From Helcococcus kunzii ATCC 51366 (GTDB lineage Bacteria > Bacillota > Clostridia > Tissierellales > Peptoniphilaceae), in NCBI RefSeq assembly GCF_000245755.1, contig NZ_JH601088.1:743235-807234 (forward strand): a DNA stretch of 64,000 bases, read 5' to 3'. This document shows positions 1 through 64,000 of the stretch, one piece after another (positions within the stretch are counted from its first letter, which is position 1; each line of letters starts with the position of its first letter). Position numbers and translations under genes: made by a program. The notes beneath the pieces are model-generated. The model did no database searches. It worked only from the letters and a program-made list of their open reading frames with translations, and was not told the DNA's origin.

Positions 1-1
1 T

Positions 2-2791
2 AAAGATGTTTCTTTTTTCTATTATAGATTTCATGATATGTCAAAAAGAGAATTGGAAATACTATCTAGAATAGACAAAATTTCTAATTTTTCATTGATT
101 AATATAATAATGGATTCTGATTTATTTAAAAATAAAAATCTTAATATTGAAGATGAAGAGGTTTTTGATATTTCTTCAAAATTTATTAATTCCTTATATA
201 ATCCAGAGTTCAATAATGATATTGAAATACTTAATATTGATAATGACGAAAAACAGACATCTAATGAACTTTTCTTAAATGATTTATTTACTTACAATCT
301 AAAAAAAGTAAAAAACAAGTTTGCTACGAAAAAAATTGATAATGTATTTATTACTAGAGCTAATAATACTGTTCAAGAAGTTGAAAATTTGGCAATTTCA
401 ATAAAAAAAGATATTATCAATAAAGACTATAAATACTGTGATATTGCAATACTTACAACAAATAGTTCAGAGTATTTTGAAAAGATTAATAAAATATTTC
501 AGATTAATGATATCCCAATATTTTTAGATGAGAATAGAGATTTACTAGACAATGCAATGATTAAATTTTTAAAATCATCATTGTATTTGATTGATTCAAA
601 TTTCACAACAGCCTCTGTTGTACAATTTTTAAAATCTTCATTTTTTGTCGACTTAGAATATAAAATTAATTTATTTATTTCCTTTATTACAAGAAGAAAA
701 ATATTTGGAAGAATGTTTTTTGAGGATAAATATTTTACTATTCCTCAACTACAAAAAAATTATATTGAAGAAGATGAAGAAAATCTAACTTATATAAGAG
801 AAATAAGAGATTTACTTATTGATATAGTTTCTTTTTATGGTAATATCGATGAATTTTTCGATACCGACAAAAAAGCGGATTATAAATATTTTACTATGAA
901 AATCTTTAATTTTATATCAAATCCAATTTTATTAGACTCATATATGAATTATGAAAAGACTTTAGATGAAGAAAATTCTAATGAAAATCAATTAATATGG
1001 GATAGTTTTATAGAATTGCTAGAAAATATGTATAATCTAAACTCAAGAGAAGATATCAGTCTATCAAGATACATAGATATATTAATATCTGCGATTGATA
1101 ATTTTAAAATTGGGATTATACCTCCGAGCCAAGATCAAGTAATTGTTGGTGATGTTAAAAGATCTAGATTTAATAATGTAAAGAAAATATATTTACTTGG
1201 TATGACAAGTCTATATTATCCTGTGCCAAATAATGATACTGATATATTTTTAGATGAAGAAAAATATGAGATGATAGAAAATGGAATTGAGATAAAAAGT
1301 GTAAAATCTAGTATAAAATCTAATGATTTATTATCTTTTTATGAGTTATTAAATACAGCTTCTGATGAGATTGTATTTAGCTATAGTTTAGTAAATGGAT
1401 CAAACGAAGCAATGAATCCTGCTTTTATTTTAGAGTGGGTAAAAGCTATGATACCAGTTGAGAATAACAGGATTGAAGACTTAGACTATCATGACTATGT
1501 CTATTCTACATCACAAATAAATAAGTATTTGCCAAGTAAAATATTGGAGCTTAAAGAAAATAATCAAATCTCCACAAAAGAAAAGTCCTTTATATATGGA
1601 TTAAGAAAATATATTGAAGATAATAATAAATTTAAGAATGTAAATTATGCGATAAATTTACAAAATACATTTAGAACTAGAAAAAATCTTCCAACTGATT
1701 TGGTTAATAAAATCTTTAATCTAAATAAATTTAGTGTGAGTCAATTAGAACAATATAGGGAAAATCCATATGATCATTTTATTAAATATGGTATAAAGCC
1801 AAGAGAATTTGATGAATTTAACATATCAAGTTTAGATACAGGTAATTTCATGCATGAGTTTTTGGCTGATAGTATAAATAAGTATTTCCACAATAATGAA
1901 GAAAATATTGATTTAGAAAACATTGCAGAAATATCAATTAATAAAACATTTGAAAATTTTAGAACAGAAGATAATAAAAACATATTTTATATAAATAAAT
2001 TAAAGGAAAATGCAGAAAATTATTTTAATGTTATTACAAAACAACTTGATTTCAAAAAACTTTCAAATGTTTATCTGGAAGAAAGATATGGTAAATATGG
2101 GAAGTTTCCTGCAATAAATATTGCTTATAAAGATAAAGAAATTTCACTTGAAGGAAAAATTGATAGAGTGGACGAATATACAATAAATGGCGAAAAATAC
2201 TATAGTGTTATTGACTATAAAACTGGAAACAAAACTTTTAATATTGCAAAGCTTTATTATGGTATTGATTTACAGCTATTGTTATATCTAGAAGCAGTTA
2301 TTAATAGTAAGTCAAATAGTAAACCGATAGGTGCATTTTATCAACAAATGAATAGCAATTTACCTTCATCATTAGTAGATAAAGTTGATGAAAGAAATGA
2401 ATTATTTGATGATTTTAAACTTGATGGTGTTATAAATAATAACAAATATGTGTTTAAGATTATAGATGAAAATACTGATGTTTCTAAAGTAAATAAATCA
2501 AAAGTCTTTTCTTTTAGTGGAAGAAAATATTCATTTACTGATAAAGATAATGTAATAAGCGAAAATGATTTTAAAAAAATATTTAAAATAAATAAGGATA
2601 ATATACTAGAATCCATAATTAATATTTCAGATGGAGATATAAGCCTTAAAACCTATAAATTAGATCAATACACACCGTATAGTTATAGTAAATATAGGAC
2701 AATTAGTAAAGATTTTGATTTAAAATATGTTTATCTCGATAAAATCAATTGGTATTACGTAAAAGAAAGATTGGAGGATGAAGATGAGTAA
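2..2791 (+). CDS. addB: ATP-dependent nuclease subunit B (AddB/RexB), 5' end outside window
   Basis: The frame is open to the first base of the window, so the N-terminus is missing; the first in-frame ATG (38) is internal. The protein is the helicase-like/nuclease partner of AddA in the Chi-regulated double-strand break repair complex. The C-terminal RecB/Cas4-type nuclease domain is recognisable from GKIDRVDE, then VIDYKTGNK, then the helix YGIDLQLLLYL. The usual AddB 4Fe-4S cysteines are not there: the first sits in a context reading RENPYDHF, and the C-terminal CxxC..C cluster reads YSYSKYRTISKDF. The visible 917+ residues hold a single Cys, far from these positions. This resembles RexB of lactic acid bacteria. 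The stop overlaps the start of addA, so the two are translationally coupled. Confidence 0.9.
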   Translation, partial: KDVSFFYYRFHDMSKRELEILSRIDKISNFSLINIIMDSDLFKNKNLNIEDEEVFDISSKFINSLYNPEFNNDIEILNIDNDEKQTSNELFLNDLFTYNLKKVKNKFATKKIDNVFITRANNTVQEVENLAISIKKDIINKDYKYCDIAILTTNSSEYFEKINKIFQINDIPIFLDENRDLLDNAMIKFLKSSLYLIDSNFTTASVVQFLKSSFFVDLEYKINLFISFITRRKIFGRMFFEDKYFTIPQLQKNYIEEDEENLTYIREIRDLLIDIVSFYGNIDEFFDTDKKADYKYFTMKIFNFISNPILLDSYMNYEKTLDEENSNENQLIWDSFIELLENMYNLNSREDISLSRYIDILISAIDNFKIGIIPPSQDQVIVGDVKRSRFNNVKKIYLLGMTSLYYPVPNNDTDIFLDEEKYEMIENGIEIKSVKSSIKSNDLLSFYELLNTASDEIVFSYSLVNGSNEAMNPAFILEWVKAMIPVENNRIEDLDYHDYVYSTSQINKYLPSKILELKENNQISTKEKSFIYGLRKYIEDNNKFKNVNYAINLQNTFRTRKNLPTDLVNKIFNLNKFSVSQLEQYRENPYDHFIKYGIKPREFDEFNISSLDTGNFMHEFLADSINKYFHNNEENIDLENIAEISINKTFENFRTEDNKNIFYINKLKENAENYFNVITKQLDFKKLSNVYLEERYGKYGKFPAINIAYKDKEISLEGKIDRVDEYTINGEKYYSVIDYKTGNKTFNIAKLYYGIDLQLLLYLEAVINSKSNSKPIGAFYQQMNSNLPSSLVDKVDERNELFDDFKLDGVINNNKYVFKIIDENTDVSKVNKSKVFSFSGRKYSFTDKDNVISENDFKKIFKINKDNILESIINISDGDISLKTYKLDQYTPYSYSKYRTISKDFDLKYVYLDKINWYYVKERLEDEDE

Positions 2792-5700
2792 AGTTAAATA
2801 TACTAAAGAACAGCAACAATCTATTAATTTACGTGATAAAAATATTATAGTATCTGCGCAAGCTGGTGCTGGTAAAACTCAAGTTCTTGTACAACGAATA
2901 ATTTCATTATTAGATGAAGAAAAAATAGATATTGATAAATTTCTTATAGTTACGTTTACAAATAAAGCAGCAGCTGAGATGAAAGATAGGATAAAAAAGG
3001 GTCTTCATAATAAACTTGAGCTTGCTGAAAATGCAGAAAAATTGTTCTATCAAAGGCAATATAACAATACAACAAATGCTCAAATTTCAACAATGCATTC
3101 ATTTTGTATCAATGTATTAAGAGATTATTTTTATAAATTAGGATTAAATCCTGCCTTTAAGATTTTAACAGGCTCAAGTTTAGATATCTTAAAATGGCAG
3201 ACCATTAATGAAGTATTTACTGATTTGTATAAAGAAGAAAATCCTGAATTTTTTACTCTTTTAGATATGTATTCAAAAAAATATAGTGATGAGTACCTTA
3301 AACTCATTTTATTTGAATTATATCAATTTATACAATCACAAATACACCCATTCGAATGGTTAAAGCAATGTATAGATAAGTATAATTTGAAAGAATATTA
3401 TAATGAAAAAAATCATTATGATAATTTCAAAGATGAAGTATTTAAATATTATAAAAATAACTTCGATAATCTATATCATTTATTTTCAGATATATCTATA
3501 CAAATAGATAAAATACAGCAATATGCTGAATATAAGATATATCAAAAAACTTTGAGTGCTGATAGAGATGTATTAACAAAGATTTACAATTCTAGCAATT
3601 ATGATGAATTTGTTTCGTTAACTGACACATTCAAATTTGATAGATTAGAAACTATTACAAAAAAAGTGAAAGAGACAAATAATATCGATGATGATTTTGT
3701 AAATGATATAAAATCTAGGATAAATGAATATAGAGATAAAATAAAAGATTTCATAAAATCATTTGATTTAGATATCGATAAAGAAATAATATATGAAGAT
3801 GAATTAAAAAGAAGCCTAGAAGCAATGCATTTTGTATTGGAAAGATTTGATAAAAAATTTAAGTCTAATAAATTAAAAAATGGTAGCTTAGATTTTTCTG
3901 ATGTGGAGCATTTAACAATAGATTTATTAGATGATGAGGAAATTGTCAGTGAGTTAAAAGATAGATTTAAATATATCTTTTTTGATGAATATCAAGATTC
4001 CAATCAAGTACAAAATTACATTGTAAATAAAATATCTAGAGGAAATAATCTATTTTTTGTTGGTGATATTAAACAGAGTATTTATAAATTTAGATTAGCA
4101 GATCCTATCATTTTCAAAAACAGATATGAAAATTATCTAAATGAAACCGAGATAAATCAAGCTATTGATTTAAAACATAATTTTAGATCCGAAAGGGTAT
4201 TGCTTCATTTTAATAATTTTATTTTTAATACACTTATGACAGATAAACTAGGTGATGTAAAATATGATGATGAAGCACATAGACTTACACCTGGCCTTAG
4301 CGAAGAAAAGTATGATGATAAAAATGCAAGTGTTGATTTAATATATATTAGTAAAGAAAAAGAAGAATTAGATAATCTAGAAGTAGATATGGAAATAAAA
4401 GAGATTGACCCGGAAGCTGTATTTGTTGCTAAAAAAATAAAAGAACTTGTAAAACAAGGGGAAACATATAAAGATATGGCAGTTTTATCAAGAACTGCTG
4501 CAATCATTCCTGATATAGAACAATGTTTTAAAATTATGGATATACCATATTTTTCTGATTCAAGTAAGTTTTCTTTTGACGATATTGAGTTAAAATTGTT
4601 CATTGAAATATTAAAAGCTATCGATAATGACACTGATGATATAGTCTTATTGAGTGCGATCACTTCAACAATTTCAAATATTACAGATGAAGATTTGGCT
4701 GAGATAAGAAGTACGGATAAAGAGAATTCTTTTAATTATTGTTTTAGAAATTATCACAAAAGAGAAGATGCAAAACAAGAGATTATTGATAAGATTAATA
4801 TTTACAATTCAAAGATGTCTACCTACAGAAAAAATGTAAAAGTAATGTCTTTAGAAAGTTTTGTTTGGTATGTGTTAATAGATTCTGGTCATATGGCATA
4901 TGTATTATCCAAAAAAAACGGGGATAAAATTTTAGATAATATTAATTTATTTATACAAGAAATTTCTGAATTTGAAAATTCATCTTTTCAAACTTTATCA
5001 TCTTTAATAAATTATGTTGATAAAATGAGTGAGAGAAAACTTGGAGATAGAGAAGCTGGAGCTGATTTATCTGAAGAAGATGATGTAGTTAGAGTAATGA
5101 CCATACACAAATCAAAAGGACTACAGTTTAAAAATGTATTTATGGTTTCATTAAATAAGAGATTTAATATGATAGACCTTAAAGAAGAATTAATTTTGGA
5201 TGATAAATACGGTTTGTCTTTAAAAAACTATGATGAAGATAAAAATGAAAAAGTAAAAAATTTCTTCTATCTTAGAATTGAAGATGTTAAAAGACATGAA
5301 CTTTATTCTGAAGAAGTTAGAGTTTTATATGTTGGTTTGACAAGGGCAGAAAAAAAACTATTCCTTGTATCATCTGATAAAACAGATAATTTAGTATATG
5401 GTGAAAACTTAGAAGAGTTAAATTCATATCATAAATGGATATATTCAATAATTTCAAGGGATAAAATTAGTGAAAACTTTATAGATTCACCAAAAACAAC
5501 TGATTATTTTAAGAACAAAGAATCAAATCTGAGTTTTACAAATATTAATGAGACGGATTTAATCGACTATTATTCAAGTTTTATAACAAGCGATAATATT
5601 GATGAAGATTATGAGGTGAAAGAAATTGATGAACAAATTTCAAAAGTTTTGAATTTTGAATATGACAAAACTAAGGTCGATATACCATATAAAAAGACTG

Positions 5701-6305
5701 TTACGGAAATTTCTGAAAAGGATAGAAATATCAGTCCTGATTTTATTGATTATGAGATCATGGTTGAAGATGAACCATATAGTGAGCCGACACTTTTGGA
5801 AAAGAAACCTAAATTCTTGGAAATAAATAAAAATAAGATGGATGCATTATCTTTAGGTAATTTGTATCACTATATTTTAGAAATCTTACCATTAGATTAC
5901 TCAGAAATCTCTCAGGTTGAAAAATTTATTGCGAATTTGTATCGAGATAAATTCATTTCAAAAATAGAATATGAATCAATCAATTTAGAAATAATCTTCA
6001 AATATATTAAATCTGATTTATATAAAAGATTATCAAAAGCGGATAAGATTTTTAGAGAAAGATCATTTACAATGATTTATGAAGAAATGGGCAATGAATT
6101 TTTAGTCGATGGACAAATTGACTTATATTTTATTGAAAACAATGAAATAACTATTTTAGATTTCAAAACAAATCGTGTAATTGATGAAGATCTATATAAG
6201 ACTCAACTAGAATTATATAGAATGGGCCTTGAAAGAGCAACAGGTCTTAAAGTAAAAGAAAAATTAATATATTGGGTAATGCATGGAGTAACCTCTTCAA
6301 TATAG
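2784..6305 (+). CDS. addA: ATP-dependent helicase/nuclease subunit A (AddA/RexA)
   Basis: UvrD/Rep-type SF1 helicase with a C-terminal RecB-like nuclease; partner of the upstream AddB in end resection and recombination. Walker A is AQAGAGKT near residue 30. Motif II is FFDEYQDSNQ, GDIKQSIYKFR follows as motif III, and VMTIHKSKGLQF and VLYVGLTRAEKK are late UvrD motifs. The nuclease site is ILDFKTNR near the C-terminus. The length (1173 aa) is typical. An ATG at 2778 abuts the GGAGG at 2773-2777 directly; the ATG at 2784 has a proper 6-nt spacing and is preferred. It overlaps addB by 8 nt and is followed by a strong terminator. Confidence 0.95.
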   Translation: MSKVKYTKEQQQSINLRDKNIIVSAQAGAGKTQVLVQRIISLLDEEKIDIDKFLIVTFTNKAAAEMKDRIKKGLHNKLELAENAEKLFYQRQYNNTTNAQISTMHSFCINVLRDYFYKLGLNPAFKILTGSSLDILKWQTINEVFTDLYKEENPEFFTLLDMYSKKYSDEYLKLILFELYQFIQSQIHPFEWLKQCIDKYNLKEYYNEKNHYDNFKDEVFKYYKNNFDNLYHLFSDISIQIDKIQQYAEYKIYQKTLSADRDVLTKIYNSSNYDEFVSLTDTFKFDRLETITKKVKETNNIDDDFVNDIKSRINEYRDKIKDFIKSFDLDIDKEIIYEDELKRSLEAMHFVLERFDKKFKSNKLKNGSLDFSDVEHLTIDLLDDEEIVSELKDRFKYIFFDEYQDSNQVQNYIVNKISRGNNLFFVGDIKQSIYKFRLADPIIFKNRYENYLNETEINQAIDLKHNFRSERVLLHFNNFIFNTLMTDKLGDVKYDDEAHRLTPGLSEEKYDDKNASVDLIYISKEKEELDNLEVDMEIKEIDPEAVFVAKKIKELVKQGETYKDMAVLSRTAAIIPDIEQCFKIMDIPYFSDSSKFSFDDIELKLFIEILKAIDNDTDDIVLLSAITSTISNITDEDLAEIRSTDKENSFNYCFRNYHKREDAKQEIIDKINIYNSKMSTYRKNVKVMSLESFVWYVLIDSGHMAYVLSKKNGDKILDNINLFIQEISEFENSSFQTLSSLINYVDKMSERKLGDREAGADLSEEDDVVRVMTIHKSKGLQFKNVFMVSLNKRFNMIDLKEELILDDKYGLSLKNYDEDKNEKVKNFFYLRIEDVKRHELYSEEVRVLYVGLTRAEKKLFLVSSDKTDNLVYGENLEELNSYHKWIYSIISRDKISENFIDSPKTTDYFKNKESNLSFTNINETDLIDYYSSFITSDNIDEDYEVKEIDEQISKVLNFEYDKTKVDIPYKKTVTEISEKDRNISPDFIDYEIMVEDEPYSEPTLLEKKPKFLEINKNKMDALSLGNLYHYILEILPLDYSEISQVEKFIANLYRDKFISKIEYESINLEIIFKYIKSDLYKRLSKADKIFRERSFTMIYEEMGNEFLVDGQIDLYFIENNEITILDFKTNRVIDEDLYKTQLELYRMGLERATGLKVKEKLIYWVMHGVTSSI

Positions 6306-6356
6306 AAGAGTACACTATTTGATAATTATTAAAAATGTATTATTCAAAATAAACGA

Positions 6357-6430
6357 AAATAGCTTAAACAAATATTTCTTATTAAAATTATGTTTATTAA
6401 GATGAATATTTGCTTTAAGCTATTTTTTTT
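6357..6430 (+). terminator. Intrinsic terminator of addBA
   Basis: Long inverted repeat: AAATAGCTTAAACAAATATT pairs with AATATTTGCTTTAAGCTATT (one bulge), followed at once by eight T. It ends the addBA transcription unit. Confidence 0.85.
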
Positions 6431-6529
6431 ATTTAAGTAATTTATATAATAAATGATTTCGATACCAATATCTTTTCATCTATTTATCTTATATAAATAA
6501 ATCAATATGATAATTAAATATTAGGTTTC

Positions 6530-6543
6530 AGAAAACGCTCGCA
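6530..6543 (+). promoter_or_regulatory. cre-like catabolite box
   Basis: AGAAAACGCTCGCA matches 10 of the 12 constrained positions of the CcpA operator consensus TGWAAACGNTNWCA. It lies where the -35 of the promoter with -10 at 6561 would be, so CcpA binding would block transcription of the sugar operon. Inference from motif and position only. Confidence 0.5.
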
Positions 6544-6560
6544 TAAAAGAATAATCTTGG

Positions 6561-6566
6561 TATAAT
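6561..6566 (+). promoter_or_regulatory. Promoter -10 box for the rpiR-chbG-PTS-GH4 operon
   Basis: Perfect TATAAT, 28 nt before the regulator ATG. No good -35 lies 17 nt upstream (CTCGCA), so the promoter may depend on an activator or be weak; the cre-like box covers that position. Confidence 0.6.
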
Positions 6567-6594
6567 ACAATTGAAAGAGTAAAAGGAGTAAAAA

Positions 6595-7455
6595 ATGAAT
6601 GTGGATGGATTACAACATATTGAAAGTCTTCAAACCTTAAGTAGATTATGTAATTTAATTAATGATAGTAACTATTACTCTTCTAATTATAGGATTGCAA
6701 AGTATCTGCTTGAAAATCTTTATAATATACAAAATACATCGATTTACGATATCGCTGAAGCGGCTTACACCTCTAGGAGTACGGTGAGAAGATTTTGTAT
6801 ATCTCTTGGCTATGATAATTTTTCAGACTTGAAGGAAATTTTCGAAAAAGATTATAGCGGAAAATTTATTGTAAATGACAAAAATATTATTAAATCAGAT
6901 GATCAACTTGAATATTTAGAAGAGGTATATAAAAGAAGAATTGATGATATCTTTCAAGTGTTAAATAAGATATTTAATGTAGAAGTTTTACATGTTATTG
7001 AAGATATCGTAGAAATATTGAGAAAATCAAAAAATGTTGTACTTATGTCATCTGGACTTCAATTAGATAAATTAAAAGAGTTTCAGACTAGCATGGCTAG
7101 ATTGGGGAAAGTAATTCATTTAATAAAATACAATAAAAATAATGACGAATTATTGTGTAATTTAACAGATGATGATTCTATATTTATTATATCCTGGTCT
7201 GGCAAAGTAAATCATTTAATAAAGGATGAATTGACTAATAAAAAAGCTACTAAATATTTAATAACACTTAATAATGAAATAAATGATGATATTTATAACA
7301 GGATATTTAAAATAGACGATAAATATTTTCAAGGTATAAAAGATGAGGAAATGTTTAAGGATGGCTTAAATTATCACACTTATATATGTTTACATTATGT
7401 ATCGATATTTTTTGCAAAGTCCATTCAAGAATTATATATAAGAAAAGATAAGTAA
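6595..7455 (+). CDS. RpiR/MurR-family sugar-responsive regulator
   Basis: The N-terminal HTH_6 domain is visible in SIYDIAEAAYTSRSTVRRFC (about residues 57-76). A C-terminal SIS (phosphosugar-binding) domain begins near residue 140 with KNVVLMSSGLQLDK and DSIFIISWSGK. Such proteins sense a phosphosugar and control adjacent PTS or amino-sugar genes. The 286-aa length is normal and the start has a clear AAAGGAGT ribosome site. It is the first gene of the operon and so the likely local regulator of the chbG-like, EIIBC and GH4 genes; whether it activates or represses cannot be read from the sequence. Confidence 0.85.
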   Translation: MNVDGLQHIESLQTLSRLCNLINDSNYYSSNYRIAKYLLENLYNIQNTSIYDIAEAAYTSRSTVRRFCISLGYDNFSDLKEIFEKDYSGKFIVNDKNIIKSDDQLEYLEEVYKRRIDDIFQVLNKIFNVEVLHVIEDIVEILRKSKNVVLMSSGLQLDKLKEFQTSMARLGKVIHLIKYNKNNDELLCNLTDDDSIFIISWSGKVNHLIKDELTNKKATKYLITLNNEINDDIYNRIFKIDDKYFQGIKDEEMFKDGLNYHTYICLHYVSIFFAKSIQELYIRKDK

Positions 7456-7479
7456 TTTACGCTAAAACAAAGGAGGAAA

Positions 7480-8247
7480 ATGTTGAATAAATTAATTATT
7501 AATGCGGATGATTTTGGTTATACGGAGGCTACAAATTATGGAATTGTAGATGCACATAAAAATGGTGTTTTAACTTCTACGACTATAATGGCAAATATGC
7601 CAGGTTTTGATCATGCAGTAAAACTATCAAAATTATATCCTAATTTAGGTATCGGAGTTCACTTAGTTTTAACTTGTGGTAAGCCTTTGACGGATGTCGG
7701 CGAAGGATATCTTGATGCTAATGGAGAGTTCAAAAGAAGTCAATACTATTTTAGTAGAGATGACAATTCATCACTTGATGCTGAATGGTTAGATCCGGAT
7801 AAAGTATATATCGAATGGAAAACACAAATAGAAAAAGTAATTAATTCTGGTGTAAAACCTACACATCTTGATAGTCATCATCATATGCATACTCATGAAG
7901 TGCTTCAACCAGTAGTTAGAAAATTGTCAGAAGAATATAACTTACCAGTTAGAAATTGTAATAAAGCTTTTTTTAATGATAAAGTTAAATATTTTGAAGA
8001 ACGATTTGATAAATTCGCTTCACAAGAAAAAGTTGATTATAAACTGTTAGATAAAATGCTAAATGAAATAAAAGAAAAAGAAATTACTGAAATTATGTCA
8101 CATCCTTCATATATTAGTAAATTTTTACTGGAAAATTCATCATTTAATATGGGAAGGATATATGAATTAGATGTTTTAACTAATGACAAATTTAGAGATA
8201 TCATAGAAAAATATAATTTGGAACTAATAAATTATAGTGACATTTAG
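7480..8247 (+). CDS. chbG: ChbG/YdjC-family carbohydrate deacetylase
   Basis: Polysaccharide-deacetylase-like TIM barrel. The metal-binding Asp pair is in NADDFGYTE (residues 8-16) and the His cluster is in THLDSHHHMHTHE (about 128-140); SHPSYIS is near the C-terminus. E. coli ChbG removes an acetyl group from chitobiose-6-phosphate so that the GH4 enzyme ChbF can cleave it. Here too the gene sits with a PTS permease and a GH4 gene (downstream), which suggests N-deacetylation of an imported phosphodisaccharide. It starts after GGAGG and follows the regulator by 24 nt. The substrate is not determinable. Confidence 0.85.
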   Translation: MLNKLIINADDFGYTEATNYGIVDAHKNGVLTSTTIMANMPGFDHAVKLSKLYPNLGIGVHLVLTCGKPLTDVGEGYLDANGEFKRSQYYFSRDDNSSLDAEWLDPDKVYIEWKTQIEKVINSGVKPTHLDSHHHMHTHEVLQPVVRKLSEEYNLPVRNCNKAFFNDKVKYFEERFDKFASQEKVDYKLLDKMLNEIKEKEITEIMSHPSYISKFLLENSSFNMGRIYELDVLTNDKFRDIIEKYNLELINYSDI

Positions 8248-8265
8248 AGAATAGGGAGGGAATTA

Positions 8266-9672
8266 ATGAAAAAATTTTTTCAAAAATTAGGAAAGTCGAT
8301 GCTTGTATCGATTGTCGCAATGCCTATTGCGGGATTGTTATTGAGAATTTCTGCTGATGATTTGTTAAACATTCCTATTTTAGGAGCTGCAGGTAATGCG
8401 ATTTTTGGTAATTTAGACCTATTATTTGGTATAGGTATTGTTATGGGATTTGTTAAGGAAAAAGATAAGGGGCTTCCTGTATTGACACTTGTTGCAGGGC
8501 TTTTGACATTTAAAGAAGGGTTAAAAATCATTAATGAAAGTGTAAATATGGGAGTTTTTGCAGGTATTACGATAGGGTTATTATCTGCATGGACTTATGA
8601 CAAATTTAAGAATACAAAACTTCCAAATATTTTCGCGTTCTTTTCAGGAAATAAATTTCCAATCATAATGATTATGCTATTATCAACACTGGCTGCAGTA
8701 GTGTTTGGTAATATTTGGCCATATCTACAAGATATATTAAATAAATTTACTATAACTATTTCATCTTTAGGTGCAATTGGTGTAGCTATATATGCTTTTT
8801 TCAATAGATTGTTAATACCTACAGGTTTACATCATGTATTAAACACTTATATTTATTTTGAAATGGGAGAATTCACAAATAAAGCAGGGGAAGTTGTGAG
8901 AGGTGAAATACCTGCATTTATAGCTGGTGATCCAGGTGCTGGATTTTTCCTAAGCCAGTTCTTTGTAATCATGATGTTTGGTATACCTGCAATTGCTTAT
9001 GCTATTTATAGAACGAGTAAAAAAGACCAAAAAGAATCAACAAAGGGTTTAATGTATAGTGGAGCATTGACCTCATTTATTTCAGGTATCACAGAACCTA
9101 TTGAATTTAGTTTTATGTTTTCATCTCCATTTTTATATTTCTTACATGCTGTATTTACTGGATTAGTAGGTGCAATTTGTTATTTATTAAATATTAGAAT
9201 TGGATTTTCATTTGGTTCAGGGATAATTGATTACATTTTAAATTTCCAATTAGCTGATGGTGCATGGAAAGTAATACCTTTGGGGATTGCTGTGTTTATT
9301 GTATACTATTTAGTCTTTTACAATTACATTATCAGAAAAGATGTTAAGTTAATAGGAAGAATGGATACTGAAAAACAAGATTTTTCTGAACAAGATATAG
9401 AATATGAAAGTAAAAATAAACTAAAAAATAAAGATTACTATTATGTCGCTAAAACAATGCTTAAAGCATTTGGAGGAAAAGATAATATTGAAGATGCTTA
9501 TAATTGCATTACTAGATTAAGAGTAACTGTAAAGAATCCCGATATTGTAGATGAACAATTAATAAAAAATACGGGAGCCATTGGTATATATAAACCAACC
9601 GATGATCAATTCCAAGTTGTTATAGGTACTGAAGTTGCGAATGTAGCAAGTGAATTTGAGAAACTTTTATAA
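8266..9672 (+). CDS. PTS transporter EIIBC of the glucose/N-acetylglucosamine/maltose type
   Basis: About 380 residues of membrane EIIC with some ten hydrophobic segments; the conserved loop is ITEPIEFSFMF and a LIPTGLHHVLN motif is typical of this superfamily. An EIIB domain follows, with the phosphorylatable Cys414 in YNCITRLRV. No EIIA domain is fused or nearby, so phosphate must come from an EIIA encoded elsewhere. It would import a sugar or disaccharide with phosphorylation, feeding the next gene product (GH4). The start follows AGGGAGG. Confidence 0.9.
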   Translation: MKKFFQKLGKSMLVSIVAMPIAGLLLRISADDLLNIPILGAAGNAIFGNLDLLFGIGIVMGFVKEKDKGLPVLTLVAGLLTFKEGLKIINESVNMGVFAGITIGLLSAWTYDKFKNTKLPNIFAFFSGNKFPIIMIMLLSTLAAVVFGNIWPYLQDILNKFTITISSLGAIGVAIYAFFNRLLIPTGLHHVLNTYIYFEMGEFTNKAGEVVRGEIPAFIAGDPGAGFFLSQFFVIMMFGIPAIAYAIYRTSKKDQKESTKGLMYSGALTSFISGITEPIEFSFMFSSPFLYFLHAVFTGLVGAICYLLNIRIGFSFGSGIIDYILNFQLADGAWKVIPLGIAVFIVYYLVFYNYIIRKDVKLIGRMDTEKQDFSEQDIEYESKNKLKNKDYYYVAKTMLKAFGGKDNIEDAYNCITRLRVTVKNPDIVDEQLIKNTGAIGIYKPTDDQFQVVIGTEVANVASEFEKLL

Positions 9673-9686
9673 TAAGGAGGAGAATT

Positions 9687-11003
9687 ATGGAAAAACAAGT
9701 TATAACAATTGCTGGTGGAGGTAGTACTTTTACACCTGGTATAGTCGGAGCGTTATTTTATAGGGATGATTTTCCAGTAAAGGAAATAAGATTATATGAT
9801 AATAATAAAGATAGAAATCAAAGATCTGGAGTGATAGTTGATTATATTATAAAACAAAATAATCTTGAAAATGAAATAAGTTTAGTTGTTACTGAAGATC
9901 CAGAAGTTGCATTTACAGGTGTTAATTTTATATTCTGTCAATTACGTGTGGGATTAATGAAAATGAGAGAAAAAGACGAAAAAATACCACTTAAATATGA
10001 TTTAGTCGGACAAGAAACATGTGGTTTAGGTGGATTTTCATATGGATTAAGATCCATTGGTGGCATGTTAGAAATTGCAGAATATGTTACAAAATATTGT
10101 CCAGATGCATGGATACTAAACTATACCAATCCTGAAGCGATTATTGCGGAGGCTATTAATAGAAAATATCCAAAATTAAAAATAATAAATGCTTGTGATA
10201 TGACCATTTCAATAATGGAAACAATTGCGGAAAATTACGATTTGGATATGAGTAATTGGGAAGCTGATTATTATGGATTAAATCATTTTGGATGGTTTAC
10301 AAAAATCTATGATACTAAACAAGAAAAGGATATAATGCCAGAACTACTAGATTTGCTAGTTAATAAAGAATTAAAAGCGAAAGAAGGACAAGACCCTTCC
10401 TGGAATGAAGCATTTTCAATGATTAGTTATATAGTAAAGAAATTCCCAGGATATATACCAAATAATTATTTAGAATATTATTTATTCCCAGACAAATTTG
10501 TGGAAAGAGCTGATAAAAATTATACTCGTGCCAATGAGGTAATGGATGGAAGAGAAAAAATGATTCAAAAGCTGGCTGATAGTATAAAAAATGGTGATTT
10601 AGAAGATAATGAAATTGAAGTTGGAGTTCATGGTAAATACATTGTTGATATTGCAAGTTCTATATTAAATAATAGAGGAGATAGGTTTATACTAATAGTA
10701 AGAAATAATGGAATAATCTTAAACTTTAGATCCGATTCAATGATTGAAGTGCCTGTATATGTAAATAAAACAGGTCCAGAACCAGTAAATACTGATATTA
10801 AAATAAATGATTTTCACAAAGGTTTGATGGAAAAACAAAATGCTGCAGAACAATTATTAGTAGATGGATTTTTTGAAAATTCATCTAATAAAGTACTTGA
10901 AGCATTTACATTAAATGCAACTTGTCCATCTGCAGATTTAGCTCAAACAGTATTAGATGAATTTATTGTTGCAAATGGAGATTATTGGCCAAAATTAAAA
11001 TAG
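9687..11003 (+). CDS. GH4 NAD+/Mn2+-dependent 6-phospho-glycosidase
   Basis: Glycoside hydrolase family 4: N-terminal NAD site (IAGGGSTFTPGI), YTNPEA, metal-ligand Cys170 in NACDMT and His200 in YGLNHFGWF. The residues after the metal Cys (CDM) are those described for 6-phospho-alpha-glucosidases of the MalH/AglB kind, rather than the CNV of 6-phospho-beta-glucosidases or the CHS/CHG of galactosidases and glucuronidases. It therefore probably cleaves an alpha-linked disaccharide-6-phosphate delivered by the EIIBC encoded 14 nt upstream. The chbG-like neighbour suggests that the natural substrate may carry an N-acetyl group. 438 aa, full length. Confidence 0.88.
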   Translation: MEKQVITIAGGGSTFTPGIVGALFYRDDFPVKEIRLYDNNKDRNQRSGVIVDYIIKQNNLENEISLVVTEDPEVAFTGVNFIFCQLRVGLMKMREKDEKIPLKYDLVGQETCGLGGFSYGLRSIGGMLEIAEYVTKYCPDAWILNYTNPEAIIAEAINRKYPKLKIINACDMTISIMETIAENYDLDMSNWEADYYGLNHFGWFTKIYDTKQEKDIMPELLDLLVNKELKAKEGQDPSWNEAFSMISYIVKKFPGYIPNNYLEYYLFPDKFVERADKNYTRANEVMDGREKMIQKLADSIKNGDLEDNEIEVGVHGKYIVDIASSILNNRGDRFILIVRNNGIILNFRSDSMIEVPVYVNKTGPEPVNTDIKINDFHKGLMEKQNAAEQLLVDGFFENSSNKVLEAFTLNATCPSADLAQTVLDEFIVANGDYWPKLK

Positions 11004-11036
11004 GTTTAATATCTCGGGTTTGACACTTTGAAGATA

Positions 11037-11090
11037 ATAAAACTCTGTAACGTGTTGCAAATAGTACGTTCCAGAGTTTTTAATTTTTTT
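11037..11090 (+). terminator. Intrinsic terminator of the sugar operon
   Basis: AACTCTG and AACGT pair with ACGTT and CAGAGTT around a GTTGCAAATAGT loop (each side has one unpaired base between the two helices), followed by a T-rich tail (11078-11090). Confidence 0.75.
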
Positions 11091-11216
11091 AAAAATGTAG
11101 TATTTTTTATCATTTCTTTTATAGCAATGATTACGAAATTATAGAGCTGAGCTTTTGGGCTTCTGCGCTCTTTGTGGATTAAAGTCTCTGTAATATTTTT
11201 GCGCCCGTTGACACCG
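11091..11216. other. Gene-free spacer upstream of the repeat array
   Basis: No supported gene. On the minus strand the frame from 11239 to 11006 is open for 77 codons, through the terminator above, but its only ATG (11113) would give 35 residues and has no ribosome site. It may be a remnant or a chance open frame. Confidence 0.4.
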
Positions 11217-11414
11217 TTTTGGCACCAAATCCTAAATTTTTAATTTTAGTACCAATTTCTTAAGTCGATTTTGGCACCAAATCTTAAATTTTCAATTTTA
11301 GTACCAATTATTTTTGGAGATTTTGGTACCAAATCTTGAATTTTCAATTTTGGTACCAATTTTTTATTGAAATTTTTGGTACCAAATTAGAAAATATCGA
11401 ATTTAGTACCATTT
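11217..11414. repeat. Array of eight GGTACC-centred half-sites, 52-bp period
   Basis: Eight copies of a 14-bp word close to TTTTGGTACCAAAT begin at 11217, 11244, 11269, 11296, 11321, 11348, 11374 and 11401. Spacing alternates 27/25 (once 26) bp, so the true unit is about 52 bp repeated four times. Within a unit the two words are near inverted copies of each other (core TTGGyACyAAA) separated by an A/T-only stretch, so each unit can form a hairpin. The array lies between converging operons and codes for nothing visible. It is not a CRISPR: repeats are short, palindromic and degenerate, and the spacers are similar to each other. Confidence 0.85.
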
Positions 11415-11427
11415 TGGAGAAAACTCC

Positions 11428-11459
11428 AGTAATGTCCGTATAAAGTAATGTCCGTATAA
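11428..11459. repeat. 16-bp perfect tandem repeat
   Basis: AGTAATGTCCGTATAA occurs twice head to tail (11428-11443 and 11444-11459), just after the GGTACC array. The following bases to about 11580 may be remains of a mobile element, but no transposase fragment could be recognised. Confidence 0.85.
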
Positions 11460-11483
11460 TGGTGTAAAATGATAAAAATAAAA

Positions 11484-11582
11484 ATGAGCGACGAAACAAT
11501 CATATTAAACATTCCAAGACATAGAGAGGAACCTTTCTACTCAATGCTTTTTACAACTATCAAAGAGATGAAGCAGCCCTAA
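11484..11582 (+). pseudogene. Short open frame, possible gene remnant
   Basis: A 32-codon frame (MSDETIILNIPRHREEPF...) ends at TAA 11580-11582; a +1 frame continues the open sequence (EAALISTIAPFNLTNL) into the intergenic region. No ribosome site and no family recognised. It could be a decayed transposase or other gene fragment beside the tandem repeat. Confidence 0.2.
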
Positions 11583-11620
11583 TATCAACAATTGCTCCCT
11601 TTAATTTAACTAATTTAACG

Positions 11621-12373
11621 CTAATATATAGCCACTGGCCCTTTATTTGTATTCATTATCTCTATTTCTGTTTCAAATATTTCACTTAATATTTCACTTT
11701 TCATGATATTTTCTGTTTTATCATATGAATATATTTTTCCGTTTTTTAAAGCGCAAATATTATCAGAGTATCTTGCAGCAAAATTAATATCATGCATGAC
11801 TAATATGATAGTTTTATTTAATTCATCACAGACTTCACGTAAATGTCGCATCATACTTACAGACCTTGAAATATCAAGATTATTCAATGGTTCATCTAGT
11901 AAAATGTAGTCAGTTTCTTGACATAATACCATCGCAATATAAGCTCTCTGTCTTTGACCGCCGGATAACTCATCAAGAAATCTATTTTCTAAAGGTTTAA
12001 GATCAAGAAATTTTATATACTTATCTATAATTTCTTGGTCTTCATTAGTTAAATGGCCTTTAGAATATGGAAATCTTCCAAAACCTATTAATTGTCTTAC
12101 TGTCAATCTACTTATAAAATGATTTTCTTGCTTTAGAATGCTTAATATTTTTGCTATATCTTTACTGTCTGTATCATAAACATCATAATTTGCTACTTCA
12201 ATGATTCCTTCATTCATTTCAAGTAAACGCCCAATCATAAGTAATAACGTTGATTTACCGGCTCCATTTGGTCCGATTAAGGAAGTGATACCAGATTTTT
12301 TTATCTCAATATTATAAGGTCCAAGAGTTACATCTTTAGAATAAATCTTTTTTACATCTTTAACTTTTATCAT
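11621..12373 (-). CDS. Iron-siderophore ABC importer, ATPase subunit (YclP/FepC type)
   Basis: ABC ATPase with Walker A GPNGAGKST near residue 35, signature LSGGQRQR, Walker B YILLDEP and switch His in VMHDINFAARYSD. The stretch RLTVRQLIGFGRFPYSKG is characteristic of the petrobactin/catecholate-type ATPases (YclP, FatE, CeuD). It overlaps the upstream permease gene by 4 nt and is last in the four-gene import operon (binding protein, two permeases, ATPase). 250 aa, intact. Confidence 0.9.
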   Translation of the reverse strand: MIKVKDVKKIYSKDVTLGPYNIEIKKSGITSLIGPNGAGKSTLLLMIGRLLEMNEGIIEVANYDVYDTDSKDIAKILSILKQENHFISRLTVRQLIGFGRFPYSKGHLTNEDQEIIDKYIKFLDLKPLENRFLDELSGGQRQRAYIAMVLCQETDYILLDEPLNNLDISRSVSMMRHLREVCDELNKTIILVMHDINFAARYSDNICALKNGKIYSYDKTENIMKSEILSEIFETEIEIMNTNKGPVAIY

Positions 12374-13374
12374 AATTTGCCCTTTCTAATTACTAAAAAT
12401 AGAAATGATATTCCACCAATTAATTCAATTATTATAGTCACAACACCTTCAGCATAAAATACATGATTCATAATAAAATAAGAAAAAGCTAAAATACTGT
12501 AGCTTATAAATATTGACATGATAAACAAATATTTATGGTCATATGTATTAGCAAAATGATATGTAAATAAAGCTGAAAGAAATCCTAAGAACGTTATTGG
12601 TCCAATCAATGCCGTAGAAATAGATATAAGCATTGATATTAGAAATAATATAAATAATGAAGTTCTTTTGTAATTTAATCCTAAATTAATAGCTATATCT
12701 TTTCCTAAAGAAAAAACATTGAGTTTTTTAGAGTTAAAAAACAATAAACTTGCTGAGATTATCAAAAGTATGATTGCTATTGGTATTGATTCGGATTTAG
12801 AATTATTTACTGATGCAAATAATCTAGCTTGTAAAATATCATATTCATTTGGACTAAGTAATCTAGACATAAATGATGAAATTGATCTTAACCCAATGCC
12901 TAATATTATTCCAATCAATAATAAAAATTGTAAATCATAATCTTTTGAAAATAATAACCAAGAATAAATCAATAAAGAAAATAACATCATTAACATAAGT
13001 TGAGTAATAAATGCAAAATTACCATTAAAATTAATTAAAGTAGTTATACCGAAAAAATATATGGTAGCTGTTTGTATAACAGAATATAATGATTCAAAAC
13101 CTAACAATGAAGGTGTAATGATACGATTATTTGTTAAACTTTGAAATGCAATTGTTGACAAACTGTGTGAAATAGAACCTATACATATGACAATTATAAC
13201 CATTAGTCTTCTTCTAATAATTGGATAAAAAGAAGGGGAGTTTGCACTTATTGGATTATTGTAAAAGATTAATAATGCTGTGAAAATAATTGAGGTAATA
13301 CAAAGCAATAATATTTTCTTCCAATATGACTTATACGTTTTATTATCTACAAAAGAATCACTACTATTTCTCAT
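12370..13374 (-). CDS. FecCD-family siderophore permease (second subunit)
   Basis: About nine or ten hydrophobic segments over 334 aa; Glu/Gly-rich FecCD signature near IGPITFLGFLSALFTYHFA, which contacts the ATPase. A lysine/serine-rich cytoplasmic N-terminus of some 18 residues precedes the first membrane span. It pairs with the permease encoded just upstream (11-nt overlap) to form the inner-membrane channel for an iron chelate. Resembles YclO/CeuC. No defects seen. Confidence 0.88.
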   Translation of the reverse strand: MRNSSDSFVDNKTYKSYWKKILLLCITSIIFTALLIFYNNPISANSPSFYPIIRRRLMVIIVICIGSISHSLSTIAFQSLTNNRIITPSLLGFESLYSVIQTATIYFFGITTLINFNGNFAFITQLMLMMLFSLLIYSWLLFSKDYDLQFLLLIGIILGIGLRSISSFMSRLLSPNEYDILQARLFASVNNSKSESIPIAIILLIISASLLFFNSKKLNVFSLGKDIAINLGLNYKRTSLFILFLISMLISISTALIGPITFLGFLSALFTYHFANTYDHKYLFIMSIFISYSILAFSYFIMNHVFYAEGVVTIIIELIGGISFLFLVIRKGKL

Positions 13375-14350
13375 TTTTTAACCTCTTTTTAATAATCATA
13401 ATTAGAAATACAAAAGCTCCCAATATTCCCATCACAAGTGAAACAGGTATCTCAAATGGAGAAATAACTGTTCTTGCAAGGATATCTGCAGCTAATAGTA
13501 TTGACATTCCAACAAGGGTAACTAAAGGTAAATTAGTTTTTAAATTATCTCCGATAATTTTTGATAATATATTTGGCACTATTAATCCTAAAAAAGGTAT
13601 ATTGCCAATAACAGATGAAACTATACCGATATTTAAAGATATTAAAATGGTTGCTATAATAATAATTTTCTCATAATTTAATCCTAAACTCTTACTGATA
13701 TCTTCTCCTAAACCTGCTAATGTTATTTTATCTGCGAATATAAATAAAATAGCTGTAAAAAACACTACTATCCATAAAATTTCATATCTGCCTGATTCAA
13801 TATTAGAAAAAGAAGCAGAAAACCATACACTTATTGTTTGTCTTGCGTTAAACATTAAACTTATAAAAGTAGATATAGATGATATGACTGCACCAAGCAT
13901 AATCCCCACAATCGGTACAACTAATGAGGATTTAATTTTGATTTTTTTAATTAACATAAAAAATATTATTGTACCGATAAATGAAAATATTATTGAAAAA
14001 AATGTTCTTTCAAATATTGTAGGTGAAGAGATGAAAATATAAGAAAACATCAAACCTAACCCAGCCCATTCTACCGTTCCTGTTGTAGTTGAATCTACCA
14101 TCTTATTTCTTGTTAATATTTGCATTGTTAGTCCGCAAATTGAAATGGAAGCTCCAGTTAACATTACTGCAAGTGTTCTTGAAATACGTGAAATTCTAAA
14201 AATATACCATCCTTGATTAGAATTGTTTATGTCATATGCCCCTGTAAAAAGAGAAAAAATAGAAAGAAATATAACAAAAAATGAGCTAATAAGTAAATAT
14301 TTAATTGTTTTGTTTTCTTTGATAGTTGTCGATAATCTCATATTTATCAT
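13364..14350 (-). CDS. FecCD-family siderophore permease (first subunit)
   Basis: Polytopic protein of 328 aa with a Gly-rich motif SVIGNIPFLGLIVPNI, the typical FecCD loop for coupling to the ATPase, and an N-terminal RISRTLAVMLTGASISICGL segment usual for this family. Resembles YclN/CeuB. The ATG at 14350 has only a weak GAAAG ribosome site, and an ATG at 14341 is also possible. It lies 15 nt downstream of the broken binding-protein gene, so expression may be affected by premature termination there. Confidence 0.88.
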   Translation of the reverse strand: MINMRLSTTIKENKTIKYLLISSFFVIFLSIFSLFTGAYDINNSNQGWYIFRISRISRTLAVMLTGASISICGLTMQILTRNKMVDSTTTGTVEWAGLGLMFSYIFISSPTIFERTFFSIIFSFIGTIIFFMLIKKIKIKSSLVVPIVGIMLGAVISSISTFISLMFNARQTISVWFSASFSNIESGRYEILWIVVFFTAILFIFADKITLAGLGEDISKSLGLNYEKIIIIATILISLNIGIVSSVIGNIPFLGLIVPNILSKIIGDNLKTNLPLVTLVGMSILLAADILARTVISPFEIPVSLVMGILGAFVFLIMIIKKRLKNEK

Positions 14351-14910
14351 CTTTCATCTGTATAGTTATTTTAAAAAGTCTTCTAATTGGTTAAATATAT
14401 TTATAAAAGTTTTAATTGACTCGTTAATATAAGTGTCGTTTGGTGTGAAATAAACTTTATTGTTTTTTATTGCATTAGTATTTTTTAGTGTATTTGATCC
14501 TTTAATAATATCTTTTGCTGGAACACTTTCTTCTTTTGAAATTGCAGCATCTCTATCAAGGACTAATAACACATCTGGATTACTCTTTGCTATAGCCTCT
14601 ACACTTATATCATCACCTTTATGATTTGATGATGCATTTTTAATTTCAAGTGCTGGTTTTAAGTTTAGAATATCAAAAATTGGTCCCCAAACACGTCCTG
14701 TATGTGGAGCAGAATATCCAATATTTTTAGCAGAAACAATAACTCCCATAAATGTTTTATCATTTGTATTAATTGCCTTAAGTTTTTCGATACTTTCGTT
14801 TAATTGATTTATTAATGCGTTAGCTTCTTTTTCTTTATTAAAAATTTTACCAAGAGTTTCAGTGTGACTTATTAACCCGTCAATCAAATTTTTTGAATCT
14901 TTTTCTTCTA

Positions 14911-14960
14911 AATTAATATTGATATCAATTAACTTAATTAATATTGATATCAATTAACTT
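14911..14960. repeat. 25-bp perfect tandem duplication inside the binding-protein gene
   Basis: AATTAATATTGATATCAATT plus AACTT occurs twice with no gap (14911-14935, 14936-14960). Its length is not a multiple of three and so it shifts the frame. The unit contains the palindrome TTGATATCAA. Confidence 0.95.
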
Positions 14961-15349
14961 AGCTTTTGGTAATAATTCCTTAATTGCATCATAGTGTTGT
15001 GCAAATCTTTGACCAATAATTACAATATCGGGTTGTACAGAAGCTAAAGTTTCGAATTTTGGTTCTTTATGATTTCCGATATTTGCAATGCTTTCATCAT
15101 TTTTTAATGGATTATCAGCAGGAATGAGATTTTTAGGTGCTGCACTTATTTTAACTTTCCAATCTGCTATTATAGCAAAGGCTCTACTGTCAAGTACTGC
15201 AATAGATTTAGCATTTTTAGGAATTTTTTGCTCGCCTCTATTGTCTGTTATAGTGATTGTTTCAACTTTGTTTTTATCTTCTGCTTTTTGGGTATTTGTC
15301 TTATTACTACATCCTATGATTAATATTGATATTATTAGTAAAATACCTA

Positions 15350-15368
15350 TTTTTTTTTTTTTTTTTTT
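15350..15368 (-). repeat. Homopolymer A19 in the start of the binding-protein gene
   Basis: Nineteen T on the given strand, so six AAA Lys codons plus the first base of ATA directly after the ATG on the coding strand. A tract this long at codon 2 is a classic site of slipped-strand frame change. Confidence 0.9.
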
Positions 15369-15399
15369 CATATGTTTCCTTTCATAAATGAGATTTACT

Positions 15400-15429
15400 A
15401 GTATAAAATTTTGATAATATTGTCGACAA
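15400..15429 (-). promoter_or_regulatory. Promoter and possible operator of the siderophore import operon
   Basis: On the minus strand TTGTCG (15429-15424), 18 bp, TATACT (15405-15400). The -35 lies inside the perfect palindrome TTGTCGACAA (15420-15429), and ATTTTG-N13-CAAAAT (15408-15432) spans the spacer. These are candidate repressor sites; the sequence is not a good Fur box. Confidence 0.6.
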
Positions 15430-15432
15430 AAT

Positions 15433-15714
15433 TGAGTATAAATAATTGAAAAAAATATGTCAATGAAATAGAAACTTAATTCATACTAATTTAGTCAAGA
15501 TTAAAATGAAACGCTAAAAAACAATAGTTACATGAGATTTGATAATGTGACAATAACGTAACAAATATTTTTATTTTAAATTAGAAAATAATACTATATA
15601 ATTATATTCATAATATATTTTATGAAAAATTATATATGTTAAAATTTATGATAAAATGAAATTATAAAGATATTAAAATTAAATTTGAAAAGAAAATAGA
15701 TTTATGAGGTGAAG
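15433..15714. other. Divergent intergenic region
   Basis: Very AT-rich spacer between the iron operon and the J-domain gene. It holds imperfect inverted motifs (GTTACA at about 15528 and TGTGAC at about 15546, then GTAAC) that could be an operator. No clear -35/-10 pair for the rightward gene and no RNA gene seen. Confidence 0.4.
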
Positions 15715-16512
15715 ATGAAGAAATTATGGGGATATATCTCGTTAGGATTTGCAAAAATGGTAGATGCAATAATAAAGGGATTGGTTGTTACTTTTGAATT
15801 TATAACTAATCTAAGTGAACAAGCAAAGGCTCTTTTGTTACCAATATTTATGATGGTAATTGTGTCAATGTTTATTTTTCCTTTATTATTGTTATTCATA
15901 TTTACAGGTCCAGGGATAATATTACTTCTTGTTTTACTATTACCTATAATAATTTCCATGTTAGGTAAAGGTAGTTTAAGAAAATTATATCAATGGCAAT
16001 ATGCAACAAACAAATTTTTATATGCATATGCTAATGACATGATAAATGATACAAATAATAGAAGACCATATTCTGTATACAAACAAGAATATATTGATGA
16101 ATTAAATAGAAAATTTGAAGAACAAAGAAGAAGAGAAGAAGAAGCAAGAAGAAGACGACAACAAGCTGAAAATGAAAGATGGGAAAGAATCTTTGAAGAA
16201 TATTTTAATTCTTTCGGAGGTGGTGCATATACTGGTGGAAGTTATGATGGAAGAAACACAGGAGGATATCAAAATCCTGGAGGATATAATCCATTTTCAC
16301 AATTCAAATCCCAATACGAGCAAGCTTGTGATGTTTTAGGAGTTTCATATAATGCTGAATATTCAGAAATTAAGTCATCATATAGAAAATTAGCAAAAAA
16401 ATATCATCCAGATTTAAGTAAAGAAAATAATGCGGAAGAAATGTTTAAAAAAGTAAATAATGCATTTGAATTCTTATCTGAAGAAAATGTAAGACGTTAT
16501 AAAAATATGTAA
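15715..16512 (+). CDS. Membrane-anchored J-domain protein (DnaJ-like)
   Basis: Two hydrophobic segments lie at about residues 40-85. A strongly charged Glu/Arg coiled coil (about 130-160) and a Gly/Tyr/Asn-rich linker follow. A C-terminal J domain holds the HPD tripeptide at residues 231-233 (KKYHPDLSKEN), which stimulates DnaK ATPase. The Zn-finger and substrate domains of true DnaJ are missing, so this is a type C J protein tethered to the membrane. The ATG at 15715 sits 4-5 nt after GAGGTG; a GTG at 15709 is inside that ribosome site and is less likely. Its client is unknown. Confidence 0.85.
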   Translation: MKKLWGYISLGFAKMVDAIIKGLVVTFEFITNLSEQAKALLLPIFMMVIVSMFIFPLLLLFIFTGPGIILLLVLLLPIIISMLGKGSLRKLYQWQYATNKFLYAYANDMINDTNNRRPYSVYKQEYIDELNRKFEEQRRREEEARRRRQQAENERWERIFEEYFNSFGGGAYTGGSYDGRNTGGYQNPGGYNPFSQFKSQYEQACDVLGVSYNAEYSEIKSSYRKLAKKYHPDLSKENNAEEMFKKVNNAFEFLSEENVRRYKNM

Positions 16513-16523
16513 AGAGGTATGAA

Positions 16524-17480
16524 ATGACAAATAAAAATAATAATTTAAAAGAAATCTATCTAGCAGGAGGATGCTTCTGGGGGACACAAGCATATTTTGA
16601 TCAAATAGATGGTGTAGTTGAAACTGAAGTAGGATATGCTAATGGAGTTATTGAAAATCCAACTTATGAACAAGTTTGTACAGGATCTACTGGATTTGCG
16701 GAAACAACTAAAATTATCTATGATGCAGATAAAATAAATTTATATCAAATTTTAGAACAATATTTTAGAACCATTGATCCAACTTCATTAAACAAACAAG
16801 GTGGAGACGTAGGTACACAATATAGAACAGGAATTTATACATTAAATAGTAAAGATAGACAATCAGTTAGAGAATTTTTTGAATTAGTTAAAAATAATTA
16901 CAATAAAGAAATAGTAGTTGAAAATAAAATTTTAGAAAATTATTATCCAGCAGAAGAATATCATCAAAAATATCTGCAAAAAAATCCTGGTGGATATTGT
17001 CATGTAGATCTTTCTTTAGCGAAAGAAGATTCACAATTACAAAAATATACTAAACCAGATGAAGAAACATTAAAACAAAACTTAACTAAAACACAATTTG
17101 AAGTAACTCAAAATGCGGATACTGAAATGCCTTTTTCAAGTGAATATGATACGCACTATGAAAAAGGAATTTATGTTGATATCGTAACAAAACAACCTTT
17201 ATTTGCGTCAACTGACAAATTTGACGCGGGATGTGGATGGCCATCTTTTAGTAAACCAATCGATAATTCATTAAATTACTTTGAAGATAATAAATTGAGC
17301 AGAAAAAGAATTGAAGTAAAAAGCAAATCTGGTGATACTCATTTAGGTCATGTATTTAATGATGGACCAAAAGAATTAGGTGGTTTAAGATATTGTATAA
17401 ATGGAGCAAGCTTAGAATTTATTCCGTATGAAGAAATGGATGAAAGAGGATATTCAGAATATAAAAAACTTGTGGAGTAA
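16524..17480 (+). CDS. msrAB: Bifunctional methionine sulfoxide reductase MsrA-MsrB
   Basis: N-terminal MsrA (about residues 8-165) with catalytic Cys17 in AGGCFWGTQ and C-terminal MsrB (about 180-318) with GCGWPSF and catalytic Cys291 in RYCINGASLEF. Together the two domains reduce both S and R epimers of methionine sulfoxide, using thioredoxin; trxB lies in this window at about 53.5 kb. No signal peptide, so cytoplasmic. The two CxxC zinc pairs found in some MsrB proteins are absent. AGAGG precedes the ATG, 11 nt after the J-domain gene. Confidence 0.96.
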   Translation: MTNKNNNLKEIYLAGGCFWGTQAYFDQIDGVVETEVGYANGVIENPTYEQVCTGSTGFAETTKIIYDADKINLYQILEQYFRTIDPTSLNKQGGDVGTQYRTGIYTLNSKDRQSVREFFELVKNNYNKEIVVENKILENYYPAEEYHQKYLQKNPGGYCHVDLSLAKEDSQLQKYTKPDEETLKQNLTKTQFEVTQNADTEMPFSSEYDTHYEKGIYVDIVTKQPLFASTDKFDAGCGWPSFSKPIDNSLNYFEDNKLSRKRIEVKSKSGDTHLGHVFNDGPKELGGLRYCINGASLEFIPYEEMDERGYSEYKKLVE

Positions 17481-17483
17481 AAA

Positions 17484-18629
17484 ATGTCACAAAGAAGACG
17501 CATTAAAAATGTTGATAAAATAAATAAAATAAGAGAAAAAAGAAGAAAAGACAGGATAAAAAATAATAAGTCTTCTTTATATAATAGAAATTTAAACGTA
17601 AATAAAAGAAAAAGAGTTCGTAAAAAAAAGAATGTTCCATTAAGAATAACTTTTTTATTATTGGTAGTAATTTTATTATTTTTTGGAGTTTATAAATTAA
17701 TATCTGTGTTATTTTTACAAAAAAGAGCTAATTATGGACAAATAAGGTCATATTATGCAACAAGTGAATATGATAAATCCTTTAAGGAATATAATAAAAA
17801 TCTATACTATGATAATTTTAAAAAAGAAAATGGCGTATATGTAGCAAATAAATCTTCAAACCCAAATATAATTAATATTGTAAAAAACAATTATGAAGAT
17901 ATACTTTTTGAAGAATTAAACAAATATCTAAACGAAAAATCTATTAAGCAGAAAGATTTTTCTATATATTTAGAAAAAGATGGAAAAGAGTTACTTTCTA
18001 TAAATGAAGATGTTAAATATGAAAATTATGATATTAAGGATTTTATTAATTTATTGTTAGTAAAGCATGGAATAGAAAATAATATCTTCAAAATCAATGA
18101 TGAAGTAACTATTTATAAGAGTGATTTAGCACCAAGTAACATTTATAGTTCTAAAAATATAGGTGATAAAGTAAAAGTAGATAGGATATTAAACGATGCC
18201 TATTCAAAAGGCGATAGAATATCAAAAAATATTATTAATAGGATATTAGTAGAAAACAAGATAAATGAATCCAATACATTAAATATTGTATTGAAGAATA
18301 GTGATTTTAAAAAATATTCTGTTAAAGATATTGCTAAACTGATTAATGTGCAAGATAAAGGTAGTACAACCATAAATTCGGTATTTGATTCTCTCTTTAA
18401 AGAAGAAAATACTTTATTTTTAAGTTCAATATATAGTCCTTCGGGAAATAAAAACATACATCAAGATAAAAAGGAATATAAATATGACGCTGGTATTGTA
18501 AATACTTCAAATAAATATATTTTTTCTATATATTCAGAAAAGTTAACTACAGAACAAATTAATGATATAGGTGATCTACTTAATAGAAAGATAGAAGAAA
18601 TAGAATCTATAAAGAAAATACATGAGTAA
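17484..18629 (+). CDS. Membrane-anchored protein with degenerate class A beta-lactamase-like fold
   Basis: A very basic N-terminus (first 52 residues, Arg/Lys-rich) precedes one membrane span at about 54-78, leaving an extracellular domain of about 300 aa. Its pattern follows the class A serine hydrolase fold: FSIYLEKDGKELLSINED, a helical middle, then YKYDAGIVNTSNKYIFSIYS, equivalent to the KTG strand region. The catalytic SxxK, SDN and KTG motifs are not found, so an enzymatic role is unlikely. The fold assignment is an inference from pattern, not a match. It follows msrAB by 3 nt and ends the operon. Confidence 0.6.
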   Translation: MSQRRRIKNVDKINKIREKRRKDRIKNNKSSLYNRNLNVNKRKRVRKKKNVPLRITFLLLVVILLFFGVYKLISVLFLQKRANYGQIRSYYATSEYDKSFKEYNKNLYYDNFKKENGVYVANKSSNPNIINIVKNNYEDILFEELNKYLNEKSIKQKDFSIYLEKDGKELLSINEDVKYENYDIKDFINLLLVKHGIENNIFKINDEVTIYKSDLAPSNIYSSKNIGDKVKVDRILNDAYSKGDRISKNIINRILVENKINESNTLNIVLKNSDFKKYSVKDIAKLINVQDKGSTTINSVFDSLFKEENTLFLSSIYSPSGNKNIHQDKKEYKYDAGIVNTSNKYIFSIYSEKLTTEQINDIGDLLNRKIEEIESIKKIHE

Positions 18630-18632
18630 GCC

Positions 18633-18676
18633 AAAAGCTATTATGATTAACTACGTGTTAAAATAATAGCTTTTTT
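18633..18676 (+). terminator. Intrinsic terminator after the msrAB operon
   Basis: AAAAGCTATTAT pairs with ATAATAGCTTTTTT around a 15-nt loop; T run at 18671-18676. Confidence 0.85.
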
Positions 18677-18830
18677 CTATATATAGAAATATTTAATTCG
18701 AAAAAATCTAAAAATTTTCTAAAAAATAAGATTTATTTTTAAATTTTTTATCAATAATCAGTGAAATTTGCGTTTAAAACACCCCATAAAAGCCTAAAAA
18801 TAGCAAAAAGTAAAAAAAATCAAAAAAAAT

Positions 18831-18859
18831 TTGACAAAGTATATATATCTTGCTAATAT
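18831..18859 (+). promoter_or_regulatory. rRNA operon promoter P1
   Basis: TTGACA (18831-18836), 17 bp, TAATAT (18854-18859), immediately continuing as AATAG. Consensus -35 and an AT-rich upstream region rich in A tracts (about 18790-18830) that could act as an UP element. Confidence 0.8.
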
Positions 18860-18932
18860 AATAGAGCACCACAAATTGAGTGAAGCGAAAAAATATTGAA
18901 AAAAATATTTTGAAAAAAAAATAAAAAAAAGC

Positions 18933-18961
18933 TTGACAAAATAAAATGATGGTGTTAATAT
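18933..18961 (+). promoter_or_regulatory. rRNA operon promoter P2
   Basis: TTGACA (18933-18938), 17 bp, TAATAT (18956-18961). It shares the layout and the TAATATAATA -10 sequence of P1, 102 bp downstream, with A-rich tracts directly upstream. About 115 nt of leader precede the 16S. Confidence 0.85.
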
Positions 18962-19076
18962 AATAAAGTCGCATCGAGAGAGACTCTTGAGAGACTTAAA
19001 AAAATAAAGAACCTAAACAAGTAAATAACGTCAATAACTTTTGAGTAATAATTTCAAAAAATAAGCTAGATCAAAC

Positions 19077-20614
<1,538 letters not shown>

Positions 20615-20741
20615 AAAAGTTAAATGGAGAAATTAAGTATTCATTAACTATAAAAAAAGAGAAATTACGATTCAGAAAAGTGTTGACGTTATGTTTAGGA
20701 AAATTTAATATTTAGTCTGGTTATATACCAGATTTCTTTAT

Positions 20742-20817
20742 GGGGGTATAGCTCAGCTGGGAGAGCGCCTGCCTTGCACGCAGGAGGCCAGGAGTTCGAA
20801 TCTCCTTACCTCCACCA
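20742..20817 (+). tRNA. tRNA-Ala (anticodon TGC)
   Basis: 76 nt with encoded CCA. Acceptor GGGGGTA pairs with TACCTCC, including the G3:U70 pair that identifies alanine tRNA; anticodon stem CCTGC/GCAGG with loop CTTGCAC; T-arm GGAGTTCGAATCTCC. It sits in the 16S-23S spacer, as in many Firmicutes. Confidence 0.97.
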
Positions 20818-20836
20818 TTTGAACCTTAAACAATTA

Positions 20837-20855
20837 AATAGTAATAAATATTTCT

Positions 20856-20862
<7 letters not shown>
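20837..20862 (+). other. 23S processing stem, 5' arm
   Basis: AATAGTAATAAATATTTCTG followed by GTCAAA is complementary to 23897-23923 (TTTGACCAGAAATATTTC then TTTACTATT). The two arms form the long stalk in which RNase III or Mini-III releases the 23S precursor. Confidence 0.75.
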
Positions 20863-23904
<3,042 letters not shown>

Positions 23905-23974
23905 GAAATATTTCTTTACTATTATGTGACATATAGCAATAGTTAAGTCACGAAAAATTGTTTAGAGTTTAATA

Positions 23975-24090
23975 TGTGGTGACAATAGCGAAGGGGATAC
24001 ACCTGTATCCATCTCGAACACAGAAGTTAAGCCCTTCATCGCTGATGGTACTTGGCTGGTAACGGCTTGGGAGAGTAGGTAGTCGCCAAA
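23975..24090 (+). rRNA. rrf: 5S ribosomal RNA
   Basis: Starts TGTGGTGACAATAGCGAAGG and ends GTAGGTAGTCGCCAAA; the ends are complementary. Contains CCATCTCGAACACAGAAGTT, the conserved loop. About 116 nt; ends +/-2 nt. Confidence 0.95.
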
Positions 24091-24098
24091 TAGTTTTG

Positions 24099-24127
24099 AA
24101 AGCATACTTATGTATGCTTTTTTTTTA
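24099..24127 (+). terminator. rRNA operon terminator
   Basis: AAAGCATAC pairs with GTATGCTTT around TTAT, followed by a run of T (24118-24126). Confidence 0.92.
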
Positions 24128-24200
24128 TAAAATTTTTATTTATATACGGTAATGCTATGTTATAATTTATATGATGGAATTAAATTTATAGGAGTGATAA

Positions 24201-24737
24201 ATGTATAACGATATTAAAGAAATCTTGATTACAGAAGAACAAATACAAACTAGAGTAAAAGAAATGGGTAAACAGATCTATGATGATTATCAAAATTCTA
24301 ATTTACTAATGGTTGGAGTATTAAAGGGAGTGGTACCATTTTTTGCTGATTTAATGAGATCAATTGATATGCAAATTAATATAGATTTTATGTCAGTATC
24401 AAGCTATGGACAAAATTCTAGTTCTACTGGAGAGGTTAGAATACTTAAGGATTTAGATTATAGCGTAATAGATAAGGATGTATTAATCATTGAAGATATT
24501 ATTGATTCTGGGTATACTTTGAACTATTTAAAGAAACTTTTTTTAGAAAGAGGTGCAAAATCTGTACGTATTTGTGCTTTTTTAGATAAAGTTGATAATA
24601 GAGAAGTAGATGTTGAAGTTGAATATATCGGCTATGAATTACCTAATGAATTTATTATTGGATATGGTTTAGATTATGCTGAAAAATATAGAAACTTACC
24701 ATTTGTAGCTAGCTTGAAAGAAGAAGTATATAGTTAA
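24201..24737 (+). CDS. hpt: Hypoxanthine phosphoribosyltransferase
   Basis: Purine salvage enzyme converting hypoxanthine or guanine plus PRPP to IMP or GMP. The PRPP-binding motif is LIIEDIIDSGYTL (about residues 94-106); GVLKGVVPFFADL is the N-terminal PPi loop and ELPNEFIIGYGLDYAEKYRN the C-terminal base-binding region. 178 aa, usual length. ATG follows AGGAGTGATAA; a TATAAT at 24161-24166 is the likely -10. It lies alone between the rRNA terminator and the PTS-like gene, with no tilS or ftsH beside it as in Bacillus. Confidence 0.96.
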   Translation: MYNDIKEILITEEQIQTRVKEMGKQIYDDYQNSNLLMVGVLKGVVPFFADLMRSIDMQINIDFMSVSSYGQNSSSTGEVRILKDLDYSVIDKDVLIIEDIIDSGYTLNYLKKLFLERGAKSVRICAFLDKVDNREVDVEVEYIGYELPNEFIIGYGLDYAEKYRNLPFVASLKEEVYS

Positions 24738-24833
24738 TAGAAGTTTGATGATACCACAAGAAAAGTTTAAATTATTAAAGATTAAAGATAATATGCGGTT
24801 TGCATTTCTGTATACCGTATTAAAAGGAAAATT

Positions 24834-25829
24834 ATGAGAAAATATATTATTAAGATTTTAAATGGAATGGCACTTGGTTTATTCTCATCACTAATTATAG
24901 GTTTGATTATTAAACAGGTTGGTATTTTAGCCAATGTTGATTTTTTAATTTCAATTGGTAGTATTGCTCAGTTATTTATGGGGGCAGCGATTGGTGTTGG
25001 GGTTGCTTATAGTTTAGATGCAAAGTCATTGGTTTTGATTTCTGCTGTTGTTGCAGGTTCACTAGGTGCTGGTAGTATTAGATTTGTTGATGGAAAAGCT
25101 TTATTGCAGATAGGTGAACCAGTTGGTGCACTTTTTTCATCATGGATAAGTGTGGAAATAGGCAATAGGATTATTGGTAAAACAAAAGTTGATATTGTTA
25201 TTATACCTTTTATAGTAATTATAATCGGTGGATTAGTAGGAAACACTGTTAGCCCATATATTGCTACATTTATGAATGGAATAGGTAAAATCATTAATTT
25301 CGCAACTGAACAACAACCAATTGTTATGGGAATTATTATATCTACAGTTATGGGAATTGCTTTAACAATGCCAATTAGTTCTGCAGCTATTGGTATTGCC
25401 CTTAATTTAAATGGCTTAGCTGCTGGAGCAGCTTTAGTAGGATGTTGTTGTCATATGGTTGGGTTTGCAGTTTCTTCATATAGAGAAAATAAATTTGGAG
25501 GATTGATATCTCAAGGGATTGGTACATCAATGATTCAAATTTCTAATATTATTAAAAATCCTAGGATTATGCTACCTCCTGTTTTCTCAAGTATAATATT
25601 AGGACCAATAGCTACAACTATATTTCAAATTAAATCAAGCCCAATTGGATCAGGAATGGGAACAAGCGGACTTGTTGGAATAATTTCCACATATGAAGTT
25701 ATGAGAAAAGATAGTTTATTACAAATTATTTTAATATGTGTTATTTTACCAAGTATATTATCATTAATTTTTTCTGAATATATGAGAAAAAAATCATATA
25801 TTAAATCTGGAGATATGAAGCTAAATTAA
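24834..25829 (+). CDS. PTS EIIC_2-family membrane protein (PfoR-like)
   Basis: Nearly entirely hydrophobic protein of 331 aa, with repeated Gly-rich segments (LFMGAAIGVGVAYSLDAKS, TMPISSAAIGIALNLNGLAA, GSGMGTSGLVGIISTYEV) typical of the EIIC_2/PfoR family. This family lacks EIIA or EIIB partners in most genomes and its substrate is not established; some members were described as regulators. No PTS A/B genes are adjacent here. The preceding 96 bp hold a weak hairpin (ATGCGGT/ACCGTAT, 24793-24820) but no clear promoter. Confidence 0.75.
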   Translation: MRKYIIKILNGMALGLFSSLIIGLIIKQVGILANVDFLISIGSIAQLFMGAAIGVGVAYSLDAKSLVLISAVVAGSLGAGSIRFVDGKALLQIGEPVGALFSSWISVEIGNRIIGKTKVDIVIIPFIVIIIGGLVGNTVSPYIATFMNGIGKIINFATEQQPIVMGIIISTVMGIALTMPISSAAIGIALNLNGLAAGAALVGCCCHMVGFAVSSYRENKFGGLISQGIGTSMIQISNIIKNPRIMLPPVFSSIILGPIATTIFQIKSSPIGSGMGTSGLVGIISTYEVMRKDSLLQIILICVILPSILSLIFSEYMRKKSYIKSGDMKLN

Positions 25830-25848
25830 TTTAAAATAGTTAATTTTA

Positions 25849-25857
25849 TGATATAAT
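25849..25857 (+). promoter_or_regulatory. Extended -10 promoter for the radC-mre operon
   Basis: TGATATAAT (extended -10, TGn-TATAAT) 20 nt before the NusG-II gene. Little resemblance to a -35 upstream. Confidence 0.6.
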
Positions 25858-25876
25858 TTTAGGGTTAGGAGATAGT

Positions 25877-26266
25877 ATGAAATTAACAAAGGGTGATAAA
25901 GTACTAGTTGCTTTATTAGTTGTATTTAGTATTTTTTTAGCGTTTTATATGTCTAAAGCTAGTGATAATGCAGAAAAGAAATATGTTAGTATTCAAATAA
26001 ATGGCGAGGAGATAAATGCCATACATTTTTCAAAAGATATTATTGGTAAAACATATAAAGTAGAAACTGAATATGGATATAATATTTTAAAATTTGGAGA
26101 TGAAGAGGTTCAAATAATTGATGCCTCTTGTTTGGATAAATTGTGTATAAAACAAGGGACTATTAATAAAATTGGCCAATTATTAGTATGTTTACCTAAT
26201 AGGCTAGTAGTTGAAATCAAGTCAACTGATGGATCTTCTGGCGAAGTTGATGGGTCTACATTCTAA
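25877..26266 (+). CDS. NusG domain II-containing secreted/anchored protein
   Basis: 129 aa with one N-terminal membrane span (residues about 10-27) and a small beta domain of the NusG_II family (about 38-115). Two cysteines (DASCLDKLC) precede GTINKIGQLLVCLPNRLVVEI, the typical family C-terminus. The family has no settled function; its genes very often sit next to the Gx transporter-like gene, as here (stop overlaps the next ATG). First gene of the cluster leading to radC and mreBCD. Confidence 0.82.
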   Translation: MKLTKGDKVLVALLVVFSIFLAFYMSKASDNAEKKYVSIQINGEEINAIHFSKDIIGKTYKVETEYGYNILKFGDEEVQIIDASCLDKLCIKQGTINKIGQLLVCLPNRLVVEIKSTDGSSGEVDGSTF

Positions 26267-26784
26267 TGAGTAGAGAGTTAAGAGATTTAGTTTATACTGC
26301 TTTGCTTGTAGCGATGGCACTAGCAGTATCTTTAGTTGAAAGATTGATACCATTACCATTTTCAATGCCAGGGGCCAAATTGGGATTGTCAAATATGGTA
26401 ATTTTAGTTACATTAATGTTATATGGTTTTAAAAGAGGAATGGTGGTTGCACTGTTAAAATCCATTTTATTAATGTTAATTGTTGGGTTAGGGACATCAT
26501 TTATTTATAGTTTTGCGGGTGCACTTTTAAGCACCATTACAATGTGGATTTCCTTAAAATATTTTAATGAAAAGATTAAGATATTTAGTATTATAGGGGT
26601 GAGTATAATTGGAGCGGTTTCACATAATTTTGCGCAGGTCACGGCTGCAGCATATATTTTGAAGTCACTTATGCTTTATACTTATTTTCCATTTTTAACA
26701 ATTATTGCTATTGTAACAGGATATTTCGTAGGTTTGGGTTCATATAATGTGGCTTCACAATTAAAGAAAATTAATAAATTTTAG
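26266..26784 (+). CDS. Gx transporter family protein (heptaprenyl diphosphate synthase component I-like)
   Basis: 172 aa with five or six hydrophobic segments. The motif SLVERLIPLPFSMPGAKLGL (residues 24-43) is diagnostic of this family, which is structurally like S components of ECF transporters. Often annotated as heptaprenyl diphosphate synthase component I although the true activity is doubtful. Coupled to the NusG-II gene by a TAATG overlap, which supports a shared membrane function. No component II gene is seen. Confidence 0.85.
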   Translation: MSRELRDLVYTALLVAMALAVSLVERLIPLPFSMPGAKLGLSNMVILVTLMLYGFKRGMVVALLKSILLMLIVGLGTSFIYSFAGALLSTITMWISLKYFNEKIKIFSIIGVSIIGAVSHNFAQVTAAAYILKSLMLYTYFPFLTIIAIVTGYFVGLGSYNVASQLKKINKF

Positions 26785-26792
26785 GAGCAGAT

Positions 26793-27485
26793 ATGAACAA
26801 TTTTAGAATCAAAGAAATAAAAGAAAATGAAAGACCAATGGAAAAATTACTTCAATACGGAGTTAATAGTTTAAGTAATTCTGAGTTACTTGCTATATTG
26901 ATTGGATCTGGTACAAAAAATAAAAATGCTATATATTTAGCAGAAGAAATATTAAAATATAAAATACGTGATAAAGATTTATTATATACTAGTATGGAAC
27001 AATTAATGGAAATAGACGGTATTGGTTTATCAAAAGCAAGTCGTATAATTTCTGGATTGGAATTAGGTAATAGATTAGCTAAAATCGATAAATCACAAAA
27101 TATTTCTTTATCAAGTCCAGATACAGTTGCAGAATTTCTTTACGAATATTTCAGAGATTCATATAAAGAAGAATTTTGTGTATTGTTTTTAGATACAAAA
27201 AATAAAGTTATAGGTACACAAACAGTTTCAATAGGTACGATAAATCAGTCTCTTGTACATCCAAGAGAAGTTTTTAGATATGCTATTATGAAAAATTCAA
27301 ATAGTATATTGTTAAGCCATAATCATCCAAGTGGAGATCCTACACCAAGTAAAGAAGATATCTTAATTACTGAAAGACTGATCAAAGCTGGTGAATATAT
27401 TGGCATAAAAGTTTTAGACCATTTAGTTATTGGTGATAGAAGATATATTAGTTTAAGAGCAGAGAATTTAGTTAGAGGATTTTAA
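26793..27485 (+). CDS. radC: RadC family JAMM-domain protein
   Basis: N-terminal helix-hairpin-helix segment (MEIDGIGLSKASRIISGLEL, about residues 69-88) and C-terminal JAB/MPN+ metalloprotease-like domain with ILLSHNHPSGDPTPSKED (about 170-187), giving the His-x-His...Asp zinc site. The family was linked to DNA repair but its biochemical role is unresolved. Its position directly before mreB is conserved across Firmicutes. Start follows AGGAG. Confidence 0.95.
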   Translation: MNNFRIKEIKENERPMEKLLQYGVNSLSNSELLAILIGSGTKNKNAIYLAEEILKYKIRDKDLLYTSMEQLMEIDGIGLSKASRIISGLELGNRLAKIDKSQNISLSSPDTVAEFLYEYFRDSYKEEFCVLFLDTKNKVIGTQTVSIGTINQSLVHPREVFRYAIMKNSNSILLSHNHPSGDPTPSKEDILITERLIKAGEYIGIKVLDHLVIGDRRYISLRAENLVRGF

Positions 27486-27486
27486 T

Positions 27487-28503
27487 ATGAAATTATTAAA
27501 TATTTTTGGTGCCAATTTCGCGATAGATTTAGGTACAGAAAATACATTAGTTTATAAAGAAAATGAGGGTATAATACTAAAAGAAGCATCTGTTGTCGCG
27601 GTTGATGTAAGATCGGGTGAGGTTGTTTCTGTAGGTAATAGTGCTGAACAAATGATTGGTAAATCACCAGACAATATTGTTATTGTACGTCCATTAGAAA
27701 ATGGTAGTATATCAGATTTTGATATAACGAAGATTTTATTAAAGCATTGCATGGAAAAATCTTTAGCAGCAATAAATATTATTCAGCCAAGAGTTGTTAT
27801 AACAGCTCCTACAGGTATTTCTGATATTGAAATGAGAGCTTTAGAAGATGCTTGTATATATTCCGGAGCTAGAGAAGTATATATTATAGAATCATCAATG
27901 GCTGATGCAATAGGAAATGGTCATGATATTAACTCAACTGAAGGAAAATTAATTGTTGATTTTGGTGCGGGTAATACTGAAATTGCAATTATTAGCATGA
28001 ATGGTATAGTAATTTCTAAAAATCTTCGATATGGTGGAGATTTACTAAATGAAGAAATTGTTAATTTTATTTATAGCAAGTACTCCATTTCAATAGGTTT
28101 ATCAACAGCTAAAGAACTAAAAGAAAAGATTGGTACTGTAGGTAGTTTAGATAATGCAAATCCATCAATGGAAGTTAGTGGTAGGGATGCGCTTTCAGGG
28201 ATGCCTGTTACGATTGATGTGTTTTCATCAGATATTAAAGAAGCTGTTATGAACAAAGTAAAGAAATTCATAGATGAAATAATTTATGTTTTAGAAAAGA
28301 ATCCACCAGAATTATCTAGAGATATATTAAAAAATGGTATTTTTATTACTGGTGGAGGAAGTCAATTATTAGGTTTAGATAAATTAATTCAAGATACAAT
28401 AGGGGTTAAAGTTTCTAAATCAACTACTCCATTAGAAGACACTGTTAATGGAGCAGGTATTGTAGTTTGTGATTTAAAAAAATATAAAAATTCTGGGAAA
28501 TAA
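27487..28503 (+). CDS. mreB: Rod-shape actin homologue MreB
   Basis: Actin-fold ATPase directing lateral wall synthesis. Phosphate-1 loop AIDLGTENTLVY (residues 13-24), phosphate-2 loop IVDFGAGNTEIAI (about 158-170) and adenosine motif GIFITGGGSQLLGLD (about 287-301). 338 aa, full length. It starts 1 nt after the radC stop and heads mreBCD-pbp2. Retention of mreB beside a reduced Min region is notable if the organism is coccoid. Confidence 0.95.
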   Translation: MKLLNIFGANFAIDLGTENTLVYKENEGIILKEASVVAVDVRSGEVVSVGNSAEQMIGKSPDNIVIVRPLENGSISDFDITKILLKHCMEKSLAAINIIQPRVVITAPTGISDIEMRALEDACIYSGAREVYIIESSMADAIGNGHDINSTEGKLIVDFGAGNTEIAIISMNGIVISKNLRYGGDLLNEEIVNFIYSKYSISIGLSTAKELKEKIGTVGSLDNANPSMEVSGRDALSGMPVTIDVFSSDIKEAVMNKVKKFIDEIIYVLEKNPPELSRDILKNGIFITGGGSQLLGLDKLIQDTIGVKVSKSTTPLEDTVNGAGIVVCDLKKYKNSGK

Positions 28504-28504
28504 G

Positions 28505-29347
28505 ATGTTATATTATAAAAAGAATAAATCAAAGAAAAAACACTATATCACAATATTATCATTAATTTTATTAATAATAATATCTACATTTGTGCCAAAA
28601 GCTAATTCTTTTGCATCAAAAGTTGTAAGTTATATAACAACTCCATTATCAAGGGCGACAGCTTTTGTAAATGATAGTATTAGCTCAATTATCGATTATT
28701 CAATTGGTACAAAACCAAATAGAGATATGGTAAATAAATTAACTGAGGAAAACCAAAAATTAAAAAAAGAAGTAAATGATTTAAGATATGTTGTTTCTAA
28801 TGAAAAATATCTTAAGGATTCATATGAATTTTTTAATAAAAACAATAATTTTATTAAAGCGAATATTATTATGTTGGATAATGATGAATTTTTTAAACAG
28901 TTCATTATTAATAAAGGAAAAAAACATGGGGTTAAAATGGGAGATATCATTTTAACTTCATATAGAGATAATTCAAATAATATTGTTGGAGCTTTGGTTG
29001 GTAAAGTAGTGTCTGTAGAAAATGGATCTGCGATTGTGTCTAGTATATTAGATGATAAATATAATTTTACTTTTGAAGATCTAAAAACTTCAACAATTGG
29101 TATTATTAACGAGAGAACAAATGGAATTTTGGAAGGTTATCTTTTAGAAAAAGCAGAAATTAAAGTTGGTGAAAAAGTGTATACTTCAGGAACTGGAGGA
29201 AGATACCCTAAAGGGATTTATATTGGAGAAATTGTAAGCAGTTCCGAGAGTTTTGACAGACTTAGAAGAGTTGTAAAGATTAAAAGCCCTGTAGAATTTT
29301 CTAAGATTTATGAAGTATTTGTTATGCCAAATGAGGAGATACAATGA
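28505..29347 (+). CDS. mreC: Rod-shape protein MreC
   Basis: Single N-terminal membrane span (about residues 14-33), a coiled coil (about 75-95, TEENQKLKKEVNDLR), then the extracytoplasmic double beta barrel (from about 110; GVKMGDIILTS, GALVGKVVSVENGSAIVSSI, GTGGRYPKGIYIGEIV). 280 aa. It links MreB filaments to PBP2. Its stop overlaps the mreD start (ATGA). Confidence 0.93.
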   Translation: MLYYKKNKSKKKHYITILSLILLIIISTFVPKANSFASKVVSYITTPLSRATAFVNDSISSIIDYSIGTKPNRDMVNKLTEENQKLKKEVNDLRYVVSNEKYLKDSYEFFNKNNNFIKANIIMLDNDEFFKQFIINKGKKHGVKMGDIILTSYRDNSNNIVGALVGKVVSVENGSAIVSSILDDKYNFTFEDLKTSTIGIINERTNGILEGYLLEKAEIKVGEKVYTSGTGGRYPKGIYIGEIVSSSESFDRLRRVVKIKSPVEFSKIYEVFVMPNEEIQ

Positions 29348-29838
29348 GAGGTTTTAAAATAGTCATATTATTTTTAGCTAATTTATTAATTGATTTAGTA
29401 ATACTATCAAAATATCAAATCTTTGGTGTTGTACCAAGTATAACCATTCCATTGATAGTAGTTTTGTCAATGTTTTCTAATAGAGAAAATATTGTATATT
29501 ATGCTGTTATACAAGGTATGTTCCAAGACGTAGCATTTGGAAAAATATTAGGTGTTTCAGCGCTAATCTTTTATCTAATTTCATATTACACATATGAAAC
29601 TGATATAAAAAAGAATTTTAATCTTTGGTATGGTTTATCATGTACTTTTTTAGGAGTAATTTTTTCTAAAATTAGTCATGTTGTAGTTGGTTATTTATTT
29701 GATAAGTCAATGTCATTATTGATGAGTTCTTTAATTTATGGATTGATAGCACAAGTCATTATTTCAGTAATAATTTATATCATAATTTATTTTATATTTT
29801 ATTATTTCAGAAAAAAGAGACTTAGAAATTATATTTAA
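29344..29838 (+). CDS. mreD: Rod-shape membrane protein MreD
   Basis: 164 aa with about five membrane spans; sequence is poorly conserved as usual for MreD, but FGVVPSITIPLIVVLSMFSN and the position between mreC and the PBP2 gene make the call firm. Overlaps mreC by 4 nt and is followed after 9 nt by pbp2, whose ribosome site AAGGAGG is strong. Confidence 0.88.
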   Translation: MRGFKIVILFLANLLIDLVILSKYQIFGVVPSITIPLIVVLSMFSNRENIVYYAVIQGMFQDVAFGKILGVSALIFYLISYYTYETDIKKNFNLWYGLSCTFLGVIFSKISHVVVGYLFDKSMSLLMSSLIYGLIAQVIISVIIYIIIYFIFYYFRKKRLRNYI

Positions 29839-29847
29839 GGAGGCAAT

Positions 29848-32800
29848 ATGAAAAAAAATAGATTGGCAGTAATTTTTCTAGTTTTTTTTATTGCCTTTTT
29901 AATTTTATTATCAAGATTATTTGATTTAACAATAATTAATGGCGAAAAATATAGAGAATTTTCTGATAACAATAGAATGAAACAAATCAATATAGATTCT
30001 ACAAGAGGGATTATTTATGATAAAGATGGTAAGGAATTAGCATCAAATAATCCAATGTATATATTAAATGCATACAAAGATAGATTTAATGCTATAGACA
30101 CTGAAGAAAAGAATAAAGTACTTCAAAATATTGTTAAAATATTAGAGGAAGATGGGGTTAATTATCTATCTAATTTTGAATTTGGTATATTTGAATTTCA
30201 ATATAATCAAGATGAAAAATATTTTTCAGAAAAAATATTACCATATGAAAAAGTTATTGAAATCATTCAAGAAAACAAATTACTTAAAGATATACTAAAT
30301 TCTAAATATGTAATAAATAATGATATAACATTCTATCCAATAAAAAGGATGAAGGATTATCTTGCATTACGAGGAAAGGACATTCCTGTAAAAATAACAA
30401 CCGATGGTGAAATTAAAGTTGAATTTATAAAAAATGATAAATATAAAGAGTTAATTGAAAGTAAAAAAATAAATTCAACAACAGATCCTCTTGAATACAT
30501 TTTGAGTATTTTAGAAGAAGATAAGAGTTTTATTAATTATTTATTATCTCATCCACTTTCAAGAAAATTGTCCTATGACATTATGAAAGAAAAATCATTA
30601 GCGGATGATATTGTAATTAGTGATATAGTATATAGCGCTGATTTAGGATATATTGAACAAAAGGCAAACTTAAATAAAATAACTAAGAAAATTACTCTAA
30701 AAACAAATGCAAAGGAAGATTTTGTTAACTTGGTAAAATCTACAGATGCATTGAAAACTGTATTATCAAATTCTTATAAAGATGAAAATAAGCTTGTTGT
30801 TCCTGCTTCAATATTAATCAATATGCTTGAGAAAAAAAATGTAAATACTAATTTGACATTTGCAGTTGATGAAAAAAATAATACAGTTTCTATCGATTAT
30901 ATTGAAAATAAAAATGATTCAGAATTAGCAATTGATAGACTTATAAGATTGGCAAATGAAAATAAAATTATTGATGATTTTATTTTATCTGGAGAAGTTT
31001 TAAAAAATGCTCAGACTGCATTATTTAATTCTGGAGTATATCCAAAGATATATTTAAGTGATTGGGAATATTCTTTTATAAAAGATAAACGTGATTTGTT
31101 AAATAATAAAGATGAAAAAATGACTGCAAAAGAATTATTTAACGAATTCAAAAAAGAAGATTCTTTAGAAAGATATGATGATTATTTAGCTTATAGTATG
31201 TTAAATATATCAAAGAGTATTGATTCAAATGGTTATTTAGCGTATAAACCGACAACTATTGCTAAAAATATTAACTATGATTCAGTGATGAAAATTGAAG
31301 AAATTATACCTAAAGATGCGGGATTTGAAGTTGTTGTCGAGTCAAATAGAGTATATCCAAATAAAAATTCTGCTTCACATTTATTAGGTTATATAGGTAA
31401 TATTTCTGAAAAATTTGAAATAGAAAAATTCATAGAATATAAACAATATGATTTAAATGATATTGTTGGTAAATCAGGATTAGAAGAAAGTTTTGAAGAT
31501 ACATTAAGGGGTTCTAAAGGTAAGAGGTTAGTTTATACTGATGTATATGGTAGAACAACTGACGTTATAGAAGAAACAAATGCTGTTCCAGGAAATAATT
31601 TATATACTACAATTAATATTGACTTTCAAAAAGAAGTAGAAAAAATTGTAGAGGATTCAATTCATTCAATAAGTACTGGAGAAGAATATAATAGTTACTT
31701 CGGAAAATATCCTATTACACGTGGATCAAAAGCTCAGATAGGTTCTGCTGTAGTTATGGATGTAAAGACTGGAAATATCCTAGCTATGGTATCAAAACCA
31801 GATTATGATCCTAATTTATTTGTAAATGGAATTTCAAACTATGATTGGAAGAAATTAAACGAGAGCAATCCAGATGATATATATGCTCCAAGACCAATTT
31901 TAAATAATGTATTGCAATCAGCATTTACACCTGGTTCTACATTTAAAACTGTAACATCTCTTGCTGCTTTAGAAAATGGATTAAATCCAGAGCAGTTAAT
32001 AAATAACTTTGGTTATGTTGATGTTGGTGATAATAGATTTAACGAATTAATCTATACTTTATATAAAGGAAGATGGGGATATCTAAATCTTTATGATGCA
32101 TTAAAAGTATCATCCAACTATTATTTCTATGTATTGGGATTGGGATATAACCCAAATGTACCAAATGAAAAAGATACAAAAGTTTCACTTGAAGATATTG
32201 AAAGTATTACTTCAAGATTGGGAATGCAAAGTAAAACAAATGTAGAAATAAATTATCCAGCAGAATCCTCAGGATATTATCCAAATTTATTTGGTAAGAG
32301 ATCAATTTTAAAGGCGAGATTAAAACAAGTTTTAGATAAAGATTTATCGAAATATATTAAGCCAGGAATTAATCTTTTAGAAACAAAATTAGAAGATGAT
32401 ATAGCAACTATATTATCTTGGATAGATGCTGGTCCAACAATGACTAGAGCAAGTATTGTTGAAGAACTTGAAAATATGCAATATGATACGACTAAAATTC
32501 TTGAAAATAATAAAGAAACTTTAGCAGATATCATCAAATACAGTTACGTAAATATGGCAAAATGGACACAATCAGACTCTGTTAATATGGTTATTGGTCA
32601 AGGGCAAAACGCATATACTCCAATGCAAATGGTGCAACTAACTGGTATACTAGCAAATGAAGGCAAGTTTGTGCATCCAACATTGGTTTCAAAAATTATG
32701 AATTACGACAATTCAAAGACCATTTTTACACAAACTCCAAAAATTACAGAGACTGGTATTAAACCAGAATACTTCAAGCATGTTAAAGAAGGTATGAGAA

Positions 32801-33141
32801 GAGCTTCAATAGATGTTTTATATAGAAATAACTTACCTTTTGAAGTAGGCTCAAAAACTGGTACTGCACAATTAGGTGGAATTGATCCAGATACAGGCGA
32901 ACAATATGATGATTTAGTATCAGAGATTGCATTTGCGCCATTTGATAAACCAGAGATTGCGGTATATTTCTCAGTTGTTGAAGGAAGTAAATCAAAGAAC
33001 GTAAGAGCGGCAAATAATGATATAATTTACGCTTATTACAAATATGTGAAGAAAGACTCTCGATTCAAAAATACACGAATTGGGGAAGTGTCTGTTGAAG
33101 AAAAAAATAATGAAACTATAGAAGAAACTCAAGATGAATAG
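29848..33141 (+). CDS. mrdA: Penicillin-binding protein 2 (elongasome transpeptidase), unusually long
   Basis: Class B PBP. Membrane anchor at residues 8-28; PBP dimer region; transpeptidase domain with SxxK at Ser697 (GSTFK), SxN at 755-757 (SSN) and KTG at 1003-1005 (SKTGTAQ). It cross-links peptidoglycan with MreBCD and RodA. At 1097 aa it is far longer than E. coli PBP2 (about 630). The extra length lies mainly before the catalytic domain (about residues 70-480, charged and Lys/Asp/Glu-rich) with some inside it (about 800-880). No rodA gene accompanies it. Confidence 0.93.
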   Translation: MKKNRLAVIFLVFFIAFLILLSRLFDLTIINGEKYREFSDNNRMKQINIDSTRGIIYDKDGKELASNNPMYILNAYKDRFNAIDTEEKNKVLQNIVKILEEDGVNYLSNFEFGIFEFQYNQDEKYFSEKILPYEKVIEIIQENKLLKDILNSKYVINNDITFYPIKRMKDYLALRGKDIPVKITTDGEIKVEFIKNDKYKELIESKKINSTTDPLEYILSILEEDKSFINYLLSHPLSRKLSYDIMKEKSLADDIVISDIVYSADLGYIEQKANLNKITKKITLKTNAKEDFVNLVKSTDALKTVLSNSYKDENKLVVPASILINMLEKKNVNTNLTFAVDEKNNTVSIDYIENKNDSELAIDRLIRLANENKIIDDFILSGEVLKNAQTALFNSGVYPKIYLSDWEYSFIKDKRDLLNNKDEKMTAKELFNEFKKEDSLERYDDYLAYSMLNISKSIDSNGYLAYKPTTIAKNINYDSVMKIEEIIPKDAGFEVVVESNRVYPNKNSASHLLGYIGNISEKFEIEKFIEYKQYDLNDIVGKSGLEESFEDTLRGSKGKRLVYTDVYGRTTDVIEETNAVPGNNLYTTINIDFQKEVEKIVEDSIHSISTGEEYNSYFGKYPITRGSKAQIGSAVVMDVKTGNILAMVSKPDYDPNLFVNGISNYDWKKLNESNPDDIYAPRPILNNVLQSAFTPGSTFKTVTSLAALENGLNPEQLINNFGYVDVGDNRFNELIYTLYKGRWGYLNLYDALKVSSNYYFYVLGLGYNPNVPNEKDTKVSLEDIESITSRLGMQSKTNVEINYPAESSGYYPNLFGKRSILKARLKQVLDKDLSKYIKPGINLLETKLEDDIATILSWIDAGPTMTRASIVEELENMQYDTTKILENNKETLADIIKYSYVNMAKWTQSDSVNMVIGQGQNAYTPMQMVQLTGILANEGKFVHPTLVSKIMNYDNSKTIFTQTPKITETGIKPEYFKHVKEGMRRASIDVLYRNNLPFEVGSKTGTAQLGGIDPDTGEQYDDLVSEIAFAPFDKPEIAVYFSVVEGSKSKNVRAANNDIIYAYYKYVKKDSRFKNTRIGEVSVEEKNNETIEETQDE

Positions 33142-33169
33142 TTCATTTGAATTATTTTAGAGGTGATAT

Positions 33170-33769
33170 ATGAGAAGAATATATTTTGATACAAATAAGA
33201 AAAGTGAATTCATCAAAAGATTTCCAGAAATACTTAAGAGTGTTTCTGGAAAATCTTTAATAATAAGTTTAATTCAAGAAAATAGAGAATTAGAAGATGC
33301 TCTTGATGTCTTGGATATGATAATTTATGATAATTCAGATTATATTTCTAATATTATAGATTTTGATAAAGCAATTTTGGAATTAGATGACGAAAATTAT
33401 TTATTGCCATCATCATATAAAATGAAAAATACAGATTTTGATTTTGAATTATTAAATAAAGACATAGAGTCGTTTTTAGATGAAGAGATAAAAAATATTT
33501 TTATATTATTTGATGATAATCTAAAAATAGATAATAAACCTGATACAATAAAAATAGTAGATGAAAATTCTGAAGAAGCTAATAATGTAATTATTATTGG
33601 AAAAAATCATAATATTGATAAGTTTTCTAATATAAGAGGATTTCTAAATGATGATGAAGATGATTTTAATGAATTAATTGAAAATATTATTAACGATAAT
33701 TACATTATAAAAAAAGAAAAAAAAGGTATATTGGAAAAAATAAAAGGATTATTTTCAAGAAATGGATAA
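33170..33769 (+). CDS. MinD-like protein without Walker A (degenerate MinD)
   Basis: 199 aa. The pattern follows MinD: KSLIISLIQENRELEDALDV matches the strand and helix where MinD has the deviant-loop Asp, then DMIIYDNSDYISNI, ILELDDENYLLPSSYK (MinD reads NLYLLPASQT) and EEIKNIFILFDD (MinD ...YVIID). The C-terminus GILEKIKGLFSRNG is an amphipathic helix like the MinD membrane-targeting sequence. The GKGGVGKT nucleotide loop is gone (TNKKSEF in its place) and the C-terminal half is shortened (MinD is about 265 aa). The position after pbp2 is where clostridia carry minC-minD. Probably a pseudo-ATPase that still binds membrane. Strong GAGGTGAT ribosome site. Confidence 0.7.
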   Translation: MRRIYFDTNKKSEFIKRFPEILKSVSGKSLIISLIQENRELEDALDVLDMIIYDNSDYISNIIDFDKAILELDDENYLLPSSYKMKNTDFDFELLNKDIESFLDEEIKNIFILFDDNLKIDNKPDTIKIVDENSEEANNVIIIGKNHNIDKFSNIRGFLNDDEDDFNELIENIINDNYIIKKEKKGILEKIKGLFSRNG

Positions 33770-34745
33770 TTTTAGATTTGTATATAAGGATGAAAATAAT
33801 GACTGTGTAGGGGAGATAAAAAATAGTAGACTAATCCTATATCAAGACCTAAAAAATCAAATAGAAGGCAATATTTATCGAGTTAGAGTAGATTCCTATA
33901 TCAACTCTATGGATGCTTATATATTAAATATTGGAGAATTTAAAAACGCCATTCTTAGAAGGAGAAATATTGTAAGTGATTTTAAAGTAGGTGAAGATAT
34001 AATTGTTGAAGTTTTATTTGTACCCAATGATGATAAATTGATTGAAGTGACACAGTATATTTCGATTTCAGATGGTTATATTGTTCTTTTACCTTTTGTT
34101 AAATCAAATAGTCCAAAGATAAAAAATGATTTAACTATATCTTATACCTTAAGAACAAAAGCTAAAGATTTACCAAAAGAAGAGATTTTATTTAGATATA
34201 ATAATTTATTAAATGATTTTTCACATTTGCAAAAAGAAATAAATAAATTGCCTACTCCTAAATTACTTAGGAAAGGTAAATTTTTGACTAATTTTTGCTT
34301 AGATTATGATGGAGAAATTATATCAAATTATAAATTAAAATTTGCTTCTATTATTGATGCTAAGTTTAATCCAAAATATGATAGAGAGATATCTACTTCG
34401 ATAGCTAAAATTGATGATAGAAAAATTGAAATTGATAAGACCTCTATTTATATAGATCAACTAGAAGCTTTAACTGTTGTTGATGTCAATTCTGGTAGTA
34501 AATTTATGGATAGATCAAAAGAAGATATGTCATTATCGACTAATTTATCGGTGATTGAAGAGATTGTAATTCAAATATCTTTAAGAAATATAAAGAAAAT
34601 GGTTTTAATTGATTTTATAAGAGTAAATAATAGAAATAAAGCAAAGATAATAGATAAATTAAAACAGAAATTTGAAGAGTATAATATTAAGGCAAAAATC
34701 TTAGGTTTTAGTCGATTGGAATTATTGGAAATAATAATATTTTAA
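33762..34745 (+). CDS. rng: Ribonuclease E/G family protein, C-terminally short
   Basis: S1-like N-terminal segment (about residues 35-110; IYRVRVDSYINSMDAYILNIG) and DNase I-like catalytic region with EALTVVDVNSG (about 240-250) and KMVLIDFIRVNN (about 284-295), the sites of the two Mg2+-binding Asp residues. It ends at ILGFSRLELLEIIIF, just where other RNase G proteins continue with the R-T-R segment and the CPxC Zn-link needed for dimer formation; both are absent. Overlaps the MinD-like gene by 8 nt. The rng-rplU order is conserved in clostridia. Confidence 0.85.
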   Translation: MDNFRFVYKDENNDCVGEIKNSRLILYQDLKNQIEGNIYRVRVDSYINSMDAYILNIGEFKNAILRRRNIVSDFKVGEDIIVEVLFVPNDDKLIEVTQYISISDGYIVLLPFVKSNSPKIKNDLTISYTLRTKAKDLPKEEILFRYNNLLNDFSHLQKEINKLPTPKLLRKGKFLTNFCLDYDGEIISNYKLKFASIIDAKFNPKYDREISTSIAKIDDRKIEIDKTSIYIDQLEALTVVDVNSGSKFMDRSKEDMSLSTNLSVIEEIVIQISLRNIKKMVLIDFIRVNNRNKAKIIDKLKQKFEEYNIKAKILGFSRLELLEIIIF

Positions 34746-34746
34746 T

Positions 34747-34775
34747 TTGACATTGATTACTTATAATGTTATAAT
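34747..34775 (+). promoter_or_regulatory. Strong promoter of rplU-prp-rpmA
   Basis: TTGACA (34747-34752), 17 bp, TATAAT (34770-34775): a full consensus promoter. Confidence 0.92.
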
Positions 34776-34779
34776 ACTC

Positions 34780-34845
34780 GAGTATCTAAACCGCATTGTA
34801 TGGGTATTAAAGCATGGCACCCATTTAGCGAGAATAAAAAAATTA
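34780..34845 (+). ncRNA. Ribosomal protein L21 leader
   Basis: Short structured 5' leader, GAGTATCTAAACCGCATTGT then ATGGGTATTAAAGCATGGCACCCATTTAGCG. It matches the form of the Firmicute L21 leader (ACCGC...TGGGTA...GGCACCCATTTAGCG) thought to bind L21 or its operon products for autoregulation. Identified by eye. Confidence 0.7.
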
Positions 34846-34858
34846 AGGAGGAAGATAC

Positions 34859-35167
34859 ATGTACGCAATTATAAAAACAGGTGGTAAACAATACCAAGTT
34901 AAAGAAGGCGATATCTTAAAAGTAGAAAAATTAGACGTAGAACAAGGTTCAACATATGATTTTGAAGAAGTTGTTTTAGTTTCAAATGATGGTGATGTAA
35001 AAGTTGGTTCACCATTTGTTGAAGGAGCAAAAGTTAGCGCTGAAGTTTTAGAACATGGTAAAAATAGAAAAGTAGTTGTTTTCAAATATAAACCTAAAAA
35101 AGGTTATGCTAAAAAACAAGGACATAGACAACCATTTACAAGAGTTAGAATCAACAAAATAGGATAA
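34859..35167 (+). CDS. rplU: 50S ribosomal protein L21
   Basis: 102 aa; starts [17 protein letters not shown] and ends [19 protein letters not shown], both hallmarks of L21, which binds 23S domain I near L20. AAGGAGGA ribosome site. Operon rplU-prp-rpmA under the consensus promoter at 34747. Confidence 0.99.
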
Positions 35168-35502
35168 TGATTAAAGTAAAAATTAAGAAAAGAAAAGATT
35201 ATATCACTGGATTTGAGATGAGTGGTCATGCTGAGTTTGATAAATTTGGTAAAGATATCGTATGTGCAGCTGCAAGTATGTTAGCTTATAATACTATCGA
35301 TACTTTTACAGATTTATTAAAATTAAAAGACTACATAAAATATTCAGTAAAAGATAATCTAATTAATTTTGAGTTAGAACCAGAAATTCAAGAGATAAAT
35401 ATGCATGATTCACAACTTATTTTGAAAAAGTTTGAACTTGGCATGAAGTCACTAGTTGCACAGTACGGTGACTACGTTAAAATATACTACACGGAGGTAT
35501 AA
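35167..35502 (+). CDS. prp: Ribosomal-processing cysteine protease Prp
   Basis: 111 aa. [20 protein letters not shown] (residues 20-39) holds the catalytic His21 and Cys33 of the Prp family. Prp removes the N-terminal extension of ribosomal protein L27 before ribosome assembly. The adjacent rpmA here does encode such an extension. Start overlaps the end of rplU (TAATG). Confidence 0.95.
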
Positions 35503-35503
35503 A

Positions 35504-35794
35504 ATGTTAAAATTAAATTTACAATTTTTCGCAAGTAAAAAAGGGGTTTCATCAACTAGAAACGGTAGAGACTCTAGAGCAAAAAGACTAGGTGCAAAGA
35601 AAAGTGATGGACAATACGTTTTAGCTGGAAACATTTTAGTTAGACAAAGAGGAACAAAAATCCATCCAGGTGAAAATGTAGGCATCGGTAAAGATGACAC
35701 ATTATTCGCAAAAACAAATGGCGTTGTTAAATTTGAAAGATATGACAAATCAAGAAAAAAAGTTAGTGTTTATTCAAAAGAACAATTAGCTTAA
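35504..35794 (+). CDS. rpmA: 50S ribosomal protein L27 with Prp-cleavable N-terminus
   Basis: 96 aa. It starts [20 protein letters not shown]: the [11 protein letters not shown] site is where Prp cuts, exposing the N-terminal Ala/Ser-Lys tail that reaches the peptidyl-transferase centre. The ATG at 35504 is right, with ACGGAGG ahead; an earlier in-frame start at 35456 lies within prp. Followed by a terminator. Confidence 0.98.
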
Positions 35795-35806
35795 TTTAGT
35801 TAGATG

Positions 35807-35839
35807 TATCCAGGAATTTTATTTCTGGATATTTTTTTT
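35807..35839 (+). terminator. Terminator of rplU-prp-rpmA
   Basis: TATCCAGGAA pairs with TTCTGGATA around TTTTAT, then eight T. Confidence 0.9.
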
Positions 35840-35853
35840 AAAAGAGGTAAGAT

Positions 35854-37128
35854 ATGTTTTTAGATATAGCTAAAATAGTAATAAGATCAGGTGCAGGAGG
35901 AGACGGTGCTGTTGCTTGGCGTAGAGAAAAATTTGAGCCAGATGGTGGTCCTGCAGGAGGAGACGGTGGCGATGGCGGTAGCGTTATATTAGTTGCTGAT
36001 TCCAATGTTCAAACTTTACTTGACTTTAAGTATAAGAGACATTTTTTTGCTGAAAATGGACAACCAGGAAGAAATAAGAAACAGTACGGTAAAAAAGGTG
36101 AGGATCTATATATTAAAGTGCCAGTTGGTACAATAGTTAGAGAAGCTTCATCAAATAAACTAATATGTGACTTAGTAGAAAATGGAGAAGAGTTTGTAAT
36201 TGCAAAAGGTGGAAAAGGTGGAAAGGGAAATGCAAAATTTGTTAATTCCATTAGACAAGCACCTAAATTTGCAGAACCAGGAGAAAATCCTCAAGAGATA
36301 GAAGTTATATTAGAAGTTAAATTAATTGCAGATGTAGGATTAATCGGATTACCTAATGTTGGTAAATCATCCATTTTATCAATTATCTCCGATGCAAAAC
36401 CAAAGATAGCAAATTATCATTTTACAACTTTAACACCAAATTTAGGTGTGGTTAAGATTGATTTTGATAATAACTATGTAATTGCTGATATTCCTGGTAT
36501 CATAGATGGGGCAAGTCAAGGGGTAGGATTAGGTCTACAATTCTTAAAACATGTTGAAAGAACAAGATTATTAGTTCATGTTTTAGATATGGCAGGTAGT
36601 GAAGGAAGAGATCCTATTGATGACTTTAAAATGATTATGAATGAACTTGAAAGCTATAGTGAAAAACTTAGTGAAAAAGATTTATTTGTAGTTGCTAATA
36701 AAATGGATTTACCAGGAGCTAAAGAAAATTTAGAAGTATTTAGACTAAATTATCCAGAGATAGATGTGATTGAGACTTCTGCAGCAACAAATGATGGTAT
36801 TGAAAAACTTAAATATTATACTTATGAAAGATTAAAGAAAATTAAAAAAGATTACCAAAGTTTCGATGAAAATGATAAACTAGACTTAGAGAAGTTTTAT
36901 AAAGTTGATAGAACAATCAATGTTTATAAATCTGGGGAAGAGTTTGTTGTCGAAGGTTATCCAATAAACGAGTTGATACGTAAGACGAATTTCCAAGATT
37001 TTGAATCGTTAAGACATTTTGAGCAAGTATTGGATAAAATGGGAGTTATGTCTAAATTAGAGGATTTAGGCGTACAAGACGGCGATACTATACATGTTGG
37101 TGATGTAGACATAGAATATTTTGGATAG
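35854..37128 (+). CDS. obg: GTPase Obg/CgtA
   Basis: N-terminal glycine-rich Obg fold (RSGAGGDGAVAWRREKFEPD, residues 11-30; GGPAGGDGGDGGS), central GTPase domain with G1 GLPNVGKSS (about 165-173), G3 ADIPGIIDGA, G4 NKMD, and a C-terminal OCT domain (about 350-424). Acts in 50S assembly and stress response. 424 aa, full length. Opens a run of short-spaced housekeeping genes obg-yhbY-nadD-yqeK-rsfS, an order shared with many Firmicutes. Confidence 0.97.
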   Translation: MFLDIAKIVIRSGAGGDGAVAWRREKFEPDGGPAGGDGGDGGSVILVADSNVQTLLDFKYKRHFFAENGQPGRNKKQYGKKGEDLYIKVPVGTIVREASSNKLICDLVENGEEFVIAKGGKGGKGNAKFVNSIRQAPKFAEPGENPQEIEVILEVKLIADVGLIGLPNVGKSSILSIISDAKPKIANYHFTTLTPNLGVVKIDFDNNYVIADIPGIIDGASQGVGLGLQFLKHVERTRLLVHVLDMAGSEGRDPIDDFKMIMNELESYSEKLSEKDLFVVANKMDLPGAKENLEVFRLNYPEIDVIETSAATNDGIEKLKYYTYERLKKIKKDYQSFDENDKLDLEKFYKVDRTINVYKSGEEFVVEGYPINELIRKTNFQDFESLRHFEQVLDKMGVMSKLEDLGVQDGDTIHVGDVDIEYFG

Positions 37129-37135
37129 GAGAGAT

Positions 37136-37423
37136 ATGATTAATTCAAAGCAAAGAAAATATTTAAAATCATTAGCAAATACAATTGATCCTAAAATAAT
37201 TATTGGGAAAAATGGTATTACTGAAAATTTATTAGAACAAATCAATGATACTTTAGAAGCTAATGAAATAGTAAAAATTAAAATATTAAAAAATAATTTA
37301 TTTGACGATAAAGAAACAATCGATGAAATACTTGAAAAATTAGATGCTGAATTTGTATCACATATGGGCTCAAAATTTGTGATTTATAGACAATCAAAAG
37401 AAAAAATTATAGAACTACCATAG
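37136..37423 (+). CDS. yhbY: YhbY/CRS1-YhbY (CRM) RNA-binding protein
   Basis: 95 aa single CRM domain: NSKQRKYLKSLANTIDPKII, IGKNGITENLLEQINDTLEA (the GxxG RNA-binding loop is IGKNG) and IYRQSKEKIIELP at the end. Binds pre-50S particles. The ATG at 37136 with AGGAGAG at optimal spacing is chosen over the TTG at 37121, which lies in the obg 3' end. Confidence 0.95.
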   Translation: MINSKQRKYLKSLANTIDPKIIIGKNGITENLLEQINDTLEANEIVKIKILKNNLFDDKETIDEILEKLDAEFVSHMGSKFVIYRQSKEKIIELP

Positions 37424-37430
37424 AGGAATT

Positions 37431-38021
37431 ATGAAAAGAATAGGTATATTTGGATCATCATTTAATCCGATTCATATAGGTCATTTGATAATATCTGAGC
37501 AGGCTAGAATTAGATTAAATTTGGATAAAATTTTATTTATTCCTACAGCTAATCCATATCATAAAAAAGTAGATTTACTTGATTATGATATAAGATATGA
37601 AATGACTAAAAAAACAATAAATGATAATCCATTTTTTGAATTATCAGATATTGAAAAAAATCTTAAAATAAATTCCTATAGCTACAATATTATGAGTGAA
37701 TTAATTAAAACAGAAAATGCTAATTATTATTTCATTATTGGTAGTGATAGTTTTAATAATTTACATACTTGGTATGAGCATGAAAAGTTTTTACAATTAG
37801 TAAATCTAGTTGTTTTTAAGAGACCGGGATATGATATAAATACGGAAACATTAGATCGATATAGAAAATTATCTTCTAATGAAATAATATATTATGATGA
37901 TTTACAAATTGAAATTTCATCAACACAGATAAGAAATTCGATAATTAATAATATCATTCCGAGATATATACTAAAAGATGAAACAATTGAATTTATTCAG
38001 GAGAATAATTTATGGCGTTAA
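37431..38021 (+). CDS. nadD: Nicotinate-nucleotide adenylyltransferase
   Basis: 196 aa nucleotidyltransferase: GIFGSSFNPIHIGHLI (residues 4-19) holds the (H/T)xGH motif, and EISSTQIRNSI is the C-terminal SxTxxR ATP-binding motif. Converts nicotinate mononucleotide plus ATP to deamido-NAD; NadE (about 48 kb, minus strand) finishes NAD. 7 nt after yhbY and overlaps yqeK. Confidence 0.97.
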   Translation: MKRIGIFGSSFNPIHIGHLIISEQARIRLNLDKILFIPTANPYHKKVDLLDYDIRYEMTKKTINDNPFFELSDIEKNLKINSYSYNIMSELIKTENANYYFIIGSDSFNNLHTWYEHEKFLQLVNLVVFKRPGYDINTETLDRYRKLSSNEIIYYDDLQIEISSTQIRNSIINNIIPRYILKDETIEFIQENNLWR

Positions 38022-38584
38022 GTTTTGAAGATATAATTGAAGATTTATCTAAGATATTAAAACCAAAAAGATTTACACATACATTAAATGTAAATAAGAC
38101 AGCATTGAAAATCAATAAAATGCATAAATTAGGTTTAGATGAAGATCAAATCCAATATGCAGCTTTATTGCATGATTGTGCAAAAGGTGTAGAAGAAAGA
38201 TATTTTGAAGAGTATAAGGAAAAATATTCTTTAGATTATGAAAAGATATTTGAAATACCTCCTATTGCACATGCAATTCTTGGTGGGATTGTAGCAAAAG
38301 AAAGATATGGTGTTAAAGATCCTATTGTATTAGATGCGATTAGATGGCATACTACAGGAAAAGAAAATATGACACTGTTAAACAAAGTTTTGTGTGCTGC
38401 AGATTTTATTGAGCCAGGAAGAGATTTTGAGCATGCAAAAATAGCTAGAAAAAAAGTTGAAAAAGACTTTTATGACGGATTATTTTATTTATTTGATGTA
38501 CAAATTAAGCATTTAGAGGAATGTGGTCAAGATATAGATATAAACACATTAAAAGCGAGAGATTATCTATTAAAGGAGAGTTAA
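38012..38584 (+). CDS. yqeK: YqeK family HD-domain nucleotide hydrolase
   Basis: 190 aa HD phosphohydrolase: His in KRFTHTLNV (residue 25), HD in ALLHDCAKG (about 52-60), RWHTTGKENM and CAADFIEPGRDFEH further on. Members hydrolyse diadenosine tetraphosphate symmetrically. Fixed neighbour of nadD and rsfS. Overlaps nadD by 10 nt. Confidence 0.95.
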   Translation: MALSFEDIIEDLSKILKPKRFTHTLNVNKTALKINKMHKLGLDEDQIQYAALLHDCAKGVEERYFEEYKEKYSLDYEKIFEIPPIAHAILGGIVAKERYGVKDPIVLDAIRWHTTGKENMTLLNKVLCAADFIEPGRDFEHAKIARKKVEKDFYDGLFYLFDVQIKHLEECGQDIDINTLKARDYLLKES

Positions 38585-38892
38585 TGAATAAACTAGAAAT
38601 AGTAAAGAAAGCTTGTGAAGACAGATTAGGAAGTGATATTAAAGTTTTAGAGATAGGCTCAAAAACAACTATCGCAGATTATTTTGTCATAGTTACTGGT
38701 AATTCAGTTCAACACACAAAAGCTTTAGCAAATGAAATAGAAGATAAAATTGAAAAAGCAGGATATGAAGTATTAAGAAATGAAGGCTTCAGAGATGCTA
38801 CATGGATTTTAATGGACTTAGGTGAGATAATAGTTCATATTTTTACAGAAGAACAAAGAGAGTTTTACGATATAGAAAAACTATGGGATTAA
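38584..38892 (+). CDS. rsfS: Ribosome silencing factor RsfS
   Basis: 102 aa DUF143 protein: TTIADYFVIVTGNSVQHTKA (about residues 27-46), GFRDATWILMDLGEIIVHIF and the C-terminal YDIEKLWD. Binds L14 and blocks 30S-50S joining when nutrients are low. True start is the ATG at 38584, overlapping the yqeK stop by 1 nt with AAAGGAGAG ahead; an upstream in-frame start lies in yqeK. Confidence 0.96.
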   Translation: MNKLEIVKKACEDRLGSDIKVLEIGSKTTIADYFVIVTGNSVQHTKALANEIEDKIEKAGYEVLRNEGFRDATWILMDLGEIIVHIFTEEQREFYDIEKLWD

Positions 38893-38916
38893 GACAGCTC
38901 GCCCTATGAGGTGAGT

Positions 38917-39585
38917 ATGAAAAAAATAGTTAACAATTTAGATAAAATAATAATAACGATTATAATAATATTTTTTATCTTTTTCGGTATAAAATTTAAT
39001 CATGATAATGATAAAGAAAAAAATGAACAATTTCTAATAACTGAAAGTACAGATGAAAATATAACAAAATCATCAGAAATAAATACTCAAAATGAGAATT
39101 CGAACGAATCTTCTAAAATAAAAGAGGAAAAGGAAATAGTTGTTCATATTACAGGTTGCGTAATAAATCAAGGGGTATATACCTTAAACGCTAATTCTAG
39201 AGTAAATGATTTAGTAAAATTAGCTGGTGGATTATGCAAAGACGCTGATTTAGAACGAATTAATTTATCAAGCAAATTAACAGACGAGATGAAAATACAC
39301 ATTTACAAAATTGGTGAAAATGATAAATCTGATATATTGGATAAACAAGCTGTTGAACCAAAAGATCAACAATCAGAATCAAATCCTAAAACAAAAAAGA
39401 TAAATATTAACACTGCAACCATAGATGAACTCACAACGCTTACAGGTATAGGAAAAGCAAAAGCAACAGAAATTATAGAATATAGAAAAAATACTAAATT
39501 TTCTAAGATTGAAGATCTAATGAATATTTCAGGAATTGGAAATAAAACATTTGAGAAAATCAAAGAAATGATAACAATTGATTGA
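38917..39585 (+). CDS. comEA: Competence protein ComEA (DNA receptor)
   Basis: One membrane span (about residues 8-27), an Asn/Ser/Glu-rich linker, a SLBB domain (about 70-125; VVHITGCVINQGVYTL), then a C-terminal helix-hairpin-helix pair (about 155-222; INTATIDELTTLTGIGKAKA, LMNISGIGNKTFEKI) that binds double-stranded DNA at the cell surface. Suggests DNA uptake capacity, though comEC is not in this window. The ATG at 38917 is preferred; the GTG at 38911 is part of GAGGTGAG, the ribosome site. Confidence 0.93.
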   Translation: MKKIVNNLDKIIITIIIIFFIFFGIKFNHDNDKEKNEQFLITESTDENITKSSEINTQNENSNESSKIKEEKEIVVHITGCVINQGVYTLNANSRVNDLVKLAGGLCKDADLERINLSSKLTDEMKIHIYKIGENDKSDILDKQAVEPKDQQSESNPKTKKININTATIDELTTLTGIGKAKATEIIEYRKNTKFSKIEDLMNISGIGNKTFEKIKEMITID

Positions 39586-39610
39586 AATTACACAATTAAT
39601 TTGTTATAAT
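39582..39610 (+). promoter_or_regulatory. secG promoter
   Basis: TTGAAA (39582-39587), 17 bp, TATAAT (39605-39610), starting at the comEA stop codon. Confidence 0.85.
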
Positions 39611-39643
39611 TTCATTATTGTATAAAATGAAAAGAGGAATAAA

Positions 39644-39874
39644 ATGAATACACTATTTACAGCATTAATATTAATCTCTTGTGTTGGCATTATTATCAGT
39701 ACATTATTTATGGAACCAAAATCAGAAGGTACAGGTGCACTTTCAGGTTCTTCATCAAATGTATTTGGTAAAACAGCATCAAGAGGAAAAGAAGCACTAT
39801 TAAACAAATTAACAATTATATTTGGTGTAATATTTGTTATTTCAACAATTGCTTTAACAATATTATCAAAATAG
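39644..39874 (+). CDS. secG: Preprotein translocase subunit SecG
   Basis: 76 aa, two hydrophobic helices (about 2-20 and 52-73) with the conserved cytosolic loop EGTGALSGSSSNVFGKTASR. Third subunit of the SecYEG channel. Own promoter and terminator; rnr and smpB, its common neighbours, follow after the ABC pair. Confidence 0.95.
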   Translation: MNTLFTALILISCVGIIISTLFMEPKSEGTGALSGSSSNVFGKTASRGKEALLNKLTIIFGVIFVISTIALTILSK

Positions 39875-39888
39875 TTAATAAAGATAAT

Positions 39889-39933
39889 AAGACTGTCGCA
39901 AGATATGGAAATATTTTGTGATGGTCTTTTTTT
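39889..39933 (+). terminator. secG terminator
   Basis: AAGACTGTCGCAAGATAT pairs (with G-U pairs) with ATATTTTGTGATGGTCTT around a 4-nt loop, then seven T. Confidence 0.8.
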
Positions 39934-39978
39934 GATGTATAATGTATTAGGTGAGTAATACAAAACACGGGAGATGTT

Positions 39979-40674
39979 ATGAAGTTAATTTTAGACAATA
40001 TACAGAAAAGATTTAAGGAACAAGAGGTGTTGAAGGGTGCTACCGCCGAGTTTGAAAATGGGCAAATATATGGATTACTTGGTAGAAATGGCGCAGGGAA
40101 AACAACTCTTTTTTCAATAATATACAAAGAGCTGAAGGCAGAACAGGGGACAGTTAAACTAGAAGAAAATGGTGAGATTAAAGAACTGGATCCTAAAGAA
40201 ACAGGAATGGTTTTTGCGGAAACAAATTTACCTGATTTTCTGACTGGTTATGAATATATAAAATTTATAATTGATATCACTGATCCTTATGATATTAGAA
40301 ATATTGATTTATATTTCGAGCAAATGGATTTGGACAAAGATGACAGACATAAGTTAATTAAGAATTATTCTTCAGGTATGAAGGCGAAATTATCATTATT
40401 GACTATTTATATTCAAAAGCCAAAAGTTATACTATTGGATGAACCATTAACAGCTGTGGACGTTGTGAGTGGAGCTGAAATAAAGAGATTCTTCAGACAG
40501 TTAAAAGACAATCACATTGTCATTATATCAACCCATATGTTAGATTTGGCTAAAGATATGTGTGATGAGATTGTATTACTTCATAATGGTAAATTGAATC
40601 AATTAAAGAATTTAGAAAAGAACGAAAACTACGAAGAAATTATAATTGAAGCATTGAGGTCAGAAAATGATTAA
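39979..40674 (+). CDS. ABC transporter ATP-binding protein
   Basis: 231 aa. Walker A GRNGAGKTT (about residues 36-44), signature YSSGMKAKLSL, Walker B VILLDEP and switch His in IISTHMLDLAK. The form (short, single domain, membrane partner next door) is that of ABC-2-type export systems. The downstream membrane gene overlaps by 8 nt. Cargo is unknown. GGGAG ribosome site. Confidence 0.9.
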   Translation: MKLILDNIQKRFKEQEVLKGATAEFENGQIYGLLGRNGAGKTTLFSIIYKELKAEQGTVKLEENGEIKELDPKETGMVFAETNLPDFLTGYEYIKFIIDITDPYDIRNIDLYFEQMDLDKDDRHKLIKNYSSGMKAKLSLLTIYIQKPKVILLDEPLTAVDVVSGAEIKRFFRQLKDNHIVIISTHMLDLAKDMCDEIVLLHNGKLNQLKNLEKNENYEEIIIEALRSEND

Positions 40675-42289
40675 GGCGATATCAATTATTAATAAAAAGA
40701 ACTTTTATAGTGGTTATAATACCTTTATTTATTTTTTACAGAAAATACCACTACTTGGTAAATTGATTCCGAATAAAACATTTAATATTACAGGCTTTGA
40801 TCCATTCATTAACATTATTTCTTTTGTTTTTAATTCACTTTATAAAGTGATTACAAAGACCATTTTTTATGGATTTATTATCTTCATAATTATGACTAAT
40901 AATTTTCATGATATATTAATAAAACAAATAGGGATGGATACTTTCACAAAAGCTGATATATTTTTATATCTGTTAGTCTGCGTCACACTTATTGGAACGA
41001 TGATATATCAAGTATATTTTTATGAAAATAATTTAGAGACATATTTATATGTAAAGCAGATGAAACTTAATCCGAGAGATTTTTACTTAGGAGCATTTTT
41101 CTATAATGTAATAATATTTTTTGTATCATTTGTTCCTGTAAATTATTTTATTTTAAAATTTTTAGGATTTGAATTTTCGATATGGCAAGTACTTTCATTT
41201 ATTGTTTTTGCTTATAGCTTTAGATTTTTAATAGCATGGATATTTTTAGAATTAAAGATTTTAGATGAGAAAAAAAGAGATATAATGAGTTATATAAATT
41301 GGGGAATAATGATTACTCTTGTCTTAGCTATGATTTTATATGTAATTTTGACAAAACATATCATTAACTTTAGTTTCTTATTTGATCTTAAATTTTTAGC
41401 AATTGGAGCAATGATTTTTGCTATTTCAATATATTTTCTATTGAAAAATCAATCAATTGAGGATGTTTCATATGCATCATTAAATTTAGCAAAATTAAAA
41501 TCAATAGATGTTGAAAATATTAATCAAATGATGTATAAAATTGATGGAGATAAATTAGAAAAAGGAGAAGTAGATTTTTCAAATTATTCTGGAATTGAAT
41601 ATATTAATAAAATATTTTTCTATAGAACGTCACATTTACTAAAATGGAAGAAAATAAGAGGTATTTTGATACGTGCATCTATTTTTATAGGACTAATAGT
41701 TCTATCATTTATATTCAAAGAAGAAATAAATGGTCAAGATAGTCAGTTTTTAGATAAATATATGCATATTGTGCTATTTTGTGCATGTTATTTTCTATTT
41801 AGTGGAGATTTTTTCATCAGATATTGCTTTTTAAATATGGATTTAAGCTTAATGAAAAATAATTTCTATAGAGATGAAAAATTACTACTTAAATCAATAA
41901 AAATTAGAGTTATTGAACTTATTAAATATTATATGATTCCATTTATTTTATACTTAGTGATGACTTTAATAGTTTCAATAAATCTTGAAATGGGATTGTT
42001 TAATATTATAAGAAATATAGTATTTGTAATTATGGGGTTGATATTTTTTACATTCCATTACTTATTTGCATATTATATTATCCAACCATTTACAGTGGGA
42101 ATGGAAGTTAAAAATCCTCTTTATACTATGCTAACCTATATTATTTATATGGCAGGATATTTTTCTATAATGTCAGGGATAGATACAAATATACTAACTA
42201 TTGCTTTTGCTGTATTTTCAATTGTTTATATAGTATTAGGATTTATTGGTGTCATAAAGCTTGCGCCAAAGAGATTCAAGATAAGGTAA
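40667..42289 (+). CDS. ABC transporter membrane protein (ABC-2-like)
   Basis: 540 aa with about twelve hydrophobic segments and a short N-terminal cytoplasmic stretch. No known substrate motif. Pairs with the overlapping ATPase gene upstream. The size suggests one polypeptide forming both halves of the membrane unit. Family recognised only by layout. Confidence 0.7.
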   Translation: MIKAISIINKKNFYSGYNTFIYFLQKIPLLGKLIPNKTFNITGFDPFINIISFVFNSLYKVITKTIFYGFIIFIIMTNNFHDILIKQIGMDTFTKADIFLYLLVCVTLIGTMIYQVYFYENNLETYLYVKQMKLNPRDFYLGAFFYNVIIFFVSFVPVNYFILKFLGFEFSIWQVLSFIVFAYSFRFLIAWIFLELKILDEKKRDIMSYINWGIMITLVLAMILYVILTKHIINFSFLFDLKFLAIGAMIFAISIYFLLKNQSIEDVSYASLNLAKLKSIDVENINQMMYKIDGDKLEKGEVDFSNYSGIEYINKIFFYRTSHLLKWKKIRGILIRASIFIGLIVLSFIFKEEINGQDSQFLDKYMHIVLFCACYFLFSGDFFIRYCFLNMDLSLMKNNFYRDEKLLLKSIKIRVIELIKYYMIPFILYLVMTLIVSINLEMGLFNIIRNIVFVIMGLIFFTFHYLFAYYIIQPFTVGMEVKNPLYTMLTYIIYMAGYFSIMSGIDTNILTIAFAVFSIVYIVLGFIGVIKLAPKRFKIR

Positions 42290-42295
42290 ATTTAA

Positions 42296-42340
42296 GATAT
42301 CTGTTGATTAATGAATTTTCATTTTCAACGGATATTTTTT
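42296..42340 (+). terminator. Terminator after the ABC pair
   Basis: GATATCTGTTGA pairs with TCAACGGATAT, followed by six T. Confidence 0.85.
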
Positions 42341-42364
42341 ATTATTCGTGGTATACATAATATA

Positions 42365-42373
42365 TGATATAAT
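42365..42373 (+). promoter_or_regulatory. Extended -10 promoter of rnr-smpB
   Basis: TGATATAAT, an extended -10; the region 17 bp upstream reads TTCGTG, a poor -35. Confidence 0.6.
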
Positions 42374-42405
42374 TTTAATATAATATAACTTAAAGGAAGA
42401 GAATA

Positions 42406-44331
42406 ATGCGCATATTAGATGGAAAGATTAATTTAAGTAAAAAAGGATTCGGATTTTTTATACCTGATGATGAAAATCTTGAACATATATTTATTTCTAG
42501 ATTATCTTTAAATAGAGCTTTAGATAATGATAGAGTTAGGATAAAGGTTATAAAAGAAGCTGAAGGAAATAACAAAGCAGAAGGCGAAGTCGTAGAAATT
42601 CTTGAAAGAAATAGAAGTGTTTTAGTTGGAGAATTTCAAAAAATAAAGAAATATGGTTTTGTTATTTTAGATGGAAACAAATCAAATCATGATATTTTTA
42701 TCCCTACAGAGCATATAAATGGAGCAAAAAATCACGATAAAGTAGTCGTTGAAATTTTATTTTTTGATAGAAAAGATAAAAATCCTACAGGACGAGTGGT
42801 TGAAGTTTTAGGAAATACAAATGATACAGGGATCCAAATTTTGGCTATTGCTAAAACATACGAACTACCAGATGAATTTTCCTATGATACATTAAATTAC
42901 GCAAGATCTTTACCAGATGTACCAGATAAGAAAGATTTTGCAAATAGAGAGGATTTTAGAGATTTATTTACAGTAACCATAGATGGTGCTGATGCTAAAG
43001 ATTTTGATGATGCTATTTCTATTGAAAAAAAAGATGACAAATATATTTTATATGTTCATATAGCTGATGTTGCTCATTATGTTACTGAAAATAGTGCGAT
43101 AAATGATGATGCATACGAAAGAGGGAATTCTGTATATTTACTTGATAGAGTAATACCTATGTTACCAGAGGAACTGTCAAACTCATTATGTTCATTAAAT
43201 CCAAATGTTGATAGATTGACAGTCACTGTTAAAATGGTATTTGACAAAAAAGGAAATATCAATGATTATTATTTCTATGAATCTATAATAAGAAGTAATT
43301 ATAGATTAGTTTATGAAAATGTATCTGATTTGCTAGAAGGTAAAGAAAATATCTATAAAGATGACGAATTGATAGAATCCTTAAGTAATATGAATGAACT
43401 TCATGCTATTTTAGAAGAAAAAAGAAAGATTAAAGGTGCATTAGACTTTGACTTTAAGGAATCAAAAATAATTTTAGATAAATATGGTACCCCAATTGAT
43501 ATAAAAGAAGATGAAAGAAGAGTAGCAAATAAACTAATTGAATCATTTATGGTTGTGACAAATGAAGTAGTTGGTGGACATTTTGCTAATATGGATGTGC
43601 CATTTATATATAGAGTACATGAAGCTCCTTCAGAAGATAAAGTTGAAGAATTTAGAAGTGTTATAGCTAAATTTGGACTTCAAATAAAAGGTCAGCAATT
43701 GTATCCAAAAGATTTTCAAAAAATATTAGAAGATGTTGAAGGAACGACTCTAAGCTTCTTAATTAGTAATATTATGTTGAGAACTATGCGAAAAGCAGAA
43801 TATAAGAGAGAACCAAATATTCACTTTGGGCTTGCAACGGAGAACTATTCTCACTTTACAGCTCCGATAAGGAGATATAGTGACCTTGTTGTGCATAGAA
43901 TTCTTAAAGGAAGTTTACACAATAACTTTAAAAAAGAGAAAAGATCCTATCTAAAAAGACTAGATAAGATAGCAGCACATATTTCTGAAACGGAAAGAAA
44001 CGCAGAAGAAGCGGAAAGAGATGTTGAAAGTCTGAAAAAAGCTGAATATATGCAAAACAAGATTGGAAATATTTATGATGGTATAATTTCATCTATTACC
44101 AACTTTGGTATATTTGTAGAATTACCAAATACAGTTGAGGGTTTGGTTCATTTTAGATCATTAAATGATGACTACTATGAATTTGATAAAGAAAATTATA
44201 AAATCATTGGTCAACATTTAGGAAAAGTATATGAACTTGGACAACAAGTGACTATTAAAGTTGATAATGTCAATATTGACGCAAGAGAAATAGATTTTAA
44301 ATTAATGGAAGTTGAGGAAAAAGAAAATTAA
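42406..44331 (+). CDS. rnr: Ribonuclease R
   Basis: 641 aa 3'-5' exoribonuclease. Two cold-shock-like domains (about residues 1-65 and 66-130), RNB catalytic domain with ADAKDFDDAISIEKK (about 195-209; the Asp ligands of Mg2+), YRVHEAPS and HFTAPIRRYSDLVVHR, and a C-terminal S1 domain (about 550-635, YDGIISSITNFGIFVELPN). The N-terminal helix-turn-helix and basic tail of longer RNase R proteins are absent. It degrades structured RNA and acts with tmRNA/SmpB; smpB follows and overlaps. Confidence 0.96.
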   Translation: MRILDGKINLSKKGFGFFIPDDENLEHIFISRLSLNRALDNDRVRIKVIKEAEGNNKAEGEVVEILERNRSVLVGEFQKIKKYGFVILDGNKSNHDIFIPTEHINGAKNHDKVVVEILFFDRKDKNPTGRVVEVLGNTNDTGIQILAIAKTYELPDEFSYDTLNYARSLPDVPDKKDFANREDFRDLFTVTIDGADAKDFDDAISIEKKDDKYILYVHIADVAHYVTENSAINDDAYERGNSVYLLDRVIPMLPEELSNSLCSLNPNVDRLTVTVKMVFDKKGNINDYYFYESIIRSNYRLVYENVSDLLEGKENIYKDDELIESLSNMNELHAILEEKRKIKGALDFDFKESKIILDKYGTPIDIKEDERRVANKLIESFMVVTNEVVGGHFANMDVPFIYRVHEAPSEDKVEEFRSVIAKFGLQIKGQQLYPKDFQKILEDVEGTTLSFLISNIMLRTMRKAEYKREPNIHFGLATENYSHFTAPIRRYSDLVVHRILKGSLHNNFKKEKRSYLKRLDKIAAHISETERNAEEAERDVESLKKAEYMQNKIGNIYDGIISSITNFGIFVELPNTVEGLVHFRSLNDDYYEFDKENYKIIGQHLGKVYELGQQVTIKVDNVNIDAREIDFKLMEVEEKEN

Positions 44332-44779
44332 AACATTAGCGAGAAACAAACGAGCCAAACATGATTATCATATTGAAGAATATTTTGAGGCTGGTTTAGT
44401 ATTAGAAGGAAATGAAGTAAAAAGTATTAAAGATCAAAAAGTTTCTATTAATGAATCTTTTTGTCAAATTAGAAATGGTGAAGCGTTTATCGTAAATATG
44501 CATGTTACACCGTATGAATATGGACAAGGTGGATTTTCAAAACAAGATCCCACTCGTACGAGAAAGCTTTTATTAAATAAAAAAGAACTTAAAAAAATTA
44601 ATGGTAAAATAACTGAAAAAGGTTATTCTTTTATACCATTTGAACTAAAAGAAGTTAAAGGATTGATAAAACTAGATGTTGCAATTGGTAAGGGTAAAAA
44701 ACTTTATGATAAAAGAGAAGATCTTAAATTAAAAGACGATAAAAGAAGAATAGAGCGTAGTTTAAGAAATATGTATTAA
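44312..44779 (+). CDS. smpB: SsrA-binding protein SmpB
   Basis: 155 aa with the signature ARNKRAKHDYHIEEYFEAGL (residues 10-29), GNEVKSI and the basic C-terminal tail KKLYDKREDLKLKDDKRRIE. Delivers tmRNA to stalled ribosomes. No ATG fits: TTG at 44312 gives the usual length, while ATT at 44327, 7 nt after GAGGAA, would give a slightly short N-terminus. Either way it starts with a non-ATG codon inside rnr, so coupling is likely. No tmRNA gene is visible in this window. Confidence 0.93.
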   Translation: MRKKKIKTLARNKRAKHDYHIEEYFEAGLVLEGNEVKSIKDQKVSINESFCQIRNGEAFIVNMHVTPYEYGQGGFSKQDPTRTRKLLLNKKELKKINGKITEKGYSFIPFELKEVKGLIKLDVAIGKGKKLYDKREDLKLKDDKRRIERSLRNMY

Positions 44780-44780
44780 A

Positions 44781-45386
44781 ATGGGTAATATCATGGAAAT
44801 TAGTAAATATTTAGAAACAATTACACAAGCAAATCATTATGCTGGAGGAGGCTCTGTTGCGAGCTTAAATGGAGCCCTTGCAGCTAGCCTTATACTAAAG
44901 GCGTATAATATGATAAAGAAAAAAGATGAGAGCATTTCTGATAAATTAAGACCAAATTTTGAAAATGATCTGTTAAATTATCAAAAGTTTTTTGAGATTG
45001 GTATAGAGGAAGATGGGAAAATTTTTGGAAATGTTTTAGAGGCATGGAAATTATCAAAAGATACAGAAGAAGAGAGGATTTATCGATTTAACTTTACTCA
45101 AAATGCTTTAAAAGCAGCAGTAAATTCCCCTTATAAAATAATGGAAAAATCTGTAGCTTTATTATCTTATATATTAGAAATTTCCAAGTTTTCAGATGAT
45201 ATGATTTCAACTGAACTTATTGTAGCAAGTCACCAAATTTCATCTGCTTATAATTCTGCAATTATTAACTTCTATATAAATCTTAAATATATAAAAGATA
45301 AAAAATATATTGAAGAGATGAAAGATAAACAGGAAAACTTACAAAAACAATTTGAAATGAAACTAACAGAATTTAATACAAAATAA
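44781..45386 (+). CDS. Cyclodeaminase/cyclohydrolase family protein (FTCD_C)
   Basis: 201 aa, mostly helical. YAGGGSVASLNGALAASLIL (about residues 21-40) is the typical start of formiminotetrahydrofolate cyclodeaminase-like proteins (FTCD C-terminal domain, FchA). Probably acts on folate one-carbon units; no hut or fold gene is adjacent. Two starts are possible, ATG 44781 directly after the smpB stop and ATG 44793; neither has a good ribosome site. Confidence 0.75.
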   Translation: MGNIMEISKYLETITQANHYAGGGSVASLNGALAASLILKAYNMIKKKDESISDKLRPNFENDLLNYQKFFEIGIEEDGKIFGNVLEAWKLSKDTEEERIYRFNFTQNALKAAVNSPYKIMEKSVALLSYILEISKFSDDMISTELIVASHQISSAYNSAIINFYINLKYIKDKKYIEEMKDKQENLQKQFEMKLTEFNTK

Positions 45387-45431
45387 AAAACTGTAGAAAT
45401 ATGTTTTAGCATGTTTTCTACAGTTTTTTTT
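45385..45431. terminator. Bidirectional terminator
   Basis: AAAAAACTGTAGAAA pairs with TTTCTACAGTTTTTT; A-rich on one flank and T-rich on the other, so it can serve both the gene ending at 45386 and yebC from the opposite strand. Confidence 0.9.
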
Positions 45432-45439
45432 AATTGATT

Positions 45440-46174
45440 TTATTCTTTTTCTTCAATTATTGCGTTGTGATAAATTTTGTTTACATCATCTGAATCATTT
45501 AACATGCCCATAAGTTTATTGAAAGCATCGATATCATCTTGTTCAACTAATGTAATATAATCGTGTGGTATCATTGCTGTTTCACATGTTTCAAATTCGA
45601 TGTCTGGTAATAATTCTTCGATGGCATCTTGCCCTTTTGAAAAATCAGTAAATGAAGTTTCAACAGTCATTTCACCGTCTTCAACGCTTACATCTTGTAC
45701 ATCAACATCTGATTCAAGAAGTTTTTCAAGCATTTTATTTTCATCATCGTATTTAAATACAAATAGTCCAACAGAATCATAGTTATATGAAACTCCACCA
45801 GGATTTACCATCTTACAACCTTCAGTTTTAGTAAATGCAGTTCTTACATCTGTCATAGAACGATTTGTATTATCTGTTAAACAATCTACGATGAATGTTG
45901 TATTTGCAGGTCCAAAACCTTCATAACGTGCTTCTATATAGTTTTCAATTGTGCCACCCTTTGCTTTATCAATGGCTCTTTTTATAACATCTGCAGGTAT
46001 TTGATTTGATTTTGCTTCTTGAATTTTTCTCTTTAATGTTAAGTTCATTTCAGGATCTGGTTCACCACTTTTTGCTGCAATATAAATTTCTTTTCCAAAT
46101 CTTGAATATAATTTTGTTTTCATTGCCGCAGTCTTTGCCATTGAGGCAGCGCGGACTTCGTGAGCTCTTCCCAT
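45440..46174 (-). CDS. yebC: YebC/PmpR family DNA-binding/translation factor
   Basis: 244 aa. N-terminus GRAHEVRAASMAKTAAMKTK corresponds to the family start (GR.. K..AKAD), followed by GGEPDP-like SGEPDPEMNL, the helical domain with AIDKAKGG and the domain YEGFGPANTTFIVDCLTDN, NPGGVSYNYDSVGLFV. YebC proteins act as transcriptional regulators and recent work ties them to translation of proline stretches. Lone gene; converges on the FTCD_C gene. Confidence 0.93.
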   Translation of the reverse strand: MGRAHEVRAASMAKTAAMKTKLYSRFGKEIYIAAKSGEPDPEMNLTLKRKIQEAKSNQIPADVIKRAIDKAKGGTIENYIEARYEGFGPANTTFIVDCLTDNTNRSMTDVRTAFTKTEGCKMVNPGGVSYNYDSVGLFVFKYDDENKMLEKLLESDVDVQDVSVEDGEMTVETSFTDFSKGQDAIEELLPDIEFETCETAMIPHDYITLVEQDDIDAFNKLMGMLNDSDDVNKIYHNAIIEEKE

Positions 46175-46290
46175 TTTTTACCTTCTTTCAATTCTTTTTA
46201 TAACTATTATCATTTAATAAATCGCAATGATTATTATAACAAAAAAACTTAATAAAGTGAAGAAAAATCAGTATCTTCACTTATCAAGGA

Positions 46291-47247
46291 TTAATTTATT
46301 ATATTTTTAGGGTTGCCATCTAGGTAAGAAATTAAATTATCAAAAGCAATTCTTGCACGTTTTATCATAGATTCTTTTGTTAAATAAGCTATATGAGGAG
46401 TAAGTAATGTGTTTTTCGCTTTTAATAATGGATAATCAGCTGGAATAGGAGGCTCCATATCAAAAACATCTACTCCTGCATAAGCAATTTGATTGTTATT
46501 TAATGCATCTGCTAAATCATCATTATTAATTATTGGTCCTCTTGCGCAGTTAATAAGTACAGCACTTGGTTTCATTTTCTTAAATGAACTCTTATTTACC
46601 AATCCTCTTGTTTTCTTGTTTAGTGGAAGATGTATTGTTATGATATCGGAATGTCTATAAACATCATCTAAAGACATATAAGTTACACCATAATTTATTA
46701 ATTCTTCTTTTTCACTTCTATTATATGCAACTACATTACATCCTAAAGCTAAAAATAATTTAGCAACTTCTATACCGATACTTCCTGTACCTAAAATACC
46801 AACAGTTTTACCTTTTAATTCAGTGCCTACGTAGTAATCTTCATGAGTTTTTTGTTCTCTTGTTGCAATATTACCTGATGATATTTTTCTATAGATGTTT
46901 AAAACCATTCCTAGTACTAACTCTTTTACTGAAGTATTAGAATATCCAGAGGCATTGCTAATTTTTATACCTTTATTATGTGCTTCATCTAAATCTATAT
47001 GATCAAATCCAGTAAAAGCAACATTTATATATTTAAGATTTGGATTATCTTTGAAAGCTTCACCAGGAAGTGGACTACTTGCAATCATGATAATATCAGC
47101 ATCAGATATTCTTTTCTTTTGTTCTTCTAAATCTTTTGCTTTATCATTATAATATTTAAAATCATGTCCTCTAGAAGATAATATTTCTCTATATTGATCT
47201 AATAAATCATTTGAAACTCCTAAAGGTTCAATTAATCTAATTTTCAT
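46291..47247 (-). CDS. NAD-dependent D-2-hydroxyacid dehydrogenase
   Basis: 318 aa. Rossmann motif GILGTGSIGIEVAK (about residues 145-158); catalytic Arg in NCARGPIINNDDL, Glu in VDVFDMEPP and His in LLTPHIAYLTKE. Could be a D-lactate, hydroxypyruvate or phosphoglycerate-type dehydrogenase; substrate is not readable. The ATG at 47247 follows TGGAGT at the right distance; an upstream TTG at 47262 lacks a ribosome site. No clear serine or glycine pathway genes nearby. Confidence 0.88.
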   Translation of the reverse strand: MKIRLIEPLGVSNDLLDQYREILSSRGHDFKYYNDKAKDLEEQKKRISDADIIMIASSPLPGEAFKDNPNLKYINVAFTGFDHIDLDEAHNKGIKISNASGYSNTSVKELVLGMVLNIYRKISSGNIATREQKTHEDYYVGTELKGKTVGILGTGSIGIEVAKLFLALGCNVVAYNRSEKEELINYGVTYMSLDDVYRHSDIITIHLPLNKKTRGLVNKSSFKKMKPSAVLINCARGPIINNDDLADALNNNQIAYAGVDVFDMEPPIPADYPLLKAKNTLLTPHIAYLTKESMIKRARIAFDNLISYLDGNPKNIIN

Positions 47248-47297
47248 ATTTACTCCATTCAATTAATTTAAAATTTATATTTGAATTTATATTTGTA

Positions 47298-49154
47298 CTA
47301 AAGTGTTAAAGAATTTGGATCTACATCTGATGGCATAACAAATCCTAATCTTGAATTTAGTGAATATTCAAGTATTTGTGGACCATCAACCGAAGTATTT
47401 CTCTTAAATTGTTGAGTTTGTAGTCTCCATAAAAACTTATTTAGATATTTATCTATTATTTCTTCACTATATTTATCTGAGAAGGCTTCAATTGCCATAA
47501 ATCTAATATCGTTAATTTTAGATTTATTTTTTATTAGATGATAAGTGAAGAAATCATGAAGCTCATACGGTCCAACATTATCTTCAGTTTTTTGTTTAAT
47601 ATTTCCATCATCGCCTGTTGGTAATAGCTCAGGAGATATTGGAGTATCAATAATATCAAGTAATGTGTCTTTTAGCAAATCGTTATTTGTATTATTAGCT
47701 ACATATCTAACAACTTCTCTTAATAACGTTTTAGGGATTCCACAGTTTACATTATACATCGACATATGATCTCCATTAAAAGTTGACCATCCTAAAACAA
47801 TCTCTGACATATTACCTGTACCTAAAACTATACCACCATATTTATTGGAAAGATCCATAAGCACTTGAGTTCTTTCTCTTGCTTGAGAATTTTCATAAGT
47901 GACAGAAAAATCATTTTCATCATGTTCAATATCTTTGAAATGTTGTTTAACTGAATCAACAATGCTTATTTCCTTAAAGCTTGTGTTATATGCTTTAGCA
48001 AGATTAATCGCGTTATGTTTTGTTCTATCAGAAGTGCCTAGACCTGGCATAGTTACTGTGTAAATATTTTTACTATCTAAACCTAATTTATAGTAGGCAA
48101 GAGATGCTACAATCAAACCTAAAGTAGAGTCCAAACCTCCGGATAAGCCTATAAATATTTTATTATCTGGAATTTGTCTTAAACGTCTTGCTAACGCCTC
48201 TGACTGAAGTTCTAAAATATTTCTCATACTTTCATCAAAATTGTCTTTAGGGAAGTAAGGATATTTGTCTATTTTTCTTCTCAATTTAATATCGGTTTTA
48301 GAAAAGTCAAATTCAAACCCATATATATTTTCTTCGTTGTTACTTCTTGATTGAACTTCATCAAGATTTATTTCAGTAATTACTATACCATTATTAAACA
48401 ATTTACCTTTTTCTAGTAACAGACCATTTTCTAAAATGTATTTTTGTGAGCTATAAGTTGAAGATGTACTTGATTCATAGTTTGATGCTCCAGCATATAA
48501 AATGGCTGTATTTGTGAATGCAGATAATGATTTTAATTTTTCTGAATTTTGGCTAATGGAATTCATATTTGCTGGCATTGATCCAGGTATAAGTAATATA
48601 TTTGTTGAGTTATGAATCTTTGAATCATATGTAAAAGCCTCATTTTCAAAAATTAATTGTATATTAATATCTTTATTTTTTGAAGTTAATGTATCTTTGC
48701 CGTAGATTACATGATAAGCTTCATTTTTATTGGAGAATAAATTAGTCTCAATAAATCCGTTATTAGCGAAATCTGAAAATATTCTTTTTTCATCCATACT
48801 TAGTTTATTTTTAATGACTATATTTAAGATTTCTCCTTTTTGTAATAAAATCATAGCATTGTAAAATTTGTTTTGTGATCTAATAGGCATACCAAATACA
48901 AAAATAGTATTATATTTTTTTGATGCTTCATACAAATCAAGTATCGCTTTTTCACATTTTTCTATTATTTCTTTTGAGATAATTAAATCTCCACCTGATA
49001 CACCTGTAAGAGTAAGCTCAGGGAATAGGATTAAATCAACATCATTTTTTCCCGAATATTCAAAAAATTTTAACATTTCATTTTTATTTTCATTTACATT
49101 AAGTAATTTTGTTTTAATATTTGCACTTGCAACTCTTATAAAATTCTTAAACAT
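47298..49154 (-). CDS. nadE: NAD+ synthase with degenerate glutaminase domain
   Basis: 618 aa: N-terminal nitrilase-type domain (about 1-270) and C-terminal NAD synthetase (about 330-618) with the PP-loop GLSGGLDSTLGL. Converts deamido-NAD to NAD with ATP. In the nitrilase domain Glu46 (FPELTLTG) and the Lys in KNKLSMDEKR remain, but the catalytic Cys is replaced: the usual E-I-C-E-D reads Q-L-I-F-E-N with Phe169 (codon 48648-48650). Glutamine hydrolysis should fail, so free ammonia would be the N donor. ATG 49154 has GGAGG 4 nt ahead; an earlier in-frame start has none. NadD is encoded at 37.4 kb. Confidence 0.92.
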   Translation of the reverse strand: MFKNFIRVASANIKTKLLNVNENKNEMLKFFEYSGKNDVDLILFPELTLTGVSGGDLIISKEIIEKCEKAILDLYEASKKYNTIFVFGMPIRSQNKFYNAMILLQKGEILNIVIKNKLSMDEKRIFSDFANNGFIETNLFSNKNEAYHVIYGKDTLTSKNKDINIQLIFENEAFTYDSKIHNSTNILLIPGSMPANMNSISQNSEKLKSLSAFTNTAILYAGASNYESSTSSTYSSQKYILENGLLLEKGKLFNNGIVITEINLDEVQSRSNNEENIYGFEFDFSKTDIKLRRKIDKYPYFPKDNFDESMRNILELQSEALARRLRQIPDNKIFIGLSGGLDSTLGLIVASLAYYKLGLDSKNIYTVTMPGLGTSDRTKHNAINLAKAYNTSFKEISIVDSVKQHFKDIEHDENDFSVTYENSQARERTQVLMDLSNKYGGIVLGTGNMSEIVLGWSTFNGDHMSMYNVNCGIPKTLLREVVRYVANNTNNDLLKDTLLDIIDTPISPELLPTGDDGNIKQKTEDNVGPYELHDFFTYHLIKNKSKINDIRFMAIEAFSDKYSEEIIDKYLNKFLWRLQTQQFKRNTSVDGPQILEYSLNSRLGFVMPSDVDPNSLTL

Positions 49155-49184
49155 ACATCCTCCTGCTAAATATCTATATATTAA

Positions 49185-49190
49185 ATTATA
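49185..49190 (-). promoter_or_regulatory. nadE promoter -10
   Basis: TATAAT on the minus strand 31 nt before the nadE ATG; -35 is weak (TTTTTC). Divergent from the copper promoter. Confidence 0.5.
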
Positions 49191-49228
49191 CAACATATAA
49201 GAAAAATGAAAAAATATATTTGTAAATC

Positions 49229-49257
49229 TTGACAAATATACCCCTGGGGGGTATACT
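49229..49257 (+). promoter_or_regulatory. Copper operon promoter
   Basis: TTGACA (49229-49234), 17 bp, TATACT (49252-49257). Operator 1 fills the spacer and overlaps the -10; operator 2 covers the start of transcription. Confidence 0.92.
49237..49255 (+). promoter_or_regulatory. CsoR-type copper operator 1
   Basis: TATACCCCTGGGGGGTATA, a GC-tract palindrome of the kind bound by CsoR, lying between -35 and -10. It stands out in an otherwise AT-rich region. Confidence 0.9.
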
Positions 49258-49262
49258 GTGAA

Positions 49263-49281
49263 TATACCCCAGGGGGGTATA
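49263..49281 (+). promoter_or_regulatory. CsoR-type copper operator 2
   Basis: TATACCCCAGGGGGGTATA, identical to operator 1 but for the ninth base; the two centres are 26 bp apart (about 2.5 helical turns, opposite faces). Confidence 0.9.
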
Positions 49282-49297
49282 TAGACAGGAGAGAATT

Positions 49298-51877
49298 ATG
49301 AAAAATAGAAAATTTGATGTAGAAGGGATGACTTGTGCTTCTTGTCAACTTACTGTCGAAAAAGCAGTCAAGAAACTGGGAGCTGAAAAAGTAAATGTTA
49401 GTTTGCTTACAAATACAATGGATGTTACAGATGATAAATTATCAGATGAAGAAATAATTGACGCTGTAACAAATGCTGGTTACACTGCAAAATTAAGAGG
49501 AGATACTAAATCTAAGACAAAAAATCCTAAAGAACAATTGGAAAAAGAAGCAAAATCTATAAAAAATAGATTGATGATATCTATTCCATTGATGATTTTA
49601 TTAATGTATATTGCAATGGGAGAGATGATAGGATTGCCATATCCAAAAATTTTGCAAGGAAATGAGGGCGCAGGATTATATGCTTTTGTTCAATTGTTAA
49701 TTGCACTTCCTGTATTATATGCAAATAGGACTTATTATGTCCATGGATTCAGAGCGTTATTTAAGAAAAATCCAAATATGGATACTTTAGTTGCTTTAGG
49801 ATCAGCTGCAGCTGTAGTATATGGTGTATTTGCATCTATCATGATATTTTACGGTTTAGGTGTACAAAATAATGAAATAGTGCATCAATACAGACATGAT
49901 CTATATTATGAAGCAGCTACTATGATACTGACACTAATTACAGTTGGTAAATATTTAGAAGTAAAATCAAAATCAAAAACAACCGATTCTATAAATAAAC
50001 TAATAGAATTACAACCTGATGAAGTAAGAGTAATTAGGAATGGGATTGAAGAGATGATAAGTGTAGAAGATATAGTTATCGGTGATCATATAAAAGTAGT
50101 TCCAGGAGAGAGAATTGCTATAGATGGAGATATCATTGAAGGACAATCTAGTCTTGACACTTCTGCAATAACTGGAGAATCTATGCCATTAGATGTAGAA
50201 AAAGGAGATAAAGTTATCTCCGGATCTGTCAATAATAATGGTTCATTTATTATGGAAGCGAAAAATGTTGGATCAGATACCACTATATCAAAAATTATTA
50301 CATTAATGGAAGAAGCTTCAACAACAAAAGCACCAATTTCGAAGATGGCTGATAAAATATCATCAGTTTTTGTGCCTATCGTTATTGTTATTTCAATAAT
50401 ATCATTTATTGTATGGATTATTTTAGGATATGATTTTAGCTTTGCATTATCAATAGCAATTGGTATTTTAGTAATTTCATGTCCATGTGCATTAGGATTA
50501 GCTACACCAGTTGCTATGATGGTCGCTACAGGTAAAGCAGCAGATAATGGTATCCTGGTTAAAAATGCGGAAGCATTAGAAGTATTACATGAAATCGACA
50601 CAATAGTTTTTGATAAAACAGGTACTATTACAAAAGGAAAACCTATATTAACTGATATAATAACAATTAATGATTTTGATAAAGATGAAGCAATAGAAAT
50701 AGCTTCTGCTTTGGAAAGTGATTCACAACATCCATTAGCTTTAGCGATAATAGAATTTGCAAATAAAGAAAATAAAAATAATAAAAAGGCGCGTGGTTTT
50801 AATTCTTATACTGGAAAAGGAATCGAAGCTGTTGTAGATGATAAAAAATATTATATTGGTAATGATAAGCTTTTGAAAGAATTTAATATTTTTTCCGAAG
50901 ATATAAAAAATATTGCAAACAAGTATTCTTCACAAGGTAAAACTTCAGTGTTTCTTTTTGATGAAGAAACTATATTAGCTATATTTGCCATTGCTGATGA
51001 TATTAAAGATACATCTATTGAGGCGATAGAAGAGATTAATAAAATGGGAATTAATACCGTTATGCTAACTGGTGATAACGAGATTACAGCAAGAGAGATT
51101 GCAAATAGAGTTGGTATAAAAGATATAAAGGCAGATTTGTTACCTCAAGACAAGGATAAAGTAATATCTGATTATCAATCAAATGATAAAAAAGTTGCAA
51201 TGGTAGGTGATGGTATAAATGATGCACCTGCATTAATGAGATCTAACATTGGTATTGCAATTTCAGAGGGTACTGATATAGCTATAGAATCAGCCGATTT
51301 AGTTTTAATGAAATCTAATTTATTGGATATAGTTAGTTCTATAAAATTAAGTGAGAAAACTATAAAAAATATTAAAGAAAATCTATTCTGGGCGTTTTTC
51401 TATAATATTATATCCATTCCAATTGCTATGGGGCTATTTTATCCAAGATGGGGTATAAAGCTTAATCCGATGATTGGTGCTTTAGCGATGAGTTTATCAT
51501 CAGTATTTGTTGTGACAAATGCTTTAAGATTAAAATCATTTAATATAGAATATAAAAATAAAATAGAATATAAAAATAAAAAAGTAAACAAAAGTTTAGA
51601 AAATAATGTAAATTATGATAATATTAATTTAATTGATATTAAACAAAATCAAGAAAAAAGAGGTAGTTCTATGAAAAAACTAAATTTAAATATCGAAGGA
51701 ATGTCATGTGAACATTGTAAATTGAAAGTAGAAGAAGCATTAAACACAGTAGGAAAAAATGCAAAAGTAGATTTAGCAAATAAATCAGCTACAGTTGATG
51801 TTACTGAAGATGTTGAATTAAAAGAACTAGAGAAAGCAGTTGAAGAAGCTGGCTATGAAGTTAGAGGGGTGAAATAG
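49298..51877 (+). CDS. copA: Copper-exporting P1B-type ATPase with C-terminal CopZ-like domain
   Basis: 859 aa. N-terminal HMA domain (GMTCASC, residues about 10-16), eight membrane helices, membrane copper site CPC at 395-397, phosphorylation Asp439 in DKTGTITKG, hinge MVGDGINDAPAL. After the last helices a Lys/Asn linker (about 750-790) leads to a second HMA domain (GMSCEHC, Cys804 and Cys807) at the very C-terminus, an unusual place. Codon 792 is an ATG with an AGAGG ribosome site 7 nt upstream, so this domain can also be made alone. The linker holds an 18-bp in-frame tandem duplication. Exports Cu(I); regulated by the CsoR gene that follows. Confidence 0.95.
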   Translation: MKNRKFDVEGMTCASCQLTVEKAVKKLGAEKVNVSLLTNTMDVTDDKLSDEEIIDAVTNAGYTAKLRGDTKSKTKNPKEQLEKEAKSIKNRLMISIPLMILLMYIAMGEMIGLPYPKILQGNEGAGLYAFVQLLIALPVLYANRTYYVHGFRALFKKNPNMDTLVALGSAAAVVYGVFASIMIFYGLGVQNNEIVHQYRHDLYYEAATMILTLITVGKYLEVKSKSKTTDSINKLIELQPDEVRVIRNGIEEMISVEDIVIGDHIKVVPGERIAIDGDIIEGQSSLDTSAITGESMPLDVEKGDKVISGSVNNNGSFIMEAKNVGSDTTISKIITLMEEASTTKAPISKMADKISSVFVPIVIVISIISFIVWIILGYDFSFALSIAIGILVISCPCALGLATPVAMMVATGKAADNGILVKNAEALEVLHEIDTIVFDKTGTITKGKPILTDIITINDFDKDEAIEIASALESDSQHPLALAIIEFANKENKNNKKARGFNSYTGKGIEAVVDDKKYYIGNDKLLKEFNIFSEDIKNIANKYSSQGKTSVFLFDEETILAIFAIADDIKDTSIEAIEEINKMGINTVMLTGDNEITAREIANRVGIKDIKADLLPQDKDKVISDYQSNDKKVAMVGDGINDAPALMRSNIGIAISEGTDIAIESADLVLMKSNLLDIVSSIKLSEKTIKNIKENLFWAFFYNIISIPIAMGLFYPRWGIKLNPMIGALAMSLSSVFVVTNALRLKSFNIEYKNKIEYKNKKVNKSLENNVNYDNINLIDIKQNQEKRGSSMKKLNLNIEGMSCEHCKLKVEEALNTVGKNAKVDLANKSATVDVTEDVELKELEKAVEEAGYEVRGVK
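51545..51580. repeat. 18-bp perfect tandem duplication in the copA linker
   Basis: ATAGAATATAAAAATAAA twice (51545-51562, 51563-51580), in frame, giving IEYKNK repeated. Confidence 0.9.
51671..51877 (+). CDS. copZ: Nested copper chaperone CopZ (internal start within copA)
   Basis: ATG at 51671, in frame with copA, preceded by AGAGG (51659-51663) with 7-nt spacing. The 68-aa product (MKKLNLNIEGMSCEHCKLKV...) is a complete HMA-type copper chaperone with the size and start of free CopZ proteins. It probably began as a separate copZ gene that fused when the copA stop was lost; both CopA-CopZ and free CopZ may be made. Internal initiation is inferred from the ribosome site. Confidence 0.6.
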   Translation: MKKLNLNIEGMSCEHCKLKVEEALNTVGKNAKVDLANKSATVDVTEDVELKELEKAVEEAGYEVRGVK

Positions 51878-52149
51878 TGCAAGCAGATAAAAAAGTTATA
51901 TATAACAGATTAAATAGAATAAAAGGACAAATTGACGGCATAATTAAAATGGTTGAAGAAGATAAATATTGTCTAGATATTTCTTCACAAATTATAGCTG
52001 CAAATTCAGCATTAAATTCTACTAATAAAGAAATTTTAAGTGCACATTTGAAAAACTGTGTTACAGATTCACTAAAAAAAGGTGATGAAGTAGATGTTGA
52101 AAAGAAAATTTCTGAAATTGAAAATATTATTATGAAATTGGGTAAGTAA
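51877..52149 (+). CDS. csoR: Copper-sensing repressor CsoR
   Basis: 90 aa helical protein with the Cu(I) ligands Cys32, His57 and Cys61 (YCLDISSQI; LSAHLKNCV), the spacing of CsoR. It should bind the two operators at 49237 and 49263 and release on Cu(I) binding. Starts with GTG overlapping the copA stop (TAGTG), with GAGGGGTG ahead, so it is autoregulated as the last gene of the copper operon. Confidence 0.94.
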   Translation: MQADKKVIYNRLNRIKGQIDGIIKMVEEDKYCLDISSQIIAANSALNSTNKEILSAHLKNCVTDSLKKGDEVDVEKKISEIENIIMKLGK

Positions 52150-52150
52150 T

Positions 52151-52954
52151 ATGAAGATTTTTGCAACGGATATTGATGATACTTTTTTGATACATGGTAA
52201 AAAACCAAGTGAAAAAAGCGAAGAAGCCATTAAGATGCTTTATAAAAATGATTATAATGTAGTTGCAGTTTCAGGAAGAGTTGCAAGTTCGATTAGAAAT
52301 GTAATGGATAATTTAGATATTAAACCGTATATAATTGGCACGAATGGTGCAATTATTTTAGATCCAAATGATAATATTGTATATAAAAATCCATTAAAAA
52401 AGTCAACAATAAAACAATTAATAAATATCGCTAGAAAACATAATTTAGATTTTCAAATGTATAGTGAAAACACGTATTATTCTAATAGGATTGATACTTC
52501 AAAAATTAAACACATGCATCTGGGTGAGGGAAAATATTGTGTTGATTTAGTAATTAGCAGACATATAGAAGATTATGTTTTAAAAAAGGATGTAAATATC
52601 TACAAGTTTTTCATGTATATTTCTTATGAAGATAATGAAGATTTATATAATGAGCTTAAATCACTAAAAGATATTTATATTGTATTATCTGGTGATAAAA
52701 GTCTAGATATTATGTCAAAAGGAGTTTCAAAAGGAAATGCACTTAAAAATTTGGCTAATATATTAGAGGTTGATAGAGAAAATATTGTGGCTATTGGAGA
52801 TCATGAAAATGATATTGAGATGATACAATTTGCTGGTAATGGCATAGCGATGGGAAACGCTATTGAAACATTAAAAGATGTAGCTGATTACACTACGGAA
52901 AGTGTAGAAAATGACGGATTTTATAAAGCGGTTGTCAATATCTTAGAAAAATAA
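52151..52954 (+). CDS. Cof-type HAD-IIB sugar-phosphatase-like hydrolase
   Basis: 267 aa. Motif I DIDDTFL (residues 6-12; nucleophile Asp6), motif II VAVSGR, motif III Lys near 193-200, motif IV GDHENDIEM. The large C2B cap domain lies between motifs II and III. Family members dephosphorylate sugar phosphates, FMN or PLP; substrate unknown. Begins 1 nt after csoR and is possibly co-transcribed, with no obvious copper link. Confidence 0.88.
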   Translation: MKIFATDIDDTFLIHGKKPSEKSEEAIKMLYKNDYNVVAVSGRVASSIRNVMDNLDIKPYIIGTNGAIILDPNDNIVYKNPLKKSTIKQLINIARKHNLDFQMYSENTYYSNRIDTSKIKHMHLGEGKYCVDLVISRHIEDYVLKKDVNIYKFFMYISYEDNEDLYNELKSLKDIYIVLSGDKSLDIMSKGVSKGNALKNLANILEVDRENIVAIGDHENDIEMIQFAGNGIAMGNAIETLKDVADYTTESVENDGFYKAVVNILEK

Positions 52955-52998
52955 TTTAATTGAATTGTTTATTGATTCAAAGTAATAAAAGAGGGCAT

Positions 52999-53466
52999 AT
53001 GTTAAATATAGTTTTATTTGAACCAGAGATTGCTGGAAATACTGCCAATATTGGTAGAACATGTTTTTTAACAAATACTAGACTTCATTTAATAAGACCA
53101 TTTGGTTTTTCAATTACTGATAAGATGATGAGAAGAGCTGGTCTAGATTATTGGGAACATGTAGATTTAGTGTTACATGATAGTTTCGAAGATTTTCTAA
53201 AATATAAGGAAGAAGATGCAAATCTATTTTTAGCTACCACTCATGCTACTAAATTTCATACTGATGTTTCCTATAAAGACGGAGATTATATAATGTTTGG
53301 TAGTGAGTCCAAAGGTGTTTATGATTATATTCATAAACAGTTGGAAGATAGTAGTATAAAAATTCCAATGAGAAGTGATAGTGATAGATCATTAAATCTT
53401 GGAAATTCAGCAAATATTGTCTTATATGAAGCTTACAGACAAATTGGTTTTGAACATATGAATTGA
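52999..53466 (+). CDS. trmL: tRNA (cytidine/uridine-34 2'-O)-methyltransferase TrmL
   Basis: 155 aa SPOUT methyltransferase: NIVLFEPEIAGNTANIGRTC (residues 3-22), LDYWEHVDL, IMFGSESKGV and IPMRSDSDRSLNLGNSANIV (knot and SAM site). Modifies the wobble base of leucine tRNAs. ATG 52999 has AGAGGG ahead; an upstream in-frame TTG (52960) does not. Confidence 0.95.
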   Translation: MLNIVLFEPEIAGNTANIGRTCFLTNTRLHLIRPFGFSITDKMMRRAGLDYWEHVDLVLHDSFEDFLKYKEEDANLFLATTHATKFHTDVSYKDGDYIMFGSESKGVYDYIHKQLEDSSIKIPMRSDSDRSLNLGNSANIVLYEAYRQIGFEHMN

Positions 53467-53476
53467 GGAGAAAATT

Positions 53477-54403
53477 ATGGTATATGATGTAATTATTTTA
53501 GGTGCCGGTCCAGCTGGTTTAACTGCAGGATTATATGCAGCAAGAGCAGGTTTAAAAACTGCAATCATTGAAAAAGGGCAAACTGGTGGACAAATATCTT
53601 TAACTTTAGAAGTTGATAATTATCCTGGATTAACCGGTAAAACTGGTCCAGAAATGACAGAAACAATGTTAGAACAAGCAAAATCTTTTGGTGCCGAAAA
53701 AATTAATGATGAAATAATTGAAGTAGATTTATCTGAAAAAATTAAAGTATTGAAATCTAGAGATAATACTTACGAAACAAAGACATTGATATATGCAACA
53801 GGAGCTAACCCTAGAAAACTAAATATACCAGGTGAAAAAGAATATACTGGTAAAGGGGTTGCCTATTGTGCTACATGTGATGGTGCATTTTATACTGGAT
53901 CAGATATCTATGTTGTCGGTGGTGGCGATGCTGCGGTTGAAGAAGCAATATTTTTAACTAAATTTGGTAAAAAAGTTGTAATACTTTACCGTGGTGGTGA
54001 ATTAAAAGCTGCAAAATCAATACAAGATAAGGCTTTTGCCAATGATAAAATTGATGTAAAATATTTCGAAGAAGTTAGAGAAGTAAAAGGTGAACAATTC
54101 GTTAAAGAATTGGTTGTAGAAGATACTAAAAATGGCGTTATGAAAACATACGCTACACAACCAGGGGATCCTGATACAGGACTATTTATTTTTGCTGGAT
54201 ACATTCCTAATACTACTCTTTTAGAAGGCAAAGTAGAGTTAGAAAGAGGCTATGTAAAAGCTGGTGAAGATACAAAAACTAGTGTACCAGGAGTTTTTGC
54301 TGCAGGTGATGTTAGGACGAAATCAGTTAGACAAGTTGTTACAGCAACAGCTGATGGAGCAGTAGCTGCGATAGCTGCAGAAAAATATATAGAGAGTTTA
54401 TAG
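53477..54403 (+). CDS. trxB: Thioredoxin reductase
   Basis: 308 aa flavoprotein: FAD site ILGAGPAGLTAGLYAARAGL (residues 7-26), redox pair Cys131/Cys134 (CATCDG), NADPH motif GGGDAAVEEA, C-terminal FAD motif GVFAAGDVRTK. Recycles thioredoxin, which in turn serves MsrAB encoded at 16.5 kb. 10 nt after trmL. Confidence 0.97.
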   Translation: MVYDVIILGAGPAGLTAGLYAARAGLKTAIIEKGQTGGQISLTLEVDNYPGLTGKTGPEMTETMLEQAKSFGAEKINDEIIEVDLSEKIKVLKSRDNTYETKTLIYATGANPRKLNIPGEKEYTGKGVAYCATCDGAFYTGSDIYVVGGGDAAVEEAIFLTKFGKKVVILYRGGELKAAKSIQDKAFANDKIDVKYFEEVREVKGEQFVKELVVEDTKNGVMKTYATQPGDPDTGLFIFAGYIPNTTLLEGKVELERGYVKAGEDTKTSVPGVFAAGDVRTKSVRQVVTATADGAVAAIAAEKYIESL

Positions 54404-54413
54404 AAAATAATAT

Positions 54414-54458
54414 AAAAAATATCTGTTGGGGAAATTAAACTAGCAGATATTTTTTTAT
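54414..54458 (+). terminator. trxB terminator
   Basis: AAAAATATCTG pairs with CAGATATTTTT (loop about 18 nt), then T run. Confidence 0.85.
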
Positions 54459-54524
54459 TTAAATATTCCCAGATTTTACACAGTTATAATATTTAAATAT
54501 TCCCAGATTTTACACAGTTATAAT
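54457..54524. repeat. 34-bp perfect tandem duplication in the fucosidase promoter region
   Basis: ATTTAAATATTCCCAGATTT plus TACACAGTTATAAT is present twice head to tail (54457-54490, 54491-54524). Each copy ends in a TATAAT -10-like hexamer, so the promoter or operator of the fucosidase gene has been doubled. The palindrome AATATTTAAATATT forms at the junction of the copies. Confidence 0.9.
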
Positions 54525-54595
54525 ATTTGAATATTAATAGTTGTAAATGTTACTATAATAGAAAGAAAATTATATTAAATAAATGGGGTATCAAT

Positions 54596-55867
54596 ATGAG
54601 AGAGTATAAAGGGCCAGTCCCAAATAATGCGCAAATAAAATATCATGAAGAAGAAATGTCTGCATTTATGCACTTCGGAATGAATACATTCACAGAGGTT
54701 GAGTGGGGAAATGGAAAGGAAAAATTAGAAGATTTTAAATTGAAACATTTCGATTTTGACGGATATGTCAAATTTATAAAAGAAATTGGATTTAAAAGAT
54801 TAATTTTTACCGCTAAACATCATGACGGCTTTTGTATGTTTGATTCTAAATATACAGATCATAAAATAACAAATACTAGTTATGGTAAAGATTTTTTTGC
54901 TGAATTGTCCGAAGCATGTACTAAATATGATTTAGATATGGGATGTTATCTATCGCCATGGGATGTTCACGAAAACACATATGGCACTGGTGAAGCATAC
55001 AATAGATATTATTTAAATCAGTTGGAAGAGATATGTAACAATCCCAAATATGGTAATAATGGAAAATTTGTTGAATGGTGGTTCGACAATGCCAAAGATC
55101 CACGATACAAAGATCAAGTTTACGATTTCGATTTGTGGATTGATGCAGTTAAGAAAAACAATCCAGAAATGTTACTTTTTGGTGTTGGATCAAGAGGCGG
55201 AGTGCATTGGTTAGGAAATGAAATGGGATATGCGCCTGAAGAAAATGCTCCAAGATTACAAAAAAAAGAAGATATGACAATTGACTATTCTACAGAGTTT
55301 AAATCAAGAGATGGACATAATGAAAACTATGTATGGAGTGTGCCGGAAGCTGATACATGCACAACAAGTGGATGGTTCTCTCATCCTGAGGAAAAATTAA
55401 AATCTGTTGAAGAGTTAAAAAATATTTACTTAAAATCGGTTGGAAGAGGAGCTGTACTTTTATTAAATATTGCTCCAAATAAGGAAGGAGGGATTCGACA
55501 AGAATTAAAAGATAATATTATTGAATTTAAAAATACTATAAACAGAGAATTTTCAAATAAATTAAATGAGAAATTTAAGATTACCAATACTGAAAATAAT
55601 GAAGGTAGAACAATTATTATCAATATTGAAGATATTAAGGAACAAAAAATAAATTATATTGTTCTACAAGAAGATATAAAATATGGCTCACGATTTAAAG
55701 AAGGTTACATTTTTGTCAATGAAGAAAGAATTAATATACCTTCAATTGGAGCTAAAAGGATAATTAAAATCGACAATAATCAATATAGTGAAAAAGCTAT
55801 TTATAATATCCGAATTGAGTTAAATGGAGAAGGTAGATTAATATTAAAAGAAATTTCAATATATTGA
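54596..55867 (+). CDS. GH29 alpha-L-fucosidase, intracellular
   Basis: 423 aa. GH29 fold: FMHFGMNTFTEVEWGNGKE (residues about 23-41), AKHHDGFCMFDSKYTDH, YLSPWD, and catalytic Asp164 in VEWWFDNAKD; then a C-terminal beta domain (about 340-423). It would release terminal fucose from small oligosaccharides. No signal peptide is seen. ATG 54596 follows GGGG weakly; an earlier in-frame ATG at 54527 adds 23 residues not typical of the family. No fucose catabolism genes lie nearby. Confidence 0.9.
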   Translation: MREYKGPVPNNAQIKYHEEEMSAFMHFGMNTFTEVEWGNGKEKLEDFKLKHFDFDGYVKFIKEIGFKRLIFTAKHHDGFCMFDSKYTDHKITNTSYGKDFFAELSEACTKYDLDMGCYLSPWDVHENTYGTGEAYNRYYLNQLEEICNNPKYGNNGKFVEWWFDNAKDPRYKDQVYDFDLWIDAVKKNNPEMLLFGVGSRGGVHWLGNEMGYAPEENAPRLQKKEDMTIDYSTEFKSRDGHNENYVWSVPEADTCTTSGWFSHPEEKLKSVEELKNIYLKSVGRGAVLLLNIAPNKEGGIRQELKDNIIEFKNTINREFSNKLNEKFKITNTENNEGRTIIINIEDIKEQKINYIVLQEDIKYGSRFKEGYIFVNEERINIPSIGAKRIIKIDNNQYSEKAIYNIRIELNGEGRLILKEISIY

Positions 55868-55944
55868 AAATATTATAACAATTAATATTTTTTAAATTTA
55901 TTATATAAATAGTTGTAGACCAATAAAAAAATTGGATATAAATA

Positions 55945-55973
55945 TTGATGAATTATTATTGTTAGGTTATACT
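55945..55973 (+). promoter_or_regulatory. Promoter of the glycolytic operon
   Basis: TTGATG (55945-55950), 17 bp, TATACT (55968-55973). The 5' untranslated stretch that follows holds the perfect hairpin TGAAATC-TCAA-GATTTCA (55996-56013), which could stabilise the mRNA or bind a regulator. No cggR gene is present upstream. Confidence 0.8.
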
Positions 55974-56035
55974 AATTATAGGCCGAATAAAGAGATGAAA
56001 TCTCAAGATTTCAGTCAAAAATTTTAGGAGGGGAA

Positions 56036-57034
56036 ATGAAAGTAGCAATTAGCGGTTTCGGAAGAATAGGTAGAGACGTTGCAAGGATAATTTTGGAAAG
56101 AAAACCAGAAGGTGTTGAACTAGTAGCAATTAACGATACTGGCGACAAAGAAGTTTCAGCAAAATTATTCCAATATGACTCACTATATGGTAAGTTTGCA
56201 GAAAAAATAACTGTAAATGAAGATGGATTAAGCTTTGGTGATGTTAAAGTAACATTTACATCTGATAGAAATCCAGAAAACCTACCATGGAAAGAACTAG
56301 GAGTAGAACTAGTTATCGACTCAACAGGTGCTTTCAATAACAGAGAAGGTGCATCAAAACATTTAAAAGCAGGTGCTAAAAAAGTTTTACTAACAGCTCC
56401 AGCAAAAGATGTTGACAGAACAATTGTAATGGGTGTAAATCATGAAGACTATGATAAAGAAAATGATAATATCGTTTCAAATGCATCATGTACAACAAAC
56501 TGTTTAGCTCCTTTAACAAAAGTATTGTTAGAAGAATTTGGTATTGAAAAAGGTCTTATGACAACAATTCATGCATATACAGGCGACCAAAACATTCATG
56601 ATAATAAACACAGAGATCCAAGAAGAGCTAGAGCGGCTGCTTTATCTCAAATACCAACAACAACTGGTGCTGCAAAAGCAGTAGCTGAAGTATTACCAGA
56701 AGTTAAAGGTAAATTAACAGGATATGCAGTTCGTATACCTACACCAACAGTATCTTTAGTGGACTTAACTGTTCAATTATCAAAAGAAGTATCAGCAGAA
56801 GAAATTAACGAAGCAATGAAAAAACATGCTGAAGGTGACTTAAAAGATATTTTAGGTTATGCAGAAGCAGAATTAGTATCTATTGATTATCAAGGAGATA
56901 CAAGATCATCTATCTTTGATCCATACTTAACATATACAATAGGTGATTTAGCTAAAGTGGTTTCATGGTACGATAATGAATGGGGTTACTCAAATAGAGT
57001 TGTTGACTTAGCTCAATTAATCGCAACAAAATAA
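56036..57034 (+). CDS. gap: Glyceraldehyde-3-phosphate dehydrogenase
   Basis: 332 aa. NAD site AISGFGRIGRDVARI (residues 3-17), catalytic Cys152 in SNASCTTNCLAPL, substrate loops (HAYTGDQNIHDN, RRARAAALSQIPTTTGAAKA) and WYDNEWGYSNR. Makes 1,3-bisphosphoglycerate for Pgk encoded next. Strong AGGAGGGG ribosome site; very biased codon use fits high expression. Confidence 0.98.
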   Translation: MKVAISGFGRIGRDVARIILERKPEGVELVAINDTGDKEVSAKLFQYDSLYGKFAEKITVNEDGLSFGDVKVTFTSDRNPENLPWKELGVELVIDSTGAFNNREGASKHLKAGAKKVLLTAPAKDVDRTIVMGVNHEDYDKENDNIVSNASCTTNCLAPLTKVLLEEFGIEKGLMTTIHAYTGDQNIHDNKHRDPRRARAAALSQIPTTTGAAKAVAEVLPEVKGKLTGYAVRIPTPTVSLVDLTVQLSKEVSAEEINEAMKKHAEGDLKDILGYAEAELVSIDYQGDTRSSIFDPYLTYTIGDLAKVVSWYDNEWGYSNRVVDLAQLIATK

Positions 57035-57040
57035 TTGACC

Positions 57041-57070
57041 TATAACCCAGTAAAATAAACTGGGTTATAC
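57041..57070 (+). other. Intercistronic hairpin between gap and pgk
   Basis: ATAACCCAGT pairs perfectly with ACTGGGTTAT around AAAATAA; no T run follows. Likely an mRNA processing or stability element that raises gap transcript over the downstream genes. Confidence 0.75.
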
Positions 57071-57083
57071 ATATGGAGGAAAT

Positions 57084-58274
57084 ATGAAAAAAACATTGAA
57101 AGATTTAGATGTAAAAGGGAAGAAAGTTTTAGTTAGAGTAGATTTTAACGTTCCTTTCTCAAAAGAAAATGATAAAGAAATCACTGACGATTCAAGAATT
57201 GTTGCTGCACTTCCAACTATTAATTATTTAATAGATAATGGTGCTAAAGTTATTTTAATGAGTCACTTAGGAAGACCAAAAGGTGAAGCAAATCCAAAGT
57301 ATTCATTACAACCAGTAGCAGATAGACTACAACAATTATTAAATAAAGAAGTGAAATTCTTAGATTCAGATGTTGTAGTTGATGATAATGTAAAAGCTGA
57401 AGTTGAAAAATTACAAGAAGGAGAAGTTGCATTATTACAAAATACAAGATATAGAAAAGAAGAAGAAAAAAATGAAGAATCATTCTCTAAAGAATTAGCT
57501 TCATTAGCAGATTTATATGTGAATGACGCATTTGGTACATCACATAGAGCTCATGCTTCAAACGTTGGGGTTTCTTCAATATTACCATCTGCATTAGGAT
57601 TTTTAGTTCAAAAAGAAGTAGAAATCATGGGTGGAGCTTTAGAAGATCCAAAAAGACCATTTGTTGCAATTTTAGGTGGAGCTAAAGTATCAGATAAAAT
57701 CGGAGTAATCGAAAACTTAATAACTAAAGTTGATAAGATTATTATCGGTGGTGGTATGGCTTATACATTCTTAAAAGCTCAAGGTAAAGAAATTGGTAAG
57801 TCTCTACTTGAAGAAGATAAAATGGATTTATCATTACAATTAGTTGAAAAAGCTAAAGAAAATAATGTTGAATTACTATTACCTATTGACTTTGTTGTTT
57901 CTGATTCATTTGGTGAAGATGCAAAAGCGACTGTTGCAGATGAAATTGATCCAGAATTAGAATCATTAGACATCGGACCAAAAACAATTGACTTATTTGT
58001 TAAAGCTCTTGAAGGTGCAAAAACAATAGTATGGAATGGACCAATGGGAGTATTTGAATTTGAACAATTTGCAAATGGTACAAAAGCAATTGCTAAAGCA
58101 TTATCTGAATTAGATGGTGCAGTTACAATCGTTGGTGGTGGTGACTCAGCATTAGCAGTAGAAAATGCAGGATACAAAGATCAAATTACACATGTATCAA
58201 CTGGTGGTGGTGCTAGCTTAGAATTATTAGAAGGTAAGGTATTACCAGGTATTGATGCAGTAGAAGAAAAATAG
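57084..58274 (+). CDS. pgk: Phosphoglycerate kinase
   Basis: 396 aa. N-terminal signature [13 protein letters not shown] (residues 13-25), MSHLGRPKG, hinge region [12 protein letters not shown]-binding [11 protein letters not shown] and C-terminal [25 protein letters not shown]. Makes ATP from 1,3-bisphosphoglycerate. GGAGG before ATG. Confidence 0.98.
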
Positions 58275-58282
58275 GAGGATTC

Positions 58283-59029
58283 ATGAGAAAACCTATAATA
58301 GCAGGTAACTGGAAAATGAATAAAACTTATTCTGAGGCAAAAGAGTTGCTAAAAGAAATTGCAGCTTTAGAATTAAACAGCGAAGTTGAAGCTGTAGTTT
58401 GCCCTCCATTTACAAATTTAGCATTAGCTAAAGAATTATTAAAAGATACTAATGTTGAAGTTGGAGCACAAAACGCATATTTTGAAAATTCAGGAGCATT
58501 TACAGGGGAAGTTTCTCCAGTGTTCTTAAAAGATTTAGGCATTAAATATGTAATTTTAGGACACTCAGAAAGAAGAGAATACTTTGGTGAAACAGATGAA
58601 GATATCAATAAGAAAATAAAAGCTGTTTTATCACAAGGTTTAGTTCCAATCTTATGTGTTGGTGAAACACTTGAAGAAAGAGAAGCGGAAAAAGCTCAAG
58701 AAAAAGTTGAAACACAATTAAAAGCTGATTTTGAAGGCTTAGATGCATCTCAATTTGAAAATATAGTTATTGCTTATGAACCAATTTGGGCTATTGGTAC
58801 AGGTAAGACTGCATCAGCAGAAGATGCAGAAGAAATGTGTGCATTTATTAGACAACATGTAGAAAATACATTTGGTAAAGATGCCGCTGAAAAAGTTAGA
58901 ATCCAATACGGTGGTTCTGTAAAACCTAACAATGTTAAAGAAATTATGTCAAAAGAAAATATTGACGGAGCATTAGTTGGTGGAGCAAGCTTAGAAGCTA
59001 ATAGCTATTCAGAATTAGTTAATTTTTAA
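58283..59029 (+). CDS. tpiA: Triose-phosphate isomerase
   Basis: 248 aa TIM barrel: AGNWKMNKT (residues 7-15), catalytic His in LGHSERREYFGE (about 93-104) and Glu in VIAYEPIWAIGTGK (about 163-176); phosphate loop YGGSVKPNN, GALVGGASL. 8 nt after pgk. Confidence 0.98.
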   Translation: MRKPIIAGNWKMNKTYSEAKELLKEIAALELNSEVEAVVCPPFTNLALAKELLKDTNVEVGAQNAYFENSGAFTGEVSPVFLKDLGIKYVILGHSERREYFGETDEDINKKIKAVLSQGLVPILCVGETLEEREAEKAQEKVETQLKADFEGLDASQFENIVIAYEPIWAIGTGKTASAEDAEEMCAFIRQHVENTFGKDAAEKVRIQYGGSVKPNNVKEIMSKENIDGALVGGASLEANSYSELVNF

Positions 59030-59046
59030 TTTGAACCGAGGTAATT

Positions 59047-61895
<2,849 letters not shown>

Positions 61896-61915
61896 TAAGA
61901 TAATATTTTATTTTA

Positions 61916-63408
61916 GGTTCTTTGTCAAATAGTGTTGGTAAAGAATTAGAATAACATTTTATTGGAGTTAGAGTAGAATCTAGCTCCATTGTTATTTTAA
62001 ATTGTATTAAATTGTTGTTTTAATTTGAAAGAAATTAATATTCTATTTCTAAAGTGAAAGAATGACTTATATCCAAAAGCAACCTTTTTTATAGTTTTGA
62101 TATAGTTATTTACTCCTTCAGTATAACCGTTTGAATAAGTATATTTTAATGCGTTGGTCACATATTCTATATGTTCAATTAATGTTTCAAATACTGTCCT
62201 CATCTCATCTGATACATTATCTTTTAGCATTACTAGATGTGTTTGTAAATCTTCAAAATTTTTAGTTCTAATGTCGCCTAGAATTATTTGATATGCATCA
62301 TAAGTGTCTTTAAGCTCTTGATCACATTTTATACAATCTTCAACCAGTGTTTCCTGAGACTTAAGCTCTCTAAAATGTGTATATTTGTAAAAATGTGAAG
62401 ATCGTAAGGTAGAAGAATCTTTAAGAATTAATTTCCAATATTTTTTAAGTCGTTTATATTCCATAGTTGAAGTGTTAAAATTTTTCATAGCAGCTATCCT
62501 AGTCTTATTTAAGGCTTTAGATATTAAATTTACAATATGGAATCTATCAAGAATTATCTTTGCGTTAGGAAACATCTCTGTTATCAAACTCATGTAAGGT
62601 GTGTATATATCAATACATACAGTCTCAACCATAGCTCTCGCTTCATCTGTAAATCTAGAGAAGTATTTAGTCAGAAAATGAAGTTGTCTATTTTCAACAA
62701 TATCAATTATTTTATTATTTTCAACATCAGTAAAAATGAAACTCATTGAACCGTCAGCATCTTTAGTTGATTTAAACTCATCGAAAGAAATATGTTTGGG
62801 TAACCAAAGATAACTAGGTCTGTAAGATCTAAAGTCTTTGTCAATATATTTTGAAACAGTAGAATGAGAAACATTGTTTAAATTAGCGATATCAATCTCA
62901 CTTACTTTTAGAGAAATATCTTTTAAAATTTTAGTTTTAAGTCTATTTGAAATTGATTTAAATTTACTAATTAGACTAGTTTCAGCGATGAAAGTAGATT
63001 TACATTCTTTGCAAAGAAATCTCTGTTTTTTAAGATCAATGGCGGCAGGTTGACCATTTACAGGAAGAATTCTAACAATTGAATTTTTGCTACCGTGTTT
63101 AATTATTTTACTATCATCACAATTACCACATTTAGGGCAAGAGTGAGATTTATATGTTAATTTAGCACAAAAAACAATAGTATGAAGATTGTTAATCAAT
63201 TTTTCATAAATTTCATCAGAAAAACTTATATTATCATCTGTTATTGAAAGCATTTTTGTAGTAAAATTATTAAAAGACATTTTGTTCTCCTTAGATATGT
63301 TTTTGGTTAATCTAATTCTAAGATAAATTGAGCAATTTGTCTTTTTTTATTTTAAATTAAAGATAGCGTTGATGAAATTTATCCACCAACACTATTTATT
63401 GTAGAACC
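61916..63408. mobile_element. ISL3-family insertion sequence, apparently complete
   Basis: About 1493 bp. Left inverted repeat 61916-61939 (GGTTCTTTGTCAAATAGTGT then TGGT) and right 63385-63408 (reads GGTTCTACAATAAATAGTGT then TGGT on the minus strand) agree at 19 of 24 positions. ISL3 elements duplicate 8 bp: left flank TTATTTTA, right flank ATATTTTA, 7 of 8 alike. One intact transposase gene on the minus strand. Not identified to a named element. Confidence 0.9.
61997..63280 (-). CDS. ISL3-family transposase
   Basis: 427 aa, no frameshift or internal stop. N-terminal zinc-binding region (CPKCGNCDD about residues 48-56, and FLCKECK about 87-93), HTH segment (DIANLNNVSHSTVSKYID), then the DDE domain with SFDEFKS, CIDIYTPYMSLI..AKIILDRFHI and a late Glu in GYTEGVNNYIKTIKK. 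AAGGAGAAC precedes the ATG. Appears able to transpose. Confidence 0.93.
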   Translation of the reverse strand: MSFNNFTTKMLSITDDNISFSDEIYEKLINNLHTIVFCAKLTYKSHSCPKCGNCDDSKIIKHGSKNSIVRILPVNGQPAAIDLKKQRFLCKECKSTFIAETSLISKFKSISNRLKTKILKDISLKVSEIDIANLNNVSHSTVSKYIDKDFRSYRPSYLWLPKHISFDEFKSTKDADGSMSFIFTDVENNKIIDIVENRQLHFLTKYFSRFTDEARAMVETVCIDIYTPYMSLITEMFPNAKIILDRFHIVNLISKALNKTRIAAMKNFNTSTMEYKRLKKYWKLILKDSSTLRSSHFYKYTHFRELKSQETLVEDCIKCDQELKDTYDAYQIILGDIRTKNFEDLQTHLVMLKDNVSDEMRTVFETLIEHIEYVTNALKYTYSNGYTEGVNNYIKTIKKVAFGYKSFFHFRNRILISFKLKQQFNTI

Positions 63409-63417
63409 ATATTTTAG

Positions 63418-63443
63418 AGGCAGTGTAAAAGCTGCCTTTTTTA
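63418..63443 (+). terminator. Presumed native terminator of the glycolytic operon, displaced by the IS
   Basis: AGGCAG pairs with CTGCCT (loop TGTAAAAG), then six T. It lies 10 bp beyond the right IS end; no gene sits between, so before insertion it would have stood about 30 bp after the eno stop. Confidence 0.8.
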
Positions 63444-63582
63444 ATTATTTTTTATAAAGTATAAAAAAATTAATGTTTTCAAAAAATTAAATAAATAAGT
63501 TAAATCTTTATTCCTGTTCTCGCTAAATTGTATAATATAGAACGTTTATACAGTTTATTAATTAATGAATGAAAATGTTCCC

Positions 63583-63608
63583 TTTTTTTTTTTTTTTTTT
63601 GATATAAT
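63583..63608 (+). promoter_or_regulatory. T18 homopolymer joined to a -10 box
   Basis: Eighteen T (63583-63600) directly before GATATAAT (TATAAT 63603-63608). The tract fills the -35/-10 spacer, so changes in its length would alter promoter spacing. A second possible -10 (TATAAT 63531-63536) lies upstream. Confidence 0.7.
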
Positions 63609-63646
63609 TAAAATAGCATAAGTAAATAATTTATTTGGAGGGAAAA

Positions 63647-64000
63647 ATGGAAAACATAAAAAATAAAAAGAATATTAAATTATTAGTAAGTATGATGGCT
63701 TTCGCTTTAATTTTTGTATTTAGTTCCTTAGTAAATTCATTTCAAACAAAAATTAGTATTCCAAATAATCAAAAAAAAGTATTAGAATATAAACCTAGCG
63801 AGTATAGAAGAATGTATGCTTTTCATGATTATGGTTCTGTGGTTCCATTTGATGATGCAAAATTCCATGGAGAAGCATATGGTTTTGATAGAAATTACGT
63901 ATATATGCAATATAAGAATGCTATTGGTGATAGTAAATATGTATATAAAATTGATGAACAATTCAATGGGAAAAAGGCGAGTAGGACTTCAGAAGCAAAA
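63647..64000 (+). CDS. Secreted or anchored protein, 3' end outside window
   Basis: 118 codons visible, open to the window edge. ATG follows TTGGAGGG at good spacing. Basic N-terminus (NIKNKKNIK), then a hydrophobic core at about residues 12-30 (LLVSMMAFALIFVFSSLV): a signal peptide or signal anchor. The exported part starts with TKISIPNNQKK and is rich in Tyr and charged residues (EYRRMYAFHDYGSVVPFDD). No family recognised. Transcribed behind the T18 tract, so a phase-variable surface protein is possible. Confidence 0.75.
   Translation, partial: MENIKNKKNIKLLVSMMAFALIFVFSSLVNSFQTKISIPNNQKKVLEYKPSEYRRMYAFHDYGSVVPFDDAKFHGEAYGFDRNYVYMQYKNAIGDSKYVYKIDEQFNGKKASRTSEAK

Follow-up and report, generated by a model that had tools for sequence, protein, structure and literature searches.

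A minD descendant that has lost ATP-site residues in the minD slot of Helcococcus kunzii

MinD is the textbook membrane switch and works because of ATP cycling. ParA/Soj, FlhG/FleN and McdA also depend on ATP and have other partners, and McdA deviates in the signature lysine. In the passage cited here, the C-terminal helix of E. coli MinD is described as weak, with two or more copies needed, hence ATP dimers (PMC6803595). For B. subtilis, the cited excerpt describes monomeric MinD that binds membranes, a K16A mutant, unable to bind ATP, that binds the membrane evenly and leaves slowly, and membrane MinD monomers that reportedly fail to interact with MinC (PMC13246001).

We analyzed a window of 64,000 nucleotides from H. 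kunzii, the whole stretch of DNA considered here, and found in it a gene, called pseudo-MinD below, that resembles MinD (TIGR01968; PDB 4v02, 3q9l) in its gene slot, predicted fold, IIYDxxD segment and C-terminal helix pattern. Unlike MinD, pseudo-MinD has no deviant Walker A and no switch-I Asp, is about 65 residues shorter and falls below the MinD cut-off. The features of the locus are listed here.

26793-29838, + strand: radC-mreB-mreC-mreD, upstream synteny kept (gene order in relatives)
29848-33141, + strand: pbp2, 1097 aa, upstream neighbour of the pseudo-MinD gene (ORF, family matches)
33160-33167, + strand: Shine-Dalgarno-like GAGGTGAT (read directly)
33170-33769, + strand: pseudo-MinD gene, 199 aa, the subject of this study (ORF with ATG start; profile, model, Foldseek)
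33188-33211, + strand: place of the MinD Walker A, codons 7-14, reading DTNKKSEF (alignment)
33317-33346, + strand: conserved IIYDNSDY within codons 50-59, in which Y53, D54 and D57 correspond to MinD Y58, D59 and D62 (alignment)
33719-33766, + strand: C-terminal amphipathic helix KKGILEKIKGLFSRNG, codons 184-199, predicted membrane-targeting sequence (model, pattern)
33762-34745, + strand: rng, short RNase E/G, 327 aa, with an 8-base overlap with the pseudo-MinD gene (ORF, family matches)

The pseudo-MinD gene and its descent

The open reading frame proposed in the initial annotation is real, running from 33170 to 33769 on the + strand and encoding 199 aa from an ATG, with GAGGTGAT at 33160-33167 beginning ten bases ahead of the start codon. 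The overlap with the RNase E/G gene is likewise seen (8 bases, from 33762), and the product was correctly called 65 residues short, given 199 aa compared to 263-270 aa in 14 aligned outgroup MinDs. The gene order in the window is radC-mreB-mreC-mreD-pbp2-X-rng-rplU-ysxB-rpmA-obgE, where X is pseudo-MinD. Pfam and NCBIfam contain no relevant match for the ORF, TIGR01968 (MinD; curated cut-off 212.9 bits) does not match it, and a PDB sequence search up to E 10 returns a sole, weak match to Aquifex MinD 4v02 (E 0.16). Two further elements lie nearby: a hairpin of 14 pairs with a T-rich tail within the start of the pseudo-MinD coding sequence (33221-33252), and a perfect sigma-70 promoter, TTGACA-17-TATAAT with TG, ahead of rplU (34747-34775).

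Gene order in outgroup regions of the same order identifies the slot. The arrangement pbp2-minC-minD is present in four of five regions: L156, L157 and L159 read radC-mreBCD-pbp2-minC-minD-...-rSAM-rSAM-associated-rng-rplU, and L160 follows the L156-type order as far as minD, its region ending before rng. L158 contains minC-minD-rSAM-rng-rplU, with mreBCD-pbp2 not found alongside. In H. kunzii, minC is gone from between pbp2 and the pseudo-MinD gene. Using a profile built from pseudo-MinDs only, with no MinD row, we obtained a match to 14 MinDs with an HH probability of 96.5%, a score of 68 and an E value of 9.4e-10, and the score was 66.8 once two GIGKT rows were removed; 50 column-shuffled control profiles scored at most 16.0, and two reversed controls scored 13.8 and 15.7. 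The gene slot and the profile comparison thus agree on both descent from MinD and a place after pbp2(-minC), and the earlier proposal that the minD slot holds a MinD-derived protein is borne out by the synteny in 4/5 outgroup regions and by the controlled profile match. The pseudo-MinD gene is a minD descendant that still occupies the minD slot after the loss of minC.

Unlike MinD systems, the H. kunzii genome (99.3% complete) shows no MinC match in a search with PF03775. A MinD-profile search of the same genome returns only two matches, both under the cut-off; from their sequences and neighbours, we read one as a Soj/ParA adjoining ParB and the other as an Mrp/NBP35-type ATPase. The genome therefore has neither a MinC match nor a second MinD, in line with the earlier statement that minC is missing. 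We also considered pseudo-MinD as a ParA/Soj protein, and rejected this assignment because a separate parA-parB pair is present in the genome and pseudo-MinD has no P-loop.

Family distribution, ATP-site residues and predicted fold

A protein search recovers 9 clusters, including that of H. kunzii itself, and a profile made from them matches 19 of the 131 genomes of its family. In the first 18 relatives, pseudo-MinD lies directly after pbp2 in all 18, with rng directly next in 14. A wider profile matches 58/131 family genomes at E 1e-4. We then surveyed the stretch after pbp2 in all 97 family genomes with a long PBP2 match, the H. kunzii window included, and found a slot protein in 60, MinC in one (G062) and none detected in 36, a few of which have contigs that end soon after pbp2 (G050, G063). 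The profile match is weak (E 2e-3 to 5e-9) for the seven g2 copies, whose inclusion also relies on their slot and GG.GTS loop. In three genomes with no match for long PBP2 or MreC (G043, G044, G114), pseudo-MinD adjoins radC. The slot proteins total 63 in the 131 family genomes. Some copies are shortened, to 142 and 165 aa; a natural 142 aa short form (L024:8618-9046) retains its N-terminal half together with the end helix. Above their cut-offs, MinD and MinC (PF03775) are each found in 85/250 genomes of the order versus 1/131 of the family, the MinD being that of G062.

To survey residues, we aligned the 62 slot proteins with unbroken frames to 6 outgroup MinDs. Only two, from G043 and G044, have a canonical GKGGxGK[ST] P-loop, while 14 have only GxxxxGK[ST] and 46 have neither. 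Intermediate loops include AIGGVGKS (G060), KGGVGTS (G065), KGGVGSS (G074), RGGVGCT (G130) and VGGCGTS (g2). The H. kunzii copy has DTNKKSEF at the Walker A place (residues 7-14), Ser for D38, Ile for D40 and a Leu in the Walker B position, so the lack of Walker A described earlier holds and extends to both switch-I aspartates. The IYDxxD motif survives far more widely, with Tyr58 in 58/62, Asp59 in 59/62 and Asp62 in 61/62. For the 16 genus representatives that lack GxxxxGK[ST], mean pairwise identity is 0.15 for the P-loop and 0.14 for MinD 122-245, compared to 0.31 for MinD 47-66 and 0.27 for the C-terminus.

P-loop loss comes in degrees and spans the whole family, an observation that goes beyond the initial annotation. 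In a tree calculated without the P-loop part, P-loop state needs 6 changes, against a shuffled mean of 20.5, and the starred branches force 4 changes for the loop-less group; the P-loop was likely lost several separate times in the family. MinC loss seems to have preceded P-loop loss, because G044, a genome that is 100% complete, retains the canonical P-loop yet gives no MinC match.

The surviving loops bear on one alternative, in which a remodelled pocket still binds nucleotide or another ligand and acts as a different switch. With GxxxxGK[ST] in 14/62 slot proteins and the Walker B Asp in 38/62, binding could persist in a subset; however, D38 and D40 are absent from all 14 GxxxxGK[ST] forms, and the H. 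kunzii copy has a Leu at the Walker B place and no glycine-rich loop. We regard such a switch as very improbable.

An AlphaFold2 model of pseudo-MinD, built from the profile alignment without templates and without MinD rows, reaches a pLDDT of 89.7 and a pTM of 0.85. The best five Foldseek matches to this model are MinD or MinCD chains, with a best E of 1.3e-5 and TM-scores by query of 0.50-0.55, while by VIA-align ParA-like and CobB-like chains tie with MinD. ParA/Soj, FlhG/FleN and McdA share the fold class of pseudo-MinD, with VIA Z in a comparable range. The MinD-like structure suggested at the outset is thus matched by a model of the MinD/ParA class for which MinD entries lead in Foldseek, and the MinD fold is predicted to be retained.

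At the C-terminus, the model contains a helix (H187-197) of low confidence, with block means of 57 and 51. A C-terminal pattern of two hydrophobic residues, one polar, one basic-or-Asn and one hydrophobic, written after seeing the sequences, occurs in 54 of 63 C-termini (the 62 slot proteins and the G062 MinD), compared to 81/908 internal pieces and 5/140 neighbour C-termini. Net charge over the 20 C-terminal residues has a median of +4 in the own genus, +3 in the others and +1 in outgroup MinDs, with RNase C-termini also at +3. Hydrophobic-moment shuffles reach p 0.05 in 8/60 slot proteins and 1/14 MinDs, and are powerless even for true MinDs. The pattern and the low-confidence model point, as the initial annotation had, to a MinD-like C-terminal amphipathic helix with a putative membrane-targeting role.

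Selection and candidate partners

The frame is unbroken in 62 of the 63 slot proteins. Among P-loop-less close pairs (dS 0.1-0.75), dN/dS is 0.029-0.408 in 13/13, although species recur between pairs and the pairs are not independent. Six pairs within the own genus give dN/dS of 0.39-0.71 at dS 0.89-1.21, a range where the simple method is unsure. When neutral substitution is simulated along half of the path leading to G057 or G058, none of 1000 frames stays open; at five close distances, a fraction of 0.02-0.39 survives, and an open frame alone proves little there. Frameshifts in relatives would have been a sign of decay; there is only one (1/63, in G038), and this rarity, together with dN/dS below 1, supports the view that the gene is not simply a pseudogene. 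We rejected the pseudogene reading on the intact frames (62/63) and the dN/dS of 0.03-0.41 in 13/13 P-loop-less pairs, the own genus being weaker at 0.39-0.71.

Slow decay of a once-useful MinD, with little or no remaining function, would agree with the graded P-loop loss, the 36/97 slots without a detected copy, the one frameshift and the 142 and 165 aa copies, as well as with pseudo-MinD evolving faster than rng in 10/13 close pairs and with the own-genus ratios. Such decay is nevertheless unlikely in view of the intact frames and low dN/dS in P-loop-less pairs, the 0/1000 neutral simulations that keep the frame at the G057/G058 distance, the retention of YD..D and the confident predicted fold. 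In the trio G015, G023 and G026, moreover, dN/dS is 0.03-0.07 for pseudo-MinD versus 0.11-0.14 for rng.

The initial annotation had also suggested an adaptor for PBP2 or RNase E/G, and this part is not supported. Tethering of these operon neighbours to the membrane would fit the tight linkage, with the gene straight after pbp2 in 18/18 first relatives and a few-base rng overlap in several genera. Pseudo-MinD is nonetheless kept without a match to MreC and long PBP2 in three genomes (G043, G044, G114) and without an RNase E/G match in ten (G016, G019, G020, G021, G024, G031, G032, G033, G035, G114), nine of which belong to genus g3 at 97-99% completeness, the tenth being G114. It is, conversely, undetected in several genomes where pbp2 directly adjoins rng, e.g. 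in g5 and g28. An adaptor of this kind is quite unlikely, and, because genomes keep pseudo-MinD without each of them, PBP2 and RNase E/G are unlikely to be fixed partners or to explain why the gene is conserved.

The neighbours have features of their own. The H. kunzii RNase E/G (33762-34745) scores 111 bits against a subfamily cut-off of 326, and has IDFIRV where the G043 copy has VDFVDM; it keeps the DxN stretch as well as the first Asp. Many relatives have a similarly short, low-scoring and altered RNase E/G, and 42 of the 131 family genomes have no match. PBP2, whose usual length is 600-700, is very long, with 1097 aa here; the four outgroup regions that contain PBP2 encode forms of 1111-1140 aa. 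In G037 (C1:750405-750862), the mreC matches fall in two separate frames, as if split.

Proposed role and meaning

We favour the reading that pseudo-MinD is a minD descendant with a predicted MinD fold that has lost the residues for ATP binding and hydrolysis, and is probably membrane-bound without cycling. Because the ATP residues are gone, pseudo-MinD would form no ATP-sandwich dimer and undergo no hydrolysis-driven release, and the C-terminal helix would hold the monomer on the membrane as a constitutive anchor. The conserved IYDxxD helix may be the face that holds another protein at the membrane, or may support the fold of that face. Since pseudo-MinD persists in genomes without MreC/PBP2 or without RNase E/G, its partner would likely be a general division or envelope protein, not an operon neighbour.

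The expected behaviour of pseudo-MinD, a membrane-sitting monomer, resembles that of the B. subtilis MinD mutants K16A and G12V as described in the cited excerpt (PMC13246001). By analogy, pseudo-MinD is likely the natural counterpart of the K16A state, in a genome without MinC. K16A and G12V are laboratory mutants, reported there as Min-defective (PMC13246001), whereas pseudo-MinD is natural, selected in relatives and found where MinC is gone.

We put forward more tentatively, and at somewhat less than even chances, that MinD's old job needs neither ATP nor MinC, and that the whole family kept only that job through repeated nucleotide-free pseudo-enzymes arising after MinC loss, each retaining its fold, IYDxxD face and membrane helix. 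The lineages concerned have no detectable Min system, and a search of the H. kunzii genome also gives no DivIVA match. Natural MinDs under selection without an ATP site would mean that part of MinD function needs neither the cycle nor MinC, and the intermediates, with a canonical loop without MinC, a lost loop lysine or an erased loop, may let this ATP-free part be separated experimentally.
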